This document shows, piece by piece, positions 1 to 64,000 of a stretch of DNA of 64,000 nt. The stretch's first letter is position 1. Every line of letters begins with the position of its first letter. Source of the DNA: an uncultured Afifella sp. (lineage in GTDB: Bacteria; Pseudomonadota; Alphaproteobacteria; Rhizobiales; Afifellaceae); contig CAMYKZ010000004.1 of NCBI GenBank assembly GCA_947259045.1, forward strand, positions 62,001 to 126,000, given 5' to 3'. Under the pieces are notes generated by a model. That model had not been told where the DNA came from and did not search any database. It saw only the letters and a program-made list of their open reading frames with translations. Both the position numbers and the translations under genes were made by a program.

Positions 1-210
1 CTGGTGGATCTGGTCGAACCCGGCCAGATGCAGCGAATGCCGGCGCCGGACGCCGCATGGGCGACGCTTGCCGGCGTCAAACTTGCCCGGCAGGCCGTAC
101 CTGCGCCGGGTCTCACCGGCACCGCTGAACCCGCATTGGTGCTGATCCGGCAGGCAATTGCGGCGGCCGATGATCATAAATCCTTGCACTTGGCGCAAGT
201 TTCGCCATGA
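1..210 (+). CDS. hprK: HPr kinase/phosphorylase, C-terminal part
   Basis: Partial gene open at the left edge of the window; the reading frame runs from base 1 to a TGA at 208-210. The visible 69 residues begin LVDLVEPGQMQRMP and continue through a segment TLAGVKLARQAVPAP that resembles the C-terminal end of the short alphaproteobacterial HprK. HprK phosphorylates HPr on a regulatory serine and also removes that phosphate. The next two genes encode an EIIA-Man type protein and HPr, the usual HprK partners in this class, which supports the call more than the short segment alone. The nucleotide-binding region lies outside the window and cannot be checked. Confidence 0.75.
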   Translation: MVDLVEPGQMQRMPAPDAAWATLAGVKLARQAVPAPGLTGTAEPALVLIRQAIAAADDHKSLHLAQVSP

Positions 211-241
211 TTGCGCTCCGTTCGGAAGTTGGCAGATAAAA

Positions 242-643
242 ATGATTGGCCTTGTACTTGTAACCCACGGCAAACTGGCGGCAGAATTCCGTGCAGCCCT
301 CGAACATGTGATGGGACCGCAGGAGCATTGCGAAACCATCTCTATCGGACCCGATGACGATATGGACGAACGCCGGCATGATATTGTCGATGCTGTCGGC
401 CGCGTCGATCAGGGGCAGGGCGTCATTCTGTTGACGGATATGTTCGGCGGGACGCCGTCCAACCTGGCCATTTCCGTGATGGAAAAGGGCCGGGTGGAGG
501 TCGTGGCCGGCGTCAACCTGCCGATGCTGATCAAGCTTGCCAATGTGCGCAATTCCGCAGGACTGGAAGAGGTTGCCATTGCCGCCCAGGAATGGGGCCG
601 CAAATATATCAACGTCGCCAGCCAGATCCTGTCGACGGAATAG
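242..643 (+). CDS. PTS system EIIA component, mannose family
   Basis: Encodes 133 residues, full length for an EIIA-Man domain. The start at 242 is chosen because MIGLVLVTHGKLA is the exact family N-terminus; the frame stays open further upstream but that part overlaps hprK and looks non-coding. His9 in VTHGKL is the expected phosphorylation site, and the LLTDMFGGTPSNLA loop is typical of the fold. It should accept phosphate from HPr in the cytoplasm. With hprK upstream, HPr only 8 bases downstream and no sugar permease nearby, it most likely belongs to the regulatory nitrogen-type PTS rather than to sugar import. The function inside that regulatory system is inferred. Confidence 0.93.
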   Translation: MIGLVLVTHGKLAAEFRAALEHVMGPQEHCETISIGPDDDMDERRHDIVDAVGRVDQGQGVILLTDMFGGTPSNLAISVMEKGRVEVVAGVNLPMLIKLANVRNSAGLEEVAIAAQEWGRKYINVASQILSTE

Positions 644-651
644 TGACCGAC

Positions 652-1011
652 ATGAAGACGCAGGCGGCGGAAAAAAATCAAACCGGCAATCAGGGTCAGG
701 GCCGCGGAGAAGCGGGTCAGGGCCAGGCGGGTGAGGGCAAGGCGATCGTCCGTTCGCTGACGATCTGCAACAAGCGCGGCCTGCATGCCCGCGCATCGGC
801 GAAGTTCGTCAAATGCGCGGAAAGTTTCAGCGCCAACATTATCGTCAGCCGGGACGGCCAGAGTGTCGGCGGCACGTCGATCATGGGCCTGATGATGCTG
901 GCCGCAGCCCCGGGCTGTTCGATCGAGGTCGCAGCCGAGGGTCCCGACGCCGAAGCCGCGCTGGATGCGCTGACGGATCTGGTTGAATGCGGGTTCGGCG
1001 AAGACGATTAG
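652..1011 (+). CDS. ptsH: Phosphocarrier protein HPr (NPr type)
   Basis: Encodes 119 residues. The HPr fold starts near residue 31 (AIVRSLTICNKRGLHARAS); the histidine in RGLHARAS is the EI phosphorylation site and the serine in GGTSIMGLMML is the HprK target site. HPr passes phosphate from EI to EIIA proteins. The first 30 residues are a Gln/Gly/Glu-rich extension (NQGQGRGEAGQGQAGEG) not found in ordinary HPr of about 88 residues. A later start could remove it, but no ATG lies between residue 1 and the domain, so I keep 652. The gene ends the hprK-EIIA-HPr cluster. Confidence 0.92.
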   Translation: MKTQAAEKNQTGNQGQGRGEAGQGQAGEGKAIVRSLTICNKRGLHARASAKFVKCAESFSANIIVSRDGQSVGGTSIMGLMMLAAAPGCSIEVAAEGPDAEAALDALTDLVECGFGEDD

Positions 1012-1098
1012 GCGCCGGGGCGCCGCGCGAACGGCGCTGGCAGGCATTGTGCAAGACAACCGGATCGATCATGCCGAGGCAGGCCATTCGCAGGCCGG

Positions 1099-1130
1099 AA
1101 GACAATAATGCCATAAGACAATAATGCCAT
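1099..1130. repeat. 16-bp perfect tandem duplication
   Basis: The 16-mer aagacaataatgccat occurs twice head to tail (1099-1114 and 1115-1130) in the gap between the HPr gene and the convergent maeB gene. It looks like a slippage duplication; no function is evident. Confidence 0.9.
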
Positions 1131-1196
1131 CTGAACCGGCCAGGCGGCATGATCCTGACACTGGCCGGTCCTGACTGACCTTTCGCGCAGCCTTTC

Positions 1197-3491
1197 TCAG
1201 CCGCTGATATTATAGGCCGCCAGCGTCGCCATGTTGGCGATGTCGGCGTCGCGCGCATTCAGCGGCAGGATCTGCACCGGCCGGTCGAAACCGACGAGCA
1301 GCGGCCCGATCACCGTCGAGCCACCCAGTTCCTGCAGCATCTTGGTGGCGATCGAGGCGGAATGATAGGCCGGCATGACCAGCACATTGGCCGGCTCCGA
1401 CAGGCGGCAGAACGGATAGGCGGCCATCAGATCGGCATTCAGCGCGACATCGGCTGCCATGTCGCCGTCATACTCGAAATCGACCCGGCGTTTATCGAGC
1501 AGCCTGACCGCTTCCTGGACCCGTTCGGCGCGCTCGCCCGGCGGATTGCCGAAGGTGGAATAGGCCAGCAGCGCCACCCGCGGTTCGTAACCGAGCCGGC
1601 GGGCAACACCGGCCGCCTCTTCGGCAATGCCGGCAATTTCGGCCGCACTTGGCATTTCGTGCACTGCCGTGTCGGCGATGATCACCGTGCGGCCGCGCGC
1701 CAGTGCGATCGACACGCCGATAATGCGGTGGCCGGGCTTGGGGTCGATGCACCGGCGGACATCTTCCAGCACGGTGGAATAATTGCGCGTCAGGCCGGTC
1801 ACCATGGCGTCGGCTTCGCCCAGCGCCAGCATGCAGGCGGCAAAATGGTTGCGGTCGGTGTTGATCAGCCGCTGGCAGTCGCGATGCAGATAGCCTTCGC
1901 GCTGCAGCCGGGCATAGAGATAATCGGTGTAGGCGTCGCGGCGCTTGGAAATCCGCGCATTGGCGATTTCTATGCCGGCGCCGAGCTCCACGCCAAGGTT
2001 GCGGGCCGTCTCTTCGATCTGGTCGTCGCGCCCGACAAGCACCGCCGTGCCGAGCTTCTGGCCGGCAAAGCTGATGGCAGCACGGATGACCTGTTCTTCC
2101 TCGCCTTCGGCGAAAACCACCCGCTTGGGCTGGCGCCGCACGCGGGCGCTGACCTGCTGCAGGGTTCCGGCAATCGGATCGCGCCGCGCCGACAATTGCG
2201 CCCGGTAGGCGTCCATATCGGCGATCGGCCGGCGGGCGACGCCCGATTCCATCGCCGCTTTTGCAACGGCGCTGGGCACGGCGGAGATCAGCCGCGGATC
2301 GAATGGCACAGGAATGATGTAGCTTTCGCCGAACCTGGGCCGCTGGCCCTGATAGGCGGCGGCAACCTCGTCGGGCACATCCTCGCGCGCCAGGTCCGCC
2401 AGCGCATTTGCGGCGGCGATTTTCATCGCATCGTTGATGGTGGTCGCCCGCACGTCCAGCGCGCCGCGGAAAATATAGGGAAAGCCGAGTACATTGTTGA
2501 CCTGGTTGGGGTAATCCGACCGGCCGGTCGCCATGATCGTATCGTCGCGGATCTCCGCCACTTCTTCCGCGGTGATCTCAGGGTCCGGGTTGGCCATCGC
2601 AAACAGGATAGGTCGCGGCGCCATGGAGCGGATCATGTCGGCGGTAAACGCGCCCTTGACCGACAATCCGAAGACCGCGTCGGCGCCCACAAATGCTTCC
2701 GCCAGCGTCCTTTTGTCTGTGGCGACCGCATGGGCCGATTTCCACTGGTTCATCCGCTCCGGCCGGCCCTCATAGATCACCCCGGCGGTGTCGCATAACA
2801 GGATGTTGTCATGCGGCATGCCCATCGCCTTGAGCAGTTCCACGCAGGCGATCGCCGCCGCGCCGGCGCCGTTGCAGACAAGTTTCGTGGTGGCAAGCTC
2901 GCGGCCCGTCAGATGCAGCGCATTGATAAAACCGGCTACGGCAATGATCGCGGTGCCATGCTGATCGTCGTGGAAAACGGGAATGTCCATCAGTTCCCGA
3001 AGCCGGCTTTCGATGACAAAACAATCCGGCGCCTTGATGTCTTCCAGGTTGATGCCGCCGAACGAGGGGCCGAGATAGCGGACGGAATTGATGAATTCAT
3101 CAACATCTTCGGTGCCGACTTCAAGATCGATGGCATCGATATCGGCGAAGCGCTTGAACAGAACCGCCTTGCCCTCCATCACCGGCTTGGAGGCCAGCGC
3201 ACCGAGATTGCCAAGACCGAGAATGGCCGTGCCGTTGGAGATCACCGCCACCATATTGCCCTTTGTCGTATAGTCGAAGGCGCAGTTGGGGTCTTCGGCG
3301 ATCTTCAGCACCGGAACGGCGACACCGGGCGAATAGGCCAGCGACAGGTCACGCTGGGTGGCCATCGGCTTTGTCGCCGAAATTTCCAGCTTGCCGGGCC
3401 GGCCTTCGGAATGAAAGTTCAGCGCTTCCTGATCGGTAACCGAAATTGCGCTTCTTACGGGTCTGTCGTCATTTCCATCTTTGGGGGACAT
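1197..3491 (-). CDS. maeB: NADP-dependent malic enzyme with phosphotransacetylase-like domain
   Basis: Encodes 764 residues, the usual length of MaeB-type enzymes. Oxidatively decarboxylates malate to pyruvate, giving NADPH. Order of domains: malic N-terminal domain ([27 protein letters not shown]), metal/substrate region ([18 protein letters not shown]), dinucleotide-binding domain ([15 protein letters not shown]), then from about residue 435 a phosphotransacetylase-like domain ([16 protein letters not shown]). In this family that last domain is a regulatory acetyl-CoA sensor rather than an active transacetylase. The ATG at 3491 (MSPKDGND) is preferred to an in-frame GTG at 3515. It is divergent from phaZ, which fits a shared link to pyruvate and acetyl-CoA balance. 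Confidence 0.97.
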
Positions 3492-3691
3492 GGGCGGCCT
3501 GTCGCGATGATGCACGGGCAGAAACCTTATCGGCGCCGGTTTCGCATCACAAGGGCCGGTCTGAAAGTCCCAAAAATACAGGAATTATGTCGGGATTAAA
3601 CAAAATGTGCACAAAAAACCGGCAATATAGACGAAAGTCAGAGAAAACCGATAGGCTTGCAGTTGCGTGATTCGGTCCACGGCTTATTATC

Positions 3692-3724
3692 GCTGCGATG
3701 CAATATGAGTTGCTGCGGTGCAGC
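3692..3724. promoter_or_regulatory. Paired GCTGCG-TGCA sites, possible PhaR-type operator
   Basis: Two similar 13-mers, gctgcgatgcaat (3692-3704) and gctgcggtgcagc (3712-3724), lie 20 bp apart centre to centre, 48 to 80 bases upstream of phaZ in the maeB-phaZ divergent gap. TGC-rich paired motifs of this look are associated with the PHA regulator PhaR in alphaproteobacteria. The assignment rests on sequence and position only. Confidence 0.4.
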
Positions 3725-3771
3725 GGTAATGTGGCCCGGAGAGAAGAATTTCCCGAAAAGGAAAAAATTCC

Positions 3772-5331
3772 ATGGCGTTCTATCAGTTCTACGAATTCAA
3801 TCACGCGGCAATGGCGCCCTGGCGGGCGATGGCTGACGTTGCCCGGCTGACGCTGCAGAATCCGTTCCATCCGCTCTACGACACGCCGGTCGCGCGTTCC
3901 GTCAATGCGGCAACCGAACTGTTTGAGCGTTCGACACGGCGATACGGAAAACCCCATTTCGATTTGCCGACGACTTCGGTCGACGACGGCCGCACGGTCA
4001 GCGTCGAAGAACAGGTTGTCTGGCGCAAGCCGTTCTGTTCGCTGCTTCATTTCAAGCGCGATCTGCCGGCAAAGCGCAAGCCTGACCCGAAATTGCTGAT
4101 CGTCGCGCCGATGTCGGGCCATTATGCGACATTGCTGCGCGGCACGGTCGAAGCCATGCTGCCGGACCATGAGGTGTTCATCACCGACTGGACGGACGCG
4201 CGCATGGTGCCGATGTCGGACGGCGGATTCGGTCTCGACGATTATATCGATTACGTCATCGACATGTTGCATCATCTGGGCGAAAGCACCCACGTGATGG
4301 CGGTCTGCCAGCCCTCGGTGCCGGTGCTGGCCGCCGTTGCGATCATGGAAGAAGACGGCGACGCCAATGCGCCGGCGACGATGACGCTGATGGGCGGGCC
4401 GATCGATACACGGATCAAACCGACAGTCGTCAACGAACTTGCGGAAAAAAAGGGCACCGACTGGTTCCGCAACAATGTCATCATGCGGGTGCCGTTCCCC
4501 CATCCGGGCTTCATGCGACCGGTCTATCCGGGTTTCCTGCAGCTGACCGGCTTCATGTCGATGAATCTCGACCGCCACATGACGGCGCACCGGGAGCTGT
4601 TCATGCACCTGGTCGACGGCGATGGCGACAGCGCCGACCGGCACCGGGACTTCTACGACGAATATATGGCGGTGATGGATCTGACGGCGGAATTCTATCT
4701 GGAAACGGTGGAGACGGTGTTTGTCCGCCATGCTTTGCCGAAGGGCGAAATGACCTATCGCGACCGGCCGGTGAAACCGCAGCTGATCCGCAATACTGCG
4801 CTTTTGACGGTCGAGGGCGAGAAAGACGATATTTCCGGCGTCGGCCAGACCAAAGCCGCGCATGATATCTGCAGCGGCCTGGCGAAGACAAAAAAGGCCC
4901 ATCATCTGCAGGAGAAGGTCGGACATTACGGCGTCTTCAACGGTTCCCGATTCCGCGACGAAATCGCGCCGGCGATCAAGAAATTCGTCCGCAAACATGA
5001 TCGCAACGGCAAGGCGCTGAATGGCGCCGCCAAACCTCTTTCCATGCTGCGCGAGAATGATCCGGGCGCGAAATTCGCCGATGCAATGGGCATCACGGCG
5101 CTGAAGACAAACCCGATCCGGCTTGTCGCCGACGACCTGACCCAGATCAGCGGTATCGGTCCGAAGATTGCCGACATGCTGAACGATCTCGGCATCGTCC
5201 AGATCGACCAGCTTGCAGCATTGACAAAGGACATGACGCGGATGATGGACGACGAGTTGCCGCGCGGTCAGGAGGCGATTCGCGACTGGATCAGTCAGGC
5301 CCGGGCGCTGACCGCTTTTGAGAAAAAGTAG
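3772..5331 (+). CDS. phaZ: Intracellular polyhydroxyalkanoate depolymerase with C-terminal HhH domain
   Basis: Encodes 519 residues. Residues 1-410 match the intracellular PhaZ family, alpha/beta-hydrolase enzymes that break down stored PHB granules. The nucleophile is a cysteine in the lipase-box-like VCQPSV (Cys179), with the likely acid in EGEKDD (near 352) and histidine in VGHYGVF (His385), close to the triad positions of Ralstonia PhaZ1. The family usually ends near 400-430 residues. Here about 90 more follow, including a helix-hairpin-helix motif, LTQISGIGPKIADMLNDLGI (residues 456-475), of the kind appended to other alphaproteobacterial proteins. The extension is in frame with no sign of a frameshift. 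The gene is divergent from maeB. Confidence 0.95.
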   Translation: MAFYQFYEFNHAAMAPWRAMADVARLTLQNPFHPLYDTPVARSVNAATELFERSTRRYGKPHFDLPTTSVDDGRTVSVEEQVVWRKPFCSLLHFKRDLPAKRKPDPKLLIVAPMSGHYATLLRGTVEAMLPDHEVFITDWTDARMVPMSDGGFGLDDYIDYVIDMLHHLGESTHVMAVCQPSVPVLAAVAIMEEDGDANAPATMTLMGGPIDTRIKPTVVNELAEKKGTDWFRNNVIMRVPFPHPGFMRPVYPGFLQLTGFMSMNLDRHMTAHRELFMHLVDGDGDSADRHRDFYDEYMAVMDLTAEFYLETVETVFVRHALPKGEMTYRDRPVKPQLIRNTALLTVEGEKDDISGVGQTKAAHDICSGLAKTKKAHHLQEKVGHYGVFNGSRFRDEIAPAIKKFVRKHDRNGKALNGAAKPLSMLRENDPGAKFADAMGITALKTNPIRLVADDLTQISGIGPKIADMLNDLGIVQIDQLAALTKDMTRMMDDELPRGQEAIRDWISQARALTAFEKK

Positions 5332-5360
5332 ATAGATTACAAAAGGTTAATGTTTTTTCG

Positions 5361-5381
5361 GGCCTGAACCAGGCCGCTTTT
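5361..5381 (+). terminator. Possible Rho-independent terminator after phaZ
   Basis: Stem GGCCTG / CAGGCC with a 3-base loop (5361-5375), followed by gctttt. It lies 30 bases after the phaZ stop. The T-run is short. Confidence 0.5.
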
Positions 5382-5441
5382 GCTTGAATCGGCACCGGCC
5401 GCTCCCCATGTCTTAACCACCGACAATAACGGGGAGTTTTC

Positions 5442-5888
5442 ATGTCACAAACCGCAACCTTTTCAAACCGCAAGTCCGGCCGCTCGAGCAACCGCCGCTG
5501 GACACCGCTCAATATCCTGCTGATGGTGATCGGCTTCGTGCTGTTCTGGCCGCTTGGCCTGGGCATGCTGGCCTGGATCCTCTGGGGCGACGAAATCAGC
5601 CGCATGGCTGACGAATGCAAGTCGCGCTTTGGCTCCATGTCGCAATCGATGCCGCGGCCTTCCTACACCTCCGCCACCGGCAATATGGCGTTCGACGAAT
5701 ACCGCGCCCGCGAACTTGAGCGGATCGAGGAAGAACGCCGCAAGGTGGAAGCGATGCGTACCGAATTTGAGGATTTCCTGCGCGACGTGCGCCGGGCCAA
5801 GGATCAGGAAGAATTCGAAAAATTCATGGCCGCCTTCGAAAAGCAGGCCGGCAAATCGGACAAATCGAACAAGAAGAAAGGCCAGTAA
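5442..5888 (+). CDS. DUF2852 family membrane protein
   Basis: Encodes 148 residues. After a basic, serine-rich start (RKSGRSSNRRW) there is one hydrophobic region at about residues 24-47 (ILLMVIGFVLFWPLGLGMLAWILW), then GDEI and a long charged, helical C-terminal half (ELERIEEERRKVEAMRTEF) likely to form a coiled coil, ending in a lysine-rich tail. This layout matches the DUF2852 family found in alphaproteobacteria. Function is unknown. The upstream sequence cggggag gives a ribosome-binding site for the ATG at 5442. A strong terminator follows, so it is probably transcribed alone or with phaZ. Confidence 0.88.
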   Translation: MSQTATFSNRKSGRSSNRRWTPLNILLMVIGFVLFWPLGLGMLAWILWGDEISRMADECKSRFGSMSQSMPRPSYTSATGNMAFDEYRARELERIEEERRKVEAMRTEFEDFLRDVRRAKDQEEFEKFMAAFEKQAGKSDKSNKKKGQ

Positions 5889-5922
5889 GGCCTCTCCCCG
5901 CCCCCCAGTCCCCAAAAACTCC

Positions 5923-5947
5923 AGGGCCCTTCGGGGCCCTTTTATTT
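5923..5947 (+). terminator. Rho-independent terminator
   Basis: Perfect 7-bp stem AGGGCCC / GGGCCCT closed by a TTCG tetraloop (5923-5940), then tttattt. It follows the DUF2852 gene by 35 bases and sits between convergent transcription units. Confidence 0.9.
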
Positions 5948-5952
5948 TGCGC

Positions 5953-6105
5953 CTACGGATCGGCCGGTTCGGGCTCATCCAGCGGCAGATCGGTCGTGCG
6001 GCTGGTTTCAATGATCATCTGACGCTTGCGGATATCCAGATGAACTGCCGCGAGAATGATACCGAGGCCGATCAACACCAAAGCCGCTGGCCACCACCGT
6101 GTCAT
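5953..6105 (-). CDS. Short membrane protein, possible truncated GDYXXLXY protein
   Basis: A 50-residue ORF: MTRWWPAALVLIGLGI begins a single membrane segment, followed by LDIRKRQMII and an acidic end, LPLDEPEPADP, then stop. Its ATG overlaps the stop of the DUF4401 gene as ATGA (6102-6105), which argues for translational coupling and a real gene. In other genomes DUF2157 and DUF4401 genes are followed by a GDYXXLXY protein of about 170 residues whose N-terminus also has one membrane helix and then a DP-containing segment before the GDY motif. Here the frame stops just where that motif would begin. It may be a truncated relic or simply a short partner protein. Confidence 0.55.
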   Translation of the reverse strand: MTRWWPAALVLIGLGIILAAVHLDIRKRQMIIETSRTTDLPLDEPEPADP

Positions 6106-7193
6106 GACGATCCCCCTGTTTGGCCCCCGGTTTGGGGCCCTGTCTCGCGCAGCGCGAGGATTGCCCAGACGGCGATGATCGCCAGGCCGAAGCCGGCCAT
6201 GATCAGAGATTTTTCCATCAGTCCGGGCGGCCATGTGATCAGGCTTGCCGTCGGATCGCGAAAATAATGCACCACGAACGCAAGCTGCAGCGCCGCGCCG
6301 AGCAGCGCCAGGGCGCTCGAGCCCCGGCACCAGGCCAGCACCAGCACGATCAGCGCAGACGAACCGGCCGGCGGCAACAGGATGACGGCCGGCAGGCACA
6401 ACACGGAAAACACCATGACATCCAGCCGGCGGTTCGTGCCCTCCGCACCGACCCAGGCCATCATGAACAGCACGATCAGCGTCGACACCGCAATCAGCCG
6501 GCTGATCTGCATCGAGTTGAATGGCTCCGGCCAGGCGACAAAATACGACAGCACGATCGGCGATAGCACAGCGGAGATCAGCGCAACTGCTGCCAGCGGC
6601 CGCAGGTTGGTGCGCGCCGGCGCCATGAACAACACAATACCCAGCAGGGATTGCAGCGCAAAGATCCAGCCGATCGCATTGAAGTCGCGGTCGATGGCCA
6701 GCGACTGCAGCGCCGCGGCGGCAATCAATCCGGCAAGGATTGCCGCAATCGTGCCCTGCAGCATCAGCGTCCCGCGCAGGCTGATGGAAATCGCCAGGGC
6801 GAGGCCATACAAAGGCAGCAAAGGCCAGACCTTGCCGCCGGGAAAGCCGTTGAAAAGCTGGTTTGCCGCAAACATCAGGCCGCCGAGGACAAAACCGTCG
6901 ACGATACTATCGGGGATGCTCAGATATCGCATCGACCAACCGAACATCATCAGGGCTGCGCCGATGCCGATGTTCCTTTGCCAGAACGCATTAACGTTTT
7001 CTCCGAACAGCAAAGCCACAATGGCAGTCGCCAGCATGAAGACGCTCAGGCCGAGCAGCCAGCCGCCCAGACCGATCAGCAGTTTGACATACCAGGGCGG
7101 TTCCGGATCGGCATAGTCGTCATGGATATGGATATCGTGCGTCAGGGCGGTGCGCTGCAGATCGAACTGCTGGTAAAACTGGTCAATCTGCAT
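6102..7193 (-). CDS. DUF4401 domain membrane protein
   Basis: Encodes 363 residues, nearly all in hydrophobic helices (for example LLIGLGGWLLGLSVFMLA, IGIGAALMMFGWSM, LLGIVLFMAPA, LIVLFMMAWVG); I estimate about ten membrane segments. The soluble N-terminus is about 30 residues. The sequence type and its place directly after a DUF2157 gene identify it as DUF4401. Function is unknown. The ATG at 7193 is preferred to an in-frame TTG at 7208; it overlaps the DUF2157 gene by 11 bases. The C-terminus ends in a small Gly/Gln/Thr repeat (TGPQTGGQTGG), one of several short repeats at gene ends in this window. Confidence 0.8.
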   Translation of the reverse strand: MQIDQFYQQFDLQRTALTHDIHIHDDYADPEPPWYVKLLIGLGGWLLGLSVFMLATAIVALLFGENVNAFWQRNIGIGAALMMFGWSMRYLSIPDSIVDGFVLGGLMFAANQLFNGFPGGKVWPLLPLYGLALAISISLRGTLMLQGTIAAILAGLIAAAALQSLAIDRDFNAIGWIFALQSLLGIVLFMAPARTNLRPLAAVALISAVLSPIVLSYFVAWPEPFNSMQISRLIAVSTLIVLFMMAWVGAEGTNRRLDVMVFSVLCLPAVILLPPAGSSALIVLVLAWCRGSSALALLGAALQLAFVVHYFRDPTASLITWPPGLMEKSLIMAGFGLAIIAVWAILALRETGPQTGGQTGGSS

Positions 7194-8220
7194 GGCCGGC
7201 CACTCCAAAGGCGTGCCCCTGCTGGCGCAAAAGCAAGGCCATTGCGCCGACGCAGAAGCCGGTCAGAATGAAAACGGATACCCAACCCAGCAGTTCCGGC
7301 GGTCCGCTTGACGAAAGACCGAGCCGCAAATCGATCATCCGGGCGCCGGCGACGATCACCGCCAGCACGGCGAAAGCGACGGCGATGGAAAAAGCCGCAT
7401 AATCGCGGGCCCGGAACCGGTAAAACCAGAGCGCCGCCAGAACCGCAAAGGCAAAGACGATCACACTTGCAGGGCCGGAACCCGCGCCGAACAGCGACCA
7501 GTCAGGAAATTGATGCCCGATGAATGCGTCAACAAGGAACCAGAGCACCAGAACCAGCAGCAGGTAACGCGGCCATGTGGCGCGCAGCCACAATCCGCCG
7601 CGCCAGCGCACCGCTTCGCCGGCAACCAGCACAAGCCCCGGCACGGCGGCAAGGGCGAACGGATGATAGGCCGCCGGCAGAACATCCAAAGGCCGCGGAT
7701 CGCTGGTGAGGGCGGCGTGGACCGCTGTCAATGCGATGAAGGTCCAGACAATCCAGTGCGCGGGCGAGCGCGAGGCGACGACAAAGGGCAGGACGATCAG
7801 CATCCAGGCCAGATAGATCTCCATGCGGCCGGCGGCGGCCGGATAGACCCATTCCACCGCGTGCAGCAGCAATCCGGTCATCATAGTCGCGGCGATCAGC
7901 AGAACCTGGCCCGCCGGTCTGGTCAGGCCGAGAAACAGCGCACCGATCACAAGCGCGGCGAGACCCGCCTCGATCATGGCGAATTTCTGCCAGTTCGGCA
8001 GATCGTCCCAGATGTCGGCGCCGAAAAACAACAACCCGGCAGCCAGATAAAACGCGCCGAGCGCCAGCAATGCGCCGTTGGTCATTCTGGCTGAATGATC
8101 ATGATCGCGGACGGCAAATGCTGCGGCTCCGAACTGTGCGGCACCGATCAGCCCGTTGCTGCGAAACCGCAACAGATCGGCGAAGGTGATCCGCCGTTCG
8201 CCAACATCCACCTGGGTCAT
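7183..8220 (-). CDS. DUF2157 domain membrane protein
   Basis: Encodes 345 residues from the ATG at 8220 (MTQVDVGERR); the frame stays open to 8283, but the extra residues look non-coding. The N-terminal cytoplasmic part of about 50 residues is followed by GALLALGAFYLAAGLLFFGADIWDDLP, typical of DUF2157, where the first helices are followed by a conserved Asp/Trp segment. Most of the rest is membrane helices. It is the first gene of a three-gene overlapping unit with DUF4401 and a short membrane ORF, so the three products probably act together in the inner membrane. The biological role of this pair is not known. Confidence 0.8.
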   Translation of the reverse strand: MTQVDVGERRITFADLLRFRSNGLIGAAQFGAAAFAVRDHDHSARMTNGALLALGAFYLAAGLLFFGADIWDDLPNWQKFAMIEAGLAALVIGALFLGLTRPAGQVLLIAATMMTGLLLHAVEWVYPAAAGRMEIYLAWMLIVLPFVVASRSPAHWIVWTFIALTAVHAALTSDPRPLDVLPAAYHPFALAAVPGLVLVAGEAVRWRGGLWLRATWPRYLLLVLVLWFLVDAFIGHQFPDWSLFGAGSGPASVIVFAFAVLAALWFYRFRARDYAAFSIAVAFAVLAVIVAGARMIDLRLGLSSSGPPELLGWVSVFILTGFCVGAMALLLRQQGHAFGVAGHAD

Positions 8221-8547
8221 CAGGTCCGCCCCGCAGTCCGGTTTGCGAATCGCGCTATTGTCGGTGATTTGCCGCCCCGGCACAATGTGCCGCTGCGCCG
8301 GCCGGTGAAATTGAAACCGCAGCCGGCGGCTGAGGTCAGCAACGGGCGCCGCAACAGCGATGCCCGCAATAGGAAGGAAAGACCGGCACGGGTCGCCATG
8401 GAATTCGAATGTTCCTTTTTCGTTCTTGATTTCTGCAACCTATCCGGTAGACTTGATGACACGATCATCAGGGCCCGCACAGATTGCTGCGGCCTGTCTC
8501 GGCTTTGTATCAGGCCTGTTTTGGCTTTCAGTCTTCGGGGGTTCGCC

Positions 8548-10080
8548 ATGGTTGCACGGGTTACGACGGTTGCCTTTGAAGGTATCGAAGCGGTGCCCGT
8601 CGACGTGCAGGTGCTGATTGCGCCGGGCAAGGCGGGTTTCAACATTGTCGGCCTGCCGGACAAGGCGGTGGCGGAAAGCCGCGAACGGGTGCAGGCAGCG
8701 CTGCATGCCTCCGGTCTGGCGCTGCCGCACAAGCGCATCACCGTCAATCTGGCCCCCGCCGACCTGCCCAAGGAAGGCAGCCATTACGATTTGCCGGTAG
8801 CGCTCGCCATGATGGTGGCGATGGGCGCGCTGCCGGCCGATGCCATTTCGGCCCGGCTGGTATTGGGCGAACTGGCGCTCGACGGCCGCATTACCAAGGT
8901 GGCCGGCGTTCTGCCGGCGGCGATGGCCGCCAACGGGCTCGACAAGGGGCTGATCTGCCCGGCCGCCTGCGGCGCGGAAGCCGCCTGGGCGAGCGGCGAA
9001 CTGGATATTCTGGCGCCGGACTGCCTGATTGCGCTGGCCAACCATTTCCGCGGCAGCCAAGTGCTGTCGCGGCCGAAACCGGCCCTGAAGCCGGCCGACG
9101 ACGTCTTGCCGGATCTGGCCGACATCAAGGGCCAGGAAAGCGCCAAGCGGGCGCTGGAGATTGCCGCTGCCGGCGGCCACAATATGGTGATGGTCGGCCC
9201 GCCCGGTTCCGGCAAGTCGATGCTGGCCGCGCGGCTGCCGTCGATCCTGCCGCCGCTGAGCCCGCGCGAATTGCTGGAAGTGTCGATGGTGGCCTCGATT
9301 GCCGGCGATCTGGCCGACGGCCGCTTGTGCGACCGGCGTCCGTTCCGCGCGCCGCATCATTCCGCCTCCATGGCGGCGATGGTCGGCGGCGGCGTACGCG
9401 CCCGGCCGGGCGAAGTGTCGCTTGCCCATCACGGCGTGCTGTTTCTCGACGAACTGCCGGAATTCACGCCCGCCGTGCTGGATTCGCTGCGCCAGCCGAT
9501 CGAAGCCGGCGAATGCATCATCGCCCGGGCCAATCACCGGGTGCGGTATCCCTCTTCGTTCCAGCTGGTTGCGGCGATGAACCCCTGCCGCTGCGGCCAT
9601 GCCGGCGAGCCGGGCCATACCTGCCGGCGCGGCGCCCGCTGCGCGGCCGATTACCAGGCCCGCATTTCCGGCCCGCTGATGGACCGGATCGATATCCGCA
9701 TCGAGGTACCGGCAGTGATGGCCTCTGACCTGATCGCCCCGGCGACCGGCGAGACCAGCGCTATTGTGGCCGAACGCGTCGCCGCCGCCCGCGGCATTCA
9801 GGTCGCCCGTTTCAAGGCCGCCGGCCATGACGGCGTGAGCTGCAACGCCCAGGCCGGCGCGGCGATGATCGAACGGATCGCCAAACCCGACGCCGGCGGG
9901 CAGAAACTGCTGCAGGACGCCGCCGGCGCCATGCAATTGTCGGCGCGCGGATACCACCGGGTGCTGAAAGTGGCCCGCACGCTGGCCGATCTCGACGGCG
10001 CGGAAACGGTCGGCCGGCTGCACATCGCCGAAGCGCTGAGCTACCGCATGGCCGGCGGTGCACTGGCGCTGGCGGCTTGA
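8548..10080 (+). CDS. comM: ComM/YifB family Mg-chelatase-like AAA+ ATPase
   Basis: Encodes 510 residues, the normal length. The start at 8548 (MVARVTTVAFEGIEA) matches the family N-terminus; 151 codons of open frame upstream are ignored. Domains: N-terminal LonC-like domain (residues 1-180, with VGLPDKAVAESRERV), AAA+ core with Walker A GPPGSGKSML and Walker B VLFLDELPEF, the zinc-binding-like cysteine cluster MNPCRCGHAGEPGHTCRRG, and the C-terminal Mg-chelatase domain. ComM is a hexameric helicase that promotes branch migration during natural transformation. Competence genes are not seen nearby, so its role here is by homology. Confidence 0.95.
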   Translation: MVARVTTVAFEGIEAVPVDVQVLIAPGKAGFNIVGLPDKAVAESRERVQAALHASGLALPHKRITVNLAPADLPKEGSHYDLPVALAMMVAMGALPADAISARLVLGELALDGRITKVAGVLPAAMAANGLDKGLICPAACGAEAAWASGELDILAPDCLIALANHFRGSQVLSRPKPALKPADDVLPDLADIKGQESAKRALEIAAAGGHNMVMVGPPGSGKSMLAARLPSILPPLSPRELLEVSMVASIAGDLADGRLCDRRPFRAPHHSASMAAMVGGGVRARPGEVSLAHHGVLFLDELPEFTPAVLDSLRQPIEAGECIIARANHRVRYPSSFQLVAAMNPCRCGHAGEPGHTCRRGARCAADYQARISGPLMDRIDIRIEVPAVMASDLIAPATGETSAIVAERVAAARGIQVARFKAAGHDGVSCNAQAGAAMIERIAKPDAGGQKLLQDAAGAMQLSARGYHRVLKVARTLADLDGAETVGRLHIAEALSYRMAGGALALAA

Positions 10081-10872
10081 GGGGGGCGGTATCTCACATC
10101 ATACCGTTTGGCAGCTTTCCCGGGCCCTCATTCGGCAATCATAACGGAGCGGCGAAAATGCGGTTGGCGAGGGTAACGCGGAACTTCGATGCCGGATTTC
10201 ATCAATTATTCGCGCCGGAAGAAATCCCAATTAACATTGAGAAAGAGCGGCAGAAGCTTATCAAGAAGCCGCGATAATCTGGCGTAAAAATCTGAGCGAG
10301 TGCATTCGCACTTGCGAGCCGGCCATATCGCTGTTGCCCTCTTTCCTATTCATTCCAGTTCGCCGAGGGGCCTTCCGTTACTACTGCGTCACTGCCTGCC
10401 CAAGCACCCGCGGTTTTTCTCATGTGAATCGCCTTTACTCTTAGTCGGTTCCCAACCGAATGTTGATGGATAGATAACCCAATCCTATTTATAGCGGATG
10501 GGAACCACGCTCGCAGACATATTCCTAGGTCCGCCACCCGTGTGCAGCAGTGCCAATGGCTACTGGCAACTTAGGTTCGAATTGGCGAATAAATATAGAC
10601 AGATGTTTCCGGATACGCGTGAGTGCTGCCTATGTGAAGAACTCCTCAACCCTCAGCGTCCATACAAGCCCGCACTGATTTGTCCCTGCTACATTTACCG
10701 CTAGCTATGTATACCTAATCTGTGACGTCACATTGCCGCTTGGCTGCTGATCTCCATTGCGTCTACACACTTTCCGAAGTTGCCCAGAATCTGCTAGACT
10801 GCGCCGGTGCTTGTGTGACAACCGAATCGGCATTGTCGTCAAACCGTCACGGCAAGCCGGAGTGTGGGGCCA
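10081..10872. other. Gene-free gap with a composition shift
   Basis: About 790 bases between comM and olsB with no convincing gene. A weak hairpin, CGGTAT / ATACCG (10087-10106), may end comM transcription. From about 10260 to 10850 the sequence is clearly more AT-rich than the surroundings and uses words rare elsewhere (ctagctatgtatacctaa, tcctattt). Short frames exist, such as 10498-10704 (68 residues with a cysteine cluster, ECCLCEELLNPQRP), but none has a good ribosome site or a family I know. It may be a relic of transferred DNA. The olsB promoter should lie near its right end. Confidence 0.6.
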
Positions 10873-11919
10873 ATGAGCAATCAGCGATTCTTTCCGCGGT
10901 TTCCGGGCGGGCGATTCCCGACCGGCAATCTTGCCGGCTTTCAGGCCAGTATTACGGCAAGTCTTTCGGCCAGTCTTCAGGCAAGTCTTTCGGCCGGCCT
11001 CGCCATGCCCTTGTATCTGGCGCGAACGCGGCTTGCCCGCTCGCTGCATTTGCGGCCGGGGCCGGAAAGCAAACGCCCTGCCGGGCCGGCGACCCTTGGC
11101 CGCATCGGCAATCTGGAAGTGCGGCTGGCGGCCTCGCCGGCCGAGATCAGGAAGGCGCAGAAGCTGCGCTACCGGGTGTTTTTTGAGGAAATGTCCGCCG
11201 TCGCCAGTGCCGCTGCCCGCCGGGCGCGCCGTGATGCCGACGCGTTCGACGCCATCTGCGACCATCTGCTGGTAATCGATCACGGCGCGCCGCGCAAAAC
11301 GGCCGGTTCGAAGCTGTTGAAATTCTCAAAACCCGGCCCGGCCATCGTCGGCACCTACCGGCTGTTGCGCCAGGCGGTGGCGGATGCCCATGGCGGCTTC
11401 TATACCCAGGGCGAATATGACATTGCGCCACTGATTACAGCCCATCCGCAGCTGAATTTTCTCGAGCTTGGCCGCTCCTGCGTGCTCGAACCCTACCGCG
11501 ACAAACGCACCGTTGAACTTCTGTGGCATGGCATCTGGGCCTATGTTCTGCAACACGGCATCGATGTGATGCTCGGTTGCGCCAGCCTCGCAGGCACCGA
11601 CCCGGACCGGCTTGCCATGCCTCTGTCGTTCCTGCACCAGGTGGCAAGCCCGCCGGCCGAATGGCAGGTGCGGGCGCTGGAGGCGCGGCGCGAGCCGATG
11701 GACCGGCTGCCGCCGGAGGCGATCGACCACAGGGCGGCGCTGAAGGCCCTGCCGCCGCTGATCAAGGGTTATCTCAGGCTCGGCGGCTTTGTCGGCGACG
11801 GCGCGGTCGTCGACCATGATTTCGGCACCACGGACGTTCTGATCGTATTGCCGGTCGCCAATATCAACCCGCGCTACATCGCCCATTACGGCGCCGATGC
11901 CGGCCGCTACGCCAGCTGA
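10873..11919 (+). CDS. olsB: L-ornithine N(alpha)-acyltransferase
   Basis: Encodes 348 residues. From about residue 80 it matches the OlsB family of the GNAT-like acyltransferases: GNLEVRLAASPAEIRKAQKLRYRVFFEEM, then HLLVID, IVGTYRLLRQ, FLELGRSCVLEPYRDKRTVELLW and VMLGCASLAGTDP. OlsB attaches a 3-hydroxyacyl chain from acyl carrier protein to ornithine, giving lyso-ornithine lipid in the inner membrane. The ATG at 10873 (MSNQRFF) is preferred to a GTG at 10864. The first 70 residues are unusual: a low-complexity, Ser/Ala/Leu-rich stretch built by a 24-bp tandem duplication. No olsA is seen in the window. Confidence 0.92.
   Translation: MSNQRFFPRFPGGRFPTGNLAGFQASITASLSASLQASLSAGLAMPLYLARTRLARSLHLRPGPESKRPAGPATLGRIGNLEVRLAASPAEIRKAQKLRYRVFFEEMSAVASAAARRARRDADAFDAICDHLLVIDHGAPRKTAGSKLLKFSKPGPAIVGTYRLLRQAVADAHGGFYTQGEYDIAPLITAHPQLNFLELGRSCVLEPYRDKRTVELLWHGIWAYVLQHGIDVMLGCASLAGTDPDRLAMPLSFLHQVASPPAEWQVRALEARREPMDRLPPEAIDHRAALKALPPLIKGYLRLGGFVGDGAVVDHDFGTTDVLIVLPVANINPRYIAHYGADAGRYAS
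10944..10991 (+). repeat. 24-bp tandem duplication in the olsB N-terminus
   Basis: Two 24-base units (10944-10967 and 10968-10991) differ only at a few central bases; both contain ggcaagtctttc. They encode the repeated Ser-Leu-Ser-Ala-Ser-Leu type residues of the olsB N-terminal extension, so the reading frame is kept. Confidence 0.85.
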
Positions 11920-11945
11920 TCGACCGACCGCAATTGCTTTTTTTT

Positions 11946-12551
11946 TCAGGTTTGCCTGCTGCGGCGGATGCGGACATAAAGCGCACCGTCGCCGCCGTGC
12001 CGGCGCGAGGCAGGCTCGAATCCGATCACCAGATCGCGGAATTCACCGCGCGAAAGCCATTGCGGAACGATCCGGCGCAGCACCCCGCGTTCCCCGTCGT
12101 GGCCCTCGCTCTGCGGCGATGACCCCTTGCCGGTAATCACCAGCACGGTGCTCATGTTCTGCGCCTGGGCCCGGCGCAGAAATCCGATCAGGGTGTGAAA
12201 CGCCGTCGACTGGCGCATGCCATGCAGATCGAGGCGGCCGTCGATCTCCGCCCGGCCGCGGGCAAGGCGTTTCTTCTGCCGCGGCTCAAGCGCAGAGAGC
12301 GTCGGTTTCGAACCGGCTTTGCTTCCTGACACGGGCGGGAAATAGGGCGCGGCCGATGCCACTGGTTTGGCTGGTTTTGCCGGCGGCGCGGTTTTTGGCG
12401 CAGCCATGCGCTTCCCCCGGGAAGCTTTTGTCTCCGGCACATCCAGTTCAGGACCGGCTGCGGGCAGGTGCGGGTGACGCGGCGTGACCGATTGCAGAAC
12501 CTTGTTCCACAGCGCCTGGTCCTCGCGTGTCAGCTTGCGGCCGCCGCTCAT
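11946..12551 (-). CDS. Smr domain protein
   Basis: Encodes 201 residues. The N-terminal half is a low-complexity linker rich in Pro, Ala and Lys (KTAPPAKPAKPVASAAP). The Smr domain covers about residues 100-200 and has the two signature motifs: LDLHGMRQ near residue 107 and the TGKG motif in VLVITGKGSS, followed by the conserved end GDGALYVRIRR. Smr domains are found in nucleases acting on DNA or RNA structures (MutS2 C-terminus, SmrB). The start overlaps the mltA stop by 4 bases (12548-12551), a typical rhizobial tim44-mltA-smr operon. Target in this organism is unknown. Confidence 0.93.
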   Translation of the reverse strand: MSGGRKLTREDQALWNKVLQSVTPRHPHLPAAGPELDVPETKASRGKRMAAPKTAPPAKPAKPVASAAPYFPPVSGSKAGSKPTLSALEPRQKKRLARGRAEIDGRLDLHGMRQSTAFHTLIGFLRRAQAQNMSTVLVITGKGSSPQSEGHDGERGVLRRIVPQWLSRGEFRDLVIGFEPASRRHGGDGALYVRIRRSRQT

Positions 12552-13630
12552 GAATTTTGCCCCTGATCCGGGCCGGATTTCGGCACGAGGGCAACCATCG
12601 ACGCGCGGTGGCGGACAGGGCCGGCCTGCAATCCCGCTTTGTCGCCGGAGCCGAAGAAGATGTCACCGCGGGCCGGGCCGACAATCGCCGAACCGGTATC
12701 CTGCGCCACCATCAGCCGGCGGAATCCGAGTTCGTCCGCCGCCACCCAGACCGGAGTGTGAAACGTCATCATGGTGCGGTCGACGGCAAGCGAGCGGAGC
12801 GGCGTCAGCGGCACGTGCGCCGCGCCGAGCGGCCCGTCTTTGTCCGACAGGCCATCTGAAAGTCTGAAAAAAATATAGGAGCGGTTTTCGTGCATCAAAG
12901 CCCGGCCCGCAACCGGGTCGGCTTTCAGCCAGGCTTCCAGCCCGGCCTTGTCGGCGGCCTCAAGGGCGAGATATCCCCGCTCCACAGCCAGCTTGCCGAT
13001 CGAGGTATATTCATGCCCGCTCTTGCCGGCATAGGAAATCCGGCGCCGGGTACCGTCCGTCATGGCAAGCCGCGCAGAACCCTGAATATGGATGAAATAG
13101 GCGTCGACCGGATCGGCCAGCCAGGCCAGTTCCAGCCCAAGGCCATGGAGAAATCCGAGATCGATGGCCCGGCGGTCGGCAAACGGCAGGAGTTTGCCGC
13201 CATGACAACCGGCAAACCGCACTGCCGGATCCCAATCCTCCGGGCGGTTGCCATCATCGATATCGACCAGCTCCGGCGGCCTTGCGTGGAGCGGCACTGT
13301 GAAGGTCTCATCGCGGGTCGGCGAAGCTTCGACTTCCGGTTCGTAATATCCGGTGACAAACCCGTCGGCATCGATGCGGCAGGGCTGAAAATAGGTTTCA
13401 AAGAACGAGCGCGCATCGGCGGCCGAAAGTTCTACGCCATGCCGGCCTGCGGCGGCAAACGCTGATGCAAAAGCCGATCCGTCGATGCCCAGAGAGCGTG
13501 TCTTCGGCAGCTTTGCCGCCAATGCACTGCGCCGGAACGCCCTGAAAGCATCCCGGTGGTCGTCTTCGGCCCAGCCGGCAAGGTCGGCGAAACGGATTTC
13601 AGTCAGCATTGCGGCCAGCGGGCATTGCAT
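12548..13630 (-). CDS. mltA: Membrane-bound lytic murein transglycosylase A
   Basis: Encodes 360 residues. Family motifs are clear: FVTGYYEPEVEAS near residue 90, FIHIQGSARL, the SYAGKSGHEYTSIG segment and the C-terminal 3D domain with VAQDTGSAIVGPARGDIFFG, where conserved aspartates of the catalytic site lie. MltA cleaves peptidoglycan glycan strands. There is no visible signal peptide or lipobox: the frame can be extended upstream only 10 codons, to the tim44 stop at 13661. I think rhizobial relatives start in the same way, but export would then need another route. An ATG at 13609 is an alternative start. Confidence 0.94.
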   Translation of the reverse strand: MQCPLAAMLTEIRFADLAGWAEDDHRDAFRAFRRSALAAKLPKTRSLGIDGSAFASAFAAAGRHGVELSAADARSFFETYFQPCRIDADGFVTGYYEPEVEASPTRDETFTVPLHARPPELVDIDDGNRPEDWDPAVRFAGCHGGKLLPFADRRAIDLGFLHGLGLELAWLADPVDAYFIHIQGSARLAMTDGTRRRISYAGKSGHEYTSIGKLAVERGYLALEAADKAGLEAWLKADPVAGRALMHENRSYIFFRLSDGLSDKDGPLGAAHVPLTPLRSLAVDRTMMTFHTPVWVAADELGFRRLMVAQDTGSAIVGPARGDIFFGSGDKAGLQAGPVRHRASMVALVPKSGPDQGQNS

Positions 13631-13660
13631 CCGGATCCGCCGATTGCACGCCCGGCCCGA

Positions 13661-14359
13661 TCAGACCGATTCGGTGGCTGCCAGTTTCCAGTTCGGATCA
13701 CGGGATTTGAGATCGCGGGTAAAGGTCCACACATCGCGCACCGTCTGGGCCGATTCCGGATCGCCATCGATGATAGCGCCGTCGCTGTCGCGGGTCGACG
13801 AAATCAGCTCGCTGACAAAACGCACCGACAGCCGGACGATCGAACCGTCAAGTTCGGCATCCGTTAGTTTGGCGCTTTCGATTCCGACAAAGGTCGAATC
13901 GACACGCTCGCCGCGGGACTCCCGGTCGGAGATCGCGCCGGCAAATCCGTCATAGACATCCGTCTCAAGCAGGCCCTTCAACTGGGCCTTGTCACCATCG
14001 GCAAAGGCCGTGACGATCATTTCGTAGGCAACCTTGGCGCCATCGATAAAATGGCCCGGATTGAATTCCCGGTCGCGCTTGCTGATGTCTTCCAGGCCAC
14101 TGAACAAAGCCGTGCCCGGTTCGGCGAAAAGGGCGAGGTTTTCCAGATCGACATGGCTGTCGGGCTTGTCGCCCGGCTGCGTCCGGCCGGGCATCTGCAC
14201 CACGTTGTCGCGACCGCCCGGTGACCCTGTCCGGTTGACCGGTGAATCATACGGCGACGGCTCGTTGCCGGTCCGCCGGCCCAAAACACTGCCAAGACGC
14301 ATGAGAACGACGATAGCGATGACCAGAAAGATGATCGATATGACTGATGTACTGTCCAT
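13661..14359 (-). CDS. Tim44/TimA-like domain protein
   Basis: Encodes 232 residues. One N-terminal membrane helix (VISIIFLVIAIVVLMRLGSVLG, residues 6-27) is followed by a polar linker of about 50 residues and the Tim44-like domain (from about residue 85: FNPGHFIDGAKVAYEMIVTAFADGD to the DVWTFTRDLKSRDPNWKLAAT end). The domain is an NTF2-like fold related to the mitochondrial import protein Tim44. The bacterial form sits in the inner membrane facing the cytoplasm; its task is not settled. It is first in a likely operon with mltA and smr and is divergent from fxsA and secB. Confidence 0.92.
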   Translation of the reverse strand: MDSTSVISIIFLVIAIVVLMRLGSVLGRRTGNEPSPYDSPVNRTGSPGGRDNVVQMPGRTQPGDKPDSHVDLENLALFAEPGTALFSGLEDISKRDREFNPGHFIDGAKVAYEMIVTAFADGDKAQLKGLLETDVYDGFAGAISDRESRGERVDSTFVGIESAKLTDAELDGSIVRLSVRFVSELISSTRDSDGAIIDGDPESAQTVRDVWTFTRDLKSRDPNWKLAATESV

Positions 14360-14490
14360 TTGGGAAGTTTGCCCATGTTGCGATTGCGCGCATAAAATGC
14401 GCCTGAACGTCTTTATGCAATGTAAGCACGATTGTTTCGGAGTCCAGATAAAGCCATGAATTCCTTTAAGATCTGTGTCGGAGGCCCCAT

Positions 14491-15069
14491 ATGCCAGACA
14501 AATTGGAGGATTTCATGCCGCTGTTCCTGGTTTTTCTGGCCATCCCACTGATCGAGATTGCGCTTTTCGTTGTGATTGGCGGTGAAATCGGCGTTTTTCC
14601 CACGCTGGCCATGGTTGTGGTCACGGCGATTGCCGGCTCGGCGCTGTTGCGCTGGCAGGGCATCCAGACGTTGAACAGGATCCGCAATGAACTGGAAAAC
14701 AGGCGGCTGCCGGCGCGGCCGATTGCCGATGGCGCGATGATTGCCGTTGCCGGCCTGTTGCTGCTGACACCGGGATTTTTCACCGACTTCTGCGGTTTCC
14801 TGCTTTTCGTACCCGGCGTCAGGACGGCGATCTGGCAGTTTTTCTCCAGCCGGATGAAATTTGTCGCCGCCGGGCCGGGCGCGCGGTCGGCCAGTCAGTC
14901 CGCCGGCCAAACCGGCAACCAGTCCGGCAGCCAATCAGCGGGGGCGAAACGCGGGGCGGGGGGAGAGGGCGTGACGATCGAGCTCGACGAGAGCCAGTTT
15001 CAGACAAAGCCCAATCCGGACAGCCCGTGGCGGCCGGAAAGCCCATCGCGCGATGACCGGGACAAATAA
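14491..15069 (+). CDS. fxsA: FxsA family membrane protein
   Basis: Encodes 192 residues. Three to four hydrophobic segments (PLFLVFLAIPLIEIALFVVI, LAMVVVTAIAGSALL, and IAVAGLLLLTPGFFTDFCGFLLFVPGVR) match the FxsA/YtzA family; the LTPGFFTDFCGF motif is typical. In E. coli, FxsA relieves exclusion of phage T7 by the F plasmid; elsewhere its role is unknown. A ribosome-binding site (ggagg, 14480-14484) fixes the ATG at 14491. The C-terminal 60 residues are hydrophilic with a Ser/Gln/Gly-rich repeat (SASQSAGQTGNQSGSQSAG). Gene order tim44-fxsA-secB is usual for this class. Confidence 0.9.
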   Translation: MPDKLEDFMPLFLVFLAIPLIEIALFVVIGGEIGVFPTLAMVVVTAIAGSALLRWQGIQTLNRIRNELENRRLPARPIADGAMIAVAGLLLLTPGFFTDFCGFLLFVPGVRTAIWQFFSSRMKFVAAGPGARSASQSAGQTGNQSGSQSAGAKRGAGGEGVTIELDESQFQTKPNPDSPWRPESPSRDDRDK

Positions 15070-15145
15070 TCGCCTCCCGCAGTTGTTCCCAAGGTTCTGG
15101 CATGGTAGGCGGCGCAGGGAAATGTACACATAAAGAGTATTCGCA

Positions 15146-15736
15146 ATGTCAGACGACAATCAGACAAACGGCTCGACGGAGCCAGCCGAAAGCAAAGACA
15201 GCGACACGACGCCCGACGGCCCGATCGGATCGGCCGGAACAGGCGCTCCGGCGGCAAAGGCGGCCGAAGCAGCGACAACGGGCGAGCCCGGAATTCATGT
15301 GCTTGGCCAGTATATAAAGGACCTCTCATTTGAGAATCCGAACGCACCGGCCTCCCTGGCGCCGGGCGAAAATCCGCCGCAGCTGAACGTCAATGTCAAT
15401 GTCAATGCCCGCCGGATCGGCGAATCCGACGTTGAGGTTGAACTGAAGATGGAAGCGACCGCGCAACGCGACGGCAAGCCGATGTTTGTCACCGAAGTGA
15501 CCTATGCCGGTGTTTTCCAGATCCAGAATGTGCCGGCGGACCATATGCAGCCGATCATGCTGATCGAATGTCCGCGCCTGCTGTTTCCGTTTGCCCGGCA
15601 GATCCTTGCCGACGCCACCCGCCAGGGCGGTTTTCCGCCATTGATGATCGATCCCGTCGATTTTGCGGCACTTTACCGTCAGAAACTGGAGCGGGCCGCG
15701 CAACAGCAGCAGGCCGAAGCGGAAAAGACCGCCTAA
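15146..15736 (+). CDS. secB: Protein-export chaperone SecB
   Basis: Encodes 196 residues. The SecB core runs from about residue 48 ([19 protein letters not shown]) to about 180, with [36 protein letters not shown] and [35 protein letters not shown]. SecB is a cytoplasmic tetramer that holds preproteins unfolded and hands them to SecA. The N-terminal extension of about 45 residues, rich in Thr, Ala and acidic residues, is longer than in E. coli SecB (155 residues) and is not conserved. Convergent with dnaQ, with only 21 bases between the two genes. Confidence 0.96.
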
Positions 15737-15757
15737 CGAGTAGATGCGGAAAACCCC

Positions 15758-16453
15758 TTAGGCTGCAGGCCGGAACCGCTTCCACAGCGGCCGGCCTCCA
15801 AGGCTGTCGACAAATTCCATATGCAACTGCCGTTCCGCATCGCTCAGGCGCGGCGGCTGCGGCTGCGGCCTGACGCCAGCCGGTTTCGCTGCGGTGCGGG
15901 CATGTTCGATGGCCGAACTTGTCGACAGCGCGAACGTTGTCTGCCGGCCGCCGATCAGCTCGATATAGACATCGGCCAGGATCTCTGAATCCAGCAACGC
16001 GCCGTGTTTGGTGCGTGCGCTGTTGTCGATGTTATAACGCGCGCAAAGCGCATCGAGGCTGTTCGGGCTGCCGGGATGACGCCGCCGCGCCAGAAGCAGC
16101 GTATCGACAAACCGGTTCTCGGGAATTTCCGTCCGCCCGGACCGGGCCAGTTCGGCATTGATGAAACCCTTGTCGAACGATGCATTGTGGGCAATCAGCG
16201 GGCTGTCGCGCAGAAAGGCGACAAAGTCGTCGGCAATTTCGGCAAACAGCGGCTTGTCGGCGAGGAAATCATTATCGAGGCCGTGCACGGCCAGTGCTTC
16301 CGGATGCACCTGCCGTTCCGGATTGACATAGACATGGTAGGTCTGGCCGGTCGGGATGTGGTTGAGCAATTCGACACAGCCGATTTCGACCAGACGGTCA
16401 CCTGTCATGGCATCGAGGCCGGTGGTTTCGGTGTCGAAGATGATTTCCCGCAT
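15758..16453 (-). CDS. dnaQ: DNA polymerase III epsilon subunit (3'-5' exonuclease)
   Basis: Encodes 231 residues. All DEDDh exonuclease motifs are present: Exo I FDTETTGLD at the N-terminus, Exo II HNASFDKGFIN and Exo III HGALLDSEILADVY with the catalytic His and Asp. The C-terminal part (from about 190) carries the region that binds the alpha subunit. This is the proofreading subunit of the replicative polymerase. It lies downstream of the maf-aroE-coaE unit, 74 bases after coaE, an order that is conserved in rhizobia and close to the origin here. Confidence 0.96.
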   Translation of the reverse strand: MREIIFDTETTGLDAMTGDRLVEIGCVELLNHIPTGQTYHVYVNPERQVHPEALAVHGLDNDFLADKPLFAEIADDFVAFLRDSPLIAHNASFDKGFINAELARSGRTEIPENRFVDTLLLARRRHPGSPNSLDALCARYNIDNSARTKHGALLDSEILADVYIELIGGRQTTFALSTSSAIEHARTAAKPAGVRPQPQPPRLSDAERQLHMEFVDSLGGRPLWKRFRPAA

Positions 16454-16527
16454 GATTCGGTTATCATGCGGCGGCAGGCTGAAAATTCAAGCGCAATAGT
16501 CGATCGGCATGCGGTTGGCCGGTTTGT

Positions 16528-17109
16528 TCACAACATCGATGCCAGCGCCCGAAGGATTGACGCCACCTGGCGTTCCGCAGCCTCGATGCCATGGCTGGTA
16601 TCGACCAGGAAATGCGCCCGCCGGCGCTTTTCGCCGTCCGCCATCTGGCGGTTCAGAAGTGCCTGCAGTTTTTCTTCGTCCATATCAGGCCGGGCCAGCG
16701 CCCGCTGGCGTTGCACGGCCTGATCGGCGGTGACGACGATTGTCAGATCGACGCGACGGTCGGCGCCGGTCTCAAACAGAAGCGGGATATCGAGCAGAAC
16801 CTTGCGGCGACCGCGCATCGCCTCAAGGAACCGCGTCTGCTCTTCAGCCAGCAGCCCGTGCACAAGGGATTCCAGCCGCGCCAGCCTGTCCGGATTACCC
16901 AGCACGAGTTTGCCCAAACGGCTGCGATCGACCTGGCCGTTTTTCGTAGCTCCCGGAAATTCCGCCTCAATCAGCGGCGCGGCGCGGCCGCTGTAAAGCC
17001 GGTGTACCGCAGCATCGGCGTCATAGACCGGTATGCCAAGGCGGCGGAACATCGCCGCCGTGGTCGATTTTCCCATGGCGATGGAGCCGGTCAGGGCGCA
17101 GATCAGCAT
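16528..17109 (-). CDS. coaE: Dephospho-CoA kinase
   Basis: Encodes 193 residues from the ATG at 17109 (MLICALTGSIAMGKST); the open frame reaches 17169 but overlaps aroE. The P-loop is GSIAMGKST, followed by FRRLGIPVYDADAAVH, which carries the conserved DAD motif, and VLLDIPLLFE, which matches the family's DIPLLFE motif. CoaE does the last step of coenzyme A synthesis, phosphorylating the ribose of dephospho-CoA. It starts 7 bases after the aroE stop, so it is co-transcribed with maf and aroE. Confidence 0.96.
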   Translation of the reverse strand: MLICALTGSIAMGKSTTAAMFRRLGIPVYDADAAVHRLYSGRAAPLIEAEFPGATKNGQVDRSRLGKLVLGNPDRLARLESLVHGLLAEEQTRFLEAMRGRRKVLLDIPLLFETGADRRVDLTIVVTADQAVQRQRALARPDMDEEKLQALLNRQMADGEKRRRAHFLVDTSHGIEAAERQVASILRALASML

Positions 17110-17116
17110 GGCCGCC

Positions 17117-17968
17117 TCAATGCCGTTCCGCCAGTGCCGCGAGGACAAAGCTGCGCAACTCCTCGTCAATGTCCGGCATCACGCCGAACCATTTTCGGAA
17201 ACCCGGCGCTGCCTGATGAAGCAGCATGCCGAGCCCGTCGACATGGGTCAGGCCGGCCTGCGCAGCACCGGCGAGAAACGGCGTGATCAGCGGCACATAA
17301 ACGATATCGGTGGCGATTGCCGTGGCCTGGGCGGACGACCAGTCAAGCGCAAGCGGCGCGGCGCCGGCCAGGCCAGCCGATGTCGTATTGACGATCAGAT
17401 CGGCGCCGGCAAGAAAAGTATCCGCCCGGTCGAGAGGCGCTGCCGACAATTGCGCCGGTTCGCCGGCGAACCAGCCGAGCAGCGCCGTTGCGCGCTCCAG
17501 CGTACGGTTGGCAATGACGATGCGGTCGAAACCGCGGTCGGCAAGACCGGCGATGACGGCGCGGGCAGCGCCGCCTGCACCGATGATCAGCGCCGTTTTT
17601 CCATCGTCCCAGCCTGAAGCTCTCTCATCGAGATTGGCGACAAAACCATGCACATCGGTGTTATCGGCAGCCAGTTCGCCGTCTTCAAGCCACAGCGTAT
17701 TGGCGGCTCCGAGGCGGCGGGCAAGGTCGCTGACCTTGCCGGCTATGCGGCATGCCGTCTCCTTGTGCGGAACCGTGACATTGGCGCCGGCCAGGCCGTG
17801 TTCGCAAAAATGCTGCAGATAGGCGCCGATATCGTCCGGAGCCACAGGCAGGAGATCATAAGTGCCTTCAAGGCGATGCCGTTGCAGCCAGTGGCGATGG
17901 ATGAGCGGCGACAGGGAATGTTCGACCGGCCAGCCGATGACACCGGCTTTTGGGGCAGATCGGGTCAT
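17117..17968 (-). CDS. aroE: Shikimate dehydrogenase
   Basis: Encodes 283 residues from the ATG at 17968; that ATG overlaps the maf stop in an ATGA. Substrate-binding motifs SLSPLIHRHWLQ and ANVTVPHKE (with the catalytic lysine) are followed by the NADP-binding GAGGAARAVIAGL and NRTLERA, and the C-terminal GMLLHQAAPGFRKWFG. It reduces 3-dehydroshikimate to shikimate with NADPH in the aromatic amino acid pathway. The open frame extends 84 codons upstream through maf in another frame and that part is discarded. Confidence 0.97.
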   Translation of the reverse strand: MTRSAPKAGVIGWPVEHSLSPLIHRHWLQRHRLEGTYDLLPVAPDDIGAYLQHFCEHGLAGANVTVPHKETACRIAGKVSDLARRLGAANTLWLEDGELAADNTDVHGFVANLDERASGWDDGKTALIIGAGGAARAVIAGLADRGFDRIVIANRTLERATALLGWFAGEPAQLSAAPLDRADTFLAGADLIVNTTSAGLAGAAPLALDWSSAQATAIATDIVYVPLITPFLAGAAQAGLTHVDGLGMLLHQAAPGFRKWFGVMPDIDEELRSFVLAALAERH

Positions 17969-18501
17969 GCACGCACTCCGTTGGCAAAACCGCGAGCTTC
18001 GCCGTTCTGCCGCATCCAGGTGAGAAACGGTAACAGCGGGAAACCGAGAATGGCAAAATAGTCGCCGTCGATCCGGTCGAACAGTTGAATGCCGGGACCT
18101 TCGATCTGGTAGGCGCCGACACTGGAAAGGGCGATATCGCCGACGCTGGCGAGATATTGTCCGATTTCGGCCGGTGTGAGATCGCGCATCGTCAGACTGA
18201 CGGTCTCCATATGGCTCCACAGGCTTTCGCCGTCGCGCGCGACCGGTTTGTTCAGGCGTTTGCCGTCAAGATCGAGGATCTGGTCTGCGCCTACCGTCAA
18301 TGTGCCCGGATGGCGATGCGAAACCGTGTCGGCCTTGACCATTGCCAGCGCCAGCGCCAGGTCTTCGGGTGACGTTCCCGCATCCGCCAGTGGCTGCTCG
18401 GCGGCGCGCTCATCAATATCGGCCGGATCGGTTTCAAACTGCAGGCCGGCATTCTTGAGAACCATTCGGCGGGCGGGACTTGCAGAGGCGAGAATGAACA
18501 T
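17965..18501 (-). CDS. maf: Maf-like nucleotide pyrophosphatase
   Basis: Encodes 178 residues from the ATG at 18501 (MFILASASPARR), the standard Maf start; upstream frame is ignored. The ASASPARR phosphate-binding loop, the VGADQILDLDGKRLNKP segment and the SSVGAYQIEGPGIQLFDRIDGDYFAILGFPL end identify the family. Maf proteins hydrolyse modified or canonical nucleoside triphosphates and so clean the nucleotide pool. First gene of the maf-aroE-coaE overlapping unit, 34 bases after ppsR. Its length (178) is slightly shorter than the usual 190-200. Confidence 0.94.
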   Translation of the reverse strand: MFILASASPARRMVLKNAGLQFETDPADIDERAAEQPLADAGTSPEDLALALAMVKADTVSHRHPGTLTVGADQILDLDGKRLNKPVARDGESLWSHMETVSLTMRDLTPAEIGQYLASVGDIALSSVGAYQIEGPGIQLFDRIDGDYFAILGFPLLPFLTWMRQNGEARGFANGVRA

Positions 18502-18535
18502 GATCTGGGGCTCCGATCCGGGATCTGCGAAACAA

Positions 18536-19384
18536 TCAGTCGGTTGACTGAATGGTCTGGATCTTCTGGCGGTGTTCGGCAAGCAGGCCAAGGACTGCAG
18601 CGGCTGTCTCCTCGATTGACCGCCGGGTCACATCGATCACCGGCCAGCCCTGGCGGGCGCAAAGCTTGCGGCTTGTGGAAATTTCCTCAGCCACCGCAAT
18701 CCGGTCGACATAGGCTGCCGACCGGTCTTCCGAGCTCAGACCGAGAACGCGGTGCTGGCGCACCTGGACGATGCGGTCGGCGCTGGCGATCAGGCCGACG
18801 ATCAGCGCCTTGCGGGATTTCAGCAGGCCGGCCGGCGTGTCCATGCCCGGGATCAGCGGCACATTGGCGGTCTTGACGCCGCGGTTGGCGAGATAGATCG
18901 ATGTCGGCGTTTTCGACGTCCGGCTGATGCCGACCAGAACCAGATCGGCATCGTCGACATTATCCGGCAATTGGCCGTCATCGTGCGCCATGGAAAAATT
19001 AAGTGCGTCGATGCGCTGGAAGTAGTCCGCATCGAGCACGTGCTGGGCGCCGACCCGGCCGGCGGAGCGGGTGCCGAGATAGGCCTGGAACGCGGTCAGG
19101 ACCGGTTCGAGGACCGACACGGTCGGCACGCTCAGGTCGCGGCATTTTTCATCGAAATAATCTCCAAGATCCGGATCGACGAGCGTGTAGAGCACGATGC
19201 CCGGAGCGGCCTCGATATCACGGACGATCTGGTCGAGCTGTGCCTTTGTGCGAATCAGCGAATGGACATGCTCGATGGCGTGGGTGGAAATATATTGCGC
19301 CGCCGCCGCCCGGGCCACGTTGAGCAGGGTTTCGCCGGTCGCGTCGGATACCAGGTGGAGATGGAAATGGCGTGTGCGGGGCAT
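18536..19384 (-). CDS. ppsR: PEP synthase/PPDK regulatory protein (DUF299)
   Basis: Encodes 282 residues. The DUF299 signature is complete: [14 protein letters not shown] at the N-terminus, the P-loop [11 protein letters not shown] at about residues 152-162, and [22 protein letters not shown]. Family members are both kinase (ADP-dependent) and phosphorylase of a threonine on PEP synthase or pyruvate phosphate dikinase. Its location is informative: I believe this is the family of Rickettsia RP001, the gene bordering the origin in alphaproteobacteria, and here too it reads away from the hemE side. Neither target enzyme is in the window. Confidence 0.94.
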
Positions 19385-19419
19385 CTGGTTTCCTGATTGA
19401 ATTATTCTGGCAACTTGGC

Positions 19420-19461
19420 CCCGAATATCCTGTTGGTGCGCCCGAATAACCTGTTGGTGCG
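19420..19461. repeat. 21-bp tandem repeat at the ppsR edge of oriC
   Basis: Two units of 21 bases (19420-19440 and 19441-19461), both starting cccgaata and ending ctgttggtgcg, differ at one base. They lie 36 to 77 bases upstream of the ppsR start. They may be part of the origin or of the ppsR promoter; no known protein site is recognised. Confidence 0.85.
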
Positions 19462-19519
19462 ACTGTGAAGCAATGGGGATAATCCCGGAAGATCGGCGGC
19501 ACGTGGAATCTTGTTGCGC

Positions 19520-19528
19520 TTTTTCACA
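19520..19528 (+). promoter_or_regulatory. DnaA box
   Basis: tttttcaca matches the relaxed consensus TTWTNCACA at every position. Confidence 0.6.
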
Positions 19529-19620
19529 TATTGATCAACAGGCAGAGCAAACGGGACAAACCGCAGTGAGGTTTTCCTCTGCATGTCAATAAAGTGATTT
19601 TATCCAATATTGTCCCATGA

Positions 19621-19629
19621 TTATGCACA
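19621..19629 (+). promoter_or_regulatory. DnaA box
   Basis: ttatgcaca matches the strict consensus TTATNCACA at every position, at the edge of the most AT-rich part of the gap. Confidence 0.8.
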
Positions 19630-19805
19630 GGATAGCCTGTCGTAATATTCTGGAATATAAATGTTATTTCATTTTGCCGCCGTGTGTGGATGATCGCATG
19701 TCGCCGTTGGCGGGACAATCGGGCGCAGCGGAAATTCAACGGGATTGATTGTGGAGTATTATGAATCCCCCTAATCCACCGACAAACAGAAACAAAAGAA
19801 TAGAT

Positions 19806-19820
19806 TTAAGACTCTATTAA
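19806..19820 (+). promoter_or_regulatory. CtrA binding site in oriC
   Basis: TTAA-N7-TTAA matches the full CtrA box perfectly (ttaagactctattaa). A GANTC site (gactc, 19810-19814) lies inside it and another follows at 19822. It is 26 bases upstream of the hemE start. In Caulobacter, CtrA bound at the origin blocks initiation; the same role, or control of hemE, is inferred. Confidence 0.8.
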
Positions 19821-19845
19821 GGATTCAGAATTGGGAAAAAGTGCG

Positions 19846-20865
19846 ATGGGGAAAATGCGGCAGGTTCTGGCTGGAGAAACGATTGCCGTGCCGCCGATCT
19901 GGATCATGCGCCAGGCCGGCCGGTATCTTCCTGAATATCGCAAAGTCCGCAAACAGGCCGGTTCGTTTCTCGACCTGTGTTACAATCCGGAACTGGCGTC
20001 GGAAGTGACGCTGCAGCCGATCCGCCGGTTCGATTTCGATGCCGCAATCCTGTTTTCCGATATTCTGGTGATACCGGATGCGCTGGGCCAGCAGGTTGAT
20101 TTCGAAGAAGGCCGGGGCCCTGTCCTTGGACCGCTCGATCTTGAATCTTTGGACAAAGCCGCCGTGCGCTCGCATCTGGCGCCGGTCTTTGAAACCGTGA
20201 CGCGGGTCCGCGCGGGCCTGGCCGGTGACAAGGCGCTGCTCGGCTTCTGCGGCGCTCCCTGGACGGTTGCGACCTACATGATCGCCGGTCACGGCACGCC
20301 CGACCAGGGTCCGGCGCGGCGATCGGCACTTGGCGATCCCGACCGGTTTCAGGTCCTGATCGACCTTCTGGTCGATGCGTCGGTTGATTATCTGCTGGGG
20401 CAGCTTGAGGCCGGAGCGGATGCGGTGCAGATTTTTGATACCTGGGCCGGAATTCTTGATGAAGAGCAGTTTCAACGCTGGGCGGTCGATCCGGTCCGGC
20501 GGATTGTCGATCGGCTGCGCGCGGTCCGGCCGCAGACGCCGGTGATCGCTTTTGCCAAGGGCGCCGGGGTCAGGATCGGCGATTATGCGACGGCCACCGG
20601 TGCGAATTGCGTCGGCGTCGACTGGTCGGTGCCGCCGGCCATGGCGTGTGACCTTGTCGACGATTCGATTGCCATCCAGGGCAATATGGATCCGATGCGG
20701 CTGATCGTCGGCGGCGAGGCGCTTGACCGGGGCGTGGACCGCGTGCTGGAGGCCTTTGCCGGCCGGCCGCATATCTTCAATCTCGGTCATGGCATCACGC
20801 CCGACACGCCGATTGAACATGTTGAACGGCTTGTCGCCAGGGTTCGCGGCCGGGAGGGAAACTGA
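19846..20865 (+). CDS. hemE: Uroporphyrinogen decarboxylase
   Basis: Encodes 339 residues, normal length. The active-site N-terminus [17 protein letters not shown] is intact, with [33 protein letters not shown] and the C-terminal [12 protein letters not shown]. It decarboxylates uroporphyrinogen III to coproporphyrinogen III in haem synthesis. The ATG at 19846 is preferred; a TTG at 19831 and an ATG at 19855 are in frame. The gene starts directly beside the predicted origin and its TGA overlaps the hemJ ATG by one base, so hemE-hemJ form an operon. Confidence 0.97.
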
Positions 20866-21284
20866 TGCTTTGGGTAAAGGTCTTGCATGTCATTTCCGTC
20901 ATCGCATGGATGGCGGCCCTGCTCTACCTGCCGCGGCTTCTGGTCTATCACGCCGATGCGGCTGCAGGCTCTGAAAGTTCTGAAATCTTCAAGGTGATGG
21001 AACGCCGGCTGTTGAAGGCGATTGCCACGCCGGCGATGCTGGCAACCTGGATATTCGGCATCTGGGTGGCCTCGCTGCAGGATGTCTGGGCCGAGGGCTG
21101 GTTGATTGTGAAACTGGCCCTTGTGGTTCTGCTTTCGGCATTCCATATGGCGCTTGCGAAATGGGTCAGATTGTTTGCCTCCGACGCAAATGAGCGGCCT
21201 GCCCGGTTTTTCCGGATCGCAAACGAGGTACCGACAGTGATCATGATTGCCGCGGTTATCCTCGTTATCATCAAACCATTCTAG
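20865..21284 (+). CDS. hemJ: Protoporphyrinogen oxidase HemJ
   Basis: Encodes 139 residues with four hydrophobic helices (VLHVISVIAWMAALLYLPRLLVYH, ATPAMLATWIFGIWVA, WLIVKLALVVLLSAFHMAL, VPTVIMIAAVILVII). Conserved family residues are visible: the His in KVLHVISVIAWMA, the LPRL segment and the lysine/His in VKLALVVLLSAFH. HemJ is the membrane enzyme that oxidises protoporphyrinogen IX to protoporphyrin IX where HemG and HemY are lacking. It corresponds to the gene I associate with RP883 in the conserved origin-linked cluster with hemE. Confidence 0.93.
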   Translation: MLWVKVLHVISVIAWMAALLYLPRLLVYHADAAAGSESSEIFKVMERRLLKAIATPAMLATWIFGIWVASLQDVWAEGWLIVKLALVVLLSAFHMALAKWVRLFASDANERPARFFRIANEVPTVIMIAAVILVIIKPF

Positions 21285-21507
21285 ATTCCGCCGATTGGTG
21301 CTTGAGAATCGATACGATGCCGGTTAATGAGATGATGTTCGGTATTGAACGCATGTCATGAATACCTTTGATAAAGCCTTTCCGGTTAGAATCTGCCGCC
21401 GGTTGGACTGAACCGATTGTAATCTCCTGTGAGCAGCGGGCCATTCTGGTGCGCATGTGTTCAATCTCCTCAAACCATTCCCCCTTTTTTCCCACCCGGG
21501 TTATTCA

Positions 21508-22773
21508 ATGCGTGAAATGAAACTCAAGGACTTGAAGGAAAAGTCCCCCACCGAGCTTCTGGCTTTTGCCGAGGAGCATGATGTGGAAAACGCGAGCACC
21601 CTGCGCAAGCAGGAGCTGATGTTCGCGATCCTGAAACAATTGGCTGACGAGGACATCGACATTATCGGTGAGGGCGTCGTCGAGGTGCTTCAGGACGGGT
21701 TCGGTTTCCTTCGCTCGCCTGATGTGAACTATCTGCCGGGTCCGGACGATATTTATGTTTCGCCGTCCCAGATCAGGCGGTTTTCGCTGAGAACCGGCGA
21801 TACGGTCGAAGGGCAGATCCGCAGCCCGAAAGACGGCGAGCGGTACTTCGCCCTGCTCAAGGTCAATACCATCAATTTCGAAGATCCGGAGGCCGCCAGG
21901 CACAAGGTTCATTTCGACAATCTGACGCCGCTCTATCCCGATGAGCGCTTCAAGATGGAAGTCGATGATCCGGCGGTGAAGGACATGTCTTCGCGGGTCA
22001 TCGATCTGGTCGCACCGCTCGGCAAGGGCCAGCGCGGCCTGATCGTGGCGCCGCCGAGGACCGGTAAAACGGTGCTGCTGCAGAATATTGCCAAGGCGAT
22101 CGCGACTAACCATCCGGAATGTTATCTGATCGTGCTGTTGATCGATGAACGGCCGGAAGAAGTGACCGACATGCAGCGCACGGTAAGCGGCGAAGTCGTG
22201 TCGTCGACCTTCGACGAGCCGGCGGTGCGCCATGTTGCAGTCGCGGAAATGGTGATCGAAAAGGCCAAGCGCCTTGTCGAGCATGGCCGCGATGTCGTGA
22301 TCCTGCTGGATTCCATCACCAGGCTCGGGCGCGCCTACAACACCGTTGTGCCCTCGTCGGGCAAGGTTCTGACCGGTGGTGTCGATGCCAATGCTCTGCA
22401 GCGGCCAAAGCGGTTCTTCGGTGCGGCGCGCAACATCGAAGAGGGCGGGTCGCTGACGATCATTTCCACCGCCCTGATCGATACCGGCAGCCGGATGGAC
22501 GAAGTGATTTTTGAAGAATTCAAGGGCACCGGCAACTCCGAAATCGTGCTCGACCGCAAGATCGCCGACAAGCGCGTCTACCCGTCAATCGATATTCTCA
22601 AATCCGGCACCCGCAAGGAAGAGCTGCTTGTCGCCAAGGGCGATCTGCAGAAAATCTTCGTGCTCAGGCGGATCCTGTCTTCGATGGGTGTTGTCGATGC
22701 GATCGAATTCCTGCTCGATCGTCTGAAGCAGACCAAGACGAATTCGGATTTCTTCGATTCCATGAACCAGTAA
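21508..22773 (+). CDS. rho: Transcription termination factor Rho
   Basis: Encodes 421 residues from the ATG at 21508 ([17 protein letters not shown]); 17 upstream codons are open but not Rho-like. N-terminal helix bundle, then the cold-shock-like RNA-binding domain ([16 protein letters not shown]), Walker [12 protein letters not shown], Walker [17 protein letters not shown] and the R-loop region [22 protein letters not shown]. Rho is a hexameric helicase that ends transcription. The 223-base leader from hemJ contains no gene. Rho often controls its own leader, but no specific signal was identified here. Confidence 0.98.
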
Positions 22774-22885
22774 AGTCCACCGATTAGGCAGCCGAGAGTG
22801 GTATAAACGGGCGTATCACTATGCGAATGTTCTTGTATTGTTCTATTGGCGGCTACCCCTTCGATAAAACAACGGTAACCCTTGT

Positions 22886-24925
22886 TCAACCCGGTTTAGC
22901 GATGCCACGACGGGTGTCGTTGAGCAGTGCTTTTGCGTCTTCCAGGTTATTGACCGGCGCACGGCAGCTGGCCGCTTCGCAAAGATAGAGACGCTGGACG
23001 CCATCGTCCGTGCCGGCGGGAACCGGTTTGGGCGGATTCCCGTTGCCGCTGTCCTGGATGAATAACATTGCCGGATCGGTTTCGCTCAGGATCAGGTTTT
23101 TCAGACCGGTATCGAGGTGGGAATCTGGGCCGGTCGACAGATAGGCGAGGCGCCCGCGCATCATGCTGTCGAAGCCGCTCTGCAGGCTGGCGCTGCCGAT
23201 GACATCCTTGCTGATCAGGTCGGCCTGTGCGCCCAATATGGCCTCCGCCGTTGCCCGGTAGTGCCCTGTGCCGGTCAACATGAAGAGCGGCATGGCGACC
23301 TGTACGAGAATGCCTGCCGCCGCCGGCATGGCTTCATCGTGAACTGACACGGGCCGGACGATCAGATCGGTATCGGCCGGCGTCAGATAAACCGTTCCGG
23401 AATCGGTATAGTCGTCGGCGGCCTGGCTGAACCAATCCTCAGCCTGTTGCAGATAGTCCGACGCGTTGGTCGCCGCGTGCAGGGCAATCGCCGCCCGGAT
23501 CATTTGTGCGTAATCGGTTGCAAGGCCCGTTGCCGTGATGCGGCCATCACACCAGGCATGGCAGAGCCGGCCGGATTGTTGCATCGATCCGGTGATGAAA
23601 TGGAACGCCTTCTGTGCTGCTTCAAGATAACATTGCTGTCCGGTGATTTCGAAGGCCCGGGTCAGAGCGGTAATCGTGACGCCGTTCCAGTCGGCCAGGA
23701 CTTTTTCATCGCGGGCGGGCTGCGACCGCTTGTTGCGGACATCGAGAAGCCTGGCCCGCAAGGATCGAAGGCGATCCTCCGTCGCGGTTTCGGCGTAAAC
23801 CGGCTGGCCGGGAACAAGGCGGTTCAGGATCGATTTGCCGTCCCAGTTTCCGCTGTCGGTTACGTCATAATGTTCGCAGAAGAATTGTGAATCCGGGCCA
23901 AGCACATGATCCACCTCCGGCTTTGTCCAGACATAGGTCAGGCCTTCTTCGTGTCCGGTATCGGCATCGAGGCTTGCGGCGAAACCGCCGCCCGGCAATT
24001 GCATGCCGCGGATCAGCCAGTCTGCGGTCTCGGTCATCCGGTCGTGCAGGAGATTACCGCCGGCATTCGGTTGATGCAGGGCGATCAGCCACAGCAACTG
24101 GCCATTGTCGGAAAGCATTTTCTCAAAGTGCGGCACCAGCCATTTTTCGTCGACGGAGTAGCGGGCGAAACCGCCGGCCAGATGATCATAGATTCCGCCG
24201 CTGCAGAGCCCGGTGAGGGTGGTCATGACGGCGTCTTGAAAACGGTTGTCGCGATCATTGCGGACGGCGGCCCGCGACAATAGTTCAAGCACCGGCGACA
24301 TGGGGAATTTCGGCGCGCCGCGAATGCCGCCTTTGTCGTGATCCCAGATCGACAACAGCCATTCCGCCGATCGATCGAGGATGGCTTTGTCCGGCAGCGA
24401 GCCGTTGCCACCGACGGTGCCGCCGGTCTGGCTGAGGTGGTCAACCAGCGCTTTGCGATTTGTTGCAATTGTTTCGTCGCCGCGCTGCCAGGCGGCGGAT
24501 ATGCTCTCCAGCAATTGCGGAAAACCCGGCCGGCCCCAGCGTGGTTCGGGCGGGAAATAGGTGCCGCCCCAGAACGGTTCGCCGTCGGGGCTGATGAACA
24601 TGGTCAGCGGCCAGCCGCCCTGTTCGCCCATCGCGTGCAGCGCCTTCATGTAGATCTGGTCGATGTCTGGCCGCTCTTCGCGATCGACCTTGATGTTGAC
24701 GAAGCGATCGTTCAATAAAGCGGCGATCGCCGGGTCGCTGAAACTTTCCCCGGCCATGACATGGCACCAGTGGCAGGCGGCGTAACCGATGGACAAATGG
24801 ACCGGCACGTTTCGCGCCTCGGCTTCCGCGAAGGCGTTTGCAGACCAAGGCCACCAGTGAACGGGATTTTCGGCATGCTGACGCAGATAGGGGCTGGCGG
24901 TGTCTCCAAGTCGGTTGCGGCTCAT
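22886..24925 (-). CDS. Thioredoxin-domain protein, DUF255 (YyaL family)
   Basis: Encodes 679 residues from the ATG at 24925 ([24 protein letters not shown]), the standard start. The N-terminal thioredoxin-like domain has the ACHWCHVM motif with the CxxC pair and [16 protein letters not shown]. The remaining 500 residues form an (alpha/alpha)6 barrel resembling N-acylglucosamine 2-epimerases and glycosidases ([37 protein letters not shown]). The family is widespread, related to human SPATA20, and its reaction is unknown. It is the only minus-strand gene between oriC and parB and is divergent from mnmE. Confidence 0.93.
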
Positions 24926-24973
24926 CGGCTTTCCCAGGATGTTATCGGCCTGCGGGCAGAGGTAGAATAGCAG

Positions 24974-26284
24974 ATGGATACGATTTGTGCGCTGTCCAGT
25001 GGCGCGCCGCCAAGCGGCGTTGCGGTGATCCGGATTTCCGGCCCGGCCGCGCGCGATTGCGTGACAGTAATTTCCGGCGAACCGGGTCCGCCGCGCAAGG
25101 CGGGCCTGAGGACATTGCGCGATCCGGAGACCGGCGATGTTCTCGATCAGGGCCTTGTCCTGTGGCTGCCGGGACCGGCCAGTTTTACCGGCGAGGATTG
25201 TGCCGAGTTCCACTGCCACGGCAGCCGCGCCGTCGTCCAGGCGGTCATCAATGCGCTGACGAAACGGTCAGATGTCAGGTTGGCGGAGGCGGGTGAATTT
25301 TCCCGCCGGGCGTTTGACAATGGCAAGCTCGATCTGACCGAACTGGAAGGCCTAGCCGATCTGATCCAGGCGGAAACGGAGGTGCAGCGCAAGCAGGCGG
25401 TTCAGCTCGCCCAGGGCCATATGCGTCTCGCTTTGGATCTGTGGCGCGACCGGCTGATCGATCTGCGTGCGGCGATCGAAGCGCGACTGGATTTTTCCGA
25501 AGAGGACGACGTCAATGTCGATCTGCCACTGGAATTCTTTGACCAGGTGTCGTCGATCCGCAACGAGGTTGCGTCCGCGCTCGGCACGTTCGGTGTGGCG
25601 GAAAGGGTGCGCAGCGGGTTGCGGGTTGCGATCATCGGCGCACCGAATGCCGGCAAGTCGACCTTGCTCAACCGACTGGCCAAACGCGATGTGGCGATCG
25701 TGACGGATGAGGCCGGCACGACCCGGGATGTGCTTGAAGTGCCGATGGATCTCGACGGGTATCCGGTGGTGCTTTTTGACACGGCCGGTTTGCGTGAGAC
25801 CGACAGCGTTGTCGAACGCGAGGGCATCCGGCGGGCCAGGCTCGCGGCGGAGCAGGCGGATCTGGTGTTATGGTTGCGCGACGGCAGTGGGCCTGTGGAC
25901 GAACCTGCGCCGATCGGATCGGTGCCGCTCTTGCAGGTCGCGACGAAGTGCGACCTGGCCGAGACAGAGCCTTCAGACGATGCGCTTCAGATTTCGGCAA
26001 AGACGGGCGAGGGTCTTGATGAATTGTTGCTGCGGCTGAAAACAGCTGCGGCTGAAACCATGACCAGCGATGCGGCATGGCTCGTGACGCGCGCCCGTCA
26101 GGCCGATGCACTGCGCTCGGTGGTGGCGAGCCTGAATGATGCGGCGGATAAGCCGGACCGGCCTCTTGAAATGATTGCCGAGGATCTTCGTGCAGCGACC
26201 GACGGTATTGGCCGGGTGAGCGGGCGAATCGATGTGGAGGATGTGCTCGACCGGCTGTTCGGGGAGTTCTGTATCGGCAAATGA
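24974..26284 (+). CDS. mnmE: tRNA modification GTPase MnmE
   Basis: Encodes 436 residues. N-terminal tetrahydrofolate-binding domain ([26 protein letters not shown]), helical domain, G domain with [12 protein letters not shown], the DEAGTTRD switch and [10 protein letters not shown], and the C-terminal FCIGK ending (Cys-x-Gly-Lys) needed for modification. MnmE with MnmG makes 5-carboxymethylaminomethyl uridine at the wobble position of certain tRNAs. The stop codon is immediately followed by a parS site. Some positions in the G domain are shorter than in E. coli (454 residues), as usual in this class. Confidence 0.97.
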
Positions 26285-26300
26285 TGTTTCACGTGAAACA
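26285..26300. other. parS site 1
   Basis: tgtttcacgtgaaaca, a perfect 16-bp palindrome identical to the consensus parS bound by ParB. It directly abuts the mnmE stop codon. Confidence 0.97.
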
Positions 26301-26354
26301 ATGCCGGCGGATTTTTTGCTTCGCAGCGGTTTCGATCGTCCTGCAATCCGATTA

Positions 26355-26370
26355 GGTTTCACGTGAAACA
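26355..26370. other. parS site 2
   Basis: ggtttcacgtgaaaca, 15 of 16 bases of the consensus with the 14-bp core gtttcacgtgaaac intact. It lies between mnmE and the DUF1801 gene, 24 bases before the latter's ATG. Confidence 0.93.
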
Positions 26371-26393
26371 TCTCAAGGACCGCCGACAGAACA

Positions 26394-26819
26394 ATGACGC
26401 CGTTTAACGACGATGCCGTGGAATCCGTTTTTCAATCCTATCCGCAGGCTGTGCGCAAATGTCTGCTCGCGGTCCGGGAACTGATTTTTGCAACCGCAAG
26501 AGACACGCCGGGCGTGGGGACGATCGTCGAATGCCTGAAATGGGGCCAGCCGTCCTACCTGACGACAGCGCCGAAATCCGGCAGTACGATCCGGATCGAC
26601 GCAGTCAGAAATGATTCGTCGAAATCCGGGATGTATTTTCATTGCCGGACCAGTCTGGTCTCGACTTTCCGCGATATCTACGGGGACCGGCTGACCTTCC
26701 AGGGCAACCGCGCGCTGGTGATGTCCTGCGACGATTCGATCCCTGAGAATGAACTGAGGCATTGCATAGCTCTGGCGCTGACCTATCACCTGATGAAAGC
26801 GGATATTGCCGGCAAATGA
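26394..26819 (+). CDS. DUF1801 domain protein (YdhG-like)
   Basis: Encodes 141 residues. Segments FQSYPQAVRKCLLAVRELIFATARDTPGVGTIVECLKWGQPSY and the later FRDIYGDRLTFQGNRALVM match the DUF1801 family, a small single-domain fold of unknown function. It sits between mnmE and mnmG, which in many relatives are nearly adjacent. The gene is bracketed by parS sites, and the last codons and stop plus parS are repeated exactly at the end of mnmE. This suggests a late insertion at parS. Base composition does not differ visibly from its neighbours. Confidence 0.88.
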   Translation: MTPFNDDAVESVFQSYPQAVRKCLLAVRELIFATARDTPGVGTIVECLKWGQPSYLTTAPKSGSTIRIDAVRNDSSKSGMYFHCRTSLVSTFRDIYGDRLTFQGNRALVMSCDDSIPENELRHCIALALTYHLMKADIAGK

Positions 26820-26835
26820 TGTTTCACGTGAAACA
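26820..26835. other. parS site 3
   Basis: tgtttcacgtgaaaca, perfect 16-bp parS, directly abutting the stop codon of the DUF1801 gene. Together with 10 bases before it, it is identical to the mnmE-end copy (26 bases in total). Confidence 0.97.
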
Positions 26836-26969
26836 TCAGTGGATGGAAGCGAGCCACGAAAGGCGGGAAGAACCGGAAGCGGAAATACGGCGCTCAAACA
26901 GCGCGCGCGTCCTGCACCGCAGTTTCGGAAAGTCTTTCATCCGAGCCGATATTGCGCTAAATCGCCGGG

Positions 26970-28889
26970 ATGAATAACACCGAAAATATCAGCGCCGATA
27001 TCAGCGCCGACGTCATTGTCGTCGGTGGCGGCCACGCGGGCACGGAAGCCGCTGCCGCCGCCGCGCGCTTTGGCGCGCGCACGATCCTGGTGACGCACAA
27101 GTTTTCCACCATCGGCGAAATGTCCTGCAATCCGGCGATCGGCGGCCTCGGCAAGGGCCATCTGGTGCGCGAGATCGATGCGCTCGACGGGCTGATGGCG
27201 CGGGTGATCGACCGGGCCGGCATCCAGTTCCGGGTGCTCAACCGGCGCAAGGGACCGGCGGTGCGCGGTCCGCGGGCGCAGGCCGACCGGGCGCTCTACC
27301 GCGCCGCCATGCAGGCGGAAATCCGGGCGACCGAAAACCTCCAAGTGGTGGAAGGCGAGGCGGCGTCCTTCGTCTTCGAGCGCGGCCGGGTGAGCGGTAT
27401 CCGGCTTGCCGATGGCCGCTGCCTGAGCGCGCCGGCGACCGTGCTGACCACCGGAACCTTTCTGCGCGGGCTGATCCATATCGGCGACATCACCACGCCG
27501 GCCGGGCGGGCGGGCGAGGCGCCGTCGCTCGGCCTGTCGGATGCGCTTGAACAGGCCGGCATCCGTCTGGCCCGGCTGAAGACCGGAACGCCGCCAAGGC
27601 TTGACGGGCGCACCATCGACTGGGCCGTGCTGGAGCGCCAGGCCGGCGACAATCCGCCTGAGCCGTTCTCGGCGCTGACCAGCGCGATCACCACACAGCA
27701 GATCGACTGTCATATCACCCGCACGACGGCGGAAACGCACCGGATCGTTGCCGACAATATCGGCCGCTCGGCGATGTATTCCGGCAAGATCGAAAGCACC
27801 GGGCCGCGTTATTGTCCCTCGCTTGAGGACAAGGTCGTCCGTTTTGCCGACCGCGAAAGCCACCAGATTTTTCTCGAGCCGGAAGGGCTCGACGATCCGA
27901 CGATCTATCCGAACGGTATCTCGACGTCTCTGCCGGAGGACGTGCAGGCGGCATTCGTCCATTCCATTCCGGGCCTTGAGCGCTGCACCATCCTGCGGCC
28001 GGGTTATGCCATCGAATATGACCATGTCGATCCGCGCGATCTGCACCCGTCGCTGGAATGCGCCAAATTGCCAGGGCTTTATCTGGCCGGCCAGATCAAC
28101 GGCACGACAGGATACGAAGAGGCCGGCGCACAGGGACTGATGGCCGGACTCAATGCGGCCCGGGCCGCCGGCGGCTCAGATCCGCTGATGATCAGCCGGG
28201 CGGATGCCTATCTGGGTGTGATGATCGACGATCTTGTGACCCGCGGTGTCAGCGAGCCCTATCGCATGTTTACCTCGCGGGCGGAGTACCGGCTGTCGCT
28301 CAGGGCCGACAATGCCGATCAGCGGCTGACGCCGATCGGGCTCGCTGCCGGCTGTGTCGGCAGTGGCCGACAGAAAGCGTTCAAGCAGCGGCGCGACCAG
28401 CTTGATGCGGCGCGCGATCTTCTCGGCAATTTGAGTGTGACGCCCGACGAGGCGATCGCCAAAGGCCTGCCGGTCAACCGCGACGGCCAGCGGCGGACCG
28501 CATTCCAGCTGCTCGCCTATCCCGATTTCGACATGGCCGCGCTTGCCAATGTCTGGCCGGAGCTTGCCGCGCTGCAGCCGGCGATTGCCGATCAGGTGTC
28601 AATCGACGCGCAATATGCAGTCTATCTGAAGCGCCAGCACCGCGACGTCGAAGCGCTGCGCCGGGACGAGGCTCTCAGCCTGCCGGACGATCTGGATTAT
28701 GGTTCGATCCCCGGCCTGTCGAACGAACTGCGCCAGAAGCTGGAGACGGTGCGGCCGGCAACGCTTGCCCAGGCCGGGCGGATTGAAGGCATCACGCCGG
28801 CGGCGCTGACGCTGCTTCTGGCGCATGTCCGGCGCAGGGCCGGTGTTCAAGTTGGAGCGGCGAGAGATGCGACAAGAGGTGCGGCCTGA
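26970..28889 (+). CDS. mnmG: tRNA uridine-5-carboxymethylaminomethyl modification enzyme MnmG
   Basis: Encodes 639 residues. The FAD-binding motif [21 protein letters not shown] is near the N-terminus, followed by [53 protein letters not shown] and [17 protein letters not shown], all standard. It partners MnmE in wobble uridine modification. A 12-bp in-frame duplication (26985-27008) doubles Ile-Ser-Ala-Asp near the N-terminus. The 3' end overlaps the rsmG start by 23 bases. Confidence 0.98.
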
Positions 28890-29529
28890 GGTGCGCGAGG
28901 AAAGTTCCGCCTGCCTCGACCGGTTTGATTTTGTCACGCCGCAGGCCGTTTCCCGGTTGGATGCCTATGTGGCGTTGCTGAGGAAATGGCAGGGCACCCA
29001 TAATCTGGTTTCCGCAGCGACCCTCGATCAGGTCTGGTCGCGGCACATTCTCGACAGCGCACAATTGCTGTCGGCGGCACCTGAAGCGCGGCGCTGGATC
29101 GATCTGGGCAGCGGCGCCGGGTTTCCCGGTATGGTGATTGCCATCCTGCTTGCGGAGAAACAGCCGCATGCCCATGTGATCCTGGTGGAGTCGAATGCCA
29201 AAAAATGCGCTTTCCTGCGTGCTGTGGCGCGGGAGACGAAAGCACCTGTTGATGTTGTTGCCGAACGCATCGAAAGTTTCGCGCTTAGGGCCCATGATGC
29301 GATAGATGTCATTAGCGCGCGGGCGCTGGCGCCGTTTGCCGAACTGTGCCGGTTGGCAGAGCCGCTGATGAGGAAAGAATCGATGATGTTGCTGCTAAAA
29401 GGACAAGATTTTGTGTATGAAGAGCAGCTGGCATCTAAATATTGGGGTTACGATCTGGTAATAGAGGATAGTGTCAGCGATCCGGGTGGCCGAATCGTTA
29501 CTGTCCGGAATCTGAAGAGGAAAAGCTGA
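28867..29529 (+). CDS. rsmG: 16S rRNA (guanine-527-N7)-methyltransferase RsmG
   Basis: Encodes 220 residues from the ATG at 28867 ([12 protein letters not shown]); an upstream start at 28825 is possible but lies deeper inside mnmG. The SAM-binding motif is [17 protein letters not shown], with [19 protein letters not shown] and [13 protein letters not shown]. It methylates G527 of 16S rRNA, a change tied to streptomycin sensitivity. It is overlapped by mnmG and followed after one base by parA, the standard mnmG-rsmG-parA-parB block. Confidence 0.97.
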
Positions 29530-29530
29530 T

Positions 29531-30351
<821 letters not shown>

Positions 30352-30355
<4 letters not shown>

Positions 30356-31281
30356 CAAAAGCAGGTCACCTGCAAACGAAAGCGCACTCCATGGCAACTG
30401 AACCGAGAAAACGTCTTGGCCGCGGGCTCGACGCCCTGCTGGGCGATTATGCCCCCAAACCGGCCCCGGTGGCCGTGGCATCGAATGACGGTTCCGGCAA
30501 TGATCACGCCGACCGCAAGGTCGTTCCGCTGGGGTTTATCCACCCTAATCCCCGTAATCCACGGACGACTTTTGCACAGGACGATCTCGACGATCTGGCG
30601 ATCTCCATCCAGGCCCACGGCATGGTCCAGCCGATCGTCGTGCGCCCGGTTCCCGGCAAGCAGGACTATTATGAAATCATCGCCGGCGAACGGCGCTGGC
30701 GGGCGGCGCAGAAGGCCGGCCTGCACGATGTGCCGGTCACCCTGCTCGATGTTTCCGATAACGAAGCGCTGGAGCTTGCGATCGTGGAAAACGTTCAGCG
30801 CTCCGATCTTAATCCGGTCGAGGAGGCGCTCGGTTACAATGCGCTGATTGAGGAGTTCAGTTACAGCCAGGCGGATCTGGGCGCGCGCATCGGCAAGAGC
30901 CGGGTGCACGTCACCAATACGCTGCGGCTGCTGAAGCTGCCGCGCGACGTCATCGACTATGTCCGCGCCGGGGCGCTGAGCGCCGGCCACGCCCGGGCGC
31001 TGATCAATGTGGCGGAGGCAAGCGCGCTGGCGGCGCGGGTGATCGAACGCGGCCTGTCGGTGCGCGAAACGGAAAAACTGACCCGGGCGCCGAAACCGCC
31101 GGCGGCGGCGAGAGCCGCGCCGGAAAAGGGCGCCGACACCCGTGCGCTGGAGCAGGAACTGGAAGCCCGGCTCGGCCTGAAGCTGGATATCCGTCACAAG
31201 CTGGATGGCAAAGGCGAAGTGCGGATCGCATACCAGTCACTGGAGCAGTTGGAAGCGGTTTGCCGCAAACTGCGCGGCTGA
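30352..31281 (+). CDS. parB: Chromosome partitioning protein ParB
   Basis: Encodes 309 residues from the ATGA overlap with parA; a second ATG at 30391 gives the classical N-terminus MATEPRKRLGRGLDALLG and may be the real start. The CTPase/ParB domain contains IAGERRWRAAQKAG, the arginine patch, followed by IVENVQRSDLNPVEEALGY; the parS-binding helix-turn-helix is in YSQADLGARIGKSRVHVTNTLRLL; the C-terminal dimer domain is rich in basic and leucine residues. ParB binds the three nearby parS sites and spreads. Confidence 0.98.
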
Positions 31282-31460
31282 CCCGCCCGCCGAACATCTT
31301 ATCCCATATCTTCAACAGACAAGGATGAGGGTGGAGGGAAACGTCTACGGTCTCCGCACTTCAGGCTAAGCACAGTCTGCATCATGAAATATCCGGTTTC
31401 TGAAGCGGTTCGGCTTTCGACGCGTTCGTTGTTTTGCGCGCCGCATACCGGCGATGAGGT

Positions 31461-32147
31461 TTAATTTGAATTGCCGGCCGGATCACGCGGGATTGCCGGG
31501 TTCGGTGTCTGCGGCGAATTGTGCCTGCTGCGCACCAGCATCCAGAACTGGATACAGGCGGCGGTAAAGACTAGCGGGATCATTAGTTCCACCAGTTCCT
31601 CCACGGAGCGGAACGACAGCCTCACCGTATCGTCCACGCTCACACCGAGACCGCGCATCTTGCGCGGAATGCCGTCGATCGACTTGGAGAAGCCGATGAA
31701 GATCAGACCGCACAGAACCGACAGGGTATAATCGCGCCGTGCCTTCAGCGCCGCCAGAAATCCCGGACCGGCGCACACCACCAGATGAACGGCAACAGCC
31801 GCAATGGCCACAAGGAATAAAATGCTCAGGCCCTTTTCCATGAGCGGCGCGTCAGTCTTCAGATAATAATCCATCTTCAGCAGGCTGTCCTGCGTGAACG
31901 CCTTGTGCAGGTCGAGCTCGCGCGCCGCCAGCAGCCCAATCAGGAAGGCAAGCTCCGACCGCCGCAGCCAGGCGACACCGGGGAGCGCCAGCACGATCAC
32001 CGCGGTAATTGCATAGCCGACCACGGTCAGATTTTCGATAACCCCGCCTTCGGCAAAGGCATCGGTTCCGCCTGCAAGATATACCAGCAGCCCGAAGACG
32101 GACGTGGGCACGATGACGAATAGAATGAAATATTTCGATTGAATCAT
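31461..32147 (-). CDS. Uncharacterised integral membrane protein
   Basis: Encodes 228 residues that I cannot place in a named family. Five or six hydrophobic segments are visible: YFILFVIVPTSVFGLLVYLA, LTVVGYAITAVIVLALPGVAWL, SELAFLIGLLAA, GLSILFLVAIAAVAVHLVVCAG, TLSVLCGLIFIGF and LVELMIPLVFTAACIQFWML. Charged residues between the segments (AARELDLHKAF, FSKSIDGIPRKMRG) may be functional. The C-terminal 30 residues are polar and Pro/Asn-rich. It lies in a segment that separates parB from holA, which are neighbours in many relatives, and next to a transposon remnant, so it may have arrived by insertion. Confidence 0.75.
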   Translation of the reverse strand: MIQSKYFILFVIVPTSVFGLLVYLAGGTDAFAEGGVIENLTVVGYAITAVIVLALPGVAWLRRSELAFLIGLLAARELDLHKAFTQDSLLKMDYYLKTDAPLMEKGLSILFLVAIAAVAVHLVVCAGPGFLAALKARRDYTLSVLCGLIFIGFSKSIDGIPRKMRGLGVSVDDTVRLSFRSVEELVELMIPLVFTAACIQFWMLVRSRHNSPQTPNPAIPRDPAGNSN

Positions 32148-32200
32148 GGCAGTCTCGTCAGTCGATTTTCATTTCAGCATATACCAATCCGTCTTTTGAC

Positions 32201-32650
32201 GTGAGCGTTCGATGATGCCCAGCTGGACTGACGGACCAATTGCCGATTACGCTCAGACTTGAGCGTAACTGCACGGCAATAGCTCGTCCAGTTTGCTGAT
32301 CTTGTGATCGGCTGTGCGGGCCAGCGTATCGGTGAACCAGGCCTGCGGATCAACGCCATTGAGCCTGGCGGTTTCGATCAGCGTATAGACGATTGCCGCC
32401 GATGGCCACACAAACCGACCCAGCTCCAAGCGCTTGGAAAATAGACACGCGCCCTGGCCATCCCACCAGATCACCTTGATCAGGTCGCCGCGCCGGCCCC
32501 GGAACACAAACAGATGACCCGAGCACGGATCCTGATGAAGAACAGTCTGCGCCAGAGCCGGGAGACTGACGAAGCCTGTGCGCGCATATCGGTAACGCCG
32601 CCAGCCAACCAGATCTTTGGTGATGGCTGTTGGCAAGCGTGACTCTTACC
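32201..32650 (-). mobile_element. IS66 family element remnant
   Basis: Decayed insertion sequence between the membrane protein gene and holA. The left border, gtgagcgttcg, resembles the GTAAGCG-type terminal repeat of IS66 elements, and the right border near 32650 reads gtaagagtcacgc on the minus strand. The only coding trace is a fused tnpB-tnpC relic. An intact IS66 is about 2.5 kb, so roughly 2 kb has been deleted inside. No clear 8-bp target duplication was found. Borders are approximate. Confidence 0.7.
32253..32636 (-). pseudogene. IS66 TnpB-TnpC deletion fusion
   Basis: An open frame of 127 residues. Residues about 21-77 are TnpB (IS66 Orf2): DPCSGHLFVFRGRRGDLIKV, IWWDGQGACLFSKRLELGRFVWP. 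From about residue 82 the sequence is the C-terminal tail of the IS66 transposase TnpC: YTLIETARLNGVDPQAWFTD and DELLP. The TnpB end and nearly all of TnpC are missing, so an in-frame internal deletion joined them. The first 20 residues do not resemble TnpB, consistent with a further frameshift. It cannot encode an active transposase. Confidence 0.88.
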
Positions 32651-32696
32651 GGGAAAACCAGAATATCACAATACACATTTTCTGTGACTAATGACT

Positions 32697-33743
32697 TCAA
32701 CGCCGGGATCTGCCTTGTTTCCGCGCTTCCAGCGCAATCTTGTGCAGCGCGTCGGAGACCAGCTCGAATTCCAGCTGCGGCGTCTTGCGCGATGCCGCGA
32801 TGGCGTCTGCGGTCCAGGACCGCGCCTGCCGCAGATCGTCTGCCGCCCAGCGGTTCAGCGCCTCCGTCACCATCGCCCGGCGCTTGAAAAACACCGGCGG
32901 CCTGGCCGCCTCCACCGCCTGCCGGGCGCCGCTGCCGGTATCGACCCGTTCGCGCAGCGACTGCATCATCATCAGATGACGCAGCATCTGGGTGGCCAGA
33001 CCGCTGGCGGACTGGCCCTCATTGCGCAGGCGCACAAGATCATTGTCCATGGCGGCGGAACGGCCGGCAAGCGCGGCATCGATAATCCGGTCTGACCGCA
33101 AAGCGAGGTTCTCGCCAACCGCCTCCGCGACATGGGTCAGCGTCACCGGGCTGTCGCTGCCGGCGTAGAGAATGAGCTTCTCGATTTCATTGCGCGTCGC
33201 CAGCCGGTCGGCGCCCAGCGACGCGGTCAGAGTTTCAAGCGCGTCCTCGTCGATGGCGAGACCCGCCTCGCGGATCATGTCGCGAACCATCTGGCCGACA
33301 TCCCGGTCTTCAAGCTCGTAACAGATGATGGAGGCGGCATCGGCAGAAGCTTCAAAGGCCTTGCGCAACGGACTGGTCGGGCGCAGTTCGGCCGCCGCAA
33401 CGATGATCCAGGCGCCCTGCGGCGGCGTCTCCAGCATCGGCGCCAGCGCCGGCATGACATTGTGGCGTCCGTCGGAAACCCGCAGCGACAGGATCGGTTC
33501 GCCGCCGAACATGGAAACGGAAAGCGCTTCATCGGAAATCCGTCCGGGGTCGGCGGCGACTTCGTCGGATTGGAACCGGATCAGATTGCCGCCGCCGGGA
33601 TCGCGCGCCTGGGCCAGTTTTTCAAGCGTCCGCACCCGTTCCGTGACGCCGCCGGCATCGGCGCCGTGAACCAGGAACAGCCTGGTATTTTCCGGCGGAT
33701 TTGCCAGGAAGCGGTCAGTGGCCTGGGGTTTGATCGCAACCAT
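32697..33743 (-). CDS. holA: DNA polymerase III delta subunit
   Basis: Encodes 348 residues. The N-terminal RecA-like fold (RLFLVHGADAGGVTERVRTLEKLA), the MFGGEPILSLRVSDG segment, WIIVAAAELRPTSPLRKAFE and the C-terminal helical domain (LNRWAADDLRQARSWTADAIAASRKTP) fit HolA of alphaproteobacteria. It opens the beta clamp within the clamp loader. The gene is last in leuS-lptE-holA; its stop lies only about 45 bases from the IS66 remnant, but the C-terminus appears complete. Confidence 0.95.
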   Translation of the reverse strand: MVAIKPQATDRFLANPPENTRLFLVHGADAGGVTERVRTLEKLAQARDPGGGNLIRFQSDEVAADPGRISDEALSVSMFGGEPILSLRVSDGRHNVMPALAPMLETPPQGAWIIVAAAELRPTSPLRKAFEASADAASIICYELEDRDVGQMVRDMIREAGLAIDEDALETLTASLGADRLATRNEIEKLILYAGSDSPVTLTHVAEAVGENLALRSDRIIDAALAGRSAAMDNDLVRLRNEGQSASGLATQMLRHLMMMQSLRERVDTGSGARQAVEAARPPVFFKRRAMVTEALNRWAADDLRQARSWTADAIAASRKTPQLEFELVSDALHKIALEARKQGRSRR

Positions 33744-33789
33744 TTTGCGTCACAGCGTCCAATGGCAGATGCGGCGGGTGCGCAACCGG

Positions 33790-34365
33790 CTAGCGGGCGG
33801 CAAAATAACTCGCCAGCCGGATTTCCACCAGCCGCGCAAGTTCGTTACCGATTCGGTCCTCGCCGTCGCGCCTGGCGCGCACATTGGCAAAATTCTGTGA
33901 CGAGCGGTCATAGGAGGCAATGGCGCTGACCCGGTCGGTCACCAGAACTTCACCAGTGTCGGCGTCCTCCAGCAGGTAGGATAGCTGGCCGCGGACCTGA
34001 TAGGCCGTCGGCGTTCCGGTCACCCGCTCCAGCGCGATTCTCTGTTCCTGCACGGCCATTCGGTAGGTCAGGCGGTAATTCACTTCCGCAGGGCCGCCGC
34101 CGCCCTGTAGATTGAACACAAGCGCGTTGCGGAACACCTGCTCCTGCCGGTCGCGCGGATCGGCAATGTCGATTTCGCGCAGCGACTGGCGGGTCGATGG
34201 CGTGCCGTCGGCGCTGATGCTGCCGGTTGAAGCGTCCGCATAGAGCGGCCGTACCTGGCAGCCGGACAGCGCCAGAACCGAGCCGAGAAGAGCCAGCACC
34301 AGAAAAGCCGGTGCCAGAAAAACCGGTGCCAGAAAAACCGGAGTTCGCCTGTATTTGTTCGCCAT
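33790..34365 (-). CDS. lptE: LPS assembly lipoprotein LptE
   Basis: Encodes 191 residues from the ATG at 34365, just after the leuS stop. The signal peptide ends in a lipobox, LALSGC, near residue 35, followed by QVRPLYAD, the usual start of mature LptE. The rest is a compact domain (EQVFRNALVFNL, NYRLTYRMAVQEQRIALERV, ASYDRSSQNFANVRARRDGE). LptE plugs the LptD barrel in the outer membrane and guides LPS export. The signal peptide is stretched by a 15-bp tandem repeat that encodes FLAPV/FLAPA units. Confidence 0.93.
   Translation of the reverse strand: MANKYRRTPVFLAPVFLAPAFLVLALLGSVLALSGCQVRPLYADASTGSISADGTPSTRQSLREIDIADPRDRQEQVFRNALVFNLQGGGGPAEVNYRLTYRMAVQEQRIALERVTGTPTAYQVRGQLSYLLEDADTGEVLVTDRVSAIASYDRSSQNFANVRARRDGEDRIGNELARLVEIRLASYFAAR
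34301..34341 (-). repeat. 15-bp tandem repeat in the lptE signal peptide
   Basis: Nearly three copies of a 15-base unit (agaaaaaccggtgcc on the plus strand) at 34301-34315, 34316-34330 and 34331-34341. On the coding strand they encode Phe-Leu-Ala-Pro-Val/Ala repeats in the hydrophobic core of the signal peptide. Confidence 0.9.
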
Positions 34366-34366
34366 A

Positions 34367-36982
34367 TCAACCGACCACATTTACGATTCGTCCGGGCACC
34401 ACGATAATCTTTTTCGGCGACCGGCCTTCAAGGAATTTCTGCACCGCTTCAAGTTTGAGCGCCGCCTGTTCAATCGTATCACTGGCAGCGTCACTTGCAA
34501 CGGTCAATTCCGCCCGCTTTTTGCCATTGACCTGAACCGGCAGAACGATCGTGTCCTGTTTCAGCAAAGCCGGATCGACCTCCGGCCAGGCCGTTTCCGC
34601 AACAAGACCCTCGCGGCCGAGTTCCTTCCAGCATTCCTCCGCCAGGTGCGGCATCACCGGCGCAAACATCACAATGAACATGTCCACCGCCGACGATAGC
34701 GCCGCAACAAGCGAGGGGTCATCCGATGCCTTCTCCGGCGTGACATTGGCGATCTGCGGCAACAAAGCGTGCAGCCGGGCGATCGCCACATTGAATCGCA
34801 GCCCTTCAAGATCCTCAGAGACGGCATGCAAGGCCTTGTGCGCTTCGCGCAGCAGGTCCGTCGCATCATCGCTCATCGACTGCGGTTCATCGGAAGCGCC
34901 GGCCAGAATCGGCGCGGCGGCGCTGACCGTGCGCCAGATGCGCTGGACGAAGCGGTGCGCGCCGTCGACACCGGCATTCGACCATTCCACATCGCGTTCG
35001 GGCGGCGAATCCGACAGCATGAACCAGCGCGCCGTATCGGCGCCGTAAGCACCGGTAATATCTTCCGGGCCGACGGTATTGCGTTTCGACTTGGACATTT
35101 TTTCAAGGCTGCCGATGCCCACTTCCTCACCGCTTGCCGCATCGAACGCCTTGCGGTCATCGTCATGGCCTTCAATGCGCACATCCGCCGGCGTCAGCCA
35201 TTCGCCGTCCGGCCGGCGGTAGGTTTCGTGCACCACCATGCCCTGCGTGAACAAGCCGGCAAACGGTTCGTCCAGATCCAGATGGCCCGTCTTCTTCATC
35301 GCGCGGGTAAAAAACCGCGAATAGAGCAGATGCAGAATCGCATGCTCGATGCCGCCGATATACTGATCAACCGGCAGCCAGCCATTGGCGGCTTCCCTGT
35401 CGGTCGGCGTGCCGGCATCGGGCGCGGTAAAGCGGGCGAAATACCACGACGAATCGACAAACGTGTCCATCGTGTCGGTTTCCCGCCGCGCCGCCTTGCC
35501 GCATGTCGGGCAATCGACGTTTTTCCAGGTCGGGTGGTGGTCGAGCGGATTGCCCGGCTTCTCGAAGGCAATGTCTTCCGGCAGCCGCACCGGAAGATCG
35601 TCGGCCGGCACTGGCACGACGCCGCAGGCCTCGCAATGCACCACCGGGATCGGGCAGCCCCAGTAGCGCTGCCGGGAGATGCCCCAGTCGCGCAGCCGGA
35701 AATTGACCTCGCGCCGGCCCTGGGGCGCGCCGTCGACCGTCACCGCCTCAAGCCGCGCCGCAACCGCTTCCTTGGCCTCGGTTATCGACAGGCCATTGAG
35801 GAAACCGGAATTGATGATCTTGCCGTCGTCGAGAAAGGCTTCCGTCAGAACCGAAAAGGTCGCCGCATCTCCGTCGTTGGGCATCACCACCGGGATCACC
35901 GGCAAGCCGTATTTGTTGGCGAAATCGAGATCGCGCTGGTCGTGGCCGGGGCAGGCGAAGATCGCCCCGGTGCCGTAATCCATCAGCACGAAATTGGCGA
36001 CATAGACCGGCAGCAAATGGCCGTCGATAAACGGATGGCGCATCTTCAGGCCGGTATCGAAGCCGCGTTTCTCCGCCGTCTCGATCGCTTCCGCCGTCGT
36101 GCCGATGCGCCGGCATTCATCGATAAAGCCTGCAAGCTCGGGATTGTCCCTGGCCAGCTCGCCGGATATCGGGTGATCCGGCGACAGCGCCATGAACGAG
36201 GCGCCGAACAGGGTATCGGGCCGGGTGGTGAAGATCTCCAATGTCTTGTCGCCCGAGGGCGGCGGGGTCTCGAATTCGAACCGCACGCTCAGCCCCTCGG
36301 AGCGGCCGATCCAGTTGCGCTGCATGGTGCGCACCCGTTCCGGCCAGCGATCCAGATCGTCGATCGCGTCCAGCAGGTCCTGGTTGTAATCGGTGATGTT
36401 AAAGAACCACTGGGTCAGCTCCCGCTGTTGCACTTCCGCGCCGGAGCGCCAGCCCTTGCCGTCGATCACCTGCTCGTTGGCCAGCACCGTCTGGTCGACC
36501 GGATCCCAATTGACCTTGGCGGTCTTGCGCGACACCAGCCCGGCATCAAGAAAATCAATGAACAATTTCTGCTGGTGGGCATAATATTCCGGATCGCAGG
36601 TGGCGAATTCGCGCGACCAGTCGATGGAAAAGCCCATCAGTTTCAATTGCGCCTTCATGGTGGCGATATTGTCGTAGGTCCATTGCTGGGGATGCACCTT
36701 GTTCTGCATCGCGGCATTTTCCGCCGGCATGCCGAAGGCGTCCCAGCCCATCGGATGCAGCACGTTGAAACCCTTCGCCCGCTTGTAGCGGGCAACGACA
36801 TCGCCCATCGTGTAATTGCGCGTATGGCCGATATGGATGCGGCCGGACGGATAAGGGAACATCTCCAGCACATAATATTTCGGCCGCGGATCGTCATTGT
36901 CGCAGCGGTAGAGATCGCGGCTCTCCCAGAGCTGCTGCCAATGCTGCTCAACGGTGCGGGGATTGTATCGTTCTAAAACCAT
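34367..36982 (-). CDS. leuS: Leucyl-tRNA synthetase
   Basis: Encodes 871 residues, normal bacterial length. Class I signature HIGHTRNY (in [12 protein letters not shown]) near residue 50, the zinc-type cysteines (CEACGVVPV and CPTCGKAA), the CP1 editing domain ([18 protein letters not shown]) and the KMSKS loop ([11 protein letters not shown]) are all intact. It charges tRNA-Leu. First gene of the leuS-lptE-holA operon, reading toward parB. The plus-strand frame of 735 codons opposite it is a shadow. Confidence 0.99.
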
Positions 36983-37170
36983 TTTCGGTCCGGTCTTCCT
37001 GCGGTCACATATTTTTCAGGCCGCGAGAGCTTCAGCAGAATTGGCCTGCCGGGTCAACCGATTGGGGGCGGGGACGCCAGGCGATGAACCTATCGCAGAC
37101 AATTCAGCTCTTTGTGGTTCCCGTGTATCCTGAGCTTGTCGAAGGGGCCGCATCATCGAAGATGCTGCGG

Positions 37171-37188
37171 CGCGCACGGGATGACTGG
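37171..37188 (+). repeat. Left inverted repeat flanking the GIY-YIG gene
   Basis: cgcgcacgggatgactgg, the exact reverse complement of 37539-37556. It is the end of a palindromic block: gccgca / tgcggc arms around 37148-37171, preceded by cctgagcttgtcgaagg (37129-37145), a motif widely repeated in bacterial genomes. The leuS promoter region is on its left. Confidence 0.88.
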
Positions 37189-37230
37189 AAACTTGTTGCC
37201 GTCTCGTGATTGGAGATTCAATATTCATCG

Positions 37231-37530
37231 ATGAACGGCAAGTCCGGTTACGCCTACATACCGGCTTCGAAGCCGCACGGGACGCTTTATGTCGGCGTCA
37301 CCAGCGATCTTGCCGGACGAATCTGGGAACACAAGGAAGGCATATTACCGGGGTTCACCAGACAATATGATGTCAAGATGCTGGTCTGGTATTCGCAGTT
37401 TGACGATATCGAATATGCCATCGATGAAGAGAAGCGCATCAAGAAATGGCGACGCGCCTGGAAGATCCAACTCATCGAGAAAGATAACCCGGACTGGCTC
37501 GATCTCTATGAAGAGGCTTGCCTGTTGTAA
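37231..37530 (+). CDS. Single-domain GIY-YIG nuclease
   Basis: Encodes 99 residues from the ATG at 37231. GYAYIPASKPHGTLYVGVTSDLAGRIWEHK carries both tyrosine motifs and the catalytic arginine of the GIY-YIG fold; then FTRQYDVKMLVWYSQFDDIEYAIDEEKRIKKWRRAWKIQLI, typical of the YhbQ/UPF0213-like group common in alphaproteobacteria. The usual first motif is GYVYI-like; here it is GYAYI. The gene is alone between perfect 18-bp inverted repeats and interrupts the space between leuS and yggS. A role in moving or maintaining the flanking palindromes is only a guess. Confidence 0.9.
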   Translation: MNGKSGYAYIPASKPHGTLYVGVTSDLAGRIWEHKEGILPGFTRQYDVKMLVWYSQFDDIEYAIDEEKRIKKWRRAWKIQLIEKDNPDWLDLYEEACLL

Positions 37531-37538
37531 TCGTTTTG

Positions 37539-37556
37539 CCAGTCATCCCGTGCGCG
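37539..37556 (+). repeat. Right inverted repeat flanking the GIY-YIG gene
   Basis: ccagtcatcccgtgcgcg, perfect 18-base partner of 37171-37188, starting 9 bases after the nuclease stop. It continues into a palindrome with gcaacac / gtgttgc arms (37560-37576) and cacggg near 37585, so the block folds back on itself like a REP element. Confidence 0.88.
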
Positions 37557-37639
37557 TGTGCAACACGCAGTGTTGCGCCGCAGACACGGGACCCATAGTC
37601 TGCGACGGGATTTCAGAAAACGACGCCATACGAGAGAAT

Positions 37640-38305
37640 ATGACCGACGCCCAGACCCGCCTTGCTGCCGTGAAACACAAGATCGCCGAGGCGGAAAAAA
37701 CCGCCGGCCGCGCCGCCGGGTCCACCCGGCTGATCGCGGTTTCGAAAACCTTCCCCGCCGAGGCGATCGAACCGGTGCTGGCGGCCGGTCAGCGCATCTT
37801 CGGCGAAAACCGTGTCCAGGAAGCGGCGGCCAAATGGCCGGGGCTGATGGAAAAATACCCGGATGCCGAACTGCACCTGATCGGCCCGCTGCAGACCAAC
37901 AAGGTCAGGCCGGCCGTAAACATGTTTCACGCCATCCATACACTCGACCGCGACCGGCTGGCGGCGGCACTGGCAAAGGAAATCGCAAAACAGGGCCGGC
38001 ACCCGGAACTGTTCGTGGAAGTCAATACCGGCGATGAAGAGCAGAAGGCCGGCGTCGCGCCGTCAGAGGCTGCGGCGTTCGTTGAACGCTGCCGGGCGGA
38101 ACACGGACTGGAGATCAGCGGCCTGATGTGCATCCCGCCGTTCCACGAAGATCCCGGGCCGCATTTCGCGCTGCTGGCGAAGCTTGCCGGCGAATGCGGC
38201 GTGCGTGATCTCTCCATGGGCATGAGCGCGGATTATGAAACCGCGATCGCCCACGGCGCCACCCGCGTCCGCGTCGGCAGCGCGATATTCGGCGCGCGGG
38301 GGTGA
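37640..38305 (+). CDS. yggS: YggS family PLP homeostasis protein
   Basis: Encodes 221 residues from the ATG at 37640 (MTDAQTRLAAVKHKIAEAEK). The PLP-binding lysine is in LIAVSKTFPAEAI; further motifs are FGENRVQEAAAKW, LHLIGPLQTNK, FVEVNTGDEEQKAGV, GLMCIPPF and the phosphate-binding end LSMGMSADYETAIAHGATRVRVGSAIFG. It binds pyridoxal phosphate without known catalysis and keeps free vitamin B6 levels steady. The open frame runs further upstream through the repeat region and is not coding there. Confidence 0.95.
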   Translation: MTDAQTRLAAVKHKIAEAEKTAGRAAGSTRLIAVSKTFPAEAIEPVLAAGQRIFGENRVQEAAAKWPGLMEKYPDAELHLIGPLQTNKVRPAVNMFHAIHTLDRDRLAAALAKEIAKQGRHPELFVEVNTGDEEQKAGVAPSEAAAFVERCRAEHGLEISGLMCIPPFHEDPGPHFALLAKLAGECGVRDLSMGMSADYETAIAHGATRVRVGSAIFGARG

Positions 38306-38417
38306 GGGTAACAGGTGCAAAAATCGGAGATTCTTCTGCAGCCGGATTTGAATATCCACTAACATCGAAACCCGCCAATGCGCTGTGCCGCCGCGCAGAA
38401 TATTCAGGAGCCCCATA

Positions 38418-39380
38418 ATGACCAACGCCCCCGACACCTGGCAGCCGAACCCGCGTTATCCCGATCCGGCGATCGAAGTGCTCGACGAGCGCTTCCAGCA
38501 ATATGTCGTCTTCAGCGCTTCGGTGGAGCGACTTTATACCGGCTGCCGCTGGTCGGAGGGGCCGGTCTGGATCGGCGACGGGCGTTATCTGTTGTGGAGC
38601 GACATTCCCAACAACCGGATCCTCAAATGGGAAGAGGAGACCGGAACCGTCAGCATCTACCGCAAGCCGTCGAACTACGGCAACGGCCATACCCGCGACC
38701 GGCAGGGCCGGCTGATCACCTGCGAACATGGCGGCCGGCGGGTGACGCGGACCGAATATGACGGCACCATCTCGGTGCTCGCCGACAGCTTTGACGGCAA
38801 GCCGCTCAATTCGCCCAATGATGTCGTCGTCAAATCCGACGGTTCCGTCTGGTTCACCGATCCGCCGTTCGGCATTCTGGGTCATTACGAGGGCCACAAG
38901 GCCGAACCGGAACTGCCCCAGGCGGTCTACCGCATCGACGGCGAAACCGGCGAGATGACCATTGTTGCCGACGATGTTCTGGGGCCGAACGGGCTGTGTT
39001 TCTCGCCCGACGAGAGCCTGCTCCATGTGGTGGAATCGCGCGGTGTGCCGAACCGCAAGATCGTCAGCTTCGATGTCGCAGCCGACGACCGGACGATCTC
39101 CGGCAAGCGGGTGCTGATCGATGCCGGACCGGGCGGCACGCCCGACGGCATGCGCTGCGATGTGGACGGCAATCTGTGGTGCGGCTGGGGTATGGGGACG
39201 CCGCAGCTTGACGGCGTGCTGGTCTTTGCCCCCGACGGGACGAAAATCGGCCGCATCGCTTTGCCGGAACGCTGCGCCAATGTCTGTTTCGGCGGGACAA
39301 AACGCAACCGCCTGTTCATGGCGTCGAGCCATTCGCTCTATGCGCTTTATGTCAACACCCAAGGCGCGCCCGGCGGCTGA
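38418..39380 (+). CDS. SMP-30/gluconolactonase family protein
   Basis: Encodes 320 residues from the ATG at 38418 (MTNAPDTWQP). Beta-propeller motifs of the SMP-30/Gnl/LRE family: CRWSEGPVWIGDGRYLLWSDIPNNRIL, RLITCEHGGRRVTRTEYDG, LNSPNDVVVKSDGSVWFTDPPFG, GPNGLCFSPDE and the metal-binding DGMRCDVDGNLWCGWG. No signal peptide is seen, so it should be cytoplasmic. It probably hydrolyses a sugar lactone such as gluconolactone. The substrate cannot be told from sequence, and no sugar dehydrogenase lies next to it. Confidence 0.92.
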   Translation: MTNAPDTWQPNPRYPDPAIEVLDERFQQYVVFSASVERLYTGCRWSEGPVWIGDGRYLLWSDIPNNRILKWEEETGTVSIYRKPSNYGNGHTRDRQGRLITCEHGGRRVTRTEYDGTISVLADSFDGKPLNSPNDVVVKSDGSVWFTDPPFGILGHYEGHKAEPELPQAVYRIDGETGEMTIVADDVLGPNGLCFSPDESLLHVVESRGVPNRKIVSFDVAADDRTISGKRVLIDAGPGGTPDGMRCDVDGNLWCGWGMGTPQLDGVLVFAPDGTKIGRIALPERCANVCFGGTKRNRLFMASSHSLYALYVNTQGAPGG

Positions 39381-39551
39381 CGAGCTGAAATCCGTCACCA
39401 CGGGGCGACGGCAAATTCATCGCCAAATTGCTGTTTCCATGATAGGCTTTGTCCATACCCGGGTGACACGCGGCTCTGCGATCGGACCCGGGGGCGACGA
39501 TTGCAAGCCAGGCTGTCCTCCGGAGGGATCAATCCAACCGTGGAGGAATGT

Positions 39552-39986
39552 ATGAAAGTTGCCGATATCCTGAGCGCCAAAGGCAGCGCCGTGATGACGG
39601 TGCGGCCAACCGATACGATCGTCCAGCTGGCCCACCGGCTGAAGCTGGAACGGGTCGGCGCGATGATCGTCAGCCATAACGGCACGACAATCGACGGCAT
39701 CATATCGGAACGCGATGTCACCCATGCTCTGGCCGAGCACGGCGCGGAGATCTTGAACCTGCATGTCTCCGATCTGATGACCAGGGCGGTGGTCACCTGC
39801 GCGCCCGACGATACGATCGCCGACATCGCCCGCATCATGACCGCCCGCCGGGTGCGCCACCTGCCGGTCAAGCACCGCGGCGAGCTGGCCGGCGTGGTCA
39901 GTGTCGGAGATGTGGTCAAACACCGGATCGACGAAATGCAGATGGAAGCGAACGTGCTGCGCGATTACGCTATCGCCCGCCAGTAA
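39552..39986 (+). CDS. Tandem CBS domain protein
   Basis: Encodes 144 residues from the ATG at 39552, with a strong ribosome site ggagg (39542-39546). Two CBS domains: MTVRPTDTIVQLAHRLKLERVGAMIVSHNGTTIDGIISERDVTHAL and LMTRAVVTCAPDDTIADIARIMTARRVRHLPVKHRGELAGVVSVGDVVKHRI. Such stand-alone CBS pairs bind adenine nucleotides and often modulate partner enzymes. No partner is evident beside it. Convergent with the saccharopine-dehydrogenase-like gene, with 29 bases between them. Confidence 0.94.
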   Translation: MKVADILSAKGSAVMTVRPTDTIVQLAHRLKLERVGAMIVSHNGTTIDGIISERDVTHALAEHGAEILNLHVSDLMTRAVVTCAPDDTIADIARIMTARRVRHLPVKHRGELAGVVSVGDVVKHRIDEMQMEANVLRDYAIARQ

Positions 39987-40015
39987 GTTTCCCGCCGTAA
40001 ACGACCGGAAACAGA

Positions 40016-41083
40016 TCAGGCGTAAAGCGCGCCGGTGCGGGTCGCCAGAAATGCCTTCAGCGGGATCGTCTCATGCTTGAGAAACCCCGTTTGCGGCAGC
40101 GCGCCGGCCGATACCATCTCGATGATTGCGACGACAGAGGCGGACGTGGTCCACGATATCGCCGTGCGGGTCTCGCCGGCAATCTCGCGCGGCCGGTAGG
40201 CGCGGACAAATTCGTGCCGCTGCAGCCGGCCTTCGCTTTCGCCCTCCGCCGAAACATGGACATAGACCACGTCATCGTCGACCGGCGGTTTGGCGTGGGT
40301 GAGGATATTGCCGGCCTGCTCGCGCTGTTCGCGCATCAGCAGTTCATGGAAAAAGAAATTCATCAGTTCGGCATGGCCGGGATAGCGCATGGTCTTGTAG
40401 TCGATATTGGCGACCTGGCCGAGATAGGTATCGCACATGGTGCCGAGGCCGCCGGAGGTGGTGAAGGCCTCCAGTTTGACGCCTTCGACATAGATCGTCT
40501 CAAGCCATTCCATCGGCGAGATCCATTTGCGAACGCCGTCCTCGATGACCTCGCAATCGTTGAGATATTCGTTGACGACGCCGGCGGGCGACCAGTTGAA
40601 GGCATAACCGAGCAGGCCGGTCGGATGTTGCGGCAGCGCGCCGACGCGCATCTTCAGCGACCGGCAATTATCGAACGCGGCGATCAGCGAGGCGCCGACA
40701 ATGCCGGCGAACCCCGGCGCCAGGCCGCATTGCGGCGCCATCACCGCTTTCGCCGTTTGGCTCATTTCGATGATCGCCGCCGTTGTCGGCACATCTTCGG
40801 TAAGGTCGAAATAATGAATCCCGGCCCGGTGCGCGGCACTGGCGACGGCCAGGTTGAGATCAAAAGGCAGACAGGAGAGAACCGCATCCGCGCCGTCCAG
40901 AGCATTCGCCAGCGCGGCCTGATCGGCCATGTCGATGGTCTGTACGGAGTAGGGATGCTGCGTTCTCAGCCTGCGAACGTCAAAGCCTGTGACCCGGAAA
41001 CCGCCATCATGCAGCAGCCGGGCGGCCAGTGCGCCGACCTTGCCGAGACCGAGCACGGCAATCGATTTGATCCTGTCAGTCAT
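40016..41083 (-). CDS. Saccharopine dehydrogenase-like oxidoreductase
   Basis: Encodes 355 residues from the ATG at 41083 (MTDRIKSIAVLGLGKVGALAARLL); upstream frame to 41122 is ignored. The Rossmann motif VLGLGKVGALAARLLHDGGF, then ADAVLSCLPFDLNLAVASAAHRAGIHYFDLTED and the long C-terminal domain with GLAPGFAGIVGASL fit the saccharopine dehydrogenase (lysine-1,6-reductase type) family. Members oxidise or reduce amino-acid derivatives with NAD(P). The true substrate is not clear; lysine breakdown is a reasonable first guess. No other lysine-pathway gene is in the window. Confidence 0.85.
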   Translation of the reverse strand: MTDRIKSIAVLGLGKVGALAARLLHDGGFRVTGFDVRRLRTQHPYSVQTIDMADQAALANALDGADAVLSCLPFDLNLAVASAAHRAGIHYFDLTEDVPTTAAIIEMSQTAKAVMAPQCGLAPGFAGIVGASLIAAFDNCRSLKMRVGALPQHPTGLLGYAFNWSPAGVVNEYLNDCEVIEDGVRKWISPMEWLETIYVEGVKLEAFTTSGGLGTMCDTYLGQVANIDYKTMRYPGHAELMNFFFHELLMREQREQAGNILTHAKPPVDDDVVYVHVSAEGESEGRLQRHEFVRAYRPREIAGETRTAISWTTSASVVAIIEMVSAGALPQTGFLKHETIPLKAFLATRTGALYA

Positions 41084-41232
41084 GGTTTTTCCAATCAGAT
41101 GTTCGGCCGGGCCTGATTCCATCGTCTAGCCGATCTGCCCCAAGCCCGGCAACAGAACTGCGCCAACCGGCACTGCCTGATCACAGCCTTGTCGGGCTTG
41201 ATGCAGCCAAGGGGTTTCTGCTCAATGCAAAT

Positions 41233-42402
41233 ATGGTCTTGTTCCGATCAACAGCAGACAGTCTTTTGCGAAGCCGGTTCTTCCGTTCCGATTGGCTTTG
41301 CATGGCGCTGATCATCTTCACCGCCAGTCTCGTGCCGGTGCGGGCGCACGAATTGCGGCCGGCGATCGCCACGATCAGTTTCGACGCGGCCGGCAATCTG
41401 ACGCTCGTCATGTCCGTCAATCTGGAAGCGCTGATCGCCAACGTGGGCGCAGGGCATGATGATACTGCGCAATCGCCTAATGCCGGCGAATATGACCGGC
41501 TGCGGGCATCGGCGCCGGATGGGCTGCGCGCCGCGTTCGATCGGTTCGAGCCGGAATTTCTGGCCGGTATCGACGTCTCCGTTGACGGCAAGCCGGTCTT
41601 GCTCACCGTACAGAATGTCCTGGTTCCGGATGCCGGCGATACGGCGCTTGCCCGGGTGTCGGTGATCAGCCTTGCCGGCCTGGCATCTGTCAATGCCCAA
41701 ACCCTGATCTGGCAATACCGCGACGCTTTTGGCGACAGCGTCGTGCGCCTCGCCGGGGCCGGCTCGGACGAGATCATCTATTCGGTGTATCTGAGCGGCG
41801 GCGGCCGCGAAGAGATCCCGCTGAACGGCAGTCAGCCGCAAAGCGCCATGTCGATCTTTGCCGATTATCTTGTGATCGGCTTCAGCCACATCGTGCCGAA
41901 GGGACTGGACCATATTCTGTTCGTCGTCGGCCTGTTCCTGCTCAGCACCCGGCTGAAGCCGCTATTGTGGCAGGTGACCGGTTTCACGCTGGCACATTCC
42001 GTCACGTTGGCGCTCGGCATGCTGGGTCTGGTCCAGGTCTCGCCGGCAATCGTCGAACCGCTGATCGCCGCCTCGATCGTCTACGTCGCGGTGGAGAATA
42101 TCGTGACTGACCGGCTGCAGCGCTGGCGGCCGGCCGTTGTGTTCGGCTTCGGGCTGTTGCACGGCCTCGGTTTTGCCGGAGTATTGCGTGAAATCGGACT
42201 GGCGCCGGCGCACTTTGTCAGCGGTCTGGTGGCGTTCAATCTTGGCGTCGAGCTTGGTCAGCTGACCGTCATTGCCGGCTGTTTTCTGGCCGTTGGCCTA
42301 TGGTTCGGCAAAAAAAGCTGGTACCGCAGCCGGATTTCGATACCGGCCTCGGCAATGATTGCGGCGGTCGGGTTTTACTGGTTTGTCATCCGGGTCGTCT
42401 GA
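41233..42402 (+). CDS. HupE/UreJ family membrane protein
   Basis: Encodes 389 residues. A signal peptide ends at about residue 38 (VPVRAHELRPA), followed by an extracytoplasmic domain of about 165 residues, and then a membrane domain starting FADYLVIGFSHIVPKGLDHILFVVGLFLL, the hallmark of the HupE/UreJ_2 group with conserved histidines. Later helices include FTLAHSVTLALGMLGL and FGFGLLHGLGFAGVL. Relatives are proposed nickel or cobalt permeases, but this long form with an N-terminal domain is of unknown role. No urease or hydrogenase genes are nearby. Confidence 0.85.
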   Translation: MVLFRSTADSLLRSRFFRSDWLCMALIIFTASLVPVRAHELRPAIATISFDAAGNLTLVMSVNLEALIANVGAGHDDTAQSPNAGEYDRLRASAPDGLRAAFDRFEPEFLAGIDVSVDGKPVLLTVQNVLVPDAGDTALARVSVISLAGLASVNAQTLIWQYRDAFGDSVVRLAGAGSDEIIYSVYLSGGGREEIPLNGSQPQSAMSIFADYLVIGFSHIVPKGLDHILFVVGLFLLSTRLKPLLWQVTGFTLAHSVTLALGMLGLVQVSPAIVEPLIAASIVYVAVENIVTDRLQRWRPAVVFGFGLLHGLGFAGVLREIGLAPAHFVSGLVAFNLGVELGQLTVIAGCFLAVGLWFGKKSWYRSRISIPASAMIAAVGFYWFVIRVV

Positions 42403-42424
42403 TCGGCGATCGACGCCTGTCCAC

Positions 42425-42997
42425 TCAGATCTTTCTGCGTGTCACCGGACCGACGACAAATTCCGGTTTGCGGCTGCAGGCCGCCAGCAACCGTTTCAGA
42501 TCGGCAGGCTGCAGCGCTATGCAGCCGGCTGTCGGGCCATAGCCGGGGCGGCAGAGATGCAGAAAAATCGCGCTGCCGCGGTAGGAAATGCGCGGGCAGA
42601 TGTTCCAGTCCAGAATGCCGATCACGTCATAAAGCCGGTCGGACCGCGTCAGCCGGTCACCGGCGGCAATCGGGCAACGTTGAATTTTCCGGTTGTACCG
42701 ACCCGATTCCGGCTCCTCCGACCAGGCGTCCTGCGGTCTGATTGTGCCTGTGGGCACAAGCGTCTGCGGCCCGATGATCCGGTCACGGCGGATTTCCAGC
42801 CGCAGCAGTCTGTAGCGGCCAACCGGTGTCGCGCCATCGCCCTCGCGCTTCATTCTGGTCAATCCACCGGCGCCCAGAGCGCATTTCAGGCGCAGTGCAC
42901 CGCAATGCAAAATTCCCCGGGAACGGTCTCCAGGGTGCGCAAATACGCCGATCACGCGCGATTTGACATATTTGTGCACTCGCTTTGATCTTGTCAT
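42425..42997 (-). CDS. L,D-transpeptidase (YkuD domain) protein
   Basis: Encodes 190 residues from the ATG at 42997 (MTRSKRVHKYVKS); starts at 43015 or 43093 are possible. The YkuD domain ends in HLCRPGYGPTAGCIALQPADLKRLL, where the His and Cys of the usual SHGCIR motif appear as TAGCIAL: the catalytic Cys is kept but the preceding His is replaced by Ala, as in the PF03734 subgroup with GPTxGCIAL. Family enzymes make 3-3 crosslinks in peptidoglycan. No signal peptide is clear with this start, which is unusual for an envelope enzyme. Confidence 0.82.
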   Translation of the reverse strand: MTRSKRVHKYVKSRVIGVFAHPGDRSRGILHCGALRLKCALGAGGLTRMKREGDGATPVGRYRLLRLEIRRDRIIGPQTLVPTGTIRPQDAWSEEPESGRYNRKIQRCPIAAGDRLTRSDRLYDVIGILDWNICPRISYRGSAIFLHLCRPGYGPTAGCIALQPADLKRLLAACSRKPEFVVGPVTRRKI

Positions 42998-43156
42998 CCG
43001 GTTATGAACCTTCATATGTCGGTTATCGGATATCACAATTAAGAGACATCTTTCATGCGGCTGAAAGAAACCATGAAGCAACAACGGATACAAACAGGTC
43101 GATCCGACGTTTCCGCTGATGCCGACCGGCTGTCGCAGCAGACTGTGGAGTGAGCC

Positions 43157-43840
43157 ATGACATCACGAACAATATTGCTTGTCGACGACGACAAGGATTT
43201 GAGCGACGCTTTGATCGAGCAATTGTCGCTATATGACGAATTCGATCTTCAGCGGGAAGAAACCGCAACCGCCGGAATCAAGGCGGCTCGCGATGGTCAT
43301 GTCGACCTGATCGTCATGGATGTCGGTCTGCCGGATATGGACGGCCGCGAAGCCGTGAAACTGCTGCGCAAGAGCGGCGTCAAGGCGCCGATTATCCTGC
43401 TGACGGGGCATGATTCCGATTCTGACGAAATTCTCGGGCTTGAAGCAGGCGCCAACGATTACATTACCAAGCCGTTCAGGTTCGCGGTTCTGCTGACGCG
43501 GATCAGAACCCATTTGCGCCAGCATGAGCAGAGCGAAGACGCCACGTTCGCAATCGGCCATTATACATTCAAACCGGCGTCCAAGATGCTGGTCGACGAA
43601 GAGGGCGGCAAAATCCGGCTGACGGAAAAGGAAACGGCAATCCTGAAATACCTCTACCGTTCCGGAGAAAGAACAATCACCCGTGATGTTCTTCTGTCGG
43701 AGGTCTGGGGTTATAATTCAGGCGTAACGACCCATACGCTGGAAACGCATATTTATCGTTTGCGCCAGAAGATCGAACACGACCCGTCACAGGCAGCCAT
43801 ATTGGTGACAGAGGCCGGCGGCTACAAATTGGTACGATGA
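43157..43840 (+). CDS. OmpR-type response regulator, CenR-like
   Basis: Encodes 227 residues. Receiver domain: ILLVDDDKDL (acidic pocket), the phosphorylated Asp in LIVMDVGLPDMDG, ILLTGHD, and the lysine in DYITKPFRF. Winged-helix DNA-binding domain: IRLTEKETAILKYLYRSGERTITRDVLLSEVWGYNSGVTTHTLETHIYRLRQKIE. The sequence is close to my memory of CenR of Caulobacter and rhizobia, an essential regulator of the cell envelope, but I do not assign the symbol. No histidine kinase gene is adjacent; a cNMP-binding protein follows after 21 bases. Confidence 0.92.
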   Translation: MTSRTILLVDDDKDLSDALIEQLSLYDEFDLQREETATAGIKAARDGHVDLIVMDVGLPDMDGREAVKLLRKSGVKAPIILLTGHDSDSDEILGLEAGANDYITKPFRFAVLLTRIRTHLRQHEQSEDATFAIGHYTFKPASKMLVDEEGGKIRLTEKETAILKYLYRSGERTITRDVLLSEVWGYNSGVTTHTLETHIYRLRQKIEHDPSQAAILVTEAGGYKLVR

Positions 43841-43861
43841 CCTTGAGGCGAAACATTTGAC

Positions 43862-44311
43862 ATGAGCCTGACATCCGATATCGAACTGCTCGCTGCAGTC
43901 CCCTTCTTTTCCGGATTTTCCGACGACCATCTGCGCCTGATCGGTTTTTCGGCGGAATCGCGCACGCTGCCCGATGACATGGTGCTTTATGAAGAGGGCC
44001 AGTTGCTCCATTCCGCCTACATTATCAAAACCGGCTCGGTGGAAGCCAGCCGGGGTAATTCCGTGCGGGTCATAGGTCCGAATTCGCTTCTGGCGGAACG
44101 CGCCCTGATCGTCGACATGCGGGCACCGGAATCGATCCGGGTCCGCGAGCCGGTCGATGCCCTGCAGATCCGTCGGTCGGTGTTCCGGCGGTTTCTCGAA
44201 GAATATCCGGAAATGGCAATCGCCGTGCGGGCGCGGTTCGCCGCACGGCTGACGGCGGCGGCGCGCGATTATGCCCGCGTTGGCCGCAAGCTGAATGCAA
44301 TCGATTATTGA
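43862..44311 (+). CDS. Cyclic nucleotide-binding domain protein
   Basis: Encodes 149 residues, almost entirely one cNMP-binding beta-roll: LLAAVPFFSGFSDDHLRLIGF, MVLYEEGQLLHSAYIIKTGSVEAS, and SLLAERALIVDMRAPESIRVREPVDALQIRRSVFRRFLEEYPEMA. There is no DNA-binding domain, so it is not a Crp-type regulator; it may sense a nucleotide or act as a degenerate domain. It starts 21 bases after the response regulator and is likely co-transcribed with it, suggesting shared control of envelope functions. Confidence 0.9.
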   Translation: MSLTSDIELLAAVPFFSGFSDDHLRLIGFSAESRTLPDDMVLYEEGQLLHSAYIIKTGSVEASRGNSVRVIGPNSLLAERALIVDMRAPESIRVREPVDALQIRRSVFRRFLEEYPEMAIAVRARFAARLTAAARDYARVGRKLNAIDY

Positions 44312-44324
44312 GTAGAGGCGACAA

Positions 44325-44348
44325 CCGGCGGCGATTGACTGCCGCCGG
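44325..44348. terminator. Hairpin between convergent genes
   Basis: Perfect 8-bp stem CCGGCGGC / GCCGCCGG with an 8-base loop, in the 56-base gap between the cNMP-binding gene and the convergent HerA-like gene. T-runs on either side are poor, so termination is uncertain. Confidence 0.45.
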
Positions 44349-44367
44349 ATTGATTGTTCCTGGATTA

Positions 44368-46506
44368 TTAACCCGGCTGCTTGCGCAGCGACGGTCGGGC
44401 CGGAGCCGCGCCGCCAAAATCAGATTTGCGGCGTAGAATGCTTCCGCCTTCGGCCGGCTCGGCCAGGCCATTGCCCACTTCCGGCATTTCCGGTGGCGGC
44501 ACCGCTGCCTGTGCACCGGCAGGCGCTTCGGTTTCCTGGGTGACCCGCCAGCGGTGGACGATCCTGTCCAGCATCGTGTCGTCGGTGATGTCTTCAGACC
44601 AGGCATCGGAGAATTTGGCGGTGCTGCCGGCAGCCGGCAATGCGTCAGCCGGCAGTTCGGCAAGTCGGATGCGCGAGGGCAGCGACACGCCTTCGCCGAA
44701 GACGATCGATTCACGTGCGCCGAGCGATGGCAGGAAGTTCAGCAGACTGGCCGATGCATCCGATACTGCGGATTTGACGATGCTCTGATCGCGGTCATTG
44801 GACAGACGCATGGTCAGGAGGGTTGAACACTGCGACAGGATCGTTGGATCCAGATCGCCCGGACGCTGGCTGACGACACCCAGCGAACAACCGTATTTAC
44901 GGCCTTCCTTGGCAATCCGCGATAACGAGCGCTTGGTGGGTTCAAAGCCGGCCGAACCATCGCGCGGAACATACCGGTGCGCTTCTTCGCAGACAAAGGT
45001 GATCGGAATCCGGCCTTCGCTGGACATGGCCAGATCGAAGGCCAGCCGCGACAGTACCGACACGAGAACATTGACGATTTCCGCCGGCAGACCCATCAGC
45101 TGGATCACGGTAATCGGCTTGCCGGCGACCGGAACACGGAACAGGCGGCGCATGACGTCGGACAGATTGTCCTGTACCGTCAGATTGCCGAACATGAAAT
45201 CGAAACGCGGATCCTGGCTGATCGATTCGATACGGGCCTTGAGCCGTTTGTAGGCGCTCATCTCCTTCTGAACGCCCAGCTTGCCCATATGGGTATCCAG
45301 CATGTGCATGATGTCTGAAATCAGATAGGGGGTCGGCACATCGACGGAATAGCGCTCGCCGCGTTTCAGCTTGCGGACGCCGCCGGCACCGCGATTTGAC
45401 GAAAAATGCTGCTTGGCCACCGGAATCAGGTCACGCAGGACGTCGACCTCGTCGGAAAACTTGTCCGCATCGCCAATCAGCGTTTCAACAACTTCTTCGA
45501 AGGTCAGGAACCAGTATGGCAGGCTCATATCGGCCAGTTGAACGCGCTCGACGGAGTCGCCGAAACAGGAGCCGTATTCATTATGCGGATCGAGCAGCAC
45601 GATGCGGCCATTGGGATGTTTTTCCAGCACTTGGCGCAACAGCAGGGCGACAGCACAGGATTTACCGGAACCGGTAGACCCGAGAATGGCAAAGTGTTTG
45701 GACAGAAGTTCGTCGACCTTCAGGACCGCAGGAATCGAGCGGTCCTGATGGATCACGCCGATCTCAACTGATCCGGTATCGCCGAAATGATAGGCTTTCT
45801 CCATGATCTGGCGCGTGGCGATCTGAACCCGGTCGCCAAGCCGCGGCGAAACCGACACACCGCGCCGGAACGACAGCGGCGCACCGTCAGCATCGCGGGT
45901 CAGTTCACCAACCAGTTCCACATCGACAAGACGCGGGTCTGAATCGCCGCGGTCAACTGCGGCGTCCGGCAGCGTCATTGAAGTAATCAGGCAAAGTACG
46001 AATGTATCGCCGGTGTCGACGGTGAGCAATGTGCCGATAAACGGTATGAATTCCTTCTGAGCCGATGGGTCCGTTGCCGCCCGGTCGAGCAGGATATTGG
46101 CGCGCGAGCCGGAAATGGTGACGATGGACCCGATTGACTGTGGCAATGCGGGTTCCAGCTGCGGTTTTGAACCTTCCGGACTGCGTACCGGTGCGCCCTG
46201 CGGGGCAGCAGCGGGTTTTGCTGCAGGGGCCGCCGCTGCCCGTGCAGGCGCCGCTGCGGGTGCACGCTGCACAGGCGCTGCCTGAGCCGGCGTCGCCTGA
46301 GCGGGTGCCGCCTGAGCCGGTGCGGCCTGAGTTGGTGCGGCCTGAGTTGGTGCCGTCTGAGCGGGTGCCGCCTGAGCAGGCGCGGCAGTGCGCTGGACCG
46401 GTGCCGGTGCTGGCTGCTGAGCTGTTGCCGGTTCGGCCCCACGCGTCGCTTCTGCCGCTGCAAGCGCTTCTTCCCGCAATTTTACCCGTGCCGATGAATC
46501 TTCCAT
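44368..46506 (-). CDS. HerA-like ATPase with alanine/proline-rich N-terminus
   Basis: Encodes 712 residues from the ATG at 46506 (MEDSSARVKLREE), preceded by gaggg; an ATG at 46542 also has a ribosome site. Residues 15-120 are a low-complexity tether made of AQAAP-type pentapeptides. From about 125 comes a HAS-barrel-like domain (SIGSIVTISGSRANILLD), then a FtsK/HerA motor: Walker A ILGSTGSGKSCAVALLL, Walker B ITFVCEEAHRYVPRDG, and GVVSQRPGDLDPTILSQCSTLLTMRLSNDRDQ. HerA-type motors translocate DNA, often with a NurA nuclease, which is not present here. The biological role is unknown in alphaproteobacteria. Confidence 0.88.
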   Translation of the reverse strand: MEDSSARVKLREEALAAAEATRGAEPATAQQPAPAPVQRTAAPAQAAPAQTAPTQAAPTQAAPAQAAPAQATPAQAAPVQRAPAAAPARAAAAPAAKPAAAPQGAPVRSPEGSKPQLEPALPQSIGSIVTISGSRANILLDRAATDPSAQKEFIPFIGTLLTVDTGDTFVLCLITSMTLPDAAVDRGDSDPRLVDVELVGELTRDADGAPLSFRRGVSVSPRLGDRVQIATRQIMEKAYHFGDTGSVEIGVIHQDRSIPAVLKVDELLSKHFAILGSTGSGKSCAVALLLRQVLEKHPNGRIVLLDPHNEYGSCFGDSVERVQLADMSLPYWFLTFEEVVETLIGDADKFSDEVDVLRDLIPVAKQHFSSNRGAGGVRKLKRGERYSVDVPTPYLISDIMHMLDTHMGKLGVQKEMSAYKRLKARIESISQDPRFDFMFGNLTVQDNLSDVMRRLFRVPVAGKPITVIQLMGLPAEIVNVLVSVLSRLAFDLAMSSEGRIPITFVCEEAHRYVPRDGSAGFEPTKRSLSRIAKEGRKYGCSLGVVSQRPGDLDPTILSQCSTLLTMRLSNDRDQSIVKSAVSDASASLLNFLPSLGARESIVFGEGVSLPSRIRLAELPADALPAAGSTAKFSDAWSEDITDDTMLDRIVHRWRVTQETEAPAGAQAAVPPPEMPEVGNGLAEPAEGGSILRRKSDFGGAAPARPSLRKQPG
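46280..46384 (-). repeat. Seven 15-bp repeats encoding AQAAP-type units
   Basis: Seven consecutive 15-base units (consensus gcctgagcgggtgcc on the plus strand) from 46280 to 46384 encode Gln-Ala-Ala-Pro-Ala / Gln-Thr-Ala-Pro type pentapeptides in the HerA-like protein. Units differ by up to four bases, so the array has partly diverged. Confidence 0.92.
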
Positions 46507-46866
46507 ATCGCCGCATCCCTCTTGACCGTCATGACCGGGCATAAACTCTGCTCCGGAGGTCGGGTTCCGATCCATATTCTGATGAACAGGATCAAACCGA
46601 ATCCATTTCAGCCATCAGCTTTATCCAAAAATCTCTAATGAACGTTGAATAAATCCAATTTATACAACATGATGAACAAAGAGATAAGTAATTATTTACT
46701 TGCTATATTTTCCAGAATAAACCGCATGGATTACAGCGCTGTTTAGAATATACTATGGTTGTTTTTCGGTTAATTTCGAAACTGAGCAAGTCTGTAGCCC
46801 AGATCGGACAAAATCGATGATCCCCGTTATTCATCGGCCATTGTTCGCGAATTTCGTCAAAACCCG
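46507..46866. other. AT-rich intergenic region upstream of the HerA-like gene
   Basis: About 360 bases without a gene; the centre (46620-46770) is strongly AT-rich. A palindrome, AAGTAA-ttat-TTACTT (46686-46701), stands out and may be a protein site. The promoter for the HerA-like gene should lie here, and the region also receives the end of the large secreted-protein gene. I see no convincing small gene or RNA. Confidence 0.6.
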
Positions 46867-48897
46867 TCAGTTCGGATCGACAATCCGGCCCAGTCGGTCG
46901 TCCTCTGCGGAATATTGATAATGAAAGGTTTGCCGTGTCGGCTGTTCAACAATCCGGCTGACACCGCCGGGACCCGTTCTCAGCCGGTAGCGGATCACAA
47001 CTGCCTTTAGCGGACGGCCGAATTTGTCGATTTCGGTGACTTTGCCGCCGTGCCGGGTAAAGCGGGATTGTCCTCCGGCCCGCTCCCTGATCCAGCCAAT
47101 CAATCGCCCGGATTGATCATATTCGTAGCGGTCGCTCCAGTCGCGCAATGGATAAAGAAGCGGATCGGTGTAACGCTTGCTGTAGCGGGAGCGGTAATAA
47201 TCGGCGAATTTTATCCGCCCATCAGCGTCGTATTCGCGCCATTGATTGGCCGGATAGAAAAAGCTGACGAATGACGGCGCCGAATAGTGGACGCCGTTGT
47301 GAGCGAAAATCCCGATATCAACCCGGTTGCTGGAAAGCGTCGGCTGGCCCGGCACCGATGCCGGTTCATGCCAGGGAACGGTGAGTTCAACGTCGCTGGA
47401 TTGCACGTTTTTCGGCCTGATTTCGATCTTTGCGGCATTACCGCGCAAAACGACCCAGTGAAACGTCAGCGGCCGGCCATTGGGGTCGACCGTCTCCGCC
47501 GCGCTAATCCGCATCCGGTGTGAAAAATCAGTCGATCGGATTATCCGGGCAATGGCGGCCGGCGTGTCAAACAGCTTTTCGCTGGCCGGGTCGAAGATGT
47601 CGATTCCCGGCTGATGGTCCGGTTCTTCAAGCACCGAGAGGCGGACCATCGGCGGTATGTCCGCGCTGTTCATCCGGTTGGCGCGTTCAATCATCTCCGG
47701 CAGATTGATGTTGCGGCCGTCAAATACGCTCGGGTGCGCGGCGCCGCTCAGATAAGCGGCATCGCCGGACATGGAATTCTGGCCGCGGCGGAAGATCATC
47801 TGAACCGTCGGCATGACGAGGTTTCGCCGTCTCAGAAAATCTTTCACCTCCGGTTTGAAGGCGGCAAGGATCGACGCCACCGCCCGCATCAGCGGTTGAT
47901 CCGATCCCGACGAGCCCGCGGAAATCAGAAGATAGGGCGTATTGGCCGGGATCAGGTCGCCATGTTCGGGGTCATGGTCGCGATGTTCGGGAAAGATATA
48001 GAGGTGGTTGCGGGCATATTGCTGGTAGAATGTTTCGCCGCCGCCCGCCCGGGTCAGCGCCAGCCTGGGCTGGCTGCGCCAGAACGGGCCGCCGGTGACC
48101 GCCATCGACGAATTTCCAAATGTGATGGCATTATAGAACAGGCCCGGATTGACGCCGGTGTGCAACTTTGCCTGTCTGGCTTCCGGCCCATATTCGACGA
48201 AACTGAGCTGCGGCATGTCCTGGCGTTTCAGTGTTGAATGGTCGCCATCGCGATTATCATAGAGATCGCCATGATTTCCGGCAGCCAGACCGGCCCTGAA
48301 CAGCTGGTTGAGCCGCTTCGCGCCGGCATCATCGGCCGTCTGGACAGGGCTGTCGCCCGGTTGCGGCGGTTCGAAGCGAAAATAGGACTGCAATCGGCCC
48401 GGTTGCGGATCCCAGACCGTATTGCCGATATCGACGCTGGCTGTCTGATCCCGGACCCGGCCGGGCTCCGTATTCGCGGCCCCGCCGGCGGACAGGCCTG
48501 CCGCCTCTGCCGGACGGCCTGGCAGGCCGGCAGGCGTCAATTCGGCAAGAAGTGGTCTCAGCCGGTCGATCGTCGCAGAGCTGACATCAAGCGCAATCGC
48601 CTTCTCCAGGCTTGCGCGGGCTGATTTGATACGGCCCTGCCCGGCCAGTGCAGCCGCAAGCAGGGCGTGATGGGCAGCTGAATCCTGAAATCGGCGCAGC
48701 CGTTGCCGGATCGCCAGTTCCGCCCGCTCATACTGGCCTTCGCTGATCAGCCTCTCCAGCGCCGTCAGTTCCGCCTGGTATGCGGGCCGATGGAACAGCG
48801 GAATGCCGGTTTCGCCGGCCCGGGACAGTGGGCTAAGATGGCACAGCAATATCGCAGCGATAAACGATATGCGGAATTTCCTGGTCCAGTGATGCAT
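46867..48897 (-). CDS. Large secreted protein of unknown function with TPR-like and YD-like parts
   Basis: Encodes 676 residues from the ATG at 48897; a GTG at 48915 is in frame. Signal peptide: FISFIAAILLCHL-type core ending near residue 28. Residues 40-105 form TPR-like helices (YERAELAIRQRLRRFQDSAAHHALLAAALAGQG). The large middle has motifs YNAITFGNSSMAVTGGPFWRSQPRLA, EHRDHDPEHGDLIPANTPYLLISAGSSGSDQPLMRAV and MPTVQMIFRR. About 460-560 looks PKD-like (TVDPNGRPLTFHWVVLRG). The C-terminal part has YD-like repeats (YEYDQSGRLIGWIRE). I recall similar proteins from planctomycetes but know no function. Possible roles are periplasmic binding or polysaccharide handling. Confidence 0.8.
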   Translation of the reverse strand: MHHWTRKFRISFIAAILLCHLSPLSRAGETGIPLFHRPAYQAELTALERLISEGQYERAELAIRQRLRRFQDSAAHHALLAAALAGQGRIKSARASLEKAIALDVSSATIDRLRPLLAELTPAGLPGRPAEAAGLSAGGAANTEPGRVRDQTASVDIGNTVWDPQPGRLQSYFRFEPPQPGDSPVQTADDAGAKRLNQLFRAGLAAGNHGDLYDNRDGDHSTLKRQDMPQLSFVEYGPEARQAKLHTGVNPGLFYNAITFGNSSMAVTGGPFWRSQPRLALTRAGGGETFYQQYARNHLYIFPEHRDHDPEHGDLIPANTPYLLISAGSSGSDQPLMRAVASILAAFKPEVKDFLRRRNLVMPTVQMIFRRGQNSMSGDAAYLSGAAHPSVFDGRNINLPEMIERANRMNSADIPPMVRLSVLEEPDHQPGIDIFDPASEKLFDTPAAIARIIRSTDFSHRMRISAAETVDPNGRPLTFHWVVLRGNAAKIEIRPKNVQSSDVELTVPWHEPASVPGQPTLSSNRVDIGIFAHNGVHYSAPSFVSFFYPANQWREYDADGRIKFADYYRSRYSKRYTDPLLYPLRDWSDRYEYDQSGRLIGWIRERAGGQSRFTRHGGKVTEIDKFGRPLKAVVIRYRLRTGPGGVSRIVEQPTRQTFHYQYSAEDDRLGRIVDPN

Positions 48898-48991
48898 TCG
48901 GCTCCAACCGTTCACGCTCCAACCGGGACTTTAGAGCAACTTCACGCAAAGGCCATTCGTGCACCGGTTTCTTCGCCGGCCAAGGCGCCGG

Positions 48992-50083
48992 TCAGGTTCG
49001 AGACCCGGTATCTTCCGCTGACAGCCGCGCGAATGCATCCGCCATCTCGTTTTCATAGGCAAAAATGCCCGGTGTGCCGCCGGTGTGGACAAAGATGATT
49101 GCGCCCGTGCCGGATCTCGCACCGGCGGCGCGCAGAAATCCCGCAAAAGCCTTGCCGGTATAGGTCGGGTCGAGCATCAGCGCCTCTTTGCGGGCGCCAA
49201 GCAGGACGGCCCGCATGACATCGTCGCCGGCATATCCGTAACCGGGGGCAAGAACGCTCTCATCAAGGCGGATATCGGCGTCGGTGACCGGCGAGCCGAT
49301 CTGCAGAAGTTCGGCGATCCGGCGGCAATGGCTGTCGATGCGCAATCGCTGCAGTTCAGCCGCCCGGCGGACGCAGATCCCGGTGACCGGAATGTCAGAA
49401 CCCATTGCGCGCAAGCCGAACAGCAGGCCGGCATGTGTATTGCCGCTGCCGGAGGCGACAACGATCTGGTCTGCCGGCATAGCCATCGATGCGATCTGGC
49501 CGAGCAGTTCCCTGGCGGCAACCACATAGCCCAGTGCGCCGAGCGGCGGGTGCGAGGGCCCAAGGTGAATGACATAGGGCCTGCGGCCGTCGCGGCGCAG
49601 GTTGGCGGCCAGATCTTCCAACCCCTTGTCGGCTGCATCCTCGGCTTCGCCGACCGGGAACGAATGGATCGTTGCACCAAGCAGGCGGTCGAGCAGAACA
49701 TTGCCGGACGAGCGGTAATAGGGATTGTCCTTGTCGACCCGCTCTTCCAGCTGAATATGGCATTGCATATCGTGTTTGCAGGCCGCCGCCGCGGCCAGGC
49801 GGACGAAATTCGACTGCACTGCGCCGGTAATCAGAATCGTATCGGCGGCTTCGGCTTTTGCCGCCCCGAAATAAAATTCCAGCTGCCGGACCTTGTTGCC
49901 GCCAAACGCCAGGCCGGAACAATCGTCGCGTTTGACAAACAGGTTGGCAGAGCCGACGGCCCGGCCGAGATTCGGCATCGGTTCCAGCGCGGTAGCGGCC
50001 TCAAGCAGCTTCATTCTCGGCAGTTGCGACAGCCTGCCGAATTCTGCCGGCAGTTCCGCTGAAGAGATGGAATGCGTGTTCAT
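48992..50083 (-). CDS. dcyD: D-cysteine desulfhydrase / ACC deaminase family protein
   Basis: Encodes 363 residues from the ATG at 50083 (MNTHSISSAELP). The PLP lysine is in GLAFGGNKVRQLEFYFG; LITGAVQSNFVRLAAAAACKH, GATIHSFPVG, VIHLGPSHPPLGALGYVVAARELLG and VASGSGNTHAGLLFGLRA follow the fold type II pattern. The C-terminal IIFVHTGGTPGIFAYENEMA is characteristic. The enzyme probably turns D-cysteine into pyruvate, H2S and ammonia; ACC deaminase is a close relative and cannot be fully excluded, as its discriminating residues were not checked. It lies 108 bases downstream of xthA. Confidence 0.88.
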   Translation of the reverse strand: MNTHSISSAELPAEFGRLSQLPRMKLLEAATALEPMPNLGRAVGSANLFVKRDDCSGLAFGGNKVRQLEFYFGAAKAEAADTILITGAVQSNFVRLAAAAACKHDMQCHIQLEERVDKDNPYYRSSGNVLLDRLLGATIHSFPVGEAEDAADKGLEDLAANLRRDGRRPYVIHLGPSHPPLGALGYVVAARELLGQIASMAMPADQIVVASGSGNTHAGLLFGLRAMGSDIPVTGICVRRAAELQRLRIDSHCRRIAELLQIGSPVTDADIRLDESVLAPGYGYAGDDVMRAVLLGARKEALMLDPTYTGKAFAGFLRAAGARSGTGAIIFVHTGGTPGIFAYENEMADAFARLSAEDTGSRT

Positions 50084-50191
50084 GCAATGACATTGCCACC
50101 ACCATGCGGAATTGAACACCCTGATTGCCGCAACGATGCCGGCATCGCGCCACGGCAGACATTGCGGAAGGGCGCGCGCATTGGAAACGGA

Positions 50192-50992
50192 TCAGCCGAA
50201 GGTGGCGATCACCGGCACATGGTCGGATGGTTTTTCCCAGTTTCGCGCCTGTTTCAGAACCGTCAGCGCTTTCGCCGTTTCAGCCAGATCAGGCGTCGCC
50301 CAGATATGGTCCAGCCGGCGGCCCCTGTCGGAGGCTTCCCAGTTCGGCGAGCGGTAACTCCACCAGGTGAAGAGTTTTTCTTCCGGTGGAATCATCGCGC
50401 GCATCACATCGACCCATCTGCCGGCCTTGCGGATGCGCTCCAGGCTTTCGGTTTCAACCGGCGTGTGACTGACGACTTTCAAAAGCTGCTTGTGCGACCA
50501 GACATCGGTCTCCAGCGGCGCAATGTTGAGGTCGCCGACGATCAGCGACCGTTTGCGTTCCGGTTTTGCAAGCCAATCACCCATCTCATCGATAAAGGCC
50601 AGTTTATGGGCGAATTTCCAGTTTTTTTCCGAATCGGGAATATCGCCGCCCGCGGGCACATAGAAATTGTGGATATCGACCGGGGCGGCAGAGCCGTTGT
50701 TGACCGATACGCTGATATGGCGGGCATCTTCACGATCGCAGAAGAGTTTACGGTCAATCACATCCATCGGCAGCCGCGAGGCCACGGCGACACCGTGATA
50801 GGCTTTCTGGCCGTGGATGGCGAGATGAGGATAACCGGCTTCGGCGAAAGCGTTTCTGGGGAAATGAGCGTCGGCGCACTTGGTCTCCTGCAGGCACAGC
50901 ACATCCGGCTTATGGGCCTGCAGGAATTCGCATACGCTATTGATGCGCAAACGGACGGAGTTGATGTTCCAGGTGGCGATTTTCAAAGGCAT
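50192..50992 (-). CDS. xthA: Exodeoxyribonuclease III
   Basis: Encodes 266 residues. Catalytic motifs of the EEP nuclease family are present: ATWNINSVRLR, LCLQETKCAD, YVPAGGDIPD, the catalytic GDLNIAPLETD and the final PSDHVPVIATF. It acts on apurinic sites and 3' ends in base excision repair. The start at 50992 gives the exact family N-terminus (MPLKIATWNINSV). It sits between lolA upstream and dcyD downstream in a run of minus-strand genes. Confidence 0.96.
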   Translation of the reverse strand: MPLKIATWNINSVRLRINSVCEFLQAHKPDVLCLQETKCADAHFPRNAFAEAGYPHLAIHGQKAYHGVAVASRLPMDVIDRKLFCDREDARHISVSVNNGSAAPVDIHNFYVPAGGDIPDSEKNWKFAHKLAFIDEMGDWLAKPERKRSLIVGDLNIAPLETDVWSHKQLLKVVSHTPVETESLERIRKAGRWVDVMRAMIPPEEKLFTWWSYRSPNWEASDRGRRLDHIWATPDLAETAKALTVLKQARNWEKPSDHVPVIATFG

Positions 50993-51090
50993 CAGGCCTT
51001 ATTGCCGCTCGCCGCCGCTAAGTCGAGAAGCCTCTGCCTCTCCGTCCACAGATGACAATGCGATCCGGCGCGGATCTGGCAGCCAGGGCG

Positions 51091-51783
51091 TCATTTCCTC
51101 TGCTGCTTTTCCCTCTGGGCCTGGGTGACCCGCGCATAGGGAATCTTGAACAGTTTCTTGTCGAGCTTGTTGCCGGTCTCGACATTGAAAATGGCAACGG
51201 TCGTGTTCAGTCCCTGCTGATCGGTGACCGCCCATTGTTTCAGATCCAGCGTTTCGGAATCGAAAATCAGCGCCAGCATGCCGCCGCCGAAGCGCGAATC
51301 GTCAAGCAGGCTGACCTGGATCAGATCGGGCTCGACAATAATATGTTTGACCCGGTCGGACCGCGCCAGGTCGAGCTTCTCCGTCAACAGGAATTTCAGC
51401 GGGGTCTGGGACAGCGGCCAGAGATCATAGGTCTGCAGCTTCTTGTCGTAGACCAGCACCTGCTTGCCATCGGATGTCACGCTGATCGGCGTTGGCGGAT
51501 GATACTTGAAAAGGATCTTGCCGGGCCGGGCGAGATAGAATTTGCCGTCAACCGTACCGCCGTTGGGCCCGGTCTGGACGAATTCGCCGTTCATGGTTGA
51601 AATCGAGCTGAGTTTTTCCGAAACGCGCTTCAGCGCATCCTGTTCCTGCGCAGTCCAGGCGAAGGCCTGGCTGGCAAAGACCAGCATCGTCATCATCGTC
51701 AGCGTGAACAGGGCGATGGATGGCAGATACGGCGATTTCGCACGATAGGTGGACGACAGTGTCTGCGTGTTCATGATCTTCAT
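51091..51783 (-). CDS. lolA: Outer-membrane lipoprotein carrier protein LolA
   Basis: Encodes 230 residues. A long signal region ends in FASQAFAWTAQEQ (cleavage near residue 42); the mature domain has LSSISTMNGEFVQTGPNGGTVDGKFYLARPGKILFKYHPPTPISVTSDGK and LLTEKLDLARSD, the LolA half-barrel fold. It shuttles lipoproteins across the periplasm, accepting them from LolCDE. It follows ftsK by 143 bases; ftsK-lolA order is common in alphaproteobacteria. An ATG at 51774 is a second possible start. Confidence 0.94.
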   Translation of the reverse strand: MKIMNTQTLSSTYRAKSPYLPSIALFTLTMMTMLVFASQAFAWTAQEQDALKRVSEKLSSISTMNGEFVQTGPNGGTVDGKFYLARPGKILFKYHPPTPISVTSDGKQVLVYDKKLQTYDLWPLSQTPLKFLLTEKLDLARSDRVKHIIVEPDLIQVSLLDDSRFGGGMLALIFDSETLDLKQWAVTDQQGLNTTVAIFNVETGNKLDKKLFKIPYARVTQAQREKQQRK

Positions 51784-51926
51784 TCCGGTCCTAATTTCAC
51801 TTCAGATAGAGACCAATCCGGGCGGAACAAGGGCCGGGCCGGTCATTCGTATCAGCCGGCGTTGCCGGCAAAGAGCGTTTCCGCCCGATCAGGTCTTCAA
51901 TTCAGGCCCCCCAATCAGGCCCCCAA

Positions 51927-54455
51927 TCAGGCATTGTCCGTCGGCACCAGGATTTCGCGCTTGCCTGCATGATTGGCGGCGCTGATCACGCCTTCCTGTT
52001 CCATCCGTTCAATCAGCGATGCGGCGCGATTGTAGCCGATGGAAAGGCGGCGCTGGACGTAACTCGTCGAAGCCTTGCCGTCGCGCAGGACAATCGCCAC
52101 GGCCTTGTCGTAAAGGTCGTTCGATTCATCCAGCCCGTTGACCATCGATTCAAAGCTGCTGTCGCCGGCTTCATCCTCATCGGTGATCGATTCCAGATAT
52201 TCCGGAACCCCTTGTGTCTTCAGATGAGCGACCACTTCTTCGACCTCTTCATCGGAGACGAACGGCCCGTGCACACGCTGGATGCGGCCGCCGCCGGCCA
52301 TATAGAGCATGTCGCCCATGCCGAGCAGCTGTTCGGCGCCCTGTTCGCCGAGAATCGTCCGGCTGTCGATCTTCGAGGTGACCTGGAAGGAGATCCGGGT
52401 CGGGAAATTCGCCTTGATGGTGCCGGTAATGACGTCGACGGACGGCCGCTGTGTGGCCATGACGACATGGATGCCGGCGGCGCGCGCCATCTGCGCCAGG
52501 CGTTGCACGGTGCCTTCGATATCCTTGCCGGCAACCATCATCAGGTCAGCCATTTCGTCGATGATGACGACAATATAGGGCATCGCCTCCAGTTCGAGTT
52601 CTTCGGTCTCAAACAGAGCCTCGCCGCTTTCATGGTCGAAGCCGGTCTGCACGGTGCGGGTGATCACTTCGCCCTTTTTCTTCGCCTGGGTGACGCGCTG
52701 ATTGTAGCCGTCGATGTTGCGGACCCCGACCTTGGACATTTTCTTGTAGCGGTCTTCCATTTCGCGCACCGACCATTTGAGCGCGACGATGGCTTTCTTG
52801 GGGTCGGTGACGACGGGGGTGAGAAGATGCGGAATTCCGTCATAGACCGACAGCTCCAGCATTTTCGGGTCGATCATGATCAACCGGCACTGGTCCGGAG
52901 TCATCCGGTAGAGCAGCGACAGGATCATCGTGTTGATCGCCACCGATTTGCCCGAACCGGTGGTGCCGGCAACCAGCAGATGGGGCATTTTCGCCAGATC
53001 GGCGATCACCGATTCGCCGCCGATCGTCTTGCCCAGCGCCATTGCCAGTTTGGCGCGGCTGGTTTCGAAATCCTTCGAGGTCAGGATCTCGCGCAGATAG
53101 ACGGTTTCGCGGCCGACATTCGGCAGTTCGATACCAATGGCGTTGCGCCCGGGCACGACGGCGACACGGGCGGCGATTGCGCTCATGGAGCGGGCGATAT
53201 CATCGGCCAGGCCGATGACGCGCGATGATTTGATGCCCGGCGCCGGTTCCAGTTCATAGAGCGTCACCACCGGGCCCGGCCGGACATTGATGATTTCGCC
53301 ACGAACGCCGAAATCTTCCAGCACGCCTTCCAGCAGCCTGGCGTTCTGTTCCAGTGCAGCGGCGTTGAGGGTCGGGTCTTTCTTGCGCATCTTGGGCTCG
53401 TCGAGCAGATGCAGTGACGGCAGTTCGTACCCGTCCGGCGTCAACAGCGAGCGCTGCGCTTCGCGGGCAACCCGCCGGCCGGGTTTTGGCCGTGCCGCCG
53501 GCGCTGAAACCCGTGCGGCGCCACCTGCAGCGCGGGCTGCCGGCTGGGCGGGTCGGGCAGCAGGCTCTAATGATGCTTCGTCAAAGTCATAGCCGCCATC
53601 GTCTGTCGCAAAATCTCCGCCAAAACTCGGTTCCTGGCGGTATTCGGCCTGGTAATCCGCAATATCTTCGTCGCCGCTGCGGACCCGCGATTGCCGCGCC
53701 GGCGCCCGCATCAGCAATCTGCGGCGTACCGCCGCGCGCGCCAGCAGGCCGCAATGGGTCAGAAATCCGGCTGCCACGGCAAAGGGCCCCGCCGACCAGC
53801 CTTCATCTTCATCAAAGGCGTCGCCGTCTGCTTCGTCCTCCTCGTAAATCGGGCCGGTATCTGAATCGACCTCGAATACCGGCTCGAATTTCGAGCGTTC
53901 ACGGCCGCATGCCTGGTAGATGAGGCCAAGGGAGAATCCGGCAAAAACGACTGCAAACGCCGCCCTCAGACCGGCCGACAGTTCCGGGCCGAACAGCATT
54001 GCCGGAATGTGCAGCACCATGTCGCCGGTGACGCCGCCAAGGCCTGTCGGCAACGGCCACTGGCCGATGACGGGCAGGCATGCCAGCGCCGCCGCGAGCA
54101 CGATCGTGCCGCCGAATGCGGAAAGCGCCTGGGTGATGCCAGAGCGCGGCCGCCGGTGCCGCAGCATGTTCCAGCCGACGATCAGGGCCGGATAGAGAAA
54201 GGCAATCACCGCAAGGCCGAAAAACTGCATCACCAGATCGGCGAAGATGGCGCCGGGCATGCCGAGCAGGTTGCTTGCCGGGTGATCGGTGGCATGGGAC
54301 AGCGACGGATCATTGACGTTCCAGGTCGCCAAAGCGACGATGGCAATGATTGTGGCTGAGAGCAACGCGACACCGCTGAGCGCGACGGCCTTGCGCAGGA
54401 TAAAACCGCGCAGGTTGAATTCAGACGGATCGTCGTAGGCAGCGCCGTAAGTCAT
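51927..54455 (-). CDS. ftsK: DNA translocase FtsK
   Basis: Encodes 842 residues. Four membrane helices in the first 180 residues (for example [44 protein letters not shown]); an acidic linker ([20 protein letters not shown]) and Pro/Ala-rich segment to about 340; the motor domain with Walker [17 protein letters not shown], Walker [16 protein letters not shown], and [24 protein letters not shown]; and a C-terminal gamma winged helix ([28 protein letters not shown]) that reads KOPS sequences. FtsK moves the terminus during division and activates XerCD. A CtrA box lies 66 bases upstream. Confidence 0.98.
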
Positions 54456-54520
54456 CGGTGAATGGCAATCCCGGTTTGGAACACGAACAGAGAGATTGCC
54501 GCAAATTTAGGAACCACGGG

Positions 54521-54535
54521 TTAAGACTGCATTAA
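54521..54535 (-). promoter_or_regulatory. CtrA binding site upstream of ftsK
   Basis: A perfect TTAA-N7-TTAA site (ttaagactgcattaa) whose arms extend to a GGTTAA / TTAACC palindrome (54519-54537). It is 66-80 bases upstream of the ftsK start. Cell-cycle control of ftsK by CtrA is inferred. Confidence 0.75.
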
Positions 54536-54621
54536 CCACATGAAAAAAGTCAGCCAGAACGGAATTTTTATCTGTTCGGACAATGCGGGATATGCCGAAA
54601 GCGCTGCGACCTGTCCCGGAA

Positions 54622-54650
54622 ACAAAAAAGCCCGGGCCAAAGGCCCGGGC
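54622..54650 (-). terminator. Rho-independent terminator of amtB
   Basis: Perfect 9-bp stem GCCCGGGCC / GGCCCGGGC with a 3-base loop (54630-54650), followed on the minus strand by TTTTTT. It lies about 40 bases after the amtB stop. Confidence 0.93.
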
Positions 54651-54691
54651 AGTGCGGTGAACCGGCAGGGGTTCACCGGGAACACAAAACG

Positions 54692-56020
54692 TCAGATACG
54701 CTGGCTGCCGGATCCGAATTCCGGGTAGGCCTCGACGCCGATTTCAGTCTTGTCGAGCCCGAGCGCCTCTTCCTCTTCCCCGACGCGGATGCCGACGGTC
54801 GATTTCAGGATCAGCCAGACGATACCGCTGGCAACCACTGTGAAAGCGCCAACGGAGGCGATGCCGACAATCTGGGTGCCGTAGCTGGTGCCGTCATTGG
54901 TGAGCGGCACGATCAGCGTGCCCCAGATGCCGGCCAGCAGGTGGACCGGAATGGCGCCGACCACATCATCGATCTTCAGTTTGTCGAGCATCGGCACCGC
55001 AAACACCACGATGCCACCGCCGACGGCGCCGATGAACAGGGCTGCGGGCACGCTTGGCGCCAGTGGCTCTGCGGTGATCGACACGAGGCCGGCCAGTGCG
55101 CCATTAAGCGCCATGGTGACGTCGACCTTCTTGTAGATGATCTGGGTCATCGCCATGGCGGCGATCACGCCGGCGGCGGCAGCCAGATTGGTGTTGACGA
55201 AGATCCGCGACACGGCCGACGCGTTTTCAAACCCGTTCAGGGCCAGTTGCGAGCCGCCGTTGAAGCCGAACCAGCCGAGCCACAGGATAAAGGTACCCAG
55301 CGTCGCCAGCGGGATCGACGAGCCCGGCATCGGATGCACTTCGCCCGACGGGCCGTATTTGCCCTTGCGCGCACCCAGCAGAAGCGCGCCGGTGAGGGCC
55401 GCCCAGCCGCCGACGGAATGGACGATGGTGGAACCGGCAAAATCGGAAAAACCCATTTCAGACAGCCAGCCGGCGCCCCATTGCCAGGACCCGGTGATCG
55501 GATAGAGCACACCGGTCAGGATCGCGGTAAACAGCAGGAACGGCCACAGCTTGATCCGTTCCGCCAGCGTGCCGGACACAATCGAGGCGGTTGCCGCGGC
55601 AAACACCATCTGGAAATACCAGTCGGATGCGGCGGCATAATCGCCGCCGGTTTCCGTTGCCGGATCGGGGATATCCTTCGGCGAAAACGTGCCGATCCAA
55701 CCGGCATCGACGCCTTCATACATGACATTGTAGCCGATCAGCCAGAACATCACGCCGGCAACGGAATAGAGCCCGATATTCTTCAGGCACTGCATGGAGA
55801 CGTTCTTGGAGCGCACCAGGCCCGCTTCCAGCATGGCGAATCCGGCAGCCATCCACATGACCAGAAAACCCATCATCAGGAACAGGATGGTGTTGAAGGT
55901 GAAATTGATCGCCGCCGCGTCAGGTGCGGCAGTTGCATCCTGGGCCACGGCCGGGCCCGCAAACAGAACGGACAAAGCGGCTATAGCCCCTGCCGCCCCG
56001 ATAAAGTTTGAATTGCGCAT
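54692..56020 (-). CDS. amtB: Ammonium transporter AmtB
   Basis: Encodes 442 residues. A signal-like first helix (GAAGAIAALSVLFAGPAVAQ) precedes eleven membrane helices. Family motifs: MWMAAGFAMLEAGLVRSKN, FAAATASIVSGTLAERIK, DFAGSTIVHSVGGWAALTGALLLG with the pore His, LGWFGFNGGSQL, and IPVHLLAGIWGTL with the second pore His. It imports ammonium and is blocked by GlnK. It follows glnK in the usual nitrogen-scavenging operon and ends at a strong terminator. Confidence 0.97.
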   Translation of the reverse strand: MRNSNFIGAAGAIAALSVLFAGPAVAQDATAAPDAAAINFTFNTILFLMMGFLVMWMAAGFAMLEAGLVRSKNVSMQCLKNIGLYSVAGVMFWLIGYNVMYEGVDAGWIGTFSPKDIPDPATETGGDYAAASDWYFQMVFAAATASIVSGTLAERIKLWPFLLFTAILTGVLYPITGSWQWGAGWLSEMGFSDFAGSTIVHSVGGWAALTGALLLGARKGKYGPSGEVHPMPGSSIPLATLGTFILWLGWFGFNGGSQLALNGFENASAVSRIFVNTNLAAAAGVIAAMAMTQIIYKKVDVTMALNGALAGLVSITAEPLAPSVPAALFIGAVGGGIVVFAVPMLDKLKIDDVVGAIPVHLLAGIWGTLIVPLTNDGTSYGTQIVGIASVGAFTVVASGIVWLILKSTVGIRVGEEEEALGLDKTEIGVEAYPEFGSGSQRI

Positions 56021-56053
56021 GGATATCAGTCCCTTTCTTGCGTCTGAAAAGTC

Positions 56054-56401
56054 TCAGAGAGCTTCTGTGTCGGTTTCACCGGTGCGGATGCGCACGGCGT
56101 GGTCGATATTGGTTACGAAGATTTTGCCGTCGCCGATCTGGCCGCTTTCGCCTGTGCGTGCGGCAGTCTGAATAGCTGCGACGATGTTGTCGGCCAGCTC
56201 CGGCGCTGCAGCCACTTCCAGTTTGAGCTTGGGCAGGAAACTGACGGCATATTCCGTGCCGCGATAGATTTCCGTATGGCCCTTCTGCCGGCCGTAACCC
56301 TTGACTTCGGTGACGGTCATCCCCTGAACGCCAAGCTCGGTCAGGGCATCACGCACCTCGTCGAGCTTGAAGGGCTTGATGATTGCCATGATCAGTTTCA
56401 T
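56054..56401 (-). CDS. glnK: Nitrogen regulatory protein P-II (GlnK)
   Basis: Encodes 115 residues from the ATG at 56401 (MKLIMAIIKPFKLDEVRDAL), the standard P-II N-terminus; the open frame runs upstream to 56458. The T-loop KGHTEIYRGTEYAV carries the uridylylated Tyr51, and the C-terminal signature is DGKIFVTNIDHAVRIRTGE. GlnK senses nitrogen and 2-oxoglutarate and plugs AmtB. The pair glnK-amtB is preceded by a probable sigma-54 promoter. Confidence 0.96.
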   Translation of the reverse strand: MKLIMAIIKPFKLDEVRDALTELGVQGMTVTEVKGYGRQKGHTEIYRGTEYAVSFLPKLKLEVAAAPELADNIVAAIQTAARTGESGQIGDGKIFVTNIDHAVRIRTGETDTEAL

Positions 56402-56475
56402 CCAGTTCTCCATGATGTTGCCGGCAATTGCCGGATCAAACGCCGCAGGTCGCCCCAACGGTTCAACATCAGCTA

Positions 56476-56491
56476 TCCAAATGCCGTGCCA
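56476..56491 (-). promoter_or_regulatory. Probable sigma-54 promoter of glnK-amtB
   Basis: On the minus strand tggcacggcatttgga fits TGGCACG-N4-TTGCW at every defined position except one (G instead of C in the -12 element). It is 75-90 bases upstream of the glnK ATG. RpoN control of glnK-amtB is standard in proteobacteria. Confidence 0.7.
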
Positions 56492-56563
56492 GTCTGGCCG
56501 GAGTACTGAAATTTAATGGAATCGCCGGAAACCCCGGCTGTCAGATCGCAAACTGAGAGTCTG

Positions 56564-56611
56564 AAAAGACTAATTAATAGGCAATATACGGATCATGCCT
56601 AATAATTAGTC
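56564..56611 (-). terminator. Terminator of tesB
   Basis: Inverted repeat of 15 bases with one mismatch (arms 56597-56611 and 56568-56582, 14-base loop) that includes the tesB stop codon, followed on the minus strand by TTTT. The stem is AT-rich. It separates tesB from the glnK promoter. Confidence 0.65.
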
Positions 56612-57484
56612 ATTTTTTAGTTTGTCAGGCCGCAGGCGTATCAAGCCTTCCTGGGTGGTTGAGGCCACCAGCCGACCGTCGCGGGTGAAGATCGAACCGC
56701 GGTTGAAACCCCGGCTGCCGGAGGCGTTCGGGCTGTCCTGGGTATAGAGCAGCCATTCGTCCATCCGCGCCGGACGGTGGAACCACATTGCGTGGTCGAG
56801 GCTGGCAACCTGCAGATCCCGGTCGAAGATCGACCGGCCGTGGGCAAACAGCGACGTATCGAGCAGGGTCATGTCGGAGGCGTAAGCCAAAACGCATTTC
56901 TGGATCGCCGGTTCGTCAGGCACCGGGCCGGTTGCCCGGAACCAGATCTGCTGCACCGGCTCCAGCGGCTCCCGGCTGACATAATGTTTCAGGCTGACCG
57001 GCCGCAGTTCGATCGGCCGCTCACGCTGCCAGTAAGCGCGCACCGGTTCCGGCGCGCTGGCCAGCACCATCTCTTTCAGCTGGTCTTCCGGTATCAAAGT
57101 GTCGGGATCGGGCACATCCGGCATTTCCGCCTGATGATCGAGCCCCTCCTCGTGGCGCTGAAACGATGCCGACATGGAAAATATCGCATGGCCGTGCTGG
57201 ATGGCGACAACCCGGCGGGTGAGAAAACTCTTGCCCTCGCGGATCCGGTCAACCTCGTAGATGATCGGCACCGACGGATCGCCCGGGCGCATGAAATAGC
57301 CGTGCAGGGAATGAACGGACCGGTCGTCCTCAACCGTGCGTGTCGCCGCGACCAGCGCCTGGCCGATCACCTGGCCGCCAAAAACCCTCTGCCAGCCGAC
57401 CTGGGGGCTGCGACCACGGAACAGGTTGCGTTCCAGCGGTTCCAGATCGAGAATGTCCAACAGGTTTTCAATGGCAGTGCTCAT
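56606..57484 (-). CDS. tesB: Acyl-CoA thioesterase II
   Basis: Encodes 292 residues. Double hot-dog fold with TesB motifs: LFRGRSPQVGWQRVFGGQVIGQALVAA, VHSLHGYFMRPGDPSVPIIYEVDRIREGKSFLTRRV, SLDHAMWFHRP and the C-terminal ASGSRGFNRGSIFTRDGRLVASTTQEGLIR. It hydrolyses medium- and long-chain acyl-CoA to free acid and CoA. Divergent from the UbiH-type gene, with its stop inside a terminator hairpin. Confidence 0.96.
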   Translation of the reverse strand: MSTAIENLLDILDLEPLERNLFRGRSPQVGWQRVFGGQVIGQALVAATRTVEDDRSVHSLHGYFMRPGDPSVPIIYEVDRIREGKSFLTRRVVAIQHGHAIFSMSASFQRHEEGLDHQAEMPDVPDPDTLIPEDQLKEMVLASAPEPVRAYWQRERPIELRPVSLKHYVSREPLEPVQQIWFRATGPVPDEPAIQKCVLAYASDMTLLDTSLFAHGRSIFDRDLQVASLDHAMWFHRPARMDEWLLYTQDSPNASGSRGFNRGSIFTRDGRLVASTTQEGLIRLRPDKLKND

Positions 57485-57609
57485 TAGGGTACTCTGTTTG
57501 AATTCCTGTATGAAGGAAAGATCCGGCTATCGGACGATGATTGATGGCGGGTGGAAAAATTGAAATCTCATCTTGCGCAAACCTTGTCGCACAGCGCCGG
57601 CAAGTCAAG

Positions 57610-58887
57610 ATGACAAATGTGAAGGCGATCAAGATGGCTGCCGCAGCCGACCGCAAACCTGTAACCGATATCGTCATCGCCGGCGGCGGAAGTGCCGGCA
57701 TGTGCGCGGCGCTGGCGCTGAAACGCTATGCGCCCGATCTCGATGTCGAGGTGATCGACGCGCGGCCGCCGGCGGGTGGCAAGACTGATGACAAGGGCGG
57801 CGACCAGCGCGCCTCGGCAATCGCTGCCGCCGCCCGGCGCATGCTCGATGCCCTGGGTGTCTGGCCGCAGGTCGCGGCCAGGGCCCAGCCGATCCTGTCG
57901 ATGGATGTCACCGACAGCAAACTGTCGGACGTCGTGCGGCCGGTCTTTTTGACGTTTGACGGCGCCGTCAGCGACGGCGAACCGTTTGCCCATATGGTCC
58001 CCAACTCGGCGCTGGGCCAAGCCCTTGCCGATGGCGCAAAACAGGCAGGAGTGCGGCTTACCGCGCCGCAGACGGTGGCCGGTTTCGTTCAGTCCGGCAG
58101 CGGTATCGAGCTGACGCTCGGCTCCGGCGAAAGCCAATCCTGCCGCCTGCTGATTGCCGCAGACGGCGTGCGCTCAAAGCTCAGGAGCCTGGCCGGCATC
58201 CGGACCAACAGCTGGACTTATCCGCAGATTGCCATTGTCGTGAATGTCCGACATGAGCGGCCGCATAATGGCGTTGCGGTGGAGCATTTTCTCCCCTCCG
58301 GGCCGTTTGCCATCCTGCCGCTCACCGGCAACCGCTCGTCGCTGGTGTGGACGGAAAAAAAAGACCAGGGCCAGGCGCTGCTGGAGAGCGACGATTTTGT
58401 TTTCCAGACGGAGCTCGAGCGGCGTTTCGGCCACCGGCTCGGGCGCATCGAGGTTGACAGCCCGCGCCAGGGTTATCCGCTCGGCCTGGTGATTGCGCGC
58501 GATTTCGTGCGGCCGCATTTCGCCCTGCTCGGAGATGCCGCGCACGGCATCCACCCGATCGCCGGACAGGGGCTCAATCTCGGATTTCGCGATGTCGCCT
58601 CGCTGGCGGAGACGATCGTCGACGCGCACCGGCTGGGGCTCGATTTCGGTGCCCGCGACGTGTTGCAGCGCTACGAGCGCTGGCGCCGCTTCGATACCTG
58701 GCAGATGGGCGTGACGACGGATCTGCTCAACCGGCTGTTCTCCAATGACATGACGCCGGTCCGGATGATCCGCGATATCGGACTTGGCCTGGTCAACCGG
58801 ATGCCGGGCCTGAAAAAACAGTTTATCGGCGAAGCCGCCGGTTTCGGCGGTGACATGCCCAAGCTGCTGGCGGGTGAGGGACTTTAA
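57610..58887 (+). CDS. UbiH/UbiF/COQ6 family FAD monooxygenase
   Basis: Encodes 425 residues from the ATG at 57610 (MTNVKAIKMAAAADRK); an ATG at 57634 is also possible. FAD-binding motifs: DIVIAGGGSAGMCAALALKRY at the N-terminus, DGVRSKLRSLAGI, and the second signature FALLGDAAHGIHPIAGQGLNLGFRDVASLAE. Members hydroxylate the ring of ubiquinone precursors (positions C5, C6 or C1). Which position this one uses cannot be read from the sequence. It is divergent from tesB and followed by a small membrane protein gene. Confidence 0.93.
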   Translation: MTNVKAIKMAAAADRKPVTDIVIAGGGSAGMCAALALKRYAPDLDVEVIDARPPAGGKTDDKGGDQRASAIAAAARRMLDALGVWPQVAARAQPILSMDVTDSKLSDVVRPVFLTFDGAVSDGEPFAHMVPNSALGQALADGAKQAGVRLTAPQTVAGFVQSGSGIELTLGSGESQSCRLLIAADGVRSKLRSLAGIRTNSWTYPQIAIVVNVRHERPHNGVAVEHFLPSGPFAILPLTGNRSSLVWTEKKDQGQALLESDDFVFQTELERRFGHRLGRIEVDSPRQGYPLGLVIARDFVRPHFALLGDAAHGIHPIAGQGLNLGFRDVASLAETIVDAHRLGLDFGARDVLQRYERWRRFDTWQMGVTTDLLNRLFSNDMTPVRMIRDIGLGLVNRMPGLKKQFIGEAAGFGGDMPKLLAGEGL

Positions 58888-58899
58888 GGGTGCTATCTA

Positions 58900-59064
58900 A
58901 TGTGGCAATCGGAGCGAAGCACAAGATCCGCGTTGTCAAAGGCGGCAGCGCCTCGGTTGCGCCGCAGGGCCGCGATAATCGGCGGCGGGATCATGCTGTT
59001 CTCCCTGATCATGGTCTTCGTGATCGCTTTCGGCGCGGGCCGGCTTGCCGGGAATTATGATTGA
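58900..59064 (+). CDS. Small single-pass membrane protein (54 residues)
   Basis: A 54-codon frame from an ATG at 58900 to TGA at 59062-59064. The first 25 residues are basic (RSTRSALSKAAAPRLRRR), then one strong membrane helix (GGGIMLFSLIMVFVIAFGAG) and a short tail, RLAGNYD. It begins 12 bases after the UbiH-type stop and ends 3 bases before the convergent TetR gene, so it fills the gap exactly, which argues for a real gene. A ribosome site is weak. Small partners of quinone or oxidase enzymes have this layout, but no family is recognised. Confidence 0.5.
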   Translation: MWQSERSTRSALSKAAAPRLRRRAAIIGGGIMLFSLIMVFVIAFGAGRLAGNYD

Positions 59065-59067
59065 CCA

Positions 59068-59691
59068 TCAGGCGTCTATGAGCGCAGCGGCTTCGGCAAT
59101 CAAACCGTCGGTGACACGGTCAAGCCGGGCCTGGTCCTTCAACGCGTGAGCAAGGGCGATGCCGCCCTGCCACTGGGCGAGCCAGAGACCGGCTTTTTCC
59201 GCAGCGTCTTTTTCAGCCTGCCCGGCGGCGACAAGATTGTCGGCAATCCAGCGTTCCGCCAGCATGAAGGCCCGCGCAGCGATATTTGCGGCCTCCGGCG
59301 CCTCCTGTGCAAAGCTCCGGCAGGCTGCGGCAATCGGGCACCCGGTGCGGGTGCGCGCCATATTGGCCGCCGCAAACAGCCGGAACAGGGCGACAAGACG
59401 CCTGCCCGGCTTCTTTTCTTCCACCGCGATTGTCTCCAGCGCCTCGCCCATCTGGTCGCGCAGGATCTCGCCGACGGCTTCGGCGATCGCCGCCTTGGTC
59501 TTGAAATAATAATAGATGTTGCCGACAGGTACGCCGGACTGGCGGGCGATGTCGGCCAGACTTGTGCCGGCATAACCATTTGTCCAGAACAGCGCCGCCG
59601 CCGCATTTGCCAGCCGTTCCCGGTTGGCCTGGCTGCGGCCTCTGTCATTGGCAGTATTATCTGCCGGCTCTGTCATCTGGCTGTTCATCAA
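59068..59691 (-). CDS. TetR family transcriptional regulator
   Basis: Encodes 207 residues. The N-terminal helix-turn-helix is ANAAAALFWTNGYAGTSLADIARQSGVPVGNIYYYFKTKAAIAEAV, a clear TetR_N domain. The C-terminal ligand domain (AAACRSFAQEAPEAANIAARAF, GLWLAQWQGGIALAHAL) is closest to the YcdC/TetR_C_6-like groups, with a Cys in RTGCPIAAACRS. The regulated gene is not obvious; its divergent or adjacent targets would be the small membrane protein and UbiH-type gene on one side or the Trm112 gene upstream. Confidence 0.92.
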   Translation of the reverse strand: MMNSQMTEPADNTANDRGRSQANRERLANAAAALFWTNGYAGTSLADIARQSGVPVGNIYYYFKTKAAIAEAVGEILRDQMGEALETIAVEEKKPGRRLVALFRLFAAANMARTRTGCPIAAACRSFAQEAPEAANIAARAFMLAERWIADNLVAAGQAEKDAAEKAGLWLAQWQGGIALAHALKDQARLDRVTDGLIAEAAALIDA

Positions 59692-59724
59692 GCGGCCTGT
59701 CCCGAATCATCCTGGCCGGGCGCA

Positions 59725-59940
59725 TCAATCTTCCAGCCGGCGGGCCTCTTCTTCAAGCAAAATCGGAATCCCGTCACGGATCGGGTAGGCAAGCTTTGCC
59801 GCCGGACTGACCAGTTCCTGGGCTTTTGCGTCATATTCGAGCGTTGTCTTGGTCACCGGGCAGACGAGAATTTCAAGCAGCTTGCTGTCGACCTTGCGGA
59901 CTGCCGCCGCACTGCCGGGTTTTTGCGTCTGGTCTTCCAT
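59725..59940 (-). CDS. Trm112/YcaR family protein
   Basis: Encodes 71 residues. [47 protein letters not shown] is the full Trm112-like domain; only the first Cys of the usual zinc pair in CP-x-CKG is kept (CPVTK), as in other bacterial YcaR proteins. Bacterial members are found near lpxK/kdsB genes and are small stabilising proteins; here it sits between a TetR gene and a LON-domain gene. Its partner methyltransferase is unknown. Confidence 0.93.
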
Positions 59941-59979
59941 CGCCGAACCTTTCCCGATACCGCCGGTATGCGGTCTTCA

Positions 59980-60648
59980 TTACTGCAAGGTCGAAGCATC
60001 GCCCGCAAGGGCAATTTCCGTCATTGCGATCAGCGTATCCGCCCGGTTTTTCTGATTTGGCGCCTCAAGCAGCGCCTGTTTCTCCGCCGGCCCCCACGGG
60101 CTCATCATCGCCAGCGCCGTCAACAGGCCGCAGGTCGAGGCCTGTTCGACGCTTTCCCAATCCGCCTCCATGCCGTTGGCGTCGAGATAGTTGCGGAAGG
60201 CCGTTATCAGCTGATCGCGGTCGATATCCTCGCTGCCGCAGGCCGGGTCAAGATCGCCGGCGAATGCGTCCGCTGATATCAGGCACTGGCGGAACGGCGT
60301 GCCGGCGGAAATTTCCTCGACGATCGAATAGCGGCTGATACCGGAAAGCGTGATGATGTAACGGCCATCGCCGCTTTCGGCATATTGCGTGATCCGGCCC
60401 ATGCAGCCGATCGCGCACAGATCCTGCGCGGCGCAGCCGGTGGCAGTGTCGAGTTTCGGCTGGATCATGCCGATAATGCGGTCGCCGGCCATGGCATGGT
60501 CGGTCATCGCAATATAACGCGGTTCGAAAATGTTCAGCGGCATCTGGCCGTTGGGCAGAAGCAGTGCGCCCGACAACGGAAAGACCGGGATGATATCCGG
60601 CAGGTCTTCGGCCCGCGCATAATCTGCATTTCCGGCTGTGACCGCCAT
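59980..60648 (-). CDS. LON N-terminal substrate-binding domain protein
   Basis: Encodes 222 residues with only the LON N-domain and no ATPase or protease: IIPVFPLSGALLLPNGQMPLNIFEPRYIAMTDHAM, GCMGRITQYAESGDGRYIITLSGISRYSI, then a helical C-terminal half. Such stand-alone proteins are common in alphaproteobacteria next to thioredoxin and Trm112 genes, as here. The role is probably substrate recognition, but no partner is proven. Confidence 0.92.
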   Translation of the reverse strand: MAVTAGNADYARAEDLPDIIPVFPLSGALLLPNGQMPLNIFEPRYIAMTDHAMAGDRIIGMIQPKLDTATGCAAQDLCAIGCMGRITQYAESGDGRYIITLSGISRYSIVEEISAGTPFRQCLISADAFAGDLDPACGSEDIDRDQLITAFRNYLDANGMEADWESVEQASTCGLLTALAMMSPWGPAEKQALLEAPNQKNRADTLIAMTEIALAGDASTLQ

Positions 60649-60682
60649 CGCGAACCCTCTTCAACGCTTCCTCCGATGATAC

Positions 60683-61615
60683 TTAGGAGAAAAGCAGAGA
60701 AGACAAGCGCTGACGGCTCTTTTGGGTTACCGGATCGTTTGCGCCCCAGGCTTCAAAGAACTGCAACAACTGGCGGCGGGCGGCATCATCGTTCCATTCC
60801 CGGTCGCGGCGCATCAGGTCGAGCAACTGCTCGGCGGCCGCCGCCGGCTCGCCGCGGGCGTTCAGCGCGATGGCAAGATCATAGCGGCTCTGGTGGTCAT
60901 CGGGATTCTGGTCGAGTTTTGCCTCAAGGTCGGCCGGTTTTCCAAGGTGGGACGCCTGGTCTGCAAGTTCCAGCGCCGCACGGGCGGCGATGACGCCGGT
61001 ATCCTTTTCCTTGTCTGCCGGGACGTCGGCCAGCAGCCCCCGTGCCTGATCCAGATTGTCAATGGCGATATGACAGCGCGCCAGACCGGCAAGGGCTGCG
61101 ACATTGTCAGGCTCCGCCCCCAAGACGCCGGAATAGAGGCTCGCAGCCGTCGCATAATCCCGCTCCGCCAGCGCCAGCCCGGCCTCTTCCATCGCCGATT
61201 CGGAATCGGTCGGGCCGATCGGCCCGACGATGCGTTCGATAAACGCCGTGATCTGGCTTTCCGGCAGCGCCCCGGCAAAACCGTCGACGGGCTGGCCGTC
61301 CTTGAAAGCAAATACCGCCGGGATCGATTGGATGCCGAGCTGCGGATGAATATTCGGATGCTCCTCGATGTTCAGCTTGACCAGGCGGATCCTGCCGCCG
61401 GCCTTTTTGACGGCCGCTTCCAGGATCGGCGTCAATTGCTTGCAGGGGCCGCACCAGGGCGCCCAGAAATCGACCAGCACCGGCACGGTCATGGAGGCGT
61501 CCATCACATCGGCCTTGAAGCGCTCCATCGTCGTGTCGGTGATCAGGTCGCTGTCGCTTGCGCCCGCCGCGCCGCCCGGCGCCGGGTTGCCGCCAATGAT
61601 AAGTCCGTCGGTCAT
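60683..61615 (-). CDS. Thioredoxin with TPR domain (CnoX-like chaperedoxin)
   Basis: Encodes 310 residues. Residues 30-130 are thioredoxin with an intact active site, VLVDFWAPWCGPCKQLTP (WCGPC), and the cis-proline in IQSIPAVFAFKDG. The remainder is TPR-like helices (LAERDYATAASLYSGVLGAEPDNVAALAGLARC and RYDLAIALNARGEPAAAAEQLLDLMRRDREW). This architecture is CnoX (YbbN): a chaperone that also forms mixed disulfides with clients. E. coli CnoX lost its CxxC, but the Caulobacter form kept it, as here. It is co-oriented with LON and Trm112 genes. Confidence 0.94.
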   Translation of the reverse strand: MTDGLIIGGNPAPGGAAGASDSDLITDTTMERFKADVMDASMTVPVLVDFWAPWCGPCKQLTPILEAAVKKAGGRIRLVKLNIEEHPNIHPQLGIQSIPAVFAFKDGQPVDGFAGALPESQITAFIERIVGPIGPTDSESAMEEAGLALAERDYATAASLYSGVLGAEPDNVAALAGLARCHIAIDNLDQARGLLADVPADKEKDTGVIAARAALELADQASHLGKPADLEAKLDQNPDDHQSRYDLAIALNARGEPAAAAEQLLDLMRRDREWNDDAARRQLLQFFEAWGANDPVTQKSRQRLSSLLFS

Positions 61616-61702
61616 CTCAATTGCCTCTTGTCTGCCGCCGTGGCGTTATCCGGCCGCGCCCGGTGCACCGGCACTCATTGCCGGAGCCTGGCGGCCGGAT
61701 TG

Positions 61703-62215
61703 TCAGTCTTCGTTTGCGTCTGTCGCCGCCGCCACATCGATTATCCGTGGTTCATGACCGGTTGCCTTGAGGAAGGTCAAGAGGTCTGCGCGAGCAATTG
61801 TCGTCGTCGCGACGTTTTCCAGCGGATGGAAATTCAGCATATCGTGCTGCATCAGGCTCTCGTCAAGCACAACGCTGACCCGGATATCGGTATCGTTTAT
61901 CACGGCAAACGGCGTCACCGAGCCTGGAATGACCCCGAGCAGTTCGTCCAGCAATTCCGGTTTGCCGAAGGACAGCCGGGCACAATCAAGCCGCTTGTGC
62001 AGGCTTTTCATCTCAATCGGCGTGCTTTCTTCCGCCACCAGCAGAATAATCTGTCCCTTCTTGTCCTTCAGGAACAGGTTTTTGGAATGGGCACCGGCAA
62101 TGGCCCCGCGCAGTTCCCGGCTTTGTTCCACCGTGAACAGCGGCGGATGCTCGACCGTCGCGGTTTCGATCGCGAGCTCGGCGAGTATCTCAAGAAGTTC
62201 AGCACGGCCGGCCAT
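61703..62215 (-). CDS. Prolyl-tRNA editing (YbaK/ProX type) protein
   Basis: Encodes 170 residues from the ATG at 62215 (MAGRAELLEILAELAIETATVEHPP); open frame upstream to 62299 is not used. The YbaK/EbsC fold is shown by HSKNLFLKDKKGQIILLVAEE, where the lysine is the conserved catalytic-site residue, and GVIPGSVTPFAVIND. Its length and HPPLFTVEQSRELRG start fit the ProXp-ala/PrdX group, which removes Ala mischarged on tRNA-Pro. It lies between the tRNA-Gly gene and the thioredoxin gene. Confidence 0.92.
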   Translation of the reverse strand: MAGRAELLEILAELAIETATVEHPPLFTVEQSRELRGAIAGAHSKNLFLKDKKGQIILLVAEESTPIEMKSLHKRLDCARLSFGKPELLDELLGVIPGSVTPFAVINDTDIRVSVVLDESLMQHDMLNFHPLENVATTTIARADLLTFLKATGHEPRIIDVAAATDANED

Positions 62216-62458
62216 ATTCAGAATCCCATATCGGTCAGACGGCGCGCGTTTGCACACGCCGCCGATGTCTGCGCTGAAGCGCATTGCCTTGCTCAGCATC
62301 CAGGGCGCCGTTTACCCGCTGGCGGCGCCCGGCACAATATCAATCGCGGCAGACGGCACAAAAACCGTCGGCCGACCATTCGATTCAGCCTTGCATTCGC
62401 GCCCGCCTTGCGCCATATACGGCGCGCGCTGCAGCCCATTTCTTGGCGGGCTGCTTGA

Positions 62459-62533
62459 GCGGGCGTAGCTCAGGGGTAGAGCACAACCTTGCCAAGGTTG
62501 GGGTCGTGAGTTCGAATCTCATCGCCCGCTCCA
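62459..62533 (+). tRNA. tRNA-Gly (GCC)
   Basis: 75 nucleotides including an encoded CCA end. Acceptor stem GCGGGCG (62459-62465) pairs with CGCCCGC (62523-62529); D-loop has the standard AGCTCAGGGGTAGAGC; anticodon stem CAACC / GGTTG encloses TTGCCAA with anticodon GCC at 62491-62493; the T-arm contains GTTCGAATC. The discriminator base is T. Confidence 0.98.
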
Positions 62534-62978
62534 TTTTTCCATCACCTATCGATGAGCGAACAGACGCTGCGCACGGTCGTGCGCACGGCCAGCGGTGCGA
62601 CCATGGGCCCATCCTGCCCCATGCTCAGGACGCAGGCGTCCTGGACGATACAGCCGCCGGCCCAAGCCCATTTTCACACTGGCATCATGCAGATCTCGAC
62701 CGACAGGACAGGTGCGCCGGCATCATGTCACTGGCGTCCGTACGCCGATATGCAATTTCCCATTATCCAAGCCATAAAGTTGGTTTAATTAAACAGAACT
62801 CATGAATCAAGCGAGAATTATTTAATTGTCTTATCAAACTAGAGATCATAAACACGGGGCGCTCTAGAATTGCTTCATTGTTCGAACTTTGAGTCCGCAA
62901 TTCAGGCATTGCCGATCGAGACCAATCATAAACGGCTCGACGCTCTGCGAAATAACATTACGCGATGGGGACTGGGAA
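62534..62978. other. Gene-free gap after tRNA-Gly
   Basis: About 445 bases with no convincing gene. Frames at 62552-62788 and similar are short and have no recognised family. From about 62750 to 62880 the sequence is AT-rich, with a ttaattaa palindrome (62787-62794), and probably holds the promoter of the following channel gene. A ribosome site, ctggga, precedes the ATG at 62979. No RNA gene was recognised. Confidence 0.6.
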
Positions 62979-64000
62979 ATGGAACTTCAAAAATACTGGG
63001 CTCAGGCCTACGGCGCGATCATTAATTTCTGGCCAAAACTGATCGGTGCGCTTGCGATTTTGGCGCTCGCCGTCTTTGTGGCATTCGTCCTGTCGCGCGT
63101 CAGCCGCTATCTCATCAACAAGACCAACCTTGGCAAGAAACTCAAAGTCAGCGAGCAGGATCTCGGCCAGACTGTCGGACAGGCATTCTTCTGGCTGACC
63201 ATTCTTATTTCATTGCCCGCGATCCTCGGCGCACTCGGTATGCAAGGCCTTCTGGCCCCGATGCAGTCGATGTCGGCGAAAGTCCTCGCCTTCCTGCCAA
63301 ACCTGATCGGTGCGGGTCTCATTTTCGGCATTGGTTACGCCATCGCAACAATTGCCCGCCGCGCGGTGACGAGCATCCTCAATGCGGCGCAAGCAGACAA
63401 GCTTGCCAAGAAAGTCGGACTGGACAACCTGACCGGTAGTGCCGGAATCGCGAATTTCTCAGGCCTCCTGGTGTTCACCCTGTTGATCATTCCTGTGGCT
63501 ATCGCGGCGCTTGATGCGCTCGGCATAAGCTCGGTTTCCAATCCGGCAAAACAAATGCTGCAGGGTTTTCTCGATGCCATTCCGAACATCTCTGCCGCCG
63601 CTATCGTGCTGCTGCTGGCCTTCGTGATCGGACGGTTTGCGCTTGATACACTCTCCAATCTGTTGCCGGCCATCGGTTTTGACAATATTACGCAGCAACT
63701 CGGCATAACCGACGATGTCATCGGCAATACACCCCCGTCGCGGATCGCTGGTTATGTGGCCTACATCGCAATAATGGTCTTCGGCGTGATTGAAGCGGCC
63801 AAATTGCTGAATTTCCAGATCGTGTCGGAAATGCTGAGCACCATTCTGTCCCTGGGCGGGCGGGTTCTGCTGGGCAGCGTCATCATCGCCTTCGGCATCA
63901 TCGCGGCGGATTTCGTGTCGCGTATCGTCAGCAAGTCCAAAGAGGCAAAACCGGTCGCCGGTCTGATCCGATACGCCATTATCTTTCTTGCCGCGGCGAT
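62979..64000 (+). CDS. Mechanosensitive channel-like membrane protein, partial
   Basis: Open at the right edge: 340 codons from the ATG at 62979 without a stop. The N-terminus is MELQKYWAQAYGAIINFWPKL; repeated membrane segments follow (LIGALAILALAVFVAFVLS, AFFWLTILISLPAILGALG, FLPNLIGAGLIFGIGYAIAT, FSGLLVFTLLIIPVAIAAL, AAIVLLLAFVIGRFALD, AYIAIMVFGVIEAAKLL, VLLGSVIIAFGIIAAD). The repeated FLPNLIGAGLIFGIGY / IPNISAAAIVLLLAFVIG segments match the TM_helix repeats (PF05552) seen in CmpX-like proteins related to small mechanosensitive channels. Ion specificity is unknown. Confidence 0.85.
   Translation, partial: MELQKYWAQAYGAIINFWPKLIGALAILALAVFVAFVLSRVSRYLINKTNLGKKLKVSEQDLGQTVGQAFFWLTILISLPAILGALGMQGLLAPMQSMSAKVLAFLPNLIGAGLIFGIGYAIATIARRAVTSILNAAQADKLAKKVGLDNLTGSAGIANFSGLLVFTLLIIPVAIAALDALGISSVSNPAKQMLQGFLDAIPNISAAAIVLLLAFVIGRFALDTLSNLLPAIGFDNITQQLGITDDVIGNTPPSRIAGYVAYIAIMVFGVIEAAKLLNFQIVSEMLSTILSLGGRVLLGSVIIAFGIIAADFVSRIVSKSKEAKPVAGLIRYAIIFLAAA

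Follow-up and report, generated by a model that had tools for sequence, protein, structure and literature searches.

The window, that is, the whole stretch of 64,000 nucleotides analysed here, comprises positions 62001-126000 of contig C4 (187 kb), which belongs to a genome of 4.77 Mb in 275 contigs. Within the window, the intergenic region between ppsR and hemE (19385-19845, not assigned to a strand) is 461 bp long and has a GC content of 0.45. On its left lies ppsR (18536-19384, minus strand), which encodes the PEP synthase/PPDK regulator (COG1806/DUF299; PRK05339) and matches NF003742 with 325 bits against a cut-off of 225. On its right lies hemE (19846-20865, plus strand, with the ATG at 19846 or 19855), which encodes uroporphyrinogen decarboxylase and matches TIGR01464 with 400 bits against a cut-off of 303. 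The nearest named relative of this HemE is that of 'Afifellaceae bacterium IP29b_bin.53'. No differences appear when the ppsR-hemE gap of this bacterium is aligned with that of genome G003 from the window's own family (f1; for the genomes numbered with G, family counts were made by code). The genome encodes DnaA and GcrA, as well as CtrA (NF045991 equivalog, with 421 bits against a cut-off of 350) and ChpT (NF046018, 270 bits, above the NCBIfam cut-off). Its CtrA is approximately 85% identical to the Caulobacter CtrA used as the query. A CcrM-like protein is also encoded. Its best PDB match is Caulobacter CcrM (6pbd, 4e-162), and it scores 620 bits, under the 830-bit cut-off that NCBIfam sets for the Caulobacter equivalog.

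The position between ppsR and hemE is the known site of oriC in Caulobacter and Rickettsia (PMC1914354), and a first-pass annotation of the DNA had taken the gap for the origin. A perfect DnaA box (TTATGCACA, 19621-19629, plus strand) and a box fitting the relaxed consensus TTWTNCACA (TTTTTCACA, 19520-19528, plus strand) are found where that annotation had placed them. It had also counted two boxes with one mismatch; these are present, but their number is three, all on the minus strand, namely TTATCCCCA (19474-19482, containing the Caulobacter W-box-like TCCCCA), TTATTGACA (19584-19592) and TCATCCACA (19685-19693). Matches to TTWTNCACA number 2, where dinucleotide shuffles of the gap give 0.06 (P 0.002), and boxes with at most one mismatch number 7 compared to 1.24, a count reached by 0 of 2000 shuffles. 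The gap is the densest 461-bp DnaA-box cluster in the contig. Boxes with at most one mismatch are likewise in excess over shuffled sequence in the gaps of the family (14 versus 1.5), of other Rhizobiales families (209 versus 30) and of other orders (86 versus 8). Furthermore, a gap of ~390-470 bp with the same motifs is found in most Rhizobiales examined. Single-strand folding of the gap is slightly above that of shuffles in stability (z -2.2) and carries no weight. At the ppsR end of the region, two near-identical direct copies of CCGAATAWCCTGTTGGTGCG were recognized by eye at ~19421-19462.

GC skew had been proposed as a check on the position of the origin and gave different answers on two contigs. 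Contig C4 shows a weak skew with a minimum at C4 44,353, ~37 kb to the left of the gap, so that the skew of this contig is uninformative on origin position; it was set aside and a contig of the same family was sampled instead. In that genome (G008), forty 20-kb samples were taken of the 1.97-Mb contig holding hemE. The best skew change-point is the 20-kb block with ppsR-hemE, with means of -0.020 to the left and +0.041 to the right (Mann-Whitney p 9e-7). In 3-kb bins, the skew starts to rise at the one that holds hemE. While the change-point is at 1.39 Mb, the cumulative skew at coarse resolution reaches its minimum in the 1.30-Mb block, since the skew is near zero directly left of the gap. 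Taken together, the skew switch in G008, the density of DnaA boxes, the near-constant gap length and the DnaA-box excess in all groups make 19385-19845 very probably the chromosomal replication origin (oriC) of an Afifellaceae (Rhizobiales) bacterium, which bears out the initial assignment.

A perfect CtrA box of the form TTAA-N7-TTAA (TTAA-GACTCTA-TTAA; TTAAGACTCTATTAA) is located at 19806-19820 on the plus strand with a GANTC site, GACTC, inside its spacer at 19810-19814, exactly as first annotated. Between the box and the ATG of hemE at 19846 lie 25 bp. Its single occurrence in the gap compares to 0.01 in dinucleotide shuffles (P 0.012), and in the whole contig TTAA-N7-TTAA occurs only twice, whereas TTAA-Nk-TTAA with k = 4-6 or 8-11 never occurs. 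The other exact copy (54521-54535) is located upstream of a minus-strand ftsK-like gene (51927-54455, named by eye from its translation), at a distance of ~65 bp, and overlaps a DnaA-like TTAACCACA at 54532; this gene is a candidate CtrA-controlled division gene.

The CtrA box is conserved in the family and in other Rhizobiales families. Eight of the 11 family origins carry an exact TTAA-N7-TTAA (shuffle mean 0.05), compared to 0-3 for other spacers, while it is absent from the remaining 3/11. Seven of these eight boxes are within ~55 bp of the hemE alignment anchor and that of L100 is mid-gap (-262); GC-rich family origins (0.56-0.61) carry the box too. In 91 origins of other Rhizobiales families, 34 matches were found at the 7-bp spacer versus 0-5 for any other spacer of 1-14, with shuffles giving 1.4. 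In a revised set, from which Rhizobiaceae genomes were removed and to which two named members of other families were added, the box is present in 31/91 origins from other families of Rhizobiales, and 19 of the other families sampled are positive. The exact box is present in 1/63 named origins of the Rhizobiaceae/Brucella group and in 1/25 origins of other alphaproteobacterial orders. Each whole genome of the family (3.8-4.8 Mb) holds 9-34 exact boxes; with a spacer of 8 bp the count is 0-6. Because the genomes hold so few, a box in the 0.4-0.5-kb gap of 8/11 genomes is far beyond chance, even with shared ancestry allowed for. On a PpsR tree the box label needs 19 changes compared to 31 with shuffled labels (0/500 as low), and on it all of the Rhizobiaceae clade is box-negative. 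These counts come from an exact-motif search, which misses degenerate sites. Sites with one mismatch were tried and rejected as evidence: they show no excess in the Rhizobiaceae group or in other orders, and only exact boxes were therefore used for the claim.

Beyond the features annotated earlier, a conserved unwinding module is newly described here and predicted at the hemE-proximal end of the gap, consisting of a weak DnaA box followed by DnaA-trios. The family alignment reveals a conserved block ~100-60 bp before hemE that reads ATTGTGGA...GAATCC-N3-TAATCCAC and continues into an A-rich tract. In the window its left end is ATTGTGGA (19748-19755, plus strand; TCCACA on the other strand). 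The anchor of the module is a divergent DnaA box, TAATCCACC (19772-19780, plus strand), which has 2 mismatches to TTATCCACA and occupies the same place in 8/11 family genomes. It is followed by seven NAN trios, GAC-AAA-CAG-AAA-CAA-AAG-AAT (19781-19801, plus strand), the predicted unwinding tract, and the CtrA box starts 4 bp past the last of them. Box and trios satisfy the search rules for a basal unwinding system (BUS), which ask for a DnaA box with at most 2 mismatches, a spacer of at most 16 and at least 3 NAN on the same strand (PMC8287927). A box with at least five trios is found at the same position in 8/11 family genomes, whereas the module was not found at its usual place in L094, L096 and L100. 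The trios are also visible as a periodicity of adenine. In 32 origins from 14 groups, anchored on TAATYCAC, adenine peaks at each third base (0.78, 0.75, 0.75, 0.91, 0.97), with a periodicity S of 0.366 compared to a maximum of 0.178 in 5000 shuffles; kinship inflates larger sets, and with one sequence per family the value is 0.22-0.32 (shuffle sd 0.07). Rhizobiaceae and Brucellaceae have trios in the same register, behind GACTC. In these two families (L015-L092) this GACTC, a GANTC site, is near-invariant between the weak box and the trios, ~60-100 bp before hemE, which places a methylation site within the predicted unwinding module.

Four GANTC sites had been reported in the gap and all four were recovered, on the plus strand. 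Besides the site inside the CtrA spacer, these are GAATC on the ppsR side (19506-19510), GAATC within the family-conserved GAATCC-N3-TAATCCAC (19763-19767) and GATTC directly past the CtrA box (19822-19826). Their density is 8.7/kb in the gap compared to 1.37/kb in the rest of the contig, a difference of ~6 times. Against dinucleotide shuffles of the gap's own AT-rich composition there is no enrichment (4 versus 2.0, P 0.14); clustering was hence dropped as strong evidence and is retained only as a density contrast. Over the whole window GANTC is strongly depleted (117 versus 312 expected); genomes with CcrM-type methylation show such depletion. Across origins, GANTC exceeds shuffled sequence in the family (42 versus 18), in the named Rhizobiales set (278 versus 145) and in other families (310 versus 204). 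It occurs 80 times over 93 gaps in the -100 to -80 bin, and often lies at the edge of, or within, the unwinding module. The GANTC site inside the CtrA box was also considered as a conserved device and rejected, as the exact hemE-proximal boxes of relatives are without it. In Caulobacter, CcrM is not required for the control of initiation (PMC3973325). The earlier suggestion of methylation-controlled initiation thus retains the enrichment of GANTC in these origins, but is opposed by the dispensability of CcrM for initiation control in Caulobacter and by an in-box site that relatives do not share, and for the origin in the window it is a weak claim.

These elements can be arranged into a putative mechanism. 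DnaA would load onto the boxes in the ppsR-proximal two thirds of the gap (19474-19693) and would then extend onto the trio tract at 19781-19801, starting from the weak box TAATCCACC at 19772; this tract would open first. Phosphorylated CtrA (CtrA~P) bound at 19806-19820, just past the trios, would block this opening and would probably repress the hemE promoter as well, so that initiation would be licensed once active CtrA is lost. Methylation of GANTC would act as a modulator at most, through occupancy of the CtrA box or through hemE expression. Demonstrated are the location, the motifs together with their conservation, and the presence of DnaA, CtrA, ChpT, GcrA and CcrM; the order of DnaA assembly, the unwinding at the trios and the gating by CtrA are what we infer from the arrangement of motifs. 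As a whole, DnaA loading, opening at the trios and a block by CtrA~P would form the best explanation for 19385-19845, and we hold it to be reasonably probable. Several observations count against it: the skew of C4 has no turn at the gap, a single CtrA box contrasts with five in the Caulobacter origin (Cori), the box in the family stands directly before hemE, and three of the 11 members are without an exact box.

The readings that compete with this mechanism touch on either the origin or the CtrA box. The missing skew turn in C4 would suit an origin located elsewhere, with the motifs between ppsR and hemE as relics, for example at the second-densest DnaA-box cluster of the contig (30321-30578), which spans the end of parA and the start of parB and holds a perfect TTATCCACA at 30321 as well as one-mismatch boxes at 30536 and 30570. 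That cluster is situated within parA/parB coding sequence, however, and the skew switch of G008 falls at the ppsR-hemE block, while the parS sites at 26285-26835, 6-7 kb from the gap, are centromere sequences of the kind expected in the vicinity of an origin; an origin outside the gap is accordingly given hardly any credence. The parS sites (TGTTTCACGTGAAACA; 26285-26300, 26355-26370 and 26820-26835; two perfect, one near-perfect) lie between mnmE and gidA, upstream of parA/parB. In L017, L033 and L105 (the Rhizobiales family f28 and named relatives), parS-like TTTCACGTGA or GACACGTGA is present within the oriC gap itself, at its hemE-proximal end, adjoining a conserved TTGTGG block. It is similarly very improbable that the CtrA box is a chance pair of TTAA in AT-rich DNA at which nothing binds. 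The composition of the gap and the shortness of the motif, with 8 fixed bases, would allow for this, but the eight boxes in the 11 family origins, the preference for the 7-bp spacer both there (8 versus 0-3) and in other Rhizobiales families (34 versus 0-5), and the boxes in GC-rich family origins all argue against it.

A stronger competitor accepts the gap as the origin and takes the CtrA box as a promoter element only, through which CtrA would repress or time hemE with no direct role in initiation. Several points favor it: the box stands 25-40 bp ahead of the ATG of hemE, most boxes of the family crowd the hemE anchor in the same way, boxes in the order-wide survey are no nearer to DnaA boxes than random positions, and Cori without CtrA sites shows only mild disturbance of replication in laboratory culture (PMC4468827). 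Conversely, about half of the boxes in other Rhizobiales families lie in the middle of the gap, at 180-300 bp from the hemE anchor and in most cases with at least 180 bp to ppsR, and the box of L100 shows such a placement in the window's own family. A box that is kept in the gap at varying distance from the promoter is a better fit to an origin role, and the two roles are compatible, as in Cori. We therefore consider control of hemE alone rather unlikely, yet a live rival, and gating of the origin by CtrA as the best reading of the conserved motifs. The lack of proximity beyond random also led to the rejection of an overlap between CtrA and DnaA boxes as a general mechanism; competition for DnaA boxes, as in the Cori model (PMC4468827; PMC4285127), is for this reason unsupported as a general mechanism. 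The most far-reaching proposal, which we put forward tentatively and with more doubt than belief, is that direct control of oriC by CtrA may be widespread in Rhizobiales (~20/45 sampled families) and absent in Rhizobiaceae/Brucella, and that in Afifellaceae CtrA may gate the far end of the trio tract rather than compete for double-stranded DnaA boxes.

A 2015 review describes CtrA sites as 'not seen' in origins other than those of Caulobacter and possibly Rickettsia prowazekii (PMC4468827). The first-pass annotation had presented CtrA control of an origin outside Caulobacter as its suggestion. The site itself stands and occurs in many Rhizobiales families, but its novelty in that broad form does not, given the earlier cases of Rickettsia and Hyphomonas (PMC7200025). 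Within the accessible literature, the new part would be the predicted CtrA sites in origins of Rhizobiales outside Rhizobiaceae, since CtrA of Sinorhizobium meliloti and Brucella abortus does not bind the respective origins (PMC4433202; PMC2877005). From work on these two species came the view that in Rhizobiales CtrA is not used directly at the origin. The excess of CtrA boxes, specific to the 7-bp spacing, in origins of many families of the order suggests that these model species are exceptional. This raises a testable evolutionary question, namely whether direct gating by CtrA is ancestral and was then lost, or was gained repeatedly. In addition, the CtrA site is here paired with a conserved predicted unwinding module at single-base resolution.

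The closest likeness is to Cori of Caulobacter crescentus (hemE / CC0001), which has the same flanking genes, a similar length (404 bp), DnaA boxes, a TTAA-N7-TTAA CtrA site, GANTC sites and a host with CtrA, ChpT, CcrM and GcrA. The window's gap between ppsR (COG1806) and hemE, both with NCBIfam profiles above their cut-offs, and its cluster of DnaA boxes above chance make it a member of the hemE-linked alphaproteobacterial kind of oriC by the features tested. The gap also has a conserved CtrA site and clustered GANTC, and the genome encodes CtrA with its phosphorelay and CcrM. The origin differs from Cori, in addition to the number of CtrA boxes, in having ordinary DnaA boxes (TTATGCACA) where Cori has G-boxes (TGATCCACA) (PMC4468827; PMC4285127), and neither a strict-consensus G-box nor a strict-consensus IHF site is present in the gap. 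The CtrA box of the window abuts the predicted unwinding tract, whereas the CtrA site of Cori overlaps a G-box (PMC4468827; PMC4285127). For CtrA-controlled initiation, as first annotated, what speaks in favor is the conserved, spacing-specific site, found both in the window's family and in many families of Rhizobiales. CtrA sites overlapping or abutting G-boxes were looked for and are absent from the gap, and the origin is for that reason not classed as a Cori-type CtrA origin, although it may work like one.

The oriC of S. meliloti and B. abortus (Rhizobiaceae clade) belongs to the same order and, within the clade, has the same gene neighbours. Near hemE it has a homologous element whose trios (GAC-TCT-AAG-AAA-TAG-AAA) keep the same register. 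It is unlike the window in the near-complete lack of the CtrA box, as seen in the 63 named origins. This agrees with experiment: ChIP-seq in S. meliloti found neither CtrA nor its motif at the origin (PMC4433202), and PMC2877005, citing earlier work, states that B. abortus CtrA does not bind its origin, so that the survey reproduces both negatives. The predicted module resembles the BUS of Bacillus subtilis and other bacteria in its DnaA box, short spacer and tandem same-strand NAN trios (PMC8287927). It differs in its weak box (2 mismatches), in many trios that start with C instead of T/A, in a GANTC site that in Rhizobiaceae falls in the spacer and in most of the window's family over the last trio, and in a function that is predicted. 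Among systems outside the order, the origin of Rickettsia prowazekii has CtrA sites (Brassinga 2002, as cited in PMC4468827 and PMC1914354), and in Hyphomonas neptunium a CtrA ChIP-seq signal was reported at or beside the origin in 2020 (PMC7200025). These belong to other orders, for which order-wide conservation had not previously been shown, and share with the window the presence of CtrA, or of its predicted site, at or beside an origin outside Caulobacter.
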